Origin: Tubulanus polymorphus
Taxonomy: Eukaryota; Nemertea; Palaeonemertea; Tubulaniformes; Tubulanidae
Assembly (NCBI RefSeq): GCF_964204645.1
Contig: NC_134029.1
Coordinates: 1,807,001 to 1,871,000 of the forward strand
Length of the DNA stretch: 64,000 nt
Direction: 5' to 3'
The position numbers and the translations under genes are program-made. Below, piece after piece: positions 1 to 64,000 of the stretch. Positions within the stretch are counted from its first letter, which is position 1. Every line of letters begins with the position of its first letter. The notes beneath the pieces are model-generated. The model was given only the letters and a program-made list of their open reading frames with translations, searched no databases and was not told the DNA's origin.

Positions 1-1478
1 CTGAAAAAAACGTATCGTTATGATTTGTCATTTTTCAAACAGTGGTAGAGAGTAATTTAGGTTTGATAGCGCACAAATTTCAGGCTTAAATGTGACTGAG
101 GTATTCTATAATGAAAATTGAGGAATCTGACTAGTAAAATACACATCTGAAGATCATGGACCAATTGTGAAAATAATGCCTTCCAATGGTTTACGGTAGA
201 AATAGCTTATTTAATATGTCTTTGAAAAAATGCTGCAGTCAAAATGTTGTCAACCATGCATGTCGGTGTTGGGAGATTTTTTTACTAGCTAAGAACTTTT
301 TGTTACGCGGCCCCGGAAATAAAAGATATTTCGGGCCAGATATATCATCAACCTGCATCTTATATAAATGATCGATTATACTACATTTAGAATATAAAAA
401 AATGAGAAAAAAACTAACAAAAATAAAAACACGATGGAATGATTATTAATGTTGAGATGTCCACTTGTAATAACTGTATGCTACTAGTGTTTTTGTGCTG
501 AAGGGTAAAAAATCCATTTAAATTTGGCATAATTTTATTTTTTAATAAATTTTATTGTAAATAGTATTTTTGATTAGAATCGATTTAAATATATTGCAGT
601 TCTTACACAATCTTTGATTAATATTAACTACATTTTGGATTTATTATGAATCCGGGTACTATATACAAATATCGATGACAAAATATAGATCTGAATAGTT
701 GCCTCGCGTAGACAGTTTCATATACCGCAATATAACAACTGATTAGCACTTGAAATTTCACTCATGAGCTTAAAACTAAACTAAACACGTTCGAAACAAA
801 TCAGAAAACGTTGTGATTTTTAACCCTTCACAAATAACAGGGGTTCCTCTTTGTCGTCTATATGTGAATGGTTCATTTCTATGATGATAAAACAAAAAAC
901 AAATTCAACAATTTGAAGAAAAAATTTGCTCAATTTTTGTACAAGTTTATTACTATTATTATTATCTATCTCTTACTCTATTTCACAGCTGAAAGTTTGC
1001 TGGTCGATCAAATTGTAGTTCCCACACACCGCAGGATTTAACACAGAAGTTTATTAAGTCAAAGCACCCCCGATCCCTCGTTAATCTACTCTATATAAAA
1101 GATGAACGACTGTTTTATATAGTTTGTAATGATAATGTCTTTCATTGTGTCAATTGTCTCCTTTACGTATTATTACTAAACTATACTGATATTATACTAA
1201 ACTAGACTTAGTTGATATATTTGTAGAATCCCACCTGCCCCTATTGAGCTATAGTCGGAACTCTCACTTTGGCTTCTACTAACATACATTTATACCTATA
1301 CATACATAGACAAAGCTGGGACTTCATTTTGTGATGATTCAATGTACTTTAATCATTGTGGTTTTTTTTTCTAATGTTTAGGTTGCATTTGTGTTTATTG
1401 TGTATAAATGAAACGTATACAAATTTGTTATTTTTATTTTTAGTCAAATCGTAAAAATAGAAGCCTAGAAGATGATCG

Positions 1479-1515
1479 CTGATTGAGGGCGGTGTACGTG
1501 CACCACCTCAATCAG
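1479..1515. other. Short inverted repeat (hairpin-forming)
   Basis: The arms at 1479-1488 and 1506-1515 are exact 10-base reverse complements. A further 4 bp (GGTG/CACC) pairs inside across a small internal loop, leaving a six-base loop. A T-rich tract follows at about 1518-1552. It could be a structured RNA element or a chance or old fold-back repeat end. No known RNA family is recognised. Confidence 0.5.
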
Positions 1516-1872
1516 TATTAAAACTTTTTGTTGGGTTGTTTTTTTTTTCCTTTTGCGAATTGATTCAAAACTCAATCAATTGTTCATTTAATAAGCGAGG
1601 ATATAAATATTTAGACGATTCAGAAAAATTTATCTTTTGAAAGCATAATGATAAAGTTTAATCATCCACTGAGCACTGCTGTTTAACAGTTGCGAAGGAG
1701 GAATTATTTACAGTACGGTCCAGTACTTATTCCATCTCATTTTGAACGATAGATAACATAGCGAGAATCTGGGCTTTTTATGGCATTATCGGTCGTGGAA
1801 TTTTAGATAGGTTCGGGCTTTCATTTCGATTATCCGAAAAAGAACAGAATCATTTTTTTCCATGTTTATTAC

Positions 1873-1897
1873 GCGTGTGTGTGTGCGTGCGCGCGAT
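1873..1897. repeat. GT/GC-rich dinucleotide run
   Basis: Alternating purine-pyrimidine run of GT grading into GC, a simple sequence repeat in the gene-poor region. Confidence 0.75.
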
Positions 1898-2113
1898 ATA
1901 TGAAAACAGGACTAATAACAGAAGAATGTTCGGAATTAATTTAGCTGTGAGAAAAAGACAGGTATTTCTAAATATCTAAAATGCAGGGATTTTTTGTTCA
2001 ATTATTTACTACTAAAGAAAAGTGTTGTGTGTACCTTTAAAACTACAAACATATTCAGATAGATAATGTATACATTTACGAATTTATAATTAAGAGGAGT
2101 GTAGTGTTAAAGA

Positions 2114-2114
2114 G

Positions 2115-2149
<35 letters not shown>

Positions 2150-2150
2150 G
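2114..2150. repeat. (GTCT)n microsatellite
   Basis: About nine tandem GTCT/TGTC units with one variant unit. It lies in the gene-poor left part and has no visible function. Confidence 0.9.
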
Positions 2151-4649
2151 CATGTGAGTGGATCAAATATTTACATATAGATTCTACATTACTATAAAAA
2201 TGCATTTTCTTCATTCCAAGAATGAGATTTTATTTTACAAAATTGTACATTTTCTCTTATATTTCTAGTGTTTTGTGTGTATCCAATCGTTACTATCAGA
2301 CGTGTAAGTGTTAAGTATCGTTGATGACCACGTCCTATTACGTAACGGCTTTATTGCAAAAATGTTTATTATTATTATTATTATTAACCATTTATGATTT
2401 ACAAATCTCAATTTTTCTTGCTTTACGATAATTGTATTAATTGATTGTCAAGTTTAGGTATATGTGTATATTCACAACATCCAGGATTTCTGTCTGATGT
2501 AGTTTTAATTTCTAACTGATTATTAATTTTTTCTCGATTTTCTCGGAAATTAGTTCATGATTTTCATTTTTAAATGGTATGAGGTCGATTTTATTATTTT
2601 AAAATTCTAGCAGAATTGTTTAGTTTTTTTTTTTCCATTTACACATTATATATAATTAGGGTTAAGTCAACCGGTTACGTAGTTTTTGTTGAATTCTGAC
2701 AGAAATCCTGAGAAGTTTTGTAGTAAAGAAAAAAAAGATGTTAAATGTAGTAGAATTAGATGTATGTAAGGCCCTATAGACAATACTACACTGCTGATTT
2801 AAGATAAAATATGATAACCTATTTACAAACAAGGGTGCGCACATCTCAGTTGGCGCTCTCCGGTAGTCGAGAGGGGAACTATACTTATGCAAAACTCTTT
2901 CGGAGATATTGATGAGATTTTGCTGTGCCTTTTCTTTTCAATATTCGCCTCGATTGTGTAATGATTGTATAAAACGTATGTGAACTTACAGCTCGCTTTA
3001 AAAAACATTTATCAGCAAAAACTAGAAGATTGAGATACATCGTGTAATTGATTTAAATCAAGTCCTGCTATTTCTTTGTTTTAAACCTCGTGCATTTTTT
3101 GAGCTATGGCAATACTTACAGAATATTTGCTATTTTGCGGAAACATATACTATGTGTTTCTGAGTAAAAATTCATGAATATCATTGTTCTTCCATTTCGG
3201 TTGAGACATCGTTTGTTTATTGTTGGCTGCTGAGACACGGGTCAAAACAGAAAAACCCTCGATAATGTTCTACTACGTGACACTCTTTTGTAGTTACTTT
3301 TTGAGATACGATCCTTACAACAACAAAAAATCAGTTCCCATTTTTAGCTGTTTTAGTGAATACAAACGTATTCTAGTGCCATTTTTATTGAGTGCACATT
3401 ACTACAATAATCCAGCTTGTTTTCTCCTCTAGTGTTATTTGTTGGTGAGGAAAAGCTGCACTTTTAACCTTGAATTGTGCTTTTATTAGAAATCTACAAC
3501 GTTTCCCCAGTTCAATAATCAAAATAGTATATTCTTTATCATAACCCTGATCTCTCTAATAGTCTGACAGTCGGATCGTATCTTATTAAAATGGCAGTAT
3601 TATAAAAAAGATGATAAGTTAAATGCAGCCAATAATAAGCATTCGGTGTCTTGACTATGTTGTTATTTTTATCAATCACTAGCTCTTTAAAATTGATAAT
3701 CTGGTGATGATTTATATATTTACATGTGGCTCAATAGTATTAAATATTATAATTATTAACACGATTATTATATTATTGCTGTGTAAAGGACCCCCTTAAA
3801 AAGTGTCGTTTCGGCGGCCCAATTTCGACCCTATCCTGTCGCGCGATAATATCTAGTGTTAACAAAGAGAATATTTTAATCAGTAATATTTTGGATAGCC
3901 ATTTATCCTGTTGTAGGCTCCCTTTTGAGCACAATTTTACACGTAAGTCACACTCCTGTCATATGTCCTTATTATTATTATAATTATTACGATTATTATT
4001 ATTGCATGGGCTGCAAGTTCCTACCTATGTATTCATTTCTATTATATTATACTATTATATGTCAGACTAGGGCTATTATTATGAACCTTATCATGACAAT
4101 CTGGTTTTTTAGTCTACAACGAGAACTGGTTATCCTTACATACTGGTATATATATAAATATATGAATATATTATATATATAAACATACATGGTGTACTAG
4201 CATTTTTGTAAAAAAAAAAAAGAATTATATTAAATAGCAGAAAAAAACCAAAAAAAATCATAAAACTTTATAAATGAAAAAAAAGAATTTGAATAATGTT
4301 TGGATATTGGAGTTTTCCAGATTTGTGTTAATATGTTTTGATTTTTTTTCCAATGTGTTTTTTGGAAAGAGTTATATAAATATTATTGAATTGAACGCTG
4401 TTTTCTCTGTTGAAATGATATGTATTAAGGGTAAAATCGTTATATATATATTATACGTAAATGTACATGTACACTTGTCGTGAAATAGAGAGAGAGGTGA
4501 CATGTTCGTCGCTGATGGTAACAGATATTATACCTATACAATGTACACTAAAGAATGTCGGAAACAGTATAAAAAAAGGTGTTTAAACTTTGTGTACTAA
4601 CTAATAATAACGTGTGGTAGATGAATCAAATAACTTGCATTTCTGAATT

Positions 4650-4679
4650 ATATGTATATGTATATATATATATATATTG
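4650..4679. repeat. (TA)n microsatellite
   Basis: Run of TA/TG dinucleotides. Similar short TA runs occur near 4140-4190, 6388-6402, 15430-15447, 24688-24704 and 35190-35230. Confidence 0.8.
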
Positions 4680-7600
4680 TTGCCAGGTTTCATAGTTGTT
4701 TATGTCGCTTAAATATCTCACCAGATGTCAGCAGTGGTCTGCGTGTGCGTGTGACGATTCGACACATTTTATATATATACATATAGTATATACTAAACAC
4801 GTGTATGTATGTATGTGCGTGCGTGTGTATAAACTAGACAAATACTCTTCAAAACATTGAAAACATATTCATTCTGTCGGTTCTAGAAGATTTGTTCGAC
4901 TTTGTGTTTCAAAGGGTATTCGTTTATTCTCAAACTCGGTGCTGATTTAGATTTAGATATTTACCATTATCATCTCGATATAATATTCAATTTTTCGCTT
5001 ATGTTTTAATTCATTGATCTGATAAATATAAATACGACGTTTAAAGGTTAATATTTACTCCTGAAGAAAAAAACGTGGTTATTCCATCATCCGTGGATTC
5101 ACTTCAATCCTGTTGAGATCATTTTGACTTCTACAATTTCTGTTGTCATATCATTGTTCATTATTTGATTTCTACCCTCTTATTTTTGTGTATAGCATCC
5201 TGTGCTGCTATACCGCGCATTGATTTTGCAGTTTATTCGTTTAAAAAATAGGTGATGGGTAAAACAGATAAAACTCCATCCCTAACATACTGTACTGTAC
5301 TTATTGACGATTGATTTGAACTCATCCTTGTAAAAAAAAAATGAAAAATACTTTGCATGATTTGCTCACCTCTAACGATTGCTTATTATTGAATATTTCA
5401 TTGAATTTTACGTTCATTTTGCATGTGTATATTTCGACGTGGCGGGGAATATTCCCATTCTCTTTATCAGCGCTTAAATCGGGTTTTTCCTCGCTTCGAA
5501 TGAAGTAAATTAATCGAAACAGCACTTATTTGCAGTATTATTATTTTAGTTCCTGCATATATTATTATTATTATTACTATTACTATATTGATGATATACA
5601 ACTTTTTTTTGTTTTCCGATAATTTTTTTCCGTTTATTCAATAATCAATCACAATCCGTGTGGTGTTTATAACGATCATTATTTTTCTTCTAGCCTCGCG
5701 AGAGAAATCGAGAGGCGCAAAAAATCAGTAATTCAAGGATTTTTAAAAGCGGGATGTGGTATATTTACATTCATTGTATTGTATTATATATAATAGATAT
5801 ACAGAATTGTGTCGTACTGTGTTAAAATCTGTACCTGCCTCGAGACGTTGAGATGGAAATTTGGGACCTGTTTAATCGGAAATCTTAGGATTTCTCGATT
5901 CAGTTTGTTGTGTATGATATATTGTAGGCTGTAATGATTTTGTGCTGTTAGAAATGGCAAGTGAAACATTGTGGTGGATGCTATCAATACTGGGGGAAGG
6001 AGGGTAATCTAACTGATAGTTCTAGTTAATCAGAAATCACCCTCTTTTTTACTTGTCATTCTATGTTCGCACTTGGTAAATTTGAAAACATTATTTTTAA
6101 GAATTCAAGTTGTTATACATTATAAGTTGTATTCACTGATTGAGACATTTTTTTGCTCATTTACAGAAAATTGTAGTTCTTTCGAAAAGCGTTTATTGTA
6201 TTTTCCAACTCCGGCAAAGTTTTTTTTATGCCAAATCTATGGTCTCAAAAAAATATTGCTGGTTTTACAAATTTGTGGCCATTTCGTTTAAAAATGGACT
6301 AATTTTTTTGTTGAATTTTTGAAAATAAGTTGAATTATTTTGAATTATTTCCAGTTTAAGACATTTATATGCATATATGAAAAAATATATATATATATCT
6401 TGCCTGAGTTGTAATTCTGCTGAAGTTACTTCAAATATAAACAGTAAAGTTAAAAAACAGCAAACACTAAAGACAAAGAAAAACTTTTGCCAAAAGTATT
6501 AAATTAGAATATTCTCTGGTCACATATTATATAGAGATACGAATTTGAACAAAATCAAATACTCGCTGGCTTCTTGTGATACTAACTTGTTCAGGTATTC
6601 TAAAACGCTAAATTTCATCATTTTGCCGCCGGTGGTTTTCCATACAATCAGGGTTTTATTCACGACGAATTCGATTATCTCTGAATCTGCTGAAAACTTG
6701 GCTTAATTTAGATTTAGACCTATGAAATTGTTGGTTTCATTAATTCGCACTCCGTTTCGTGATATATTTTGATTTTGAAACCGTAAAGAATCAACTGGTA
6801 TCTATCTATACAGTAAAATTATTCGTCTTTTGACGCCGAATGCATGACACTTCCTGAATATTTGAGTCTCAATCAATGCAAGTTATTATAATATACCTTT
6901 TTCTACAGAATTTTATTCTACACGCGAAAATATAATTTTTTATCATACCAAAACTAGCCATTAGTATGGAAAGTGACCTCCTGCTCCGAAACAAAAACAG
7001 CGTCATAAATGAATTTATTTTACTGGTCGTAATCTGATTTTGAGAAATTTTTCGTCGAATATTCTCGCTCAAAAATTGTCGATAATTCACTGAAAATGTT
7101 TATGGGTAATAGATATTCTTTATCTGGAGTTGTCACTTTTGATTTGTTCTGCACTAGTGTATTTGAGGCTATATAATATGGTGGTATTGAATTTTGTAAA
7201 GATATTAAAGTTCTATTAGTGCCCTATTATTGGCAGATCTATATGAAAAGAAACTTATGTGCTTTTACAAGTTTACACATATCAATCACATTTACTAATA
7301 TTCCTATTAATGATAATGTAAACGGACGTTTTGGTAAAGATTCCATAGCGTAAGGGGTGGTTTTACCCTGGGATGTGACCCTGCCCTACTGGGGCTATTG
7401 GATGGACGGACGGTGGTTAAGAGTGTAGTATGTTTAGTATCAGTATTGACTCATATTGAAACTGTGTTAAATGGAATCTTCATCAAATTTCGTCGTACAA
7501 TATTGTAATATTTTTTGGCAGTTTTAGTCAGAATCAAGATGATTTATCTGTTTATTATTGAATAAAATCTCAGTGTATTCAGCAAATTTCATTTGTTCCT

Positions 7601-8214
7601 TAAATTCATGCATTTTGTTCAACTTCTGGTCCTGTCACTGGGGATGTTCATGTACACTAAATAGTATCTGTGAATTTCTTATATGAATGATTATTGATTT
7701 CCATGGTTGGTGCAGTTGCAATCCTGTCAACATTTTTCCAGGTCTTCGAATGTCAATTTCAAGTCTCAAAGTCAGTAAAAGTAATGGAACTTTTGGTGCA
7801 TCATGTTTTGAAGTTGAAATATGGAATTGTGGAGTTGTTGAAACAGGAAGGTCATGGATTCAGTAGATTATTTTATGCAGGAACCCGGATTATACTGAGG
7901 AAAATCTCATCCACAAGTGACGTGTGCTTGGATTTTTGATTGAACACGAACTATTCACAATACGAATCCTCTGATAAATGGGCCTTAAATTTTTACAAAA
8001 AATGGCACTTTCAAGAATGCGATAACAACATATACGTGCGGGGAATTACTAAAATCTTATTTGAAATAAATATAAAAGCAATTCATAATATTAATTTTCT
8101 TCGGAAAGCAACTGAAATTTGAATATTTATATCACTGGCAGCAGAATGTTTTGTAAGTCATTTGAGAAATTTTTCAAGAACACGAAAAAGTCCATAATTA
8201 TTGAAAGTTAATCA

Positions 8215-8901
8215 TCACCAGTCTTCATCGTCGCTGCTACTATCATTTCCTTCATCGCGAAGATTTCTTTTCTTTTCTGGTCGACCTAAACCGAGTACGG
8301 GTTTATTTTTCTTCGGTTGGGCGTCCGATCCGGGACGTACCATTAAATCACCGCTGTAATTAATAACACCAGCACCGGCTATTCTCCATTCTAACAGTTC
8401 CGTCGAAAAATCATCGACTTTTCCTAAATCGTCGAAACCTTTGATAAAATCGACGGTTTTTCTGTCGAGAATCAACGCGATCGTCGGCATCATCGTAATC
8501 TTCAAACGCTTCGTTAAAAACTGTGATTTCTCCGCGTCGATCTTAATGAACTTCGTTTCGAGGTGTTTTACGGCTAAACTCGTTAAATGTTTATCAACGA
8601 TTTTACACCTGAACGTGCTCTCGCGATAGAAATGACAAACAACGTTTTTACTCTTTTTACATTCTTCGAAGAATTCTTTCTCATCGGCGACCTCGAAGTA
8701 TTTTCCGTGACCCGCGTCCATGTATTCCTTTTTCTGGTTGGCCATTTTTTTCAACGCTTGCATTCTCTGTTTTTTCAACAGTTCGTACTCTTCATCCCCG
8801 TGACTCTGATTCTGAATCCGATCTAATTCTTCGATCTTCGCGTCGACTTGTTGTTCGATAACTTTCGTAGCTTCTTCCAACTGATGAGCGATTCCAGCCA
8901 T
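8215..8901 (-). CDS. TXNDC9: Thioredoxin domain-containing protein 9 (phosducin-like family)
   Basis: Single coding exon, 228 residues, close to the ~226 of vertebrate TXNDC9. An N-terminal helical segment (about 1-70, rich in K, E and Q) is followed by a thioredoxin-like fold (about 75-180) containing [14 protein letters not shown] and [13 protein letters not shown]. The C-terminus is acidic (SSSDDEDW). The usual CxxC redox pair is absent: only one Cys stands at the active-site position, as is normal for this family. Known role of the family: co-factor of the CCT/TRiC chaperonin in actin and tubulin folding, in the cytosol. I chose the MAGIAHQ start because a splice-acceptor-like TTGATTGTAG lies five bases upstream, which suggests an intron in the 5' leader; an upstream in-frame ATG then falls in the intron. 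It is head-to-head with IDS. Confidence 0.93.
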
Positions 8902-9428
8902 TTTGTCTACAATCAAATACGAAAAATAAATCTTTTAACTTGTAGTCAAGGAGATCAGTTACAGTTTTAAGTAGTCATCAATAAATGACACAGGACTTCC
9001 CCATTTTTAAGTTGAGATGAGAGCAAAAATCGATTTTAGTTTTTAATTTTTTAACTTAAAGATATACAGATTTTCGCCCCTAAATCATCATTTTGCAGAT
9101 TTAGTTAACATGTCATATGACACATATCTTATCTCATCGACCATAGATACCCTTCAATCTATTACCTGTTGATTTATTTCACGCGGAATCGAACGAAGAT
9201 CTCAAGAATTTGATATTTTTCAAACCCGGAAGTAAATACCACAGTCCGGTTATTTTTCTTACGACTCATTTGTTTGGACAATACGCGGGGAAGCCTCACA
9301 TTTGAACCAATCGGCGGCGAGTTAACATTCGATCACTAGGACTACCCGGAAGTAATCTTCTGCAGGGGGAAATTTGATCGCGATCGATGAAAATTTCAGA
9401 AATGATGTGTTTTTGGAGGTAGATTAGG
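8902..9428. promoter_or_regulatory. Shared TXNDC9/IDS promoter region
   Basis: 527 bp separate the two divergent start codons. The gap contains two CCGGAAGT ETS/GABP-type motifs (9226-9233 and 9346-9353) and a CCAAT-type motif near 9307. These are typical of TATA-less bidirectional housekeeping promoters. No TATA box is evident. The part next to TXNDC9 probably includes a 5' untranslated intron of that gene. Confidence 0.6.
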
Positions 9429-12400
9429 ATGTCGTATTTTATTAACAAGGTACCACCGATATCGGTTGTATCTGTAGTATGGACGTTGGCGCTGTTTTTG
9501 TGCTGTCATTCAGCGGGTCAGTATCAAACCGTTGAAAACGTAGCGATTGACAGTTTAGTCAAAAGTTGATACAACCAATTGAAATCCACATTCATCGAAA
9601 CTAATCTTCATTTTCATAGAATTTTTATCAAATCCACATAATTTTGATGTTTCAGTGAATAGGAATTGACGGATAAGAGAAGTTGATGAATTCGATATTT
9701 TCTTGACATTGCATTTTTTAGAATCTGGTGCCCCCAGCAGCGGCGGTGGTGGAGAGACTCGACCTAATGTTCTATTCATAGCTGTAGACGATTTGCGCCC
9801 TACGCTAGGTTGTTACGGTCATCATAAAATACTGACTCCTAATATTGATAGGCTTGCTTCAAAATCTGTTCTCTTCAATCAAACATTTGTGCAGGTAAGT
9901 CCAACAAGTCTTATGAGCAGGTTTTGATTGGTTTTTATGGATTCTGGAATTTTCTTTGTTCGTTTTGATCAGAATACGCTCTTTCTATTCCCGGCATAAT
10001 CTGTAAATCTGAGAGAAGTGGCTGGTATAGAGTTAGTATTCCTAAGTCAGAATACTTTCAATTGAAACCTGCCTCGCGGAGCTATCATTCTCTCTCATTT
10101 CACTACAGATGTTTATATTATTACTATTTTCAGCAATCACTGTGTGGCCCGAGTCGTACATCGTTATTGACAAGTCGTCGTCCGGATACAACTCATTTGT
10201 ATGATTTCTACTCGTACTGGAGGAAAACAGTCGGCAATTTTACTACTTTACCTCAACATTTCAAGGAAAATGGATATTACACTGTCTCTATAGGAAAAAT
10301 ATTCCATCATGGTAATTCTAATACGATGCTTTACACGTGAAAACCCTCAAGGAGCTCATTTCATATATAACCCATCCTCCCCCGGCAGGGATTCGAACCT
10401 GATGCAATCGAGATTGCCACGGCACGAAACCCTGCCATAATCGACCGTGTGCGCAGATACACGCGCAGTTCAGATGATGTGATTTTTAGCCAATCAGAAA
10501 TCCCGTTTTATTTTAGCCCGGGTTTTCCCATTTATAGTTCTTCCTTGAAATTTACCTCAACGATTATACAACGAGCAATCTGATTGGTGCCGCCAGTTTT
10601 CGTTCAGAAAGCTGCGCATGTACCTGCGCACCCGGTCTACTGATACAGGGGTTCGTGCCGTGGCTGAGTGTAGCGATGCCATCAGGTTCGAGTCCCTGCA
10701 GAGGGAGGATGTATATAACCAGGGGCCGGTTGCATAGTCATGGCTTAGACAAGACCAGTCTAAGACCAACTTAGTTCTATAGCCAATCTAACAACTTAAG
10801 ACCAGTCTTAAGATTTAAGGCCACTTTTTGACTTAAGTCACGACTGTGCAGGGACTGTGCAGACAACAGGGAATTAACATGATTAATGTCTATAACTGTT
10901 GATATCTTATGAATTATTAGGTAAATGTTCTGGTAAATATCAAGATTATCCGTACAGCTGGTCAGAAATACCCTACATTCCTTCAACTATGAAATATAAA
11001 ATGAAAAAGGTACAAGTTCCATAAACACTGACTGATGTTTAGAGAACAATTTTCTACCACTGATTTCTGTTTGTAAAGTTTCCTATGTTTTTTCTACAGG
11101 TTTGTACCGGTCCACATGGAGAGAAGTTTATGAATATAGTTTGTCCCGTAGACGTTGCTACTCAACCTCAACAAACTTTACCCGACATTCAAAACTATAA
11201 ACAGGCGATCAAATTCTTCGAGAGACGTCACGAAACTAAAGATCAAAGACCGTTCTTTCTGGGTGTTGGATTTTATAAACCGCACATACCGTTGAAATAT
11301 CCGAAGGAATTTCTAGGTTAGAAACGGAACATGTTAAAGAAAAAATCCATGAAGAAAACTCAATTCTTCGAGTCATTTTGAGTAAAAAAATCAGTACTTT
11401 TGTATTGTTTTTGAATATGTCTGATACAATTGATTTGAATCATCAATACTCTTTTAGCTTTTCTTCATGATTTTGGATTTCTTCTTCATTTGAAATATAG
11501 AGAGTCAATTACGATATTAAAAAAAAGAAAGTTCTTTCGTCGTAAAACAGTTATTCAATGGAATTGATTCTCAGTGATGTATTTATATATAGATCTGTAT
11601 CCACTGGAGGATATTGACATCGCAGATGATGCTTATATACCTCCGAATTTACCAACAGTTGCCTGGAATCCGTGGACTGATCTGAGAATGAGAGATGATG
11701 TCAAACAATTGAATATCAGCTTCCCATACGGACCGGTTCCTAAATTTTATCAGGTATTTATTAAGATTGTACCGTAAGCTCAGCCCTATGTTCAGTAGTG
11801 TTGGGACTCGATTTTCTGACGAGCCACTACCGATCAATGTGATTGTGTTATTTTTCAGCGTTTAATGCGTCAGAGTTATTACGCTGCTACGTCGTATATG
11901 GATTATTGTGTTGGGAAGGTTTTATCAGCTCTCGAACGACATGGACTCAGTGATAATACAATCGTTGTGTTCTTTGGAGATCATGGTAAATTTCTACTGT
12001 TTTTAGTTTCTCTACTAAAGTTGTCAGGACTTAATATTCAGGGATTAACAAATTTTAGTATCTCTTATTTGGAATAGGTGTCTCCACGATATAAGAACAA
12101 CTGGCCCATCCCCCCATTCATGTCTTTACAACTGAATGTTCTATAGATATGATATCTGTGGATGCAGGTCACTGTGCATTCAATGAGAACTGAATTCTGG
12201 TGGTTTTATTGTACTTTGGTGAATAATGTCTGGTCAGTTTTACTCATCTGTGAAGTTGTGCATCACTGATGAAATATAGTTGGAAAATTTAGAATAAAGG
12301 ATGTTGTCCTACATTACTATGGAATAGAATATTAAAGTAGACAAAATTTCAGAACATATCCCTGGTATTTTAGAAATTTCAAAATTGACATTCGAATGAT

Positions 12401-13319
12401 TTTCCAAAATAAGTATAACCAGGGAATTGGATGACTCATCACAGGTCGAATGATTTTCCAAAATAAGTATAACCAGGGAAGTGTGATGACTCATCACACT
12501 TCCCTGTTATAACTATGTACTAATAAAATGCCCTCTAAAATGTTAGCCCCGACCCGGTATACCTGATATTTGAATATTTCTTTAATTTGTATATTTAAAG
12601 GCTGGTCACTCGGGGAACATGGAGAATGGTCTAAATACAGTAATTTTGAAGTAGCAGTTCGAGTTCCACTGTTAATCTCAGTTCCAGGGCTTACAACACC
12701 TGTCAATCTCCTGAAATCATCGAGAGATATTTCAAAACCTGGAATTCATAACTTTGAATTTAAGGAAGAAAAATCTACTGGAAAATTTGTTGCGCGTAAA
12801 ATCTGGAATAAATCACGAAAATTTGGATTTAAAACAAGCAACAAGCTAGTAGAACTAGTGGATTTATTTCCAACATTAGCCGAACTAGCGAACCTGACTG
12901 TTCCACCACTTTGTCGCTTGGATTCTGTGAAAACGATATTTTGCACTGAAGGTTCAAGTCTTGTGCCTTTATTGTCGGGGAAAGGGAATATTTTACGTTG
13001 GAAAAACGCGACATTCAGTCAGTATCCACGACCTTCAGACTTACCAGTAGAAAACAGCGATAAACCGCGCCTCGATGAAATAACTATAATGGGTTATAGC
13101 ATGAGAACAGTGAAATATCGGTTTACTGAATGGGTTAGTTTTAATCACAGTACATTCACAGGGAACTGGAGTAAAATACACGCTCAAGAATTATATTCAG
13201 TTCAACATGATCCATTTGAAGATCATAATTTAGCAGAGAAACCACGATTTAAATCAGTTGTATCTCAATTGTCATTCTTATTACAACAAGGTTGGCGAAA
13301 ATCATTACCTGTTAAATAA
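9429..13319 (+). CDS. IDS: Iduronate-2-sulfatase
   Basis: Lysosomal enzyme that removes 2-O-sulfate from iduronate in heparan and dermatan sulfate. Exons: 9429-9516, 9722-9894, 10134-10311, 10921-11009, 11100-11316, 11593-11753, 11859-11985, 12601-13319. The sum is 1752 nt, 583 residues, against about 550 in human. The first exon encodes a hydrophobic signal segment. Exon 2 has the metal-binding [14 protein letters not shown]. Exon 3 has the sulfatase signature [14 protein letters not shown], whose Cys is converted to formylglycine (vertebrates have CAPSR). Exon 5 has [12 protein letters not shown] and exon 7 has VVFFGDHG, the second metal site. All key motifs are intact, so the enzyme should be active. 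Intron 3 holds fold-back repeats (10363-10860) and intron 7 a local duplication. A poly(A) signal lies at 13577. Confidence 0.96.
10363..10718. mobile_element. Fold-back (MITE-like) element with tRNA-type B boxes, copy 1
   Basis: Long diverged terminal inverted repeats of about 145 bp face each other in IDS intron 3. The left arm (from about 10363) contains GGATTCGAACCTGATG. The right arm (to about 10718) contains its complement-like CATCAGGTTCGAGTCC, followed by GGAGGATG and TATATA. Each arm also carries a shared segment around GTTCGTGCCGTGGC and TGCGCA. The GGTTCGAATCC-type core matches the pol III B box of tRNAs, so the arms may descend from a tRNA-related SINE. There is no coding capacity. 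A related copy lies at about 40543-40786. Confidence 0.65.
10721..10865. mobile_element. Second fold-back repeat next to the first
   Basis: It begins AGGGGCCGGTTGCATAGTC and ends with a roughly complementary GACTTAAGTCACGACTGTGC, with internal repeated TTAAGACCAGTCTTAAG-type palindromic motifs. The layout is that of a non-autonomous terminal-inverted-repeat element. It has no coding capacity and lies in IDS intron 3. Confidence 0.55.
12392..12509. repeat. 54-bp tandem duplication ending in a palindrome (IDS intron 7)
   Basis: A unit starting TCGAATGATTTTCCAAAATA occurs twice, at about 12392 and 12446. The second copy has diverged at its end so that 12474-12489 and 12491-12506 form an exact 16-bp palindrome around a single C. 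It lies in an intron and no function is evident. Confidence 0.8.
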
Positions 13320-13862
13320 ATCATGTTATTGTCTCGAAGTTGCTATTGTGTGAAAAAATTGGTGATATTATCTTTTTAATGTATCATTGTTAATTTAGAT
13401 GGATACAAAATTGTTTTATTAGAAATATTTTTAAAACTTGTTCTTTATGTATCAAGAAATATTGAAGAGTTAGATACCGATGCTCTACATGTTAATAGAA
13501 TAGTCTTGTTATGTCTATGTATACTGTCTCATATTCACTATATGATGAAATTTAATGTCATTATGTCATCTTAGCAAATAAATGAAAGGTTTCTATGACC
13601 TTAGGTACATCTTATCAGTTGTTTCTATACTGCAGGTGGTGGTAAAGGTGGCCAGACAAACGTCTATAACTGTCACTCATGTTCGTTGTTATCTATGATT
13701 GGTTAATGCGCGGTCACGTGTATCGTCTGTCAAAACTTTCTACACGTGAATCGTGTTTCATCCTTCACTAGTCGCCAAATTCCATCACTGTAAATACGGT
13801 ACTGTCTGACTGACGCTTCGTTCGGTGTTCATCGAACCAAAATCGTCGAAAAAAATTACGCC
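13320..13862. other. IDS 3' end and Otu-like gene 5' region
   Basis: The first part is the IDS 3' untranslated region, with AATAAA at 13577-13582. The remainder up to 13862 is the upstream or leader region of the Otu-like gene on the same strand. No TATA box or further gene is seen. Confidence 0.6.
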
Positions 13863-16800
13863 ATGCGACCTAAACAGGATGCGATTGATGAATATCTGTC
13901 AAGTTGCCATTTATGGAGGAAACCGATGCCTAAAGAGGACAGTCTTTACCGTGCCGTTTCTGAGCAGGTTAGTCACCGGGCCGTCAGTATTAACGGATTA
14001 AACACCTGCGGTAGTTTCCTTTGATATTCAGCATCAACCGTTAATACCCCGGGGTCATGCGGTTATAACTCTATTTCATTGAACATGTTATGGCATATTA
14101 AATGAAGAAAACTGCAGTGGGCCATTGATAAACAATTTTTCCACCTCTTATTTGGATACAGGAATTATACAATGTATTTAATTTTCATCATGGCCTTTCA
14201 TTATCTCCATGTACACACAGGGGCATGTCACAATTTGATAATGAATGGATGATACCAGTATCCCTGTATAAAAAAGAACTTTTTTATACAGGGATACTGG
14301 TATCATCCATTCATTATCAAATTGTGACAAGCCCCTGTGACTGTACACGGTATTCGATCTGCATTTTGTAGTATTTTCCTTAGTACTATGTTCTGAATCA
14401 TGTGTCAAATTTGTCGGTTCCTTAACGACTCAATCTAATCCGGACATCGACAAGAACAAAACTTCGAATCATATAAACTTCTGTAACTTTATTTGGTTAT
14501 CTCTAGCGTCTATTTGTCCCTCTATCTATTACAAATATCTACGCGATCCCAAACGCGTGCTCAACTTCATCAACACGGCGCGCGTCCTACTCGTGGGATC
14601 CTCTTACGCATCGCTTTCCCACGATAACTTCAATATATACATTTACTTCACTTAAATAATTATTGATGAATCCCATTAAATGTATAAAAAAAAACTTTTT
14701 GAGATTGACTTGACCTTAAATTACATTTTCTACCACTGGTCAATTGGAATCTGGGGACCAGTGATTCGGGATTGATCAACACACTTTCTAATTCTAATCT
14801 GATATGAAATCTAAATCCAGTATAAAAAGTCATTAATTTAAATGTTTTGCATTTAAACTTTCAGTTGTTCATGAGTCAAGTTCATTATTTGACCATCAAA
14901 GAAAAAGTGGAGAAATTCATTGAAGAAAATCGAAGTAACATGAGTTGTGTATGTATTAGAATGATTTCACATGTTGGGTTATAGTCTTGTTGAAAAAAAG
15001 TACATAACTTTAATTGATGAATTTCACTTTTTTTCAGAAATTGACAAATCGTTTAGAATTTGGAGCCATTTCATTTGTATATAAGTAAGCATTATATAGC
15101 AATTCAATGTGGCAACATTCTCTAGTATTTAAGTGTTAATTCTGGGAATTTATTTCAGATGTGATATTATTGTCTTCCAATGTCGAAGGTCGTTCAATAT
15201 AACGCAAAATGATTTTCAGAAAAAGGTTTGGATTATGTGACATTACTAGAGATCTACAGTTAGGGTTTTCAAATATTATTTAATACTTGATCGCGGGATG
15301 TTTTATTTTTGAAAGGTGCTTGTTTGTGTGACGTATGGAAATCAATATGATTCTGTATATAATATCGAGTATAAAGAAAACGCAGCAATTTGTCAAGGTA
15401 TAAAAACCCATTTCATTCCAACAGCCTTTATATATATATATATATTGTAATGTAATTGCTTAGAAAAAAGGTAATTTTCATATGATTCAAATTTCATTTC
15501 GTTCCCATTAATTTTCAAATTGGTTTTCATTAATGAGTTTAATAAAAGCAAATAGACTTTATAACCATTTGTTGAATGTTTTTCACCTTGCAGCGGTGCT
15601 ATTTGAGATCCTGTATGAGAAAGTATTCGAAGTGACCAGAGATGTTATCGATGAAGGATTAGAAATACTTCACACTAAACAGAAGCGACATACTTATACC
15701 GATAAAGAAAAACTGTTCTTATCAAGGTAAATATATCAATTGTGTTGTCGGGTTTAAATTGGATATATTCCTCCTATGTGCTGTGCTGTCTGGTATTTTG
15801 ATTGGAAAAGTTTTTTACCGGTTTCATGAAAATTGGAAACGCATAAAACCAATTAAGTTTAATCGATCATTAAATCAATTATTTTCGATAATGAAAAATC
15901 ATGCTATATATAATACCGGTACTGAAAAATTTAAAATACGAAAACTCCAAATTCATTTATTTGATTGAAATGTAAATATTCTCAGGGGTCCAGTTCCACA
16001 GTTCTTCTCTGTTCACTGTTCTGAGTTAAGATTTGACTCTGAGTTAACTCATCGAAAATGAACTAACTTTAACTCAGAGAACTCTAACTCACAACTGTGG
16101 AACTGAGTCCTGGACAATATTTGCAGCTAGTCCATTTGTTCATGGAAGATGAATTTTAATCCACACTTCCCAGAAGATGGTTTTTCAACTGTTAATAAAA
16201 AGAAGTATTTGATATATTTACAGCACAGACAGTAATTCCTCGCTAGTTGACCGGTTGCTAGTACCTCGTCCTCCGTTTCCGTATCGGGTCGCTAAATCCT
16301 TAGACCCTACTTTATATCGAAATATCGCGTACGATGTCTGGGTCGATATGGTCAAAGGTAAGGGACCTTAATAATTGATCGAAAATGATAACCTAACAAA
16401 ATCTATCCATAACTACGACATTTTTACAGATGGTAATGATGCCGGTGAACCAGTGTTTAATTGTGGTGATAGATGTGAGGTAAGAAATTTCATGGGTGGG
16501 TGTTAAATATCTATATTGGTTTTCATAGAATGGTGACAGGTCTAAAAGAAACTACAATCAGGAGATAAAACTATACATAAGTTGGTAACTCAGGGAATCA
16601 GGGAAATTTAGGAAAAACCCAGGGAAACTGTGGAATTGTAAAATCTCAAACCAAGTAACTTCTTCATTCACTTGATGCAGATTCCCTATGGGTGGTGCTA
16701 ATGGCCTCCCTGATAACTTTCATTGTTTTTAGTGTTTTCCACTTATCATCTTACAATCAATATTAAAACTGAATGTTTATATTTGCCGGAAAAGGTTGTT

Positions 16801-18593
16801 CTCAATGAGGTTGTTTATCACGCACACATTCAAGAGTTTTCTCCGAGAAAAGGACCAGTGGATGTCTTCATCGAGGGGCTCGGAAGAAAGTACGTTGGTT
16901 ATATATAAAGATGTATAGATTCATATTTGTGGAAATGAGTAACATCATGTTTTAATCATTGTTTCCAGAATTGCTGTTCCATTCGACTCATTGAAAGCTA
17001 TTCCTCAGCCAGTTGCAGGTCAGGGTTTATGTTATGCTTGTATATATCTTGTATGAAATAACCCGAGTAGCTTTTCTCAAAATTTGTTGTAATCTTTCCA
17101 GAAAAGAAAGGAAAACCAAAAAGAAGGGTGAGAGATAAGATTTGTATGTTATGCTTTGGCCGTGTTTTGCAAGCATCGAAATAAATCTTGATGAATTTTC
17201 AGAGTTTATCTTTTGGTAACAACAATCCGAGAACATCATTGTCATTAACTTCGAACAGTGCTCCAGATGATTCAAATCATCAACCCGGGTACGTCTGTCT
17301 AAACTGTGATGTGTGATTCGATTTTCGTTAAATAACTGTAACTAAAAGAAAATAATGATTAACGTTATACATTATATAGCCTGACTCAGAGAACATTTTT
17401 GAACTCACTCGGAATTCCTATCAGGACTAAATTGCTGCGGTAAGTTTAGATGACATGATTTGAGAGACTTTTTCTCATGTGGCACATCAGATATTCAATA
17501 AGAAAATAATTTGATTACAGACAGGAGCAAACGAGACCAAGATCACAGAGCTTTCCAGATAGACATAGTTCCACAGTTCAGCAGTCTATTATTGCACAAC
17601 CTACACAAATGGTAAGTCAATTCCGGATTACTTAAAACATCAGAATACAACGCTAGACACAGAATATGCTACATTATAGTTTGAGTTGAGTGATTCCTTG
17701 CAAAATGAGCTACAAATGATGGATCAGCAGCAGCAGCAGCAGCATGCTATTCATTTACCTGATCTATCTACACAATGTGTACAAATACCATATGTCCCTG
17801 GTATGTATAGTACATTTTATGAGATTAATTTATTCATTCAGATTTTCTATGATTGTAAGTAATTTGTTATGATCGCAGTGGAAGGTGCACCAGTGATGCC
17901 ATTGACGCCACCTCCACAGCTAGGTGATTCTACATCTAATGGGCAGCAGTACGCTCCTCCACCTCCAACTCAATATTACCCGTGTGTCATAGCTACACCT
18001 CCTCAAATGACTGCTGATATTCAAGCGCAGACATTCCAAGGTATATTTGAATCAACGATCTACCTCCATCGGTATATTGATATATGAAATAATTCTGATG
18101 ATAATTTTGGGTGTTTTTAGATCCAGTTCAGTATTACATGGGTGTCAATTACCCGGTAAGTGTATGGAATCATTCGCATCACAAGTCTTTCCCTTCCCGG
18201 ATGTGTCGCCCAATGATATGTTCAATGATTATCTTCATTTCTAGCAATATGCTCCAGCAGCACCAGTTGATCAGTATGGTCAGGTTTATGATGAATATCT
18301 CCAACTAACACCTGCTCTTCCTCCACAAACTCAGTATTATACAACACCAGGTTAGTGTAGGGCTCAAACATCTATCTGTCATAGACTTTATTAATTCCTA
18401 GGCTAAAACATCTACCTTCAACTTGTTGCAGGGTTTGAATTGTTGCAGTAAATTTTAAGGGTTTAATTTAATTTTAGATTTGTATGCCATCCCGACCTAC
18501 TGTACATCTTTACCACCGGCTGTAGATATGCAGAATAATTACATGACAGATCAGCAAATGTATATAGATAACAGTCAATATATGAGATGGTAA
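13863..18593 (+). CDS. Otu/OTUD4-like protein, predicted catalytically dead
   Basis: Nineteen exons sum to 1650 nt, 549 residues: 13863-13967, 14865-14948, 15038-15084, 15159-15225, 15316-15397, 15594-15726, 16224-16357, 16430-16479, 16795-16889, 16969-17018, 17102-17127, 17203-17288, 17380-17439, 17521-17611, 17680-17800, 17879-18040, 18121-18155, 18245-18350, 18478-18593. The N-terminal OTU domain (about 1-160) matches OTUD4 and Drosophila Otu: [41 protein letters not shown] Tudor-like segment follows ([12 protein letters not shown] to [20 protein letters not shown], about 220-290). The tail is low-complexity and rich in Q, P and Y, with a run of six Q. The motif expected to carry the nucleophile reads KEDSLYR (Ser for Cys), and GNQYD has Gln for the catalytic His. 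The role is probably RNA- or RNP-linked, as for Otu/OTUD4, but this is inference. The acceptor of exon 9 is AAAG and is the least certain boundary. Confidence 0.88.
14216..14339. repeat. 124-bp near-perfect palindrome in Otu-like intron 1
   Basis: Left arm 14216-14276 and right arm 14279-14339 pair at 60 of 61 positions, with a two-base AA loop. The only mismatch is 14225/14330. On either strand a transcript would fold into a ~60-bp double-stranded hairpin. It could be a recent inverted duplication, a fold-back transposon, or a read-level artefact. Confidence 0.92.
15984..16113. mobile_element. Fold-back element, GTCCAGTTCCACAG family, copy 1
   Basis: The left end GGGTCCAGTTCCACAGTT is mirrored by the right end AACTGTGGAACTGAGTCC, with inner GAGTTAA/TTAACTC pairs. 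It is non-coding and sits in intron 6 of the Otu-like gene. Relatives lie at about 42226-42300, 60607-60718 and 61411-61513. Confidence 0.75.
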
Positions 18594-20613
18594 ACTATCT
18601 GTCAGCTACTGAATCTGACATCATCATTATACATCAACAACTCACATCAAAATACACGACCAAGCAGGTTTATACAGAAGTAATTAATTTCAAATTTCTT
18701 ACAATCCACTTAATCAAATTCTGACTTAGAATTCAATCTTTTATATTAAAAAAAATTAATTCATAACTTTAGTTAGAAACTGTTCCTAGGGTTAAAGGTG
18801 ATTTTCTATTTTATATGACTTTAAAGATCGATCAGAAGTGAAAGTGAAATATTTTTAAAGATGGTTTTAATACGCCTAAAATGAGAAGCTGATTTCGTAA
18901 TTTGATTTTTGGTGATTTTATGATTTTATAAATTCTAACAAGATGTTTTTCCAGGCTTGAGTTTCATAAATTTTTCCATCGTTTCGAGCATCAATTTTTT
19001 ATAAGGAGGAAAATCTATTATTTGAGTATTTTAAAACAGCTAATCAATTTTATGCGCGTGAAGAACCAATCATTGATCTTGACACGATTCCTTTTTCTCT
19101 GGACAACTATTTGTTTTATATGGGTTAAGATTCAAGTAATTGGGAAATGCTGGGATGAAGGGAACGAATTAGTGGTGTTTGAAAGGAAAGAATTACTGAC
19201 ATTTGAAGGGAGGGAATGGGTGTGATTAGAAGGGAAAGAATGGGTGGGACTTGTTAATGATTTTGTAAGGATTGTCCATTTTGTATAAGGATATATATGA
19301 CTTTATATACATATCTATGTATAATATATACAATGCACTGTGCACTAGATCGGTATGACATCGAATAACATTTCAGTCTTGTCCTATTACAGAACTTCTG
19401 CCTATAGAAAATTTACTCCAAACAGTCTCTTGTTATTCAGGAAGTCGTTTATTAATGATCTTCAAACTCTGATAATCGATGTAGCTTATTTTTCTAATGA
19501 TGAAATATACTTATAGTTGAAATGATGATGTACATTATTCGACTTCCTCAATTCATTGAGGATCATAAGTGATAATATTACAGGCTATTTTACGGTAGTT
19601 TGTAATGTCATAATCTGTGATAAGGCTGAAGTTTACTCGAGGTACCTTCAAAATCCGGTGTAGACTTCAGTCTGAAGCATGAAAACAACTAGTGCCTTGT
19701 ATATAAGTTGAGTTTTTCCTCCTGTTTAATTGAGCTATCACATAATTTGCAGTCTGGTGTTTATCAGTTGAAATGTTTAATAGTTATTGTATTTTGATCG
19801 TCATCTATGCAACTACCAGGTATATTCCTGTCTCTCAATTGTGATAAAATATCTGGTTACTGATCTGATTTTCTATATCTCACACATGCACATATAAAAG
19901 AGAATTTGTTATTAGTTGTTAATTGGTTTTGTTCTATTTTATTATTGAATTCGTTAAGATTTAGATTTGTTTATTGTTAAGATCTGACATAACTCAATTT
20001 GTATGATAAAACTTCATCCTTTATTGTAATTTCTCAAATAGTCACTTGATTTTGGTTCGAACTGAAAAATTTCTGAATTATTCTACGAGCGAAAACAACT
20101 AATATCTTTACCTAGGACGAGTAATTCGTGAATTGTTATGGTGGTCACATTTATAGCCCATTTACTGATTTATAATTGAGAATTCATACCGAGTTGAAAA
20201 TAAAATGTTCCTATGCACAAAATGTCTTGTCTTAGAATCTATACGTGTGGTTGGATGTTTTCAGTTGCTGAGAATGAAGGGGTTTGACCCGAAATAAATA
20301 AACATCCTGCAGTTCAGCTGCAATCATAGGATGTTCCGCTGTTCTGTTGATCTCCTCTCTCTGTTTTGCATCGAGTATCGAGTGGATTAAACCCTTGCAG
20401 GACAAATGATGATAAACTTCGATTTAAGATAGCTTTAGATTATTTTTTCCATCTCAAACTTCTTCATAGCGTCCATGCTTTCTCTACATAATCATGCAAC
20501 CCTTACGTCATACAATCAATATATAACGGTTCAAACAATAAGAACAAGTTGAATTTATGAAGTTGATAAATGCATTGAATTTATTGAACGTAATCGAGTA
20601 TAAAATATAATCG
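18594..20613. other. 3' flanks of the convergent Otu-like and EXOSC8 genes
   Basis: Two kb without a recognisable exon. The left part is probably the long 3' untranslated region of the Otu-like gene, with AATAAA near 20200. The right part lies beyond the leftward-reading EXOSC8 stop. Near 19170-19250 there is a short G-rich degenerate repeat built on GGGAAAGAATGGGTG-like units. I see no gene. Confidence 0.55.
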
Positions 20614-22631
20614 TCATCGATCTAAACTGTTTACAGTTTCTTCAATGAGTCGCCGCACCTCGACACCACGTGTAACAGCTCGAGAAATACAATGCTGTAA
20701 CTGATTTGGTTTAAGAGGAGTTCCACCTATAAAATAAATACCAGGTATATGATTATATTAGAATACTTGATAGATGTTACGAATATAGACTCTGCCATGC
20801 TTGTTTTGGGTCCAAATGAATAAATAAGATTATTCATTTAACACGTATGCATTAGGGGAAAGGGCTAATGCAATGGCTGACTGTGTGGACAAGGATGATT
20901 GAAAATTCAAATTTATGTGTACGTTATAAATGAATGCTAACCCGGTTTATGTATACTGCATAGTTGACCATCAGCTAATGTTACTACTGTTAGTGTTCCT
21001 GTGCTTAAAGTCTCCTCTTCATCAGTTGGATCAATTAACAACACACGCCTAAGAAATGATAAACTTGACAATTTCAGATAGAATTTACCCTTTAAATGCT
21101 GGATAGACAAATAAACCATACATACTCGTCAAATGTAGCGATAGTCGTTGAAACAGGTTGAGAGTGAATTGGAATTGATAAAGTTTTTTGTAGATTTGTT
21201 GTAATTGCTCCCGTCTCTTCATCAATACCAGCTGTGGGCAGACGTACTAGAAATATGATACACGAATAATGAAGAATTCAATTCCAGAGTGATTCATACG
21301 ATTTATTAAGAATTATCTTTGACTAACCATTCATATTATTGCTATTACCTGTAGTTAAAGCAGCCAGTAATGCTGTGATACAAGCATCTATAATATTACC
21401 ATCATAATCCAAACACATCAGATCGCAATATAAAACCCAACATAACTGAAAATAAGACAACATAAAACATTTCTTTGAAATAAAGACTGATGGAAAATGG
21501 CTGACATTTTGATATATGTTAGAAGGTGATCATTACCTTCCCCGGAACTACACATAAATCTTCAGGTATCACGCATTTAGAACTAAAACATGAAAAATAC
21601 AAATTTTACATGAAAATTAGGAAATTTTAGAAAATCGCCCATGTGGAACTAATTTAATTACCTTTTCATGATATCATCAACAAACTGACTGAGAACTTGG
21701 GCTTGTTCTGAAGGAGGACCGGGTTTGAATTTAGGTGAACACATTGGTGATAGTTCTACATTTGGAACTGAATTATACAAACAATATTCTAAAATCACTC
21801 TATTTTAAGAATCAAAGATATTGGTCCATTGAGAGCGGAGAGACTGACCAATGAATCCTTTTGTTGGTTCTTCCGTTTTTGGAACCGTTAATTCCTAAAA
21901 AATTGATAACAAACACTTAGTTGTATTAGATGTGATATAGCTGATAATACTCGGATTGAGTCGACTTACCCCCTTAATACCACAGATAACTGATGTATTT
22001 CCTAGTTTGATGAGAGCAGATCCATCAGCAGTTGTTATAGAACCTACAAACAAAATACAAAATACAGTTGTGAAATTACAATAGAATGCATTTAATGAAG
22101 ATCAATAGACTTACCAATATTAAGAACTGTGTGTCTTATTTCTCCTAATTCTCTTCCATCAGGGCGCACATCTTGTTCCTATTTCAGAAGATTTTTTAGA
22201 TAGATATCAGTAAGTTAGCGGGAATAGGCTATGATGTCCATGAAGTCTAGTCTATAGGCCTGGCCTGTTGTTGCCTTTGAAAAGCTTCACCAACCTCAGT
22301 AGAATCAATAATGCATCACTTACCAGAAATTTCCTGTAGAATTCGATCGGTTGGGCAACTCTGAAACATCACAAAAATAATTTAGTTCAGATGAGCACGT
22401 TTCATGTCCAATAAAACTACTTCATTTGAATTTAATCAGACACGATTACTGCTGTTTTTAGGGTTAAAGACGACGTTTTCCTCAGTTTAAACCCGGAGAC
22501 TCCGATCGAATCGTCAAAACATATAAAAATAGATATTTTAAGAACCATGGCAAACTCCACAGGAATAATTGAGGGTCCCAGTTTAAATTTATATTGATAA
22601 ATTTGTAAACTTACTTGAAATCGGCAGCCAT
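20614..22631 (-). CDS. EXOSC8: Exosome complex component RRP43 (EXOSC8)
   Basis: Catalytically inert RNase PH-like subunit of the six-member ring of the RNA exosome, which supports 3'-to-5' RNA processing and decay in nucleus and cytoplasm. Eleven exons: 22615-22631, 22324-22360, 22115-22178, 21970-22043, 21849-21894, 21662-21767, 21537-21582, 21349-21445, 21126-21246, 20942-21048, 20614-20726. The sum is 828 nt, 275 residues, against 276 in human. Recognisable blocks in order: [123 protein letters not shown]. The start MAADFK lies in a 17-nt coding first exon. It is head-to-head with the JIP gene, with 468 bp between start codons. Confidence 0.95.
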
Positions 22632-23099
22632 TTTGTAAATACTTTCGGGTTAGATGGCGCCACTGGATGATGATCAGCTGGACGGAGAGGACGTAAAATA
22701 CTCCAAGGCCGCTCGGCGTACACTTTAGTAAACATAGTTCAAGACGATTAGGGACCCATTACACTAAAACACTAACGCTCATAGCTGGAGAGACGAATAG
22801 CTTTTACGCCACAGAACCTTTAGTACAAGCAATTTACAATTAAGCCAATCATTTTCTATTATAGATTAAAATATTGATATAAGAATGATTTACTGTTTTT
22901 ATGATTTTATGAAATATCTTCATATCTGTCATTAGACAGGTCACATGACTCGTATGTGTAATGGCCGCTGCTGGGATGTGAACGATGAAAATCTGTTCCA
23001 GCATAATTACAGTTAAACTGGCACGTCTATAATCACCAAACAGGTCATCGAATTAATTTAAAACTTGTATCGAATAATTGTCCTTCGGGACGAGTTGAA
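22632..23099. promoter_or_regulatory. EXOSC8/JIP divergent promoter region
   Basis: A 468-bp gap between divergent start codons. No TATA box is obvious near either start. It probably holds the two 5' leaders and a shared promoter. This assignment is by position only. Confidence 0.45.
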
Positions 23100-26000
23100 A
23101 TGGAGTCGGAAGAAGAAAAAGGAGAGACGATATACGGGTCGATGGGGACCCTAGAAAGTGACAGTCACGTCATGTCTGAAAGGGTACAGTCTTTAGCCGC
23201 GAGTATTTATCAGGAGTTCGAACGGATGATTAAAAAATATGACGAAGACGTAGTGAAAGCGTTGATGCCTCTGGTTGTCGGAATTCTAGAGAATTTGGAT
23301 CAGTCATTTTTGGACAAACAGGAAAATGAAGTGGAAGTTGAATTATTACGAGACGATAACGAACAACTTCTGACGCAGTACGAACGTGAAAAACAGCTGA
23401 GAAAAGCAGCCGAACAGGTATTTATATCTAACAGTACGCCGAATTAGGAACTACTCGTGGCACTGGGCCCCCATTTCCGCTATCGATATAAAACTGATTT
23501 GTTTCAACTTCTTAAAATCATTTTCAGAAATTGTTAGAGATCGAAGACCAGAGCGAAGAAGAACGAAAAGAAATGACTTCGAAAGTGGAAAGTTTAGAAT
23601 CGATATCGCGTATGCTTGAATTGAAGGGAAAGAATGCTCAAGATCACGGTAAATATTCTTAATAAATCTTCATCCAGTGGCTGTTCCGCTGTGCCTACAG
23701 CTGTCTCTAAGGTCAGCCTACAGCTGTCTCTAAGGTCAGCCTACGCCTACTGGTCAGCCTACCGCACCGAGCTGATTGTTTAGTGGGTGTTTGTATTATT
23801 TTCAGTTACTCGTTTGGAAGAAAAAGAAGGAGAAATGAAAAAGGAATACAACAAACTTCACGAGAGATACACGGAATTATTTAAAACCCACATGGATTAC
23901 ATGGAACGCACTAAAATGCTGATGGGAACTGATCGTCTAGCTGATATGGGAATTAGTCCTAAAGTCAGGTGAGTTTTTCGAACAATTCTCATATTTTCGC
24001 ATCGGTCGACGTTGTTTTAATATTTGCCTCTCTATTTCTAGGGGTGGACTAGCGTTACCGAATTTGCGCCACGTATTCCCGGCCACGCCCGGATCGGTGT
24101 CAGGGGATACCCCGAAATCGGGCAGTTCTCCGCCGTTCAGCATCACCTCTCCGATGAAGGGTCCCGATAATTCACAGAATTTACAGAACGAACTGAACGT
24201 GGATAAGAATCGTAATCAGCGCGGTGTGACGCAGGTTACTGATTGTGGACAGGTTACTGATACTGTACAAGTCACTGAATCAGGAACCAGTAAGTTCTTC
24301 GTGCCTCTATATTTGCTCCTATTAATTCTTAAGCTTTAAAAGTTTCCAGGTATTTTGAATTGATATGCATTCTGAATGTTATTAAATTCTCTGATCACCG
24401 ATGCATGGTTTGCAAAGCATTTCATTTCATTGAAAATTACCGCGAGTGACTTTATTTAGTTTCGCAAATGAATTCAAATTCATACCCACAGCTTTGTACG
24501 TCGGTGTTGCCTTTTATACAAAGAGACAGAAACTTGAGTGTAAATAATTGAATTCCGTGTTATTTTATTTTCTATGTTATTAGCCCCTAAAGGTAAAACA
24601 GCTTTCGTCAATGTTTATTCACATATTTGTTTAGGGTTTAGATTTTTCTATTCAGTTTAATTTTAATTTTCACCTTCGTATATACACATATATATATATA
24701 TATGTATATTCATTTATATATCACTATCTGCTTGGATGAAGGGATTAATGGATCTAAGAGGATTAGGATTATCTATTAATATGATTAGAAATGCGAGCTA
24801 CTTAACATAATATAGATATATTCATTTATCATGTGATTGTAATATCTCAGTGAAGAATAGTTGGTCTTTCTATGAAAATAACTAAATGAGCTACCTATTC
24901 AATATCAGGGGTCCAACCCTGCATCAGACTGATACTGTAACATCAGAGCTGTTGGTGGTTTCCTGACTTTGTTGATGGAATATTTAGGATAAACTAAGCC
25001 TGCCTGCCCAGGAACTAGTCCTAGTCCACACGGGTAGATGGATAGTGCGAAGTACAGAGAGACTAGCACATTTACCTATGGGTGCCCGAATTATTTCTAA
25101 AATGTAGCTTGCTTAAGGGATACAAACCCTGTCATCTCAATATCTTCAATCCTATTCAATAGGTCATGCCGCGCATCAATTTCAGAAAGTGTTCTTGTCG
25201 TCCGTTTGTTGTGGGTAGTTAACAGATCAGGAATTCAAATCCCTCCATTTTAACCCGAATTAAATATCCTTCGTAGGGAAACTATTCAAATATTTGCTTT
25301 TCTCTTATCTATATGTTTTTATGTCTCGCTGTGTTGTTTCTTTTGCATGTGTTTTTTAAGTTTATTTATATGTGCTTGCTATTATTACACGCAGAAAACG
25401 CAGAGGAAATATCTACCACAACCACGCCATCTATAAGTGTGAATTTAAATGAACCTTCGGACAATAATAAAACTGTGGAAGTTAAAGACAGTAAATCTGA
25501 TTCTGCGATTCTGAGTCGGAAAGTTTCCGATACTGTGAATGAAATCGCCGAATTAAGGAAAAACACTTTAGAAGTGCCCAGTCGGGATGGGGCTAGTTTT
25601 CAAGATAGTTTTGAACTATCAATGACACCTCCTGCAATGAAATCACAGCTTGGTGAGTCTATCACTCCTCCATGGTTTATCAGGGATATTTTAAATGAAA
25701 TCTTTCATTGATAAGTGGTCTTTTTATTTATTGCATATCAAATTTGTAAAATATTCTATAATATTTCTCAGGGTGTTAGAGTAGACTAGAAATATGTACA
25801 TTGTTGTGTTATAGATCACGTTTGATATTCACTGAGTTTCTCAGATGTGTTTTGAGATTAAAGGATGAATGTTTGATATTTTGCAGGTATGCATCAGGCT
25901 TTGAATGATATCGTGGCTTCTACGCCCGAATTAGACGATTATGAACCGTTTAATAAATCCAAATCTGCCCCGGTTGGCATGCCAGGAACTAGGTAAATTA

Positions 26001-29000
26001 TTGTGCTGGTATACCCGGCTTTACCGAAGGATCATTCATCTTCCTAAATCCTGGATGTGCCTCGGTTTATAACGACTAACTCTGTTTAAATCTCTCTCAT
26101 AAATGCTGAATTAATGTTGTATGTATTTTCAGTAGTAATGAACCGTCTGTATTTGATGAATTAACGTTTCACGGTCAGGAGTTTATTGGTGATATCGATG
26201 AAGGCGCTGATATAACCGGTAAACAGACCTCCCTCCTTCCAACACCACTTCTCTTATCTATCCTTATATTTCAGCTAAATAATTTATTTGCTCATTTCGT
26301 TTCATTTGTAATCTTAACAAATTCTAGAAATCAAAACATTTAAAAGTGTTTAATATATTCATGCGTAATGTTGATATGAGGAGGGATGATATTTTATTCT
26401 GGTGTTTTTAGGGCAAGCTATCCATCCAGGAGAGTTTGCGTCCCCGGGTTAGTTTCTATAATCATTGCATCTTGTGTATTTCGTTTATATCTATACCCCA
26501 TATATGTTGTAATAAACACCACCTATTGCATGTATAAACAGCTGAAAACTGGGCTTCAAAAACTTGAAATTAGAAATTAGATACTTTGAGTATTGAGTTT
26601 CAACCAGATTTTCGGTTATGTTCTTTGCAATCTATATTTCATTTATGTAAAAATATGATTTATTGTTGTATAGCAAGTTTATTTATACTTCTGTGATGTA
26701 GTGTAGTATTAGTAGCATGTTAGTTAGTGCGAACCTATTTCATCGTTCTGTCACCTTTAGCTCATTATTTTATCTAAACCGAATATAAGCGGTTTATTAT
26801 TAGCGCATTGTTCTTCGAGAAGGCCCCATTTTCATTTAATACCAAAATACATGAAGAATAGGGTGAAAGATACAAAAATAAGTAGCATTAGTAATATAGG
26901 GTAGGGGATAGCAATTGGTGCTTTTATTTGTAAATAATGAACCTAACCACTTCGATAGAACGCTTTAGTTTGTTAGTTTTTCTATACTCACACAGGATAT
27001 AGGACCGGGACATACATTTATTACTCCTGTACAATTAAAACTATATTCAACTAGTATAAACACATAAAATCTGACACACATATGAATTTCCTGTTTGACA
27101 CAAACCCTTCACACATCATTCATTATTCGGCCGCTTTCACTATGATGTATTTTAGATGTTGTAATTGATTGAATGTTATTTTTTTTTTTTCGTGTTTTTT
27201 TTTAAGATGACGAGGATTCTGAGTCTAATATCAGTGGTATGTCATCATCATCCTCCTTTATTAACCTTATAGGTTCAAGGTCAAACCTTATTAACCAATG
27301 TTTAATCTGCTAAACCCCTGGATTATAGAATTTCTGGTTTGGTCTCTATTTATTTGTATTATAAACATTGTTTGATAAGTGATGGTTTTTTGGGTGGTGT
27401 TTCCTGGTATTTGTCTTTTTCATATTTAACCAAGACATAAACATTCACAGAATTAACGGAATCACCTTAAATTAACAGCTAGAATTCTACATACTAAGTT
27501 TAATACGTATTTTCCCCTTAATCTTTAATTCAATCTCCTCAAAGAAATGTGTTAAAAGCCATAACATCTATACATGTATCTAAAACACTGATGAAGTGTG
27601 TGCTGCTTGCTGTCTCTAATACTTACTTTCATTAATCTTTATTTTTATGCATTCATTTATTGCTGCATTGTGTGTTAATTTGGATCCACATTAAATCAGC
27701 GAGTGACAATTTCTTCGGTAAGATTTTGATAACGTTTTCATTCACAGCGTTCTGTTTATTCTTTTTGTTCGTCGCTTCTGGGGTTTATTTCATCAATTAA
27801 ACAGAATGATTTCAATATACTTGGTATTTATTTACATGTAGATCAATGCTGGTGATAGTGCTTAACAATGTATTCTATTTTGATGATTCATCTTAGAAAT
27901 TTTTGGTTACTTTTTCGCATGAATTTTAGTAAATTGACCCTTCCATCAATTTTTTACACACTTGTTAAAGAATTGGTTTTTTTGTGTGTGTTTAGGTATG
28001 GGTAAAGAGGTGGAGAATTTAATACAGGAAAATGCTGAATTACTTGCCACAAAGTAAGTAACAATCTTTAGCTTACGGACAGATCATTAATTCAGATTAT
28101 TGAAATTATGCTGTTTTGTTGATTTTGTAGGAATGCGTTGAATATTGTGAAAGATGATTTGATCGCTAAAGTGGATGAGTTTACGAGGTACGTCACGTCT
28201 GATCCTGTATTTCCCGGCCTTGATTTAACCTCCCCCTAGTGTCTGTGCTATGCTCAACTTTTTATTTTCTTTAATCAGCGAACAGGAAATTCTACGCGAA
28301 GAGATCAACTCGTTGCAGACCGTGAAATCTCGTATGAAATTACGAATCACGGAATTAGAAGAAGAGTTAAAGAAATTCAAGGAAGAATTGGATAAAAAGA
28401 ATCAACAGCTCAATAATGACGACGATGTTAGTATCTTATAATATCAAATCCACAATGAACGAAATGAAAGATTTTAAGACATCAAAAAAATTCCAAATTT
28501 TTCGGTTTTCAACTAAAGGTTTCCTTCCTTGAAAATTTTTTGAAAATTCTTGAGTGTTTAATAAGTCTTTCGGTTTTTCATTTAGTTTGAATTTGACTGT
28601 ATGAATAAACGAAACTTGTTGTTTTTCTATAGGATGAGATTCCGATGGCTCAACGTAAACGATTTACTCGTGTTGAAATGGCTCGAGTTCTCATGGAACG
28701 CAATCAGTATAAAGAGCGTTTAATGGAACTGCAGGAAGCCGTACGGTGGACAGAAATGATCAGAGCCTCTCGCGAACATCCTGACCTCGCTACGGCTAAT
28801 AACAGCAAGAAAAAATCGTCCATTTGGAACTTGTAAGTATTTAACATTCTCTCGAAGTCGATTCCACATTTCTCAGGTTAGATTTAACTCCACTCAGTGA
28901 AAACATTGAATTCATCTGATTTTAACTCTAAGAATCGTAATTAGCTGAGAGATTTATGGAATCTAGTTTTGGTATCCAGTAATTATTATCTGTTCTGAAA

Positions 29001-32000
29001 TATAACAATAGGTTTGAAGACGCGGCTGTATTTATAGTTGATATTGTCTCCAGATTGTGCGTTGAAATCTTTTATACATCTGCATCAACTATGAACTATT
29101 CAAGAGACCAATCAGTTTAGAGTAGATTTTATAGATAGAATTAGAATTTTTTATTGGGGTATAAACTACAGGATATAGCTATTCTGTGCGTCTAAATTAA
29201 TTGTTGATTTTTGAAGAAAATTATTGTGATTTTATTTCAGTTTCGGAGATATGTTTTGGTCTTCAGCTCCCGAGCAAGCGACAGAGCCTATCCCACAACC
29301 CAGTCATCAACGTTCATCTCATAAAAAACATTCCGGCCCCCTTCCTAAATTAGTGTGACGAAAAACCCTCAAAACTTCTCTTACATTCCACAGTCATGTA
29401 GGAAATTATCAGAAATCTAATGTCACGCCTTAGCTTGAAAATTTCATTTTTAAACGTAATCATGTACTGATTTATCAACATCAACACGGACAATTTCGCA
29501 TAGATAAATTCTGGTATAGAATACAGCTTATTCAGTATAGATCTGACTTAAAACTGCTCAGAGATATTATCTGTGATGACCACTTCGTTTTAGTGTAATC
29601 TATTGATGTATATCGGCCAGAAATATACATCAATAATGAAAGTAATTTTCCGAAGTTCATTTTTAAACAGAATGTTGAAGTTTTGATCGATTTAAGTCAA
29701 ATCTCTTTTTAATCTTTGCTGCATTTATAGAAACTAAGATGATGTTTAAATTGGATGGTTATTGATTAGGCAGCTTTCGATTTTGAAATTTCTGTAGTTC
29801 CCTGTGTCTCTACGTGTGATAGAGATAGAGGGACAAAAGTATTTATCAATAGGGGTCGCCGCATGATCAGTATTTCAACTTTCAAATTATTATAGTTTAG
29901 TTTAAACACACCTTATGCATGATTTTCATATATAACAAGCAATCGAATCATTGATATTACAGTTCCATATCTCTTGCAGGTTCCGAGGCCTTATAGACTA
30001 CCCTGTGCTGCCACCTATGTGCCATATTCTGATCCATGTTGATCCCTATTGAGAAATATCTCGTTATTATCGTTTAATGTTACGTTTTTTGTTTTTTCAT
30101 TTTCGTGTTTTTTCTGTGTAATAATGTATAAACTCAGAAAATGGATCGACATCATAGAAAACAGATCATATTTTATTTGAGAAAAGTGTATATTTTAAGA
30201 TAAATTGAAGTTGAATGTTATTATTTAATTAACTTCAAATTTAGATTATTTATGGAAACGGAGCAAATTTTAGTCATATATAAATATATAATTTCATAGA
30301 TGATGTTTGATTAGTGAATGTTGAACATTGTTAAACAATAAATGGTTGAATTCAGAAAATTTGTCTCTTTTTGATTTTGTATTTTTTATCGTAACATAGT
30401 TTTTGGTGTTGGTTTTTTAAATTTTGGTTATTGGGATCACCAGGGATCAGAGTGTGCGTGTGATACATATGGCTCATAGTGGTACCTCCCTTCTTTTGTA
30501 ATTCTATCATTTTGCTTTTCAGAGTTACAGAATTTTACAGAAAATCATTTTTCAACCTAAAAGCTACATTTATGCAATGAGATTTACATTGAAACGATTG
30601 TGTGAAATCTAAATATGTCTGATCATAATCCTGCATCAAATTCATTCTAGAGGCTTTAAGTATTTAATTCTAAATCTATAAATGATTAACATTGAATCTC
30701 ATTGAGTAGATGGAGTTTATATTCATCAATTTTCTGTCCTTCTTTCATCCAACTCAAATCTAAATTCTCATTATTACTGTACGTCTGGAGTCTCGAAACC
30801 TCTCAGGATTTTTCCCTCAGTTATGATCATCATGACCTTGCTTGAATTGTGAGTTGTAAGACTAACGGATCGACAATGTTTGACTTGTGGCTTTCGTGAT
30901 CTTTGAGGATTGAATGAGACTAACCGTGATACCTTACTGAGGAAACCAAAAGCCCCGCACAAAACTGCCTCCTTACAACACTGCCTCCTGACAACTGACT
31001 GACTAAACTATCATATGGGGAACTTTTACTGTATATTTCAGATGGAAAGCCATACCTAAAGATAAGAGGGATCGGTATGGGTGTTTTATAATCATATTGT
31101 CTATAATCGAGTTAGTGGAATAAACTAATCCAGTTTATAGTAACCTTAACAAAAATTCTAATTCTATCTGTCAAATTGTTGGTGTAAGACGCACACACAT
31201 CACTCCAGACATAATACAACAACATTCTACTTTCTAAAATTACCTTTTCATTTACACATGGTCAACTTTCTGGTTTTCCCCTAATGTTTATAATATCCCA
31301 GATTAACATGTTTTATATTGAAATTGGATGCATGCGGAAGAAGGAGGTGAAAAATCAAGAAGCTTCTGATGAGAAAATATATTATTCACAAGATGAGAAA
31401 TCCATACTATTTGTTATTTATTTGTAGCTTCAGTAACTTGTTTAGTTCGTCGAGTAAGCCACCAGGTAGCGCTAAACGAAGTTCACAGACGGCTATGGTT
31501 CGTTATAACGCCCCTACTACTCACGTTCAACCAGTCGGCGACCCGAACAAGAAAAACAGAAAGAACTATAAACTCGGTGATAAAGAGAAAGCGTATGATT
31601 TCTTACAGGAAGAAGCGTAAGTATTAGGTCTTAAATGTTAATGATCGACATCCAGTTCTGCTGGGTTGGTTTCTATAAAGATGAACTAAAAATAGTCTGG
31701 TAATAGTAACTTCTTAAGATCTATAATTCTAAATGACATTTTGGTTAAAACTGTCATTGTAACTTTAGTTTTACCTTACCAGTATTGAGCTATATATACA
31801 CTTGCTAGGGCGGATCTAGGATTTGTAGAAGGCCCTGAAAATTACAATGGGCGCTTCATCTGAAAAGGGCAGATTTGGCAAAAAAAATTCCAGACTTTTT
31901 GGAGGGTAAATTTGAATTTTGAATGTGTTAGACCAGTCCTCCACCCAATCCATCTCCGTAGATCCGCCCTTGGATGGCTTAAGCTTTGATTCTGCTGTCA

Positions 32001-35000
32001 TACCTCATTGAAGTCATACATCAAAGTATCTATTAATTTACGTATTTCTGGTAAATATCAACTAAATTTTCTGAAGATTTGTTTAACGATGTTATTTACA
32101 GCGATAGTGATTCTTCATCTTCATTTGAAATGATAGGCCATGAATCCGGGTAAAATATATTCCCATATATTATCACAACTTCTGATATTCTACACTTTTC
32201 TAAGAGAAAAAAGAAATTCGCTTCAGAATGAAATGGTTTGGGATTTTTAAAACTCTTTCCATCGATACATTTTCTGGAGTTTATGAGCAACTCAATTTCG
32301 CTTCCTTCTTTTGATTTTGTTATTTAAACATCTGCTTGGGAAATGGTGGAATATTTGATCAATTCCTCGGATTTTGCTTTTGAACAGATAATAACTTTTG
32401 CTTCGCTTTTTCAATGTTACGAGGTGAAGGCTGAAGATTAGCAAAAGAATTTCTTCGAGAATTACGCATCATTCATCACCTGGGTATAAACGAGGTAACG
32501 TCGTATTTAACGATGAAGGATCATTATTTTTGTAGATTGAACGAAAAAGCGAAGAAACATCGCGAAAACGAGCGAAGAGAGCAGTATAAACAAGTGAGAG
32601 CTCACGTGAAGAAAGATGACGGTAGAATGCAAGCGTACGGCTGGAGTTTACCGGCTAAATTTCAACCGCTTTCATTACGCGATCCATCGGGGGGAAACAA
32701 GAGTCACGTTCCGGTACCTGTACCAGTATACTGTCGCCCCCTACTGGAGAAAGATCCCGGAATGAAGGTACAAAACAAATAGCTATACAGGGGCCACCTT
32801 GCTCAGAAGATGGTTAAACATAACTGGTGGATAGATACAACTGCTACAATTGAACTTTACAAAAGAACTCTCAATTGTCAACTATCCCACTGTTTACTCT
32901 AACTAACTGTTGAGCGACTGGCCACAGCTGAATCTACCCGACGAGGCCAGTTGCTCAGAAGTTGGTTGAGTAAACCGTTGGATAAATGCCATGATGATAA
33001 TTGGACATGCATTGTGTTAATCAACCAATTAACTCTAACCAACTTTCGAGTGACCGGCCGCTGCAGGTATTCAGATGATTATATGTGATTGTTATTGTTG
33101 AAGATCTGGTGCGCGGCAGGTGTAAATCTGACGGGTGGACGAACTCGCGACGGTGGTTCTATTGTCGGTGCTAGTGTGTTCTATTCGGAACCCCCTGAGA
33201 GTGAAACCACCGACAAACCACCAGAAACCGAGATCGATAAACTAGACAAAGAACTGAAGGTAACTTTAAACAAATCGTCACTCGATGAAACGATGTTTTC
33301 CGATCGATATTGATTTTCGTTCGGTTGAAATTTTAGGATCACGAAGAAAATGTACGAGAAGAAGACGATCAACATATGTCATCGTTTGTATGGATAGTAA
33401 CGTCAACTCACGCGTCGAGTCGTGTCACTGTTATCGATGCTAATAACCCGGCAGATGTATTAGAATCGTTTCATGTATCATCGACTCATATTCTCTGTAT
33501 CACTAGTGTTCCAGGTAATACTCGTTCACATCTGCCAATGTGGCCACTTACTTTGGAAATCAGGGAAAATGTCTGCGAATTATCTTTTGTAATAGTCAGA
33601 GAATTTTGTAAAAAATTTCTGAAAATTATCTTTTACAATTGTCAGAGAATATTTGTATAAAAGCTAAAAGTCGGGGAAATTTGTTGAGATTGCTAGATCA
33701 CGTGTAAAATCAAACAGTTTCCGCCTACCGGGTATGTCTTATGTATTTGTCTGTTAAATGATTACATTCTTAGCAGATGGAGTTGTGGAAAACGACATAC
33801 ATGTCAGGGCAAAAGCATGTCAAATAAAACTGGCCAGCCTGATCTGCTTTTATGTGCTTGTTAAATAGTTAGTCAGCCTTTTATTCGAAAAGTGTTACTT
33901 AACTCGGGATAAGGGTCATTTTGTTCAGGGCGGTTCATTAGTAGATTTGCTTGTTTTGGAACTGGCTCCTTTGCTGTTGTTATCAGATTTTCTGGTAAAT
34001 TTATCGATTTTGTGCCTTTGTAGGAGCTAAAGAGAGTGATTATCCGATAGAGGAACCAGTTATCCCCGATCCGGATATCAATCTACAAGCTAGTCCAGTA
34101 AAACAATCTAATACGACTCCTACTGAAGAGTCGACTAATATCGGAGGTATAACATTCGTTCAATGTGCTACTGGAGGAGCTAGTCACAGTACAACACCTG
34201 TCTCAGGATCACCTACTGGATCACTAACTCGTAGTAAAGGTAATTAATATTCTATCAATCTATGAAAATACATTTAGTCATATTACAGATTATCTGGGGT
34301 TGTAGGGATCTTGCGACACATCTGTGGGGTTTGTACAGAAATCCAAACTCCACAGATGGTTTTCATTAAAAAGTTTTTGAATATTTTGCTTCTGATTTAA
34401 ATAATTCATTTAACGTATTTTTATATTCACATTAATCTCCCTTTTATCCATTCCATCGTCCTTTAGTACATATACGTATATATATATCATTGTAATGATG
34501 AGGATGATCTTGAAAACTGCACGAATTTGATTTCATGAGATGAAAAACAGTGTTTAGTATTAAGTTCTGTATCTGTCTGTACACAGAGAGTAGTCCTGAA
34601 AATACGGAGGATCTAGCTGCAGTATCTGCAGCGATACAGGCAGTAGCTGGAAAACGTAATAAAGCTTCAGCAGGTAATTTAGCATGTTGCGTGTAACCCT
34701 TACCCTTCAAATAACTCAAGTAATTAGTTCAGGGTCCGGTTTCAAGACTGGGTTATAATTCGGGTGAACATTTGATAATCTACGATCAATCTGTCCCTAC
34801 AGTAGAATAAGTTAATCATGGTTTCTGTGATTGAATAAGTTGCTTCAATCAATTGAATTGAGGAGTTATATAGAGATAGATTGAGTCTGATTCTCAGCAC
34901 CTATTATATTTTTCTGGGTTTAACAGTGCCAGTAGTTGGAATAGATTCTGATGAAGGTAAATTACCTGTTTGTGCCGTGTTTTTGTTGTTGGGAAATTGA

Positions 35001-38000
35001 CAAATATTTCAGTGTATTTTTGCTTTCTAATCGAACGCACAGCATTCAACGCTATTTGAGTAGATGTATAAGAAATGCATGAGTGTAGTGAATCTAATAT
35101 TTTAATTCATCAAAATAGTTGTTTCATGGAAGTTCTTGCTAATATTTTCTGTATGGATGGTACATTGAACTCAGCATATCAGGTCTATGTATATATATAT
35201 ATATATAGGCCTATATATATATATGTATGTATATTGGTATAGTATATAGAGCGTATATGTGGTATATAGGTGTTGTATGGTGTGTGTATTACAGGAGATC
35301 CTCTCGGTGCTATTGTAGATGGATCACAGATTAAAGCTACAGTAATCCGCGCGACGGGAGAACCGGCATCTTCGGGGAAAACCAGTCCGACTGCAATCAG
35401 TCCAGATGAGAAACGATTACTGAATGAACCGTCAGATGTCGTTAGAGATGGAATTTATGGAGTCGAAGATAATGTCCTCGTTTCAGAGGTGGAGAAAATG
35501 TCATCTAGCGTTTTACCTACGATGTGGTTAGGGTCTCAAAGTGGCAGGTTAGTTAGTGTCTCATGCTATAAACGATGTGGTTAGGGTCTCAAAGTGGCAG
35601 GTTAGTTAGTGTCTCATGCTATAATACTGAGACCTGAAGTGACAGTGGTATTATCGTAAGGACTGCAGTGAACTACATTCATTCAGGACTTGAAGAAACC
35701 TGTTAACCATTTCAGTGTGTGACTGGTTTCAGTTTCATATGTGACTGGTGCTGGCATCTTTTAATGGAGATAAAAACTATTTACACCAATACATCGCAAT
35801 GCGGTGTACTAACAAAGTCCATCATCAATTTATACGCGGCAGGATTTAAAGATACAGTGGATGATTATAGAATTGTATGTTGTTTTATTCTAGTTTATAC
35901 GTTCATTCGGCTGTTTCTCACTGGAGAAGATGTCTTCATTCTGTCAAACTGAAAGATTCAGTACTTCATATTGTGTAAGTGTCTAGCTGTGATACATCGC
36001 TGTGCTCCTTATGAAGACCATATAGAAATAATTTGAAATATTCTAATTGAATTATAGGTCAGTGAAAGGTCGGGTATTAGCGGCGTTAGCAGACGGAACG
36101 GTTGCAATATTCCACAGAGCTACAGGTATGTAAACACTGGTTTACCCCTCACTCCTTCACAAATATAGCAGCTGTTTGGATTAAGCCAAAGGTTACCTCA
36201 TCGATCGAGGATTCATGGTGGCAGAGTTTTATTCCGGTTACTGTTTGTATATTCATAGATGGACAGTGGGATTTAACGAACTATCATCTGTTAGACCTCG
36301 GACGACCGCATCACTCGATACGCTGTATGACAATAGTAGCCAACAAATATGTGTGGTGTGGTTATAGAAATAAAATACATGTCGTTGATCCTAAAACGAT
36401 GAAACTCGAGGTCAGTTTATATTGTATGAATCTATAAAATCTGCTGCTCTTTCAATTTCTGATCTCTAATATGAAATCATGTTCGTTTTAAGAAATCATT
36501 CGATGCACATCCGCGTAAAGAGAGTCAAGTGCGGCAGATGGCTTGGGTTGGAGATGGTGTTTGGGTATCTATTAGATTAGATAGTACACTCAGATTGTAT
36601 CACGCGTACACACAGGAACATTTACAAGATGTTGACATTGAACCTTACGTCAGCAAAATGTTAGGTAAGTAGAAATACACAAACCAGTCATATTACTCGA
36701 GGAGAGGGCACTGTATGCTAATGAATGTGTGTTTATAGGAACTGGTAAACTTGGATTCTCATTTGTAAGGATAACATCACTGCTGATATCGTGCAATCGA
36801 TTGTGGATTGGAACTGGAAATGGAGTCATCATCTCGGTACCTCTCTCAGAAGGTATGTATTTACAGTCAAAGTCATCCTAGCCGGGACAATCATTGATAC
36901 GTTGACTTAACCAGAAGATGAATTTGACTTAGTGAATAGAATCAGAAATATGAATGAAGACTCAGTGACAGCAGTTCGTCTATACTATCAAACGAAAACC
37001 ACTTGATTGAAAATGTCTTCAATTTCTGTCTGAATATTTCAGGTAATAAAGTTCCAGTGAACGCGTCTGGTACGGCTGGTAAACCCGGAGGGGTCATACG
37101 TGTTTACGGCGATGCAGCCAGTGATTCTGTAACTCCCGGTACATTCATACCTTATTGCACGATGGCGCAAGCTCAGCTTTCCTTCCACGGTCATCGCGAT
37201 GCTGTCAAATTCTTCGCAGCAGTTCCAGGTATAATCATTGATCCTCCCTAATCACTTATATATTTAACTTGAAATTAAGAGTTGATTTTATCTATGATGC
37301 AGTGCATTTACAGTAGAAAAATTATAACAATTCAGTTGAAAGGCAATGGGACATTCACATATAAGTTATCTCCATATTGTATTGTTTTTCTTCAGCGGTG
37401 TCTAAGTCAAAACGCTTACTACCTGAGGACACTAACAGTACGGTTCTATATAATATTTACATACGCATAATCTTTGTTTCGGGAATGATATAACTAGTAC
37501 AGGGTGAAAAAGTTGTGCGTCTGCATTAGCTACTAGACTGGTTTACAATAAGTCTATTTTCAGCCAGGTTTTTGCACCTTAGATAACCTTTATAAACACC
37601 TTTCTTTTTACATACTCTATCTAGCCAAAATATACTAGCAATGTAAAATACCTTATAAAATTACTTTCCTTACGATATCTGCAAACTTTACTGCATTAAC
37701 ACAGCCTAAAAATCACTAAATACTTACTAACCCTTCAGTCAGTTGAGAGAGAACATACCCCTGCTAACCCTGAAACTAGCTACTAGAGGTTGTTTGAAAT
37801 AATGTGCATTAATTAAATCTAACAGTATGGTGGTCCGATCGATCTCTTAGTTTGGTCAAACAGCAAAGAACTTAAGTATATAATAATAATCTATGTATAA
37901 TAATATCATATGATTATCATATGTTTGATATGTTTTCTATTCTATTGTTGTACATTATCTAAAAAACCTATTTTAGTCTTGGATTCTGTTTATGTTATTC

Positions 38001-38610
38001 AATTAATTAGACAATATCAACTGAAATGTGATTTTTACAGATAAGGATTGATAGGATTTCTATTACTTGTAGGTCCTCTTGCCAAAGGAATCAGTTCTGC
38101 ATCAATTTCCTCATCAACTGACGATAAAAACAACTTATTATCGAGTCGTAAAACGAAATTAGTTATCTCTGGTGGTGAGGGATACATTGACTTCAGAATC
38201 GGTGAGTCTTACTGTGTTTAATGCATTTGGAAATGAATGAGTTTCATTCAATTGTGTGCCCTATAGGCTCTTAGTATATGACCAGTGAGCCTTAGAACTA
38301 CGTAAATTATGATGACACAATTGCCCTCGTGTGTCCCCTCAAAACCATAGAAAGTCACGGACAACTGGTCACAACCCTAGCTGGCCAATCATATGAGCCC
38401 ACTCAAAACCATAGATAGTCATTCATGAATAACTGGTCATAACTCACTCATGAGGGAATGAGAGCAGTGAATAAATGATTGTTTACTGTTTCAGGTGATG
38501 GAGATGAGGATGAAACGACTATAGTTGGAGTCGATGAAGAAAGGAAATGTAATATAGGGCGAGCCGATCGTAGTCACCTTATTGTCTGGCAGGTGTCAGC
38601 ACCTTCTTGA
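23100..38610 (+). CDS. MAPK8IP3/SPAG9: JNK-interacting protein 3/4 scaffold (sunday driver family)
   Basis: Scaffold linking kinesin-1/dynein, ARF6 and JNK signalling to axonal and endosomal transport. Exons: 23100-23417, 23528-23648, 23806-23968, 24042-24289, 25395-25652, 25887-25992, 26133-26218, 26412-26447, 27207-27236, 27700-27717, 27996-28053, 28131-28187, 28279-28426, 28633-28832, 31428-31616, 32102-32149, 32536-32767, 33104-33259, 33337-33514, 34024-34239, 34587-34673, 34927-34956, 35295-35547, 35894-35974, 36058-36125, 36259-36410, 36493-36664, 36739-36852, 37043-37228, 38073-38201, 38495-38610. The sum is 4254 nt, 1417 residues (human ~1320-1340). RH1 domain near residues 25-90 ([16 protein letters not shown]); coiled coil and leucine zipper near 450-550 ([15 protein letters not shown]); RH2 near 555-605 ([20 protein letters not shown]); WD40-like half from about 1000 ([40 protein letters not shown], ending [12 protein letters not shown]). 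Several microexons and an alternative terminal exon are described separately. Confidence 0.95.
26412..27717 (+). other. Cluster of three in-phase microexons of JIP3/4
   Basis: The exons are 26412-26447 (36 nt, [13 protein letters not shown] across the junctions), 27207-27236 (30 nt, [10 protein letters not shown]) and 27700-27717 (18 nt, ASDNFF). All are multiples of three and lie in the same phase with AG/GT borders, so each can be skipped without a frameshift. Their introns are large compared with their size. This is the pattern of regulated, often neural, microexons in scaffolds of this family. That they are alternatively spliced is inference. Confidence 0.75.
29241..29358 (+). CDS. Alternative terminal exon of JIP3/4 (short isoform)
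   Basis: The acceptor TTTTATTTCAG precedes an open segment in the same phase (2) as the regular next exon at 31428. It encodes [13 protein letters not shown] and ends PLPKLV with a TGA at 29356-29358. The regular exon begins [13 protein letters not shown]. The shared FFxx(L/M)FxSS pattern suggests exon duplication. Joined to the first 14 exons it gives 1965 nt, 654 residues: RH1, coiled coils and RH2 but no WD40-like half. About 1 kb of untranslated sequence follows, with AATAAA at 30337-30342. Confidence 0.7.
29359..30365 (+). terminator. Probable 3' UTR and poly(A) site of the short JIP form
   Basis: Non-coding, AT-rich sequence after the alternative stop, ending at a canonical AATAAA (30337-30342) followed within about 20 bases by a T/GT-rich tract (TTTGTCTCTTTTTGATTTTG). 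This is what a functional intronic polyadenylation site would look like. Confidence 0.5.
31042..31074 (+). other. Candidate 33-nt cassette exon of JIP3/4
   Basis: A 33-nt segment bordered by ATATTTCAG and GTATGG has the phase (2 in, 2 out) needed between exon 28633-28832 and exon 31428-31616. It would add [10 protein letters not shown] between the RH2 region and the FSNLFSSSS segment. It is not needed for the full-length model, so it would be an optional exon. The support is splice-site quality and phase only. Confidence 0.4.
31807..31970. mobile_element. Small fold-back element with AGGGCGGATCTA ends
   Basis: Perfect 12-bp terminal inverted repeats, AGGGCGGATCTA at 31807-31818 and TAGATCCGCCCT at 31959-31970, bound 164 bp of non-coding sequence in a JIP intron. 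This is the structure of a non-autonomous DNA transposon (MITE). Confidence 0.7.
32788..33062. mobile_element. Two adjacent fold-back elements, GGCCAGTTGCTCAGAAG family
   Basis: The first runs from GGGGCCACCTTGCTCAGAAG (about 32789) to GAGCGACTGGCC (about 32922). The second runs from GAGGCCAGTTGCTCAGAAGT (about 32943) to TTTCGAGTGACCGGCC (about 33059). Both have inverted ends and a GTTGGTT/AACCAAC inner pair, and the two copies are clearly related. They lie between two JIP exons and are non-coding. Confidence 0.65.
35521..35626 (+). repeat. 53-bp tandem duplication spanning a JIP splice donor
   Basis: The unit starting GATGTGGTTAGGGTCTCAAA at 35521 recurs at 35574. It includes the last 27 bases of the exon ending at 35547 and the following intron start, so the donor CAG/GTTAGT is present twice, at 35547/35548 and 35600/35601. 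Use of the second donor would add 53 nt and shift the frame. Confidence 0.85.
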
Positions 38611-39647
38611 TTCGCGGAAAACAGACGACAATGTTATGATTTAGTTTCACCTCCAGTATATATGTTTGTCATGTAATAGAATATTGTCATCAGAATTTTG
38701 CATCACACGTGGCCACGCAATTCTGTTCTGTACTGTACTTACTGTACTGTATGGTTGTTTGGATTATATTATGCTAAGACTGGATTAATGAGGCTAATTT
38801 ATATAGTCGTCTGTGTGGAAAGTGACCGCGAATCCTGCATGAGAAATAGACATTTGTATTTTCCATTGCCTGGACTTTAAACACATTAGCCACCACTAGA
38901 TGGAGTTGGTGTTGGCTTGTTTGCGCTTTTATGTTTGTTAATGATTATATTTCGTTTCGAAAGCTTTCAATTCTGGGTTGAAAACGAATGATTTGAAAAT
39001 CGCATTCGAGAAACCTCTGAAGTTTGCAGTGTTTCAAATAAAAACGTTTTCAGATCGCAGCTGATAACTGCCTATATAACGAATCTATATAGAATCATTT
39101 TGTATATTTAATTTTTAGATGTAAATAATCCTTTCAAAACTTAATGTATAAATTACTTTACATTTGTTGTAAATTGTTTTAGATTCTTTCAATAGTTCAT
39201 TGGATTTTTGGAGAGGGGTAGGCCAGACGGGGCATGAAATGATATATATATATATACACGGTACCAGCTAATCACAGATTTTATTATGATGTAGTTTTAT
39301 TCTGATAAATGATTTTTTATATAGGTGCAATAGTTGTTCTATTTCTGTGATAGATATTTATGTTTTTTGAATTCATATATTGATTAAGAACGTTGAACTA
39401 TGATCAGAGATGCTATCTACACCCGTGAAATGTACGAGTCAAATTTTGAAGGTACAGACAGAAGGACTCTCATTGTTTGCCCACTTTCAGTACACACATT
39501 AATGGTTTATAACTGAGATTGTGTTAAAGCTTCCTTTCACACTGGTTTCTGATGATTTTAGAATGAAGTGTAGATGCAACTTCTATTATATTAGCAGCAA
39601 CAGTTTCAGGTGGTTCTACTTATTGGCCTGGGTCAGATGACTAGCTA

Positions 39648-39762
39648 TAGACCTTATTCAGCTGTGTTAAAAGTGAGCGTAAACAGTTATCCAAAGTAAA
39701 GCCACAGTTGATTGACATTTTACAGACAATATGGCACATGCGACTAGGCTGAATAGGGTCTG
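39648..39762. mobile_element. Small fold-back repeat
   Basis: The ends TAGACCTTATTCAGC and GGCTGAATAGGGTCT are inverted repeats around about 85 bp of non-coding DNA downstream of JIP. It looks like a MITE relic. Confidence 0.55.
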
Positions 39763-40189
39763 TTTTTAAGTGACTCATTGGAATTTGTAGTGTATGTATT
39801 ATTTAAGTATTTTGTTTCCTAGTCAATTACATCTCCACTAATTATACGTGTACAAAAATGAATTATTTTCTCATGACAATTTTTTCAACAAATCAAAAAA
39901 ATCCTTATTTGACTGAAGTCTTTGTCGACTCTTAAATTGAAATGTTTTGAGAGGTATTTTTGATTTCAGCTTATTGTTATATTCCTGTGCTTCTAAAGAA
40001 TGATGTTGTATATATGATTCAGGTACGACTGGGCGTTAATTTTAACCAAATTTCAGCTTTTTAGTCACAGTTTACGCCGATGTAATAAATGAATATATTC
40101 TATGTATTATTTGCCCATAAATAAAAGACTTGCATTGTGGCATCCAATTTGTTCCTTACTTATTCGGTGCCTGGCTAAAGCAATTAAAA

Positions 40190-40437
40190 CAATGATTTTG
40201 AGACGGTAGCTGTTGAGGTGATTGTAGGAAGCTCCCATTTTGAACGGCGCCTGGTGCTGAATCCATTCTTTGAAGATACAAGCGATGATAAGAAAATATG
40301 TTGAGATCATTGTAGAAAGCTTTCATTAAATAATCCTTCCTTTTTTGAACGGTGCCTGGCTGACTATTCCTGGCAATGATTGCAAGACGATAATTGTTGA
40401 GGTTATTGTAGGAAGCTTTATTATGTTTCTAAATGCA
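40190..40437. repeat. Degenerate ~100-bp repeat, about three partial copies
   Basis: Shared blocks such as TTGAGGTGATTGTAGGAAGC, GAACGGCGCCTGG and their variants (TTGAGATCATTGTAGAAAGC, GAACGGTGCCTGG, TTGAGGTTATTGTAGGAAGC) recur in the same order. The copies are diverged and non-coding. Confidence 0.65.
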
Positions 40438-40542
40438 ATATCACTCGGGTAAAAATAACAAAATACACTCATCACAAGGTATAGACTATATATCTGTGGA
40501 ATATATTATCATTATCACAAGTCTATGTCATCTACACTTTGG

Positions 40543-40786
40543 GCGTCCTCCCTCAGCAGGGATTCGAACCTGATGGAATTGCAGTAGTTTCCAGGAAACC
40601 TTGCCTGATAAGCCCTATTGCACAGCTAAAGCTATCCGTGATTTGCCTGAGATAATACTACAGGAAATCTGATAGGTGGCGCACATTTTCATGCTGCTTG
40701 TGCATGTCCCTGCGCACTGAGACTAATTGCGCAGGGTTTGATGCCGCAGCAGTCTTGCGATGTCAAGGGAGTGGCACTTAAGGCGT
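40543..40786. mobile_element. Fold-back element with tRNA-type B box, copy 2
   Basis: It begins near GCGTCCTCCCTCAGCAGGGATTCGAACC and, like the element in IDS intron 3, contains AATCTGATAGGTGGCGC and CTGCGCA blocks followed by a GATGCC-type right arm. This shared order makes the two copies one family. It lies immediately 3' of the FBXW2-like coding end. Confidence 0.55.
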
Positions 40787-40791
40787 CTGGT

Positions 40792-43197
40792 TTATGGTAC
40801 TGCTGCTGCTGCTGGCTCAGAGATACTCGTACGCGGAGCTCTTGGAGTCGGCGGGGATTTCCACTTTAACAATAACAATTGACAGTTGCGAGCGATCAGG
40901 AAAAATAATCCGCTACAATTCTTCTCGTTCATACCATTCAACCAATCCTTCTGACACAGAATCGCCAAACCGTGACCTCGGACACTGCAATACACAGATA
41001 ATACCAATCAACTATTCATCATAGTGACTAGAGTGTGTAATGTGTATGAGTTACTATAACCTGCACCCAGCCCGAAGGTTGACTTACAAATCATTCCATA
41101 CACACAAAACAATTTCAGTGTCTATATTATCACTGAAAATAGTTGATCCCTCAATTCTCCCCACTCAGTTTCTCCCAAATTTTGAGTCCCTGATAGCAAG
41201 AAGTTAATTCATTTAAGTTATCCCCTGCACTCAATTATCCACTAACGATACATTGTTCCCAAAGTTGACAGTATATCCATGTATAACCTGCACTCAGCCC
41301 GAAGGTCATGTATCAGTGTGAATGGCTATTTGAATACATACCTGCAGTTTGGAAGCGTTATTTGAGAAATGATATTCAACGTCTTTCGATCATAAATAAC
41401 GATTTCTCCTTTAGCCGTGTGTAAAACGAGACCGTAACACGAACCGTAGGTAGCAGTAGTCTTCAATACATCGACTTCATGCGGCATTAGTGGCATAGTG
41501 TGTAACTTATCGAGTAACGGTAAAGAATCGTCGAGTTTCTTCAAACCGTGATACAAATTATAACGTAGAATGTCGACCATGTACGGCAGATCGTAGCGAG
41601 GCATTCCGACCTCGGTATCACCGTGATCCATCACTTTAATGATCGTATGTTCGATCGTCAGGCGGTAAATAGAACAGCGCAGATCGACGCTGGAATTCAT
41701 ACCACCTCGACCGCTGTAACACGCCAACACCGTATAATAACAATCACCTCCGAACGGGCCGCGATTCTTTATCAGTTTCACTAAAGGACGGAATATCGGG
41801 AACGGCGCGATTTCCTGCGTTATCGAACGAATCAGCGTACTGTTACTAAGCGACCACAGTTTGATTGTTGTATCGTACGAAGCGGTAACCAAGACGTCGA
41901 GATCGGTATCGTAGTCTAACGACGGAACGGCGTTTACATGTCCGACGTAATCGCAAACGAATTCACGAGTTTCTAAATCCCAGCGGACGATCGTTCCGAA
42001 AAACGATCCGATTAACATCGTTGTATCATCGAATTTAACGGCTGACACCGTGTGATCGGTCTTTACTTCTAACAGACAAACACGAGCTTTTATATCCCAG
42101 ATACGAACTGAATGATCATCTGAACCTGAAATCATTTATAATGTTAATAATAATAATCATAATAATAATAATCTATTTTCCTATATAGAAATTTCAATTT
42201 AAGATGTGTGCATCAGAACCCAGAAGCCAGTTCCATAGTTCTGAGTTTGCAATGTTTGTCCCTAGAGTCATATTTTAACTCACAAGTGTAGATCTGAATT
42301 GCGTATAGAATAAAAATGAGCTGATAGAATAGCGATTTAAAACACGTGGAGGATAAATAGAAAGGTTAGAATTTACAGATGACTAACATTTATAGTTGCT
42401 GTTATGACTGCAGTTATAAATACATAAAATATTATATCAAATATCTTTGGATAACTTTCTATCAGAGGGATACTGTACTTAACCAATCGAGCCTGGCTAA
42501 TTGCCACATAGATTAGGTGGCGACTCCTACAATTTAATACCTTAACTAAAGATGTAAACAAATCATTAAGTAAATGACCCTGGAAGCTATTCTTACCTGT
42601 TGCTACTTTATTATCTTTATAATAATATAGCGCAGTAATAGCACCGGTGTGACCATCTAAAAATCTCATTTCAAACGTCGATCCAGTTTTCATTTTCTTC
42701 AGACGCGCAATTTGAGTCTCGTAAAGTTTCCTATAATCGACGTCCTCGGACTGATTCCACCCGAGCAAATTCTCGCTCGCAGAATCATCGTCATAATCGC
42801 TACAATCATCGTCGTGGGGATCGGAATCGTGAGGTTTGACTCCGACCTCGAGACAAGCTCGACGCCAAACCGGTTGACAACTGCTCACTATTTTATTCCA
42901 TTCAGCCGTTACTTCGCAACAAGAGACCAACGACTCGGTGTCTAAATACTCGAGAATTCGGTAAGTTATTTCGATCGGTAACTGAGCGAAAAAATCTCGA
43001 TAGATTATTTTGAGAAGATTTTGAGACAGGTAATATAACTGCCATCCTGTACTGCGATTAATCAACGTATTCAATGTCACATTTCGTTGTTCTTCTGTAA
43101 GATTTCTGTATCGTTTCACAGTTCCTCCTAACCATTCTTCAAACGTGTCTTGTTTATCCTCCGGTTCTAACTCACTTCTTTTATCCAAGATTCCCAT
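40792..43197 (-). CDS. FBXW2: F-box/WD40 protein, FBXW2-like
   Basis: Likely substrate receptor of an SCF (SKP1-CUL1-F-box) ubiquitin ligase. Exons: 42597-43197, 41342-42125, 40792-40984. The sum is 1578 nt, 525 residues, longer than human FBXW2 (about 450). An N-terminal helical region (DTFEEWLGGTVKRYRNLTEEQ) is followed by an F-box (QLPIEITYRILEYLDTESLVSCCEV, about residues 70-120), an acidic insert (SDPHDDDCSDYDDDSASEN) and WD40 repeats (GSDDHSVRIWDIKARVC, GSFFGTIVRWDLETREF, TASYDTTIKLWSLSNSTL). The last exon matches the end of FBXW2 (DWLNGMNEKNCSGLFFLI, QLLLLKWK) and then adds a short Pro/Ala-rich tail. A 5' leader exon at about 43290 is probable; its frame has a stop upstream, so the start is the ATG at 43197. 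The closest named match is FBXW2; other FBXW members are less similar. Confidence 0.88.
42226..42300. mobile_element. Fold-back element, GTCCAGTTCCACAG family, degenerate copy
   Basis: AGAAGCCAGTTCCATAGTTC and the downstream TTAACTCACAAGTGTAGATC resemble the two arms of the element at 15984-16113, with more divergence. Located in the first coding intron of the FBXW2-like gene. Confidence 0.5.
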
Positions 43198-44282
43198 TTT
43201 ATCGTCGTCTCCTCCTAAAAATGACAAGTAGAAAAAAAATCGTATTTTTCTGACCTCAAACATAATTTGTGCATAATTTGAAAAATCTTACCGCTATCTG
43301 AACTAATAGTGATCACTGTCTGTGGATGATTTAAGGAAGCACTTCACACCTCGATAGATGTTACTTTTCAACTGAAATTCATCATACGCAGAAAACTTGT
43401 TATTGCCTCCCCCGCAGAGAGCAGCAGCTGATCTCAGTATCTATATATAGCAGTGCACTATTTTCAGCATCATAATATCAGTTGTTGTTAGCACATCGCA
43501 TGGAGCTTTACTTCTTCTTATCAACAGCAATAACAACGACAATCTACATGGAACCCAAAACAACATTTTCATCAAAGGAGTTTTAGTAGCTAGACTGATC
43601 AGATTAGCCAATAACTTATTTTTTTTATCCTGCAATAATACATAGCACCGGAATTCAGCTTTCTTGAAGATGCGGATGTTAGAAATGAAAACACATCTCA
43701 TTTCTCAGAATTGATGAATATTATGAGAGGCACTCAGCAAGGCTCAACACCTGCTGAAGACTAAAAAAAGTGATCATTGGGAAGCTCCTCCTTCTTGTTT
43801 TTGGACCTTTTTCGTTTGTCATTGCTTTAAAGATCAACGTAGCTAATTAGGAATAAAATCAATAATGTGTCTCTTTCCTGGGCATCTTACTAAAAACACT
43901 CATTTCAGATATACTGGATCTTGAACAACAACAAACGATTATACCTGATTTCCTTCATAACATATCAGCAATTTCCTCATTCAATTTCTCGATTCACTTC
44001 CGGGTTCTAGAAGTGCTACATGCGCCATCTATCGTATATTTTTGTTATATAATCAGTCGTCCCTGCGCGTATGATGTTGTTCTTCGTTAATACATATATC
44101 ATGGACGGACGGGGCATATTGATGAAATGTTTACTTCCTCAATTCCAGAGATCAGACCGGTATTAATACTAGAACTCCTCAAGACTAAAACTGTGCAATC
44201 CTCAAATCTAACAAACAACAAATCAAAAATTCACTTCTTGCTCATTTCTATTTCGCAAGCTTTTAATACATAATTTACAGAT
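43198..44282. promoter_or_regulatory. FBXW2-like upstream region and RPS6 3' flank
   Basis: It contains the probable 5' leader exon(s) of the FBXW2-like gene, with a donor at about 43290, and an ACTTCCGG ETS-type site at 43996-44003 that marks a likely promoter. The right end is the RPS6 3' side; an ATTAAA-like signal on the minus strand lies near 44263. No other gene is seen. Confidence 0.45.
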
Positions 44283-47111
<2,829 letters not shown>

Positions 47112-47204
47112 GTTTCACCTTCGTCCCCTCACTGTGGACTTATGCTGGAAAAGAGGCTCACTTCCGGGTTTCCGGGATCATGTGAGTCATGTGACACGTC
47201 CAAA
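47112..47204. promoter_or_regulatory. Compact bidirectional RPS6/hexosaminidase promoter
   Basis: Only 93 bp separate the two start codons. On the minus strand 47147-47156 reads CCTCTTTTCC, a 5' terminal oligopyrimidine (TOP) tract, about 35 bases before the RPS6 ATG. On the plus strand CACTTCCGGGTTTCCGGGA (about 47159-47177) provides ETS-type sites. No TATA box is seen. Confidence 0.75.
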
Positions 47205-49747
47205 ATGGCGGCCACCATGAAAGTGACAGTTCGCAAACTTTTCGCGTTATGCGCTTATATTCTTCTGTTAAATGTCGTTAACGGACATAATGCGAATGAT
47301 GATCCCCCGCTGGATATCGTGAAGCCTGAAAGGGGCGCTTTATGGCCTATGCCATCGAGTGTGAAGTCTTCTACGAGTGTTTTATCGATTGGAGAAAGTT
47401 TCCAGTTCATTTCAACTGGTCAAACCTGCGATATCATTGATGCCGCTTTTGCTAGATATTACAAATATATTTTTGGAATTGATAAGGCTGATGACAAGTT
47501 AAGGTTCAGATCTTTCCGGACATTTGTGACGGCTCCTGGTAATTTAGGCAGCCTCAGTGTTCATCTATCATCACCATGTGAACGCTATCCTTCACTTGAG
47601 ATGAAAGAGTCCTGTACGTATATCTCGTTCAATCTATGGATTCAATCTATACATCCTGTAATTCCTTGAGTATTTTTCTATTGTATATTGTAGATAATCT
47701 GATTATATCAGAAACAGCAGGGAAGAGTGTTCTATCAAGTGACAGTGTTTGGGGAATTCTGAGAGGATTAGAAACATTTTCCCAGCTCACATATCATTCT
47801 GATTCTAGAGCCGTAAGATCAGCTCTTGATTTGATAACTTTCAATTGCTTTCTGTTTTATGTGAATAATTCATTGTTAATGGTTTTCTTCAGGTGTTGAT
47901 CAATGCAACCAGGATTTCGGACACTCCTAGATTTTCTTATCGTGGAATTCTATTGGATACATCTCGTCATTTCCTGCCTAAATTTGTCATCTTACAGAAT
48001 CTTGTAAGTTAAAACCTTTCATCTTTTCCTTTTATGAAAAACTTAACAGATATTTTAAGATGAATTCGTATTTTCAGGAAGCAATGGCTCAGAATAAATT
48101 CAATGTTTTCCACTGGCACATTGTAGATGATCCTTCATTCCCGTATGAAAGCTTTACATATCCTGATCTAAGCAAAAAGGTTAGTGAGTGACACCTCGTT
48201 ATCTGTCTTGTAATTGAGTTCATATTGATTTTGCTATGTTGTTTTTAGGGTTCATATCAACCTGAAACTCATGTTTATACGCAAAGAGATGTACAAGAAA
48301 TCATAGAATACGCACGCATGAGAGGAATCCGAGTTGTACCAGAATTTGATAGTCCAGGTTCGTTAAACGCTGAAATGCTACATTTATCAATCTAGAGAAA
48401 AATGACACTGAATGTTTTGTAAAAATTTAGGTCATACACAATCGTGGGGCAAAGGACAACCAGGATTGTTAACAAAATGTTACACAAAGGGGGCTTTCAA
48501 TGGAAATTATGGTCCAGTCGATCCATCTAAGAATTCCACATACACTTTCCTCGCTGCACTTATAAAAGAGGTCTTCAAAGTTTTCCCTGATAAATATATT
48601 CATCTTGGTGGTGATGAAGTTTCATTCAACTGCTGGTTAGTTAATTTGTAATTTCAATTTAATTCTTTTATGCCTATGTCATTGTTTCAATCTCGCTGAC
48701 TGTTTTTCAGGCTGAGCAATTCAGATGTCATGAAGTTTGTAAAGGATCATGGCTGGGGTACTAATGTGGCCAAACTTGAACAATATTATATTCAGAAGTA
48801 AGCATATTACACATTACTTGAGAATATTACTTTATGTATTACCGTACTCAATACTGGCTCATCATAAACCTATCTTTCCTATTTCTTTTCTTTGAGGGTT
48901 TTGAACATAGTCAATGACCTTCATAAAGATGATGGTTATATCATTTGGCAAGAAGTTATTGATAAAGCTGTCAAGGTAACATTGAAGCTACAATTCTAAT
49001 CATTAACCTATCATCAGTAACCAGTGTTTAATTATGATTTTATTACAGGTTAAATCGGATACAATAGTTGAAGTATGGAAAGGAAATTATCAGGCTGAGT
49101 TGGCGAAGGTTACTAAAGCAGGTCTCAGAACTATTCTCTCCTCATGTTGGTATCTGAATGAGATATCATACGGAATTGATTGGCCAAAGTATTATAAGTG
49201 TGATCCACAGGATTTTCCAGGTATATTGAAAGGCTTTTAGAATTGAACTTCTTGATTAGTTGATAACCATAATATCACCAATATGTTATATTATTAGGTG
49301 ATGCAAGCCAAAAGAAATTGATAATTGGTGGTGAAGCATGTATGTGGGGGGAATATGTTGATGGAACTAATCTTATTTCAAGATTGTGGTAAGTTAATAA
49401 TTCTTCATTATCTTGTTTAAAAGATATGATGTAATCTTTTCAAAGATGTGATGATTTGATCTTTTTTTTCAAATTTACGATGCAGGCCTCGTGCATCAGC
49501 AATAGCTGAAAGACTGTGGAGCCCAGCATCTTACAAGAATCCTAATGCAGCTGCTGGTCGACTTGAAGAACATCGATGTCGAATGCTGAAGTAAGTTTAA
49601 CTGTTATCTGATTGTACAAATAATAGTTAATACAAATAAGTTGAATCACCAAAGACTAAAGTAACTGTATTTGATTTCAGTCGTGGTTTGAATGTTGAGC
49701 CTATCAATGGACCCGGGTTCTGCAGACAAGAAGTCACCAGACAGTAG
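47205..49747 (+). CDS. HEXA/HEXB: Beta-hexosaminidase subunit (GH20)
   Basis: Lysosomal glycoside hydrolase family 20 enzyme that removes terminal N-acetylhexosamine from gangliosides and glycoconjugates. Twelve exons: 47205-47613, 47694-47812, 47893-48003, 48078-48179, 48249-48357, 48431-48635, 48711-48797, 48897-48975, 49049-49220, 49298-49388, 49486-49590, 49681-49747. The sum is 1656 nt, 551 residues, near the family norm (529-556). A signal peptide ([19 protein letters not shown]) is followed by the GH20b N-domain (ERGALWPMP) and the catalytic barrel: [61 protein letters not shown] (Asp-Glu catalytic pair), [29 protein letters not shown]. The second in-frame ATG at 47217 has a perfect GCCACC context and may be the real start. 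AATAAA lies at 49970. Confidence 0.95.
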
Positions 49748-53282
<3,535 letters not shown>

Positions 53283-54128
53283 TAGAATCTTGGAGTAGTC
53301 AGATTACTCACAATAAGATCGACTCAAGTGAATCCTTTCACAAAACAAAAGCCTCTGTGATCAATTAAAAGACATTCGATTTGGTGCTTTAGACAATCTG
53401 CGATGTAGGGCGCCAGGCGGCAAGCGTGATTTAAAGGATATGATAATTTCATCGAGAATCAAGAGTTTTTCACGTCGATTTCAATTCAATTTCAACTAGA
53501 AACTTACGAATCTATTATTGCTAACGTGACTGTAAACAGCTGAAGATTGAATATAATCTTTAAAACAGAAAAACTATACCTTTTGAGTCCACTTTCTGTC
53601 GTCCTTTTTTCACACCGAGGAATCAGCTTACATAGGTTTAAAAACAAATAACGATACGACAAATAAACTACTACAAATAAAACAAACTACTAAAATACTA
53701 TACTATGAAAAGAGACAACAGAAAAAAACACGTTTTTAGTAAACAACTGAAATTTAATTCTTTATTAATAAATGTATAGAAAATGATAATTTGAATGAAT
53801 CACAGTCACACAAACATTATATCAAATAATCAAGTTATTTTCAGAGATCATTTTAATTACCATAAACCTTTGAAAAGTCAAGGTCGGAGAGCAATCTTCA
53901 TTATCAACAACGCGACGTGTGAATACAAGTGTTTTCGCCGAAATCAGCAAAGGTTAAGAATCGTATTATCAAATATCTTAAAGACCTGTATATTAGATAT
54001 GTTATCAATATAGAGGAATTACCTTTATAAAAATACAAGCATTGGAATACAAAATTATCGATGCAATCTAGCATTAGTAACGATGAATAGATTTATAATA
54101 AATGTTTATCATAATATGTGGATATATT
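53283..54128. other. Convergent 3' flanks of TMEM144 and GHDC
   Basis: 846 bp between two stop codons facing each other. Plus-strand AATAAA signals near 53658 and 53676 serve TMEM144. A minus-strand AATAAA (TTTATT at 53761-53766) and others near 54095 can serve GHDC. No gene is seen. Confidence 0.6.
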
Positions 54129-56524
54129 CTATATGACACAATTCATTAAGAACTGGATCGGCTCGGAGCGTTTTAAAACTCTCGGTACTTTATACTGGTT
54201 CGCTGATGCTTGTGTCGTCTTCAACATGTATGTCCTCAGTTGTAGGAATGTGCCTTGTTTCACTTGATGAACTCTCATCGCAGAAATACTACCTTTATTA
54301 CGGAATGAACAGTAAACATAAGATATCTTCTGAAGTTCATCGTCGATCTGAAATTTGAAATAGCTTTACGTATGATTGGTCTCATTTTACCAGACAGATT
54401 CATGTATCAAGCAGCACTAACCTGATTCTTTTGTTCTTCTGTTAAAATCTTGTTTCCTTCTCCAGATATTTCGATGAATGTCGTATAAAATGGTGCAATT
54501 TCTTCACTTGCGTTACCTTCAAAAGCCAGAAATAATATTCAACGATATCTGACATACAATTCTGTTTTAAAGATTTCTCTGATAGTGGTTTAGAACTTTA
54601 CCTAAAGCAGTATTGACTGCGATACTTTCAGCGCAGCAGTAATCCACTAGTTTGTTATTCCACTTGTCAACAGCTGACGTCAACGCCTTGTAAAACGTCT
54701 CTTCTGATGTTTTCTCAGCGCGAACATTCAACATCTGGCCGCGTCTAAATGAATCATTTAAAGATGCGATGATGATTTGATTAATTTTCAAGCAAGTTTC
54801 CCATAAAGTTATACAATTCACGCTTTTCATAAACTCCTATTATAGTTTTGAACAGAATTTACCTGTACTGAAATTCTACAACTGGGCAACCGTTGTAGAA
54901 ATCGACGATTTTAACGACATCACCAAATCGATATCTACACAAACCGCTAGTGTTTGTAATGACAAGTTCGTAAGTTGCCTTTAATTCAACTTGTTCCATG
55001 AACAGTGTACCGGGCTGTGGTTTATCAGAATCATCTATAGGTATAAACTCAAAGAACATCGCTGACGGTACGAGGAGATACTTAGTAAGCGCCGACTCGG
55101 GCCATATATTCAAACCAACTAATCCTAAAAAAATATACGAGAAAAACTATATGTCGGTAAACTGCATAAAAGGCTTTATATTTGCCGCTGTAAAGCAACT
55201 ATACCTTCGGTTGCAGCATATATCGGAGAATATATCGGAACATCTTTACATGTTTCATCCGTCAACGCTTTACCATACAAATCAAACGCTCCTGTATTTA
55301 CTGCCAGAATGATATTCAAATCGGGCCAAATACGTTTAGCTATTCCATCAAACCCTTTCTCGAATTCGTTCTCCAACTCGGCCGCTCTCTTCGGATCCGT
55401 CGGCAGAACACCATTCAGTTGATTACGAATTTCTGGATCGATCTCCAGTTTAGGATCAACTCTTCCTAATTTGATATCTTCGATTATTTGTCGGTAGTGA
55501 GTTTTTAGCGCGACGAACATCTGGTAGATGAGCGAGACAAAATTACCTTCGATCATCCCGACTTCTCGATCAGCCAACGCAAATAATAAATGAACGTAAA
55601 GAGCCTCGGGTTCGGTGAGAATTTCAAACCCATACTTAGGCGTTGTGTAAAGATTCAACAAATGTTTCGAGTTTGTGGGTGACGATGAGTTGGGGCCGAT
55701 TAACAATCCACCTTCAGATTTTCTCCAACGCGGCGTGTAGAATATTTTCAACGATTTTTGAAGATTTCGACATCCGGGAAATTGTTTCAATAAGGACGAA
55801 TACATCATCGCCACGCCTTCGACGAAGAATAGTTTCCGTTGAGATTTCACCATCGGTAGAACCTTACTCGAGCCCGACGTGCCTGAAGTGACGGATAGTT
55901 GAACCGGATTCTCGGCTGTCAGAACGTTCTCTTCGCCTTTCTCGATGCGATCGATGTAACTTTTATAATGGTCGTATTCGGTCAACGGATGAAGGCGCAC
56001 GTAATCTTCTTTCGAATGCATATTCTTGAAGTCATAATCGCGTCCATAAACCGTGTCTTGATTGAGTTTGATTCGAGACATCAATAACTCATTCTGGACA
56101 GCGATGAAATTTGTCGTTTTCTTATCGAGTTTCGTTCTGATAATGCGACCGAAACACTGACCGGCTCTCAGCATTATGTATTGATCAATGGCGCTTCGTC
56201 CGCTGTGAAATACAGAAATCTTCCGACGCCAAACATCGAACGAAATGATACCGACCAAAAGCCAAAACAACGCAAAAGCACCTGAAAATATACCACAATT
56301 TGAAACCCTAATTGTCACCAAAATCAAAATACAGTCTAGCACTGCTAGATTATCGGGGAAAGGAAGCTTTACCAACCTGACAATCCATGGAAATGATATT
56401 GATCACTGACACAGCAAAATAATACAATGAAGATTGAGACCGAAAATGATCCAATAGTCATTGAAACACTTAATCTTCTATTCCACAAATTGCTGTAAAT
56501 ACTTTCACTCGCCGGGCACGTCAT
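54129..56524 (-). CDS. GHDC: GH3 domain-containing protein (acyl-adenylating enzyme family)
   Basis: Animal member of the GH3 family, named after auxin-responsive acyl-amido synthetases of plants. Exons: 56377-56524, 55205-56281, 54863-55124, 54602-54744, 54422-54516, 54129-54347. The sum is 1944 nt, 647 residues. The N-terminus has hydrophobic stretches (SMTIGSFSVSIFIVLFCCV, ALFWLLVGIISF) that suggest a membrane anchor. The three adenylate-forming motifs of GH3 enzymes are present in order: SVTSGTSGSSK near residue 155, IYAATEG near 405, and LCRYRFGDVVK near 465. A C-terminal GH3 domain follows (GQMLNVRAEKTSEETFYKAL). The substrate in animals is unknown to me. It is divergently arranged with SPATA18. 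Confidence 0.92.
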
Positions 56525-57159
56525 TTTCTTCTACTACGCTTCTTGGTTGAATATATTTTGTTCCTTGTCAGCTCTTAACTCGACGTGTTTAATCGGCCTA
56601 CTGAACTATTCAACTTAGTCTCTGCGTCGCCTTATCTAATAGAAATGCGCGTATTGGCGCTGTCCTGTCATCCGTGTCGCCGATTAACACCGGACCAGAA
56701 TTCAGTCCGATTCCGGATAGTTTTCTCCAAAACTCAATGAATCAAGGATTCGAACATGATTGTCAGAATCCGATGTGTGATAAAATTGCCTCCATCAGAT
56801 TCGAATCCCGCAAATATCAATCACCGGGCCGTTCAAATTAATTATCAGATGCTTGGGCTGAATTAAGTTAATTGGGCTGTTTTTTCTTTTATTGCACTTC
56901 AAGCCAAAGATTTCCGTAAAGAAATATCGTCACGGTTCATTCAAAATTAATTCAATTGATTTTCCCGTCCGGGTTCAGACAGACAGGTCATTTCACGCAC
57001 GTCCAATTAATTAAAACCCCGTAATTAGTGGGTTTGTTCTAATTGAGGTTGCTAGTCAACGCGGCAGGTCGAGCCCGGGTGCGCGGGGTATATAAGGCGC
57101 GCACCGGAGCGCACTGTCACCAGTCGGTAGTCAAGAAGCTCTTAACTAGCGCGTCGAAA
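56525..57159. promoter_or_regulatory. GHDC/SPATA18 divergent promoter region
   Basis: 635 bp between divergent starts. TATATAAG at 57089-57096 lies in a GC-rich setting, 64 bases before the SPATA18 ATG, with a CACTGTCACC initiator-like site about 20-25 bases downstream. This is a TATA-type core promoter, unlike the other gaps in the window. I saw no matching element facing GHDC. Confidence 0.65.
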
Positions 57160-60100
57160 ATGGCGGAATCACTGAGGAGATTAGTAAATATCAGTACATT
57201 TTCCGTCTTACAGGAAAAATTAGAAAAGTGGTTCGACGATTATAAGGTAAGCATTCGATTAACCGTATAATTTTCTAACTTCAACGCTTTAATAGTATGC
57301 AAAATATTCTGAAGATCATTGCAAAAATGTCGAAATTCAACCGGTTGCTATGAAGATTCTTAGGTTTTTCGTTGGGTTAGGTAGTCTGTTCAAATTGTGC
57401 TCAATTCATTCATAATCCTTGCCATACTTAATGCTGTTCGATATTTTATGTTTGTTATATCTGCAAGAAGTGCAATGAAATGGTTATAAGATATGTATTT
57501 TTGAATGTATTTTTTGCCAGCTAGTGCTAATTAGTTTGCTGGTGGTGAGACTGGGAGGGGGTGTGTCAGCCCTCCTCGCTCTTTGGCTCTCTATCTCACC
57601 ACAGCGCAAGCCACATAATCCTGCGAGTTCAGAGTTTTCCAGGGCTTTGATAGGCACGTTTTAATGATATTTTCATGTTTTCTGGCCTTTCTCAAGGCTC
57701 CGATGCCATAACTTCTGACCTGTCACACTGTTCTTTGGGAGGCCTCCAGGCCTATCCTAGAATTGTTTCAAAAGTTTTTAGATTTATAATTACTTGTGAA
57801 TTTGTTATTTCACGAAAGATGCACTGGATTTTTGTGACTTTTTACTTAAAATCATGACTTATCATCAAATATTAATAAATCCTTATTTCTTTCATTATCA
57901 ATAAGATAAAAACCGAATCATGAAAAAGATATTGAAATTTCCTTTAGGCCGTCTGAAAAACTGACATTGTGAAAGTTTGCATTTAGAATTGTTTTTGAAT
58001 CGCTGTCAGTAGTCATAACAACGTTGACAGTATAAGTACGGGATAGGTCTTATTTGTATTATGAGCCACCAATAGTAGAATGAACAGTATTAAGCCTACT
58101 GTAGGCATTGGGGGTTAATTCTTTAATATGACTTTTATTCTTCATGTTTAAACAAAGCAACTTGTTTTTACAGTTCACTTGCTATCAGTGCCATATACTA
58201 GGTCCGGGATTATAAAGCAGTTTAAACATTTATAAACTTGTCGACTTTCCAGTAGCAAATCTTACACGGTTCCTAAATTACCAACTCTCAAGTAGAATGC
58301 TATAATAAAAAATTGAATAACAAAATCTCAGTCGTCCATAGATACTGTCCAAAAAGTCATGTTTCAATTATGTGTTTGCACCTGAAAACATTTGAAAAAA
58401 AACTTTTCCAGCATGTCTGAATGCCCGGGTAAAATTATCTTTTTGTATTTTCATAGTTAAATACGACTGATCAGAATGTAGCTCGTGGTTGTGAGGTTAT
58501 TGAGCTTAACGCTAAAGTTCAAGGCCAGTTATTCCGTATTTTACACCAATGCGCTGCTGAAGGTAAGTTATTGATTATAGAAAGAGCACTGTATAATTTT
58601 TCCCCACATTTTTTATGTCAACTGCTGTCAAAATTTCATACAAATTTCTGAGTTGTACTAGCTAAATGGTTTAGAATCATCAATCACTGGTCTCATCAGT
58701 CCGGGTTCAAGGTTTTGAATCCGGGTGGTGGCGCAGAGTTTCTTGGTCGAAGGTCCTCTAATAATGTCCTGAGTGATGTTCAGTGAGGGATGAACAAACA
58801 AATGTTCATCGTTCCCCAATTTTCTAACTGTATTTAACCGAATCATTCTGATATCATGAATAAAGGTTTTATATATTTGCAATTTGAATTTGAACTTGTT
58901 TTATTACAGGTGGTACGTACGGAGGTGCGAGTATCATTAAATCACGTCTGTTGCCGTGGTTGAGTCAGGGATTGTTGCATACAGGTGGCGTTACCGATGA
59001 TAAACTCATCTCTGACTGCGTCGCGAAGGATAAAGAAATGAACGAAATTCAGGACATGTACGAAACGTCGATTCAACAATTAGAAACTGATCTCAGGGTA
59101 ACTCAAGATGAGGCTAATGTTCTAAAGGCTGAGTAAGTATTGAGTATGAATACGTGAGGGTTTTTGTATATTTCGTTGAAGAAATTTACTCAATATATTT
59201 TTTTTCTTAGATTGGACGATACAAAATGTGAACTGGATCGAGCGAAATCATCTTCTACGAGTGATAAAATGTTCACCGAAGCCGAAATTCGTGAACTTAA
59301 GACGAAGTAAGTTTCCATTTAACCTTCTCTAATACATTTCAGGTATGTTTAGATTATTCAAGATATGCGTTAATGGACATTTGAAGATATTTGCTCTTTG
59401 TAAATTGAAATGTATTAGTATAAACCTGTGAAGTGTTAAATGACACCGGTGAAATGGTCAAGTCTTATATTGCAGGGATTAAGACACACAGTCCATATTT
59501 CTATAACTTACACATTTTGAGGGTATTGCTAGAAATAAATAGTCAAGGTTCAGATTATTACTTCTATGGATATGATCTTATACAGGGGAAGGTTACACTG
59601 TAATGGATCAGGAATGAAAGTTTTATTACATGAACAATTAGAGTAAATTGTGGCTGGGTAATTAGACTGAATTGCTGATCAGTATGGTCTGCGTGAAATT
59701 CATTTCAGACTAGCTGAAAGAGATAATCAAATATCACAGCTGAAATTACGCACTGCTGTGATCTCTGACTATGAACGTTATATAAAAGATTTAAAGAAAG
59801 AAAATGCTTCTTTGTGCGTACGAAACATGTACAGTGCCGGTAAAAGTAGTTACCCGGCTACGGGTATTAACAACAAGTGTACATGTTTGAAACCCGCTGA
59901 AATTGAGCGGTAAGACTCCAACAAAACGACATCATATACGTATACACATATATACTATACTATATATAACTATAATATGTATGTATATCGATGTGAAGGG
60001 TTTGAGTTTCTGGTCACTATCTCCGGCTCCGTCACAAGCAACCAGTAGTTCTAATCAATAGCTACTCGGTCGCTTCTAAACATTTCGCCAAAATACTAGA

Positions 60101-63100
60101 TTCACAGATCTTGCTGAACGCTAGTTTTCTGATCACATGTTGACCTCGAGACTCAGTTTAATTCGCTTATTCTCATCTGATGAAAATAAGGTATAAATCT
60201 GCGGGTGAAATATGAAAAGTTTTCAGTTTTCTCTGATGATTGTATCTTGTTTTCATTCTCTACGCTGAATCAGAGATATCACTATAGTATTGTGTATTGT
60301 GCAATGAATGTTTTAGGCTAGATCTCGCGAACGACGAGAATATTCGCAATCGATCGCGCGTCAACTTACTGGACGATTATGAACGTCAAGTTCGTGTATT
60401 ACGTGAAGAGGTGGCAGTTTTATCGGGCAGACGTTCTGCTCTACGACATATCCCCCCTCCCCCTCCTCCGGCCATTCTAGTTAATGGGTAAGAAGAGCTT
60501 CAACGACTGCCCTGTATGAACGCGATACCTGTCTATAACTCATCCAATGCTGTGGGATTCATAATTTGATTTATGAATGATTAATAGTTTAGGGCAATAA
60601 CACGCACTGGACCCAATTCAATAGTTCATGGTTTAGGCTTAACTTGAAATATGTTCATTTCAATGTTTTAACTCAAATATTAACCAAGAATGTCAAACTG
60701 AGATGAACTGGGTCCTGTAGTCCGAAGCCAAATTTCTTGAATGCTTTAAAGGTTGTCTTTGACATTGAGTTATAGTAAGGTTTCTTTGTACGCAGCAGGA
60801 AAATGCTTTGTTACTGATATTATTAACCCATGTTTTATTGTTGTCTCTCTAACGTGCGTTACTAACCAGGTTAATGGGTGCTATCAGTGAAATACAATGT
60901 CAACAGAGAATCATCGACAATTACAGAAGTGAAATCAGATATCTTAAACATAAAATATCAATCCTACAGGATTCAGATTATTGGTAAGATATCAGGAGCT
61001 CTTACCTTCATCAATCTGGCCTTCATTTCATCTTGATTTAGATCTGATTAAATTATATTTCAATCTGAAAAAGATACCGGCTTCTGTTTTAAGATCTACC
61101 GCTTCATTGTGATTCTACCGGCTGTTTTAGATACTATGAGGAATTAACCTCAATCTTCACTGACTTCAGAATTTGAACAAATGAATAAAGGATTTTTCAT
61201 TCTGTGTGGTACAAAATCATTCCAGTTCTAACTAACTACTTATTAAGTGTATTATTTGGTTATTCTAACCTATCATTAACTTATAACTATTTATTATCAT
61301 TATCAAACTAACTCCTTTTTTAATCTCAATTATTTAGCGCTTGTAGTTTTAGTTATTGAAATTTATTTGCGAAATTGTCATCAAATTCATTGAGAAATTC
61401 AAAGATTCACGATCCAGTTCCACAATTTTAGGGTTTGTCTCAACTGAAACCTCAGGATCTGAAGATCAGTTAGAACAGTGGAACAAACTGGTTCCTGAGT
61501 GTGGAACTGGATCTATCATTGATTCTGTTTGATACAATTATGATATTTTTATGTTAGGTCTGAGGCTCCGTTGGATGAAGTAACTCCACGCGCTCTATCT
61601 CGTGTTGGTTCTCCGTTATCGTCTGAAGACCCGACTCAGCGATACAGACAACAGAATCTCATCTCGAGATTTAACGACATGTATTCGATTAATCGTATCA
61701 ATGCTATGGAAACTCTGAGAACTTACTCTCAAGACCACGAGAATAATCAGAAAATAGTCTTCGCTGCTCTAACGGTAAAACCTATTAGCACTTTACCATG
61801 AATGAATGGAAAATCATTAGACATTGAATTTCTGTAAATATTGAATCAAATTGATCAGAATGAATGGATTGTGAATTAGTATTTGTTTTTAAATCTGGAA
61901 TGTTGTTCATTGAGTTACCAGTACTACGATCGTATGGTATAAGCTGAACACTTATTCCAGAGTGTAATGAAGAGTTTTCCGATAAATTTTCACACATTCA
62001 TTTATTGAAGTGCTCTGTACAGCAGTGGGGTATAACGAAGGAAGGTGCCTGGGTATTTCATTTGTAGTAAATTTTAGTCAAAGAGATATGTATGACTTTA
62101 ACGTTTGCAGCCGGGTTCAATTCATTTAGTTGACATCGACAAAAGACGAACCTACTGATTTTCATTAATTGCTGTATGGTCTATTCAAACATTCACAAGA
62201 CGTGTTATTTGCATGTTCATTGAAATATCTATGAATGACATGCTATCTATAGTTGGTCGAGTGCCAGAAATTCCATGAATTCAAATAACTACGGCAAAGA
62301 TTGTCGTGTCTAATACATAAAGATTTACACATCGAAATCAAATATTTGTACATTTTCATAATCAATTTTATGATTGAGAATACTCTGGTTTGTGTACAAC
62401 ATGAAATTGAATTTCTAAATTCAGTTCCTATTGTCATTAATAGAAATGTTGGTTGAGTTACAACTACCAGTAATTGAGTCAGTTAAGAACATCCTTGAAA
62501 ATGTTTTACTATTTCTGATCAATTCACAGTCCTCTGTGATAATCAACCAAAATGAACAACTGTAATGTAAAAAGTATTGCCTTCCCTCCGATTAAAACTT
62601 GATTTGTTTTCACTTAACGATGAACAAACCTATTTAAATGATTATAACTGTGTTGTTGAATCCAGTTTTTGATTTAGATTATCGCATGTTGTTTTCATAG
62701 GAAGCGTTTAATGCGGCTAAAATGGGATTCCGTCAACACAAGATGAAAGTTCGATCAAGTTTGGCATTGACTCACCTCGGTCCGAGTACGCTGGAAGAAG
62801 CCGTCCAAAGCCACATCAATAGACATCCCGATAGTTACGATTTAGCTGAACTGATATCTGTATGTATCAAATATAATCATCAGCTTTGATTTTAAAGTAT
62901 GAAAAGACAATTATTTTCTCATTGTGATATATGTATATTATATATTTGTTTTTGCAGGCTGTTATCAGAAACTTGAATCATAACCCGCGTATATATCTAC
63001 CGGTTGATGCCTCGTATTCATTGATTCGTCCGTTTATTAGTGAAGCGTGTCAGATCTCGTGGGGAATGTCAGCTCTAGCTCATCCTCTCGACGTTGCCAT

Positions 63101-63518
63101 TACCTCTGAAGCTGAACTATTTGACGACACCAAGTAAGTTTTATCATCGAAAAATTATTATCTGATCATTTTCTAGTACCCTCTTCGAAAAATACCAAAC
63201 TTACAACAATCAACCTTTACAAGCTTTCCCAACTCAATCAACAAATTAGCAAAGCCATAAGCCCTAAATAATGAAACAAATACAACTTCAATATTTTCAG
63301 TGACGGGACCCATATCCTTCTGGTTTTGTACACTGAGCCTCCGGTCCTCACCCGGGTAAACTTTTCAATGTGTGATACACTATTTTTGCAGATATCGTCG
63401 AAGCTATGATTCTGAATTCACGGCTCCTCTCGTTGATCATCACGTCTGGCCCGCTCTCGTACAAGCTGGTCATACTATCGTGAAGGGTGAGGCTGTGACA
63501 AGAAGAGGTGCTTCTCTG
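57160..63518 (+). CDS. SPATA18: Mitochondria-eating protein (MIEAP/SPATA18), 3' end outside window
   Basis: In vertebrates this p53-inducible protein acts in mitochondrial quality control, where it binds cardiolipin and drives repair or vacuolar digestion of damaged mitochondria. Visible exons: 57160-57246, 58457-58562, 58910-59132, 59211-59306, 59709-59909, 60317-60487, 60870-60983, 61558-61774, 62701-62859, 62958-63133, 63392-63518. Together they hold 559 codons. N-terminal domain: [40 protein letters not shown] coiled-coil middle follows (about residues 110-330), with a Pro-rich insert (IPPPPPPAI). The C-terminal MIEAP domain starts at [10 protein letters not shown] and holds [20 protein letters not shown] and [20 protein letters not shown], ending at [12 protein letters not shown]. 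The last exon ends in phase 0 at a GTAGGT donor, so at least one more exon lies beyond 64000. A TATA-type promoter precedes it. Confidence 0.93.
60607..60718. mobile_element. Fold-back element, GTCCAGTTCCACAG family, copy 3
   Basis: The ends ACTGGACCCAATTCAATAGT and GATGAACTGGGTCCTG are roughly inverted, with inner TTAACT/AGTTAA-type motifs. It lies in a SPATA18 intron and is more diverged than the copy at 61411. Confidence 0.5.
61411..61513. mobile_element. Fold-back element, GTCCAGTTCCACAG family, copy 4
   Basis: Perfect 14-bp terminal inverted repeats, GATCCAGTTCCACA at 61411-61424 and TGTGGAACTGGATC at 61500-61513, enclose about 75 bp of non-coding sequence in a SPATA18 intron. It is related to the element at 15984-16113. 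Confidence 0.75.
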
Positions 63519-64000
63519 GTAGGTTCACTAGACTTCACTCTTTTTCGAAGTGCATGAAATGTTTTATTTTGAGGCTGCATGTATTTATATGTTCTTCAAC
63601 TTCATTCAATGCACAAATTTCAATGAAAGTTTGAACCCTTGTACGTGAATTCTGCAGCGCAGATCTATCATGTTTCAGCGTAGATATTAAGTCGTTAATT
63701 CGGTGTCAATACGAAAGGTAAACAATTAATCGACTGTTTATTTATCTGGCATGCTTTCCTAAATACTAAATCAACACCAAACACACAAAGCTTTTTGTTC
63801 AAGTTTTCATAATTGAGAACATTTTGCTTCTGTATTAATGAAAGCGTGCCAGTTAGTAACACCAGTCATTCTCTATGGCTGCGTGCCATTCAGCTAACAT
63901 CGAGTCCTTTTACACTGAAGCGGCACTTTTTAGTTGGTAACTTCATTTATATTTCTTGTGTGTTTCTTATTTAGATACAGCCGTTTTCACACGTTGTAAA
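63519..64000 (+). other. SPATA18 intron at the window edge
   Basis: Non-coding sequence after the donor at 63519. The expected C-terminal exon(s), Ser/Arg-rich in vertebrates, are not present before the window ends. Confidence 0.6.

Follow-up and report, generated by a model that had tools for sequence, protein, structure and literature searches.

JIP3/4 sets when dynein and kinesin collect their lysosomal and vesicular cargo; the FFxxL element that switches it off has been known only since 2024. In the JIP3/4 gene of Tubulanus polymorphus, intron 14 contains a stop-bearing open stretch behind an in-frame acceptor, which raises the question of whether this stretch serves as an alternative last exon and what a protein ending there would retain of the switch. 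The gene lies in a 64,000-nucleotide stretch of DNA, hereafter the window, all positions of which are counted from its first letter.

The JIP3/4 gene (23100–38610, plus strand) was rebuilt via splice signals and reading frame and comprises 31 exons that encode a single uninterrupted protein of 1417 residues. The gene model and the splice-site matrices used below are derived from this one gene only. The segments relevant to the long and short forms are the following:

23100–23417, plus strand: exon 1, with the start codon and the RH1 domain (protein residues 29–91), by PF09744 and the gene model
27996–28426, plus strand: exons 11–13, leucine zipper II (JIP_LZII, protein residues 461–531; first residues in exons 9–10), by PF16471
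28633–28832, plus strand: exon 14, RH2 helix and branch point between the long and the putative short form, by 8pr2_B 524–568 and the gene model
31428–31616, plus strand: canonical exon 15, which completes FFSNLF (autoinhibitory helix) and runs on to the C-terminal half, by the gene model
32102–38610, plus strand: exons 16–31, linker and WD40-like half (PF19056), missing from the predicted short form, by the gene model and Pfam

The encoded protein contains all five JIP3/4-family features examined, namely RH1, leucine zipper II, a JIP-type RH2, an FFxxL helix after RH2 and a WD40-like half. RH1 matches PF09744 (53.5 bits, cut-off 24), leucine zipper II matches PF16471 (114.6 bits) as well as PDB entries 6ejn and 2w83 over residues 463–532, and the WD40-like C-terminal half, encoded by exons 15–31, matches PF19056 (150 bits). 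The first half of the protein aligns with human JIP3 chain 8pr2_B from dynein-dynactin structures (E = 6e-110). In this alignment, the Val-Val pair of RH1 is kept, RH2 is near-identical to residues 524–568 of the chain, and the Spindly-like motif reads VFDEL here and LYHEL in human. By analogy with human JIP3, RH1 is the docking site for both the dynein light intermediate chain (DLIC) helix and the autoinhibitory helix. The canonical helix after RH2, FFSNLF, matches the reported FFxxL motif (PMC7615804) in sequence. No second JIP3/4 gene was found in the genome, whose sole other RH1 gene, on contig C2, is RILPL.

Several further features were observed in the gene and its surroundings. The strongest unused acceptor of the gene precedes a 42-nt open in-frame stretch at 37396–37437, a likely cassette exon between exons 29 and 30. 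A perfect 53-bp tandem duplication at 35519–35624 repeats the last part of exon 23 along with the donor site that follows, and use of the second donor would hit a stop. A 108-bp tandem duplication at 51144–51369 (97% matches) doubles 36 codons in an open frame whose translation looks like a membrane protein, and an intergenic GC-rich minisatellite of about 20 copies of a 45–46-bp unit occupies 44833–45777.

Exon 14 ends at 28832 with SSIWN followed by TT|gtaagt, so that intron 14 lies in phase 2 and interrupts the codon for the first Phe of the FFxxL helix. The acceptors before 29241 and before 31428 are both in phase 2, and the exons behind them begin FFGDMFWSS and FFSNLFSSS, respectively, in agreement with the initial annotation, which had reported a shared phase and a common FF-x-x-(L/M)-F-x-S-S start. 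From the first of these acceptors the frame continues to a stop at 29356–29358 and provides a new protein end of 39 residues. The 654-residue short protein claimed earlier is reproduced exactly when the 14 upstream exons are spliced to 29241, and the predicted translation and Pfam agree with its description as the product of a stop-bearing alternative last exon, with RH1, coiled coils and RH2 and without the WD40 half. The parts of the candidate exon are:

29241–29358, plus strand: candidate alternative last exon, coding part, ending in TGA, by the acceptor, codon and motif tests
29359–30360, plus strand: putative 3′ UTR of the short form, assigned by position; GC drops to the intron level past the stop
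30337–30342, plus strand: AATAAA followed by T-rich sequence, presumed to be the poly(A) signal for the short form, by its downstream T share

A further description of this exon as a duplicate of the canonical one is not supported. No similarity was detected between the DNA of the 29241 exon and that of exon 15 (p = 0.55), and the similarity of their proteins is weak (p = 0.07) and concentrated in the first nine residues. These values reveal no detectable homology and so do not support a tandem duplicated, mutually exclusive exon pair. Either the duplication is old or the common start of the two exons has been preserved by function.

In human JIP3, residues 570–582 form a helix that carries the FFxxL motif of the DLIC helix, binds RH1 and blocks dynein (Singh et al. 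2024, PMC7615804). A JIP3 fragment of residues 1–582, which retains this helix and lacks the WD40 half, does not activate dynein significantly above the full-length protein; the fragment 1–560 without the helix activates dynein, and replacement of both Phe residues by Ala frees 1–582 from inhibition (PMC7615804). Analogous helices are reported in all members of the RILP family (PMC7615804). The DLIC of the T. polymorphus genome carries the same helix, NFFNSLLSKK. By its sequence, the FF-x-x-(L/M)-F element common to both exons is the autoinhibitory DLIC-mimic helix, an identity that the initial annotation overlooked. Intron 14 thus splits the FFxxL off-switch at its first Phe, and either downstream exon completes the motif, as FFSNLF or as FFGDMF. 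Because the shared motif corresponds to a known autoinhibitory helix, the 29241 exon would do more than truncate the protein; it appears to keep the off-switch yet remove the C-terminal half, and mere truncation by a stop-bearing exon would need no rebuilt FFxxL helix. Elsewhere in intron 14, a possible 33-nt in-frame cassette lies at 31042–31074 (acceptor 7.8 bits). Its inclusion would part the two Phe residues, change FFSNLF to RFSNLF and break the autoinhibitory helix, but its weak donor (2.3 bits) makes it only a lead.

The acceptor, codon and motif tests concur, and are partly independent, in placing the 29241 exon beyond chance. The acceptor scores 9.9 bits, a value reached by only two of the 495 non-canonical AGs in the introns of the gene, 29241 itself and 37396, which stands above it; 24 of the 30 used acceptors score no higher in a leave-one-out comparison. 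Codon usage, judged against that of this one gene, resembles the exons and not the introns in the 29241 frame (+4.0), whereas the two remaining frames score −10 and −7; the +4.0 also exceeds the score of every one of 281 overlapping open intronic stretches of 38 codons. Simulation of intron sequence leaves 7.2% of sites open over 38 codons, and 0.23% of these open sites attain such a score, which gives a joint chance of 1.7e-4 per site. The TT at the end of exon 14 allows only F or L as the first residue of the motif, with F arising from TT|T or TT|C, and this residue is therefore not evidence; the informative residues of FFGDMF are the second F, the L/M position and the next F. With the exons of this gene left out, the two strands of the window contain 6404 AGs, and 29241 is the only one that would give an FFxx(L/M)F motif after TT. 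The simulated rate of the motif is 3e-4; because six non-canonical acceptors in intron 14 score 7.7 bits or more, this corresponds to a chance of about 0.2% for the intron. The candidate exon has a GC content of 0.47 compared with an intron mean of 0.33. Its DNA is single copy, neither exon nor tail having a second copy in the genome, and the stretch is therefore not a repeat.

These results bear on the possibility that 29241 is merely a decoy acceptor followed by a chance open frame, used hardly or never and yielding no short protein. Open frames of this length are not rare (4.6–7.2% of intron sites are followed by 38 open codons) and an AATAAA is expected about once per kb, but a strong acceptor, coding-like codons in one frame only and FFxx(L/M)F coincide at a single site, and these features are each rare and largely independent; a chance origin is therefore unlikely. 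The AATAAA at 30337 has a downstream T share of 0.55, the highest among the 15 copies of this hexamer listed in the gene and immediately past it, although taken alone it is weak evidence for polyadenylation because the hexamer is common in the DNA of the window (0.83 per kb). Its T-rich downstream stretch nevertheless fits an ending better than a poison cassette, in which the in-frame stop would be spliced on to exon 15 and lower JIP3/4 through nonsense-mediated decay, with the peptide irrelevant. A donor-like site at 29641 (5.2 bits, within the used-donor range of 3.3–11.4) would serve such a cassette, which would require neither the coding-like codons nor the FFxxM motif, and we regard this explanation as very improbable. 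Within the putative 3′ UTR, a GC-rich island at 29980–30052 follows a fair acceptor and is open for 24 codons with non-coding codon usage. An exon from this second acceptor was considered and is not claimed, despite the fair acceptor, because its codon score (−7.3) is at the non-coding level and is exceeded by 43% of controls.

A third alternative accepts the exon and questions its helix. FFGDMF has Met in place of Leu and Gly-Asp in the middle, which may weaken the helix of the short form, and its amphipathic moment is 0.51, compared with 0.68 for the canonical helix. If these changes, with the extra Trp, led to poor RH1 binding, then the short form would be a de-repressed dynein activator, as is known for JIP3 constructs without a working FFxxL, which activate dynein strongly; F576A or L579A disrupts the contact between the helix and RH1 (PMC7615804). 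However, both Phe residues and a large hydrophobic residue at the Leu position are kept, and together with the next Phe this combination is unique among the AGs of the window. The mean hydrophobicity of the 29241 helix is moreover higher than that of the canonical helix, and a helix without a role should have drifted. A de-repressed activator is judged quite unlikely.

The balance of the evidence tilts slightly towards the remaining reading, in which the alternative last exon in intron 14 (29241 to about 30360) gives a 654-residue protein that is autoinhibited, resembles RILPL and would act as a competitor or partner of the full-length adaptor. This proposal builds on the computed frame, phase, signals, codon bias, motif, domains and matching RILPL intron, from which we infer RNA use, helix binding and competition. 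Splicing to 29241 rather than to 31428 would yield a protein in which RH1, LZI, the Spindly-like motif, LZII and RH2 precede the new 39-residue end; there the exon would rebuild the helix as FFGDMF and then stop. The short form would presumably still dimerise and use LZII to bind ARF6 or kinesin light chain and RH2 to bind RABs, and it is expected to retain the site for DLIC and kinesin heavy chain, while its own helix would hold it off dynein. Because FFxxL is the autoinhibitory helix, the predicted short form would have its off-switch rebuilt and its TMEM55B and WD40/RUFY binding lost; the TMEM55B-binding motif lies around human residue 895 (PMC12393467), and the WD40 half binds RUFY in fly (PMC12772503). 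Mixed dimers with the full-length protein could form through LZII.

Fly data are in line with the competitor role that had been suggested for this form. Syd without its WD40 half still interacts with DLIC, KLC and Rab2 and no longer with RUFY (Lund et al. 2026, PMC12772503). In the syd-z4 allele, a premature stop at codon 514 costs flies most retrograde transport (PMC12772503), and a natural short form should therefore be a brake or competitor; by analogy, the earlier suggestion fits this similar fragment. No natural WD40-less JIP3/4 isoform was found among the open-access papers searched, a set that omits most subscription papers. If the proposal is true, it provides a natural case in which splicing drops the cargo half and retains the switch, and it would allow a direct test of the contribution of the WD40 half and of the relationship between JIP3/4 and RILPL.

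The RILPL gene of this genome (contig C2, minus strand) was identified by RH1, by PF11461 over its full length and by a PDB RILPL2 match. One of its introns matches JIP3/4 intron 14 in position and phase (ESGIRK-TT|gtaagt) and is followed by two candidate last exons, FFKFLRNSSSR and a stop (acceptor 8.0 bits) and FFTGLLEKLAFDD and a stop (5.5 bits), both of which begin with FFxxL. These candidate alternative last exons lie at C2:26171237 and 26171748 (minus strand), and past the stop of the first the frame is open for 25 codons (GSRSYNSSPQTHRAATNIPPADLVI). The predicted JIP3/4 short form has the RILPL layout of RH1, coil and RH2 without WD40 and a short tail after the FF helix, and the matching intron and FFxxL candidate last exons indicate that it would copy the anatomy of the RILPL gene. 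It may work like RILPL but is not one, because it scores 12.2 bits with PF11461 (RILP-type RH2), below the cut-off of 24.8, whereas the true RILPL of the genome scores 59. No significant similarity was detected between the tail of the 29241 exon and the RILPL tail (p = 0.36). JIP3/4 and RILPL are reported to be antagonistic on lysosomal tubules in mammals (PMC12459091). A bolder reading, which we hold only tentatively and consider unlikely, is that the gene from which RILPL and JIP3/4 both descend ended in a short FFxxL exon behind this intron, that the WD40 half was added downstream, and that the old ending at 29241 still makes an autoinhibited RILPL-like antagonist of the full-length adaptor.

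Among known systems, RILPL1 and RILPL2 of the RILP family share with the predicted short form the RH1-coil-RH2 arrangement without WD40 and, in this genome, the position and phase of the intron. They differ in being encoded by a separate gene and in having a full PF11461 RH2, and leucine zipper II is a JIP3/4 feature. Human JIP3 1–582 (PMC7615804) likewise consists of the N-terminal half with RH1, LZI, LZII and RH2 and ends right after FFxxL without WD40, but it is an engineered truncation shown to be inhibited, whereas here the same boundary is predicted to arise from a natural exon, which adds 30 new residues as a tail. The Drosophila syd-z4 allele and the Syd-N2 construct (PMC12772503) also represent a WD40-less N-terminal half, which in Syd-N2 binds DLIC, kinesin light chain and Rab2; these are a mutation and a laboratory construct rather than a natural isoform, and the mutant loses axonal transport strongly. 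Alternative last exons with intronic polyadenylation in other genes similarly combine a skipped acceptor, a stop and a poly(A) signal within an intron, and the 29241 exon differs from them in that it would rebuild a known autoinhibitory helix that is split by the intron.
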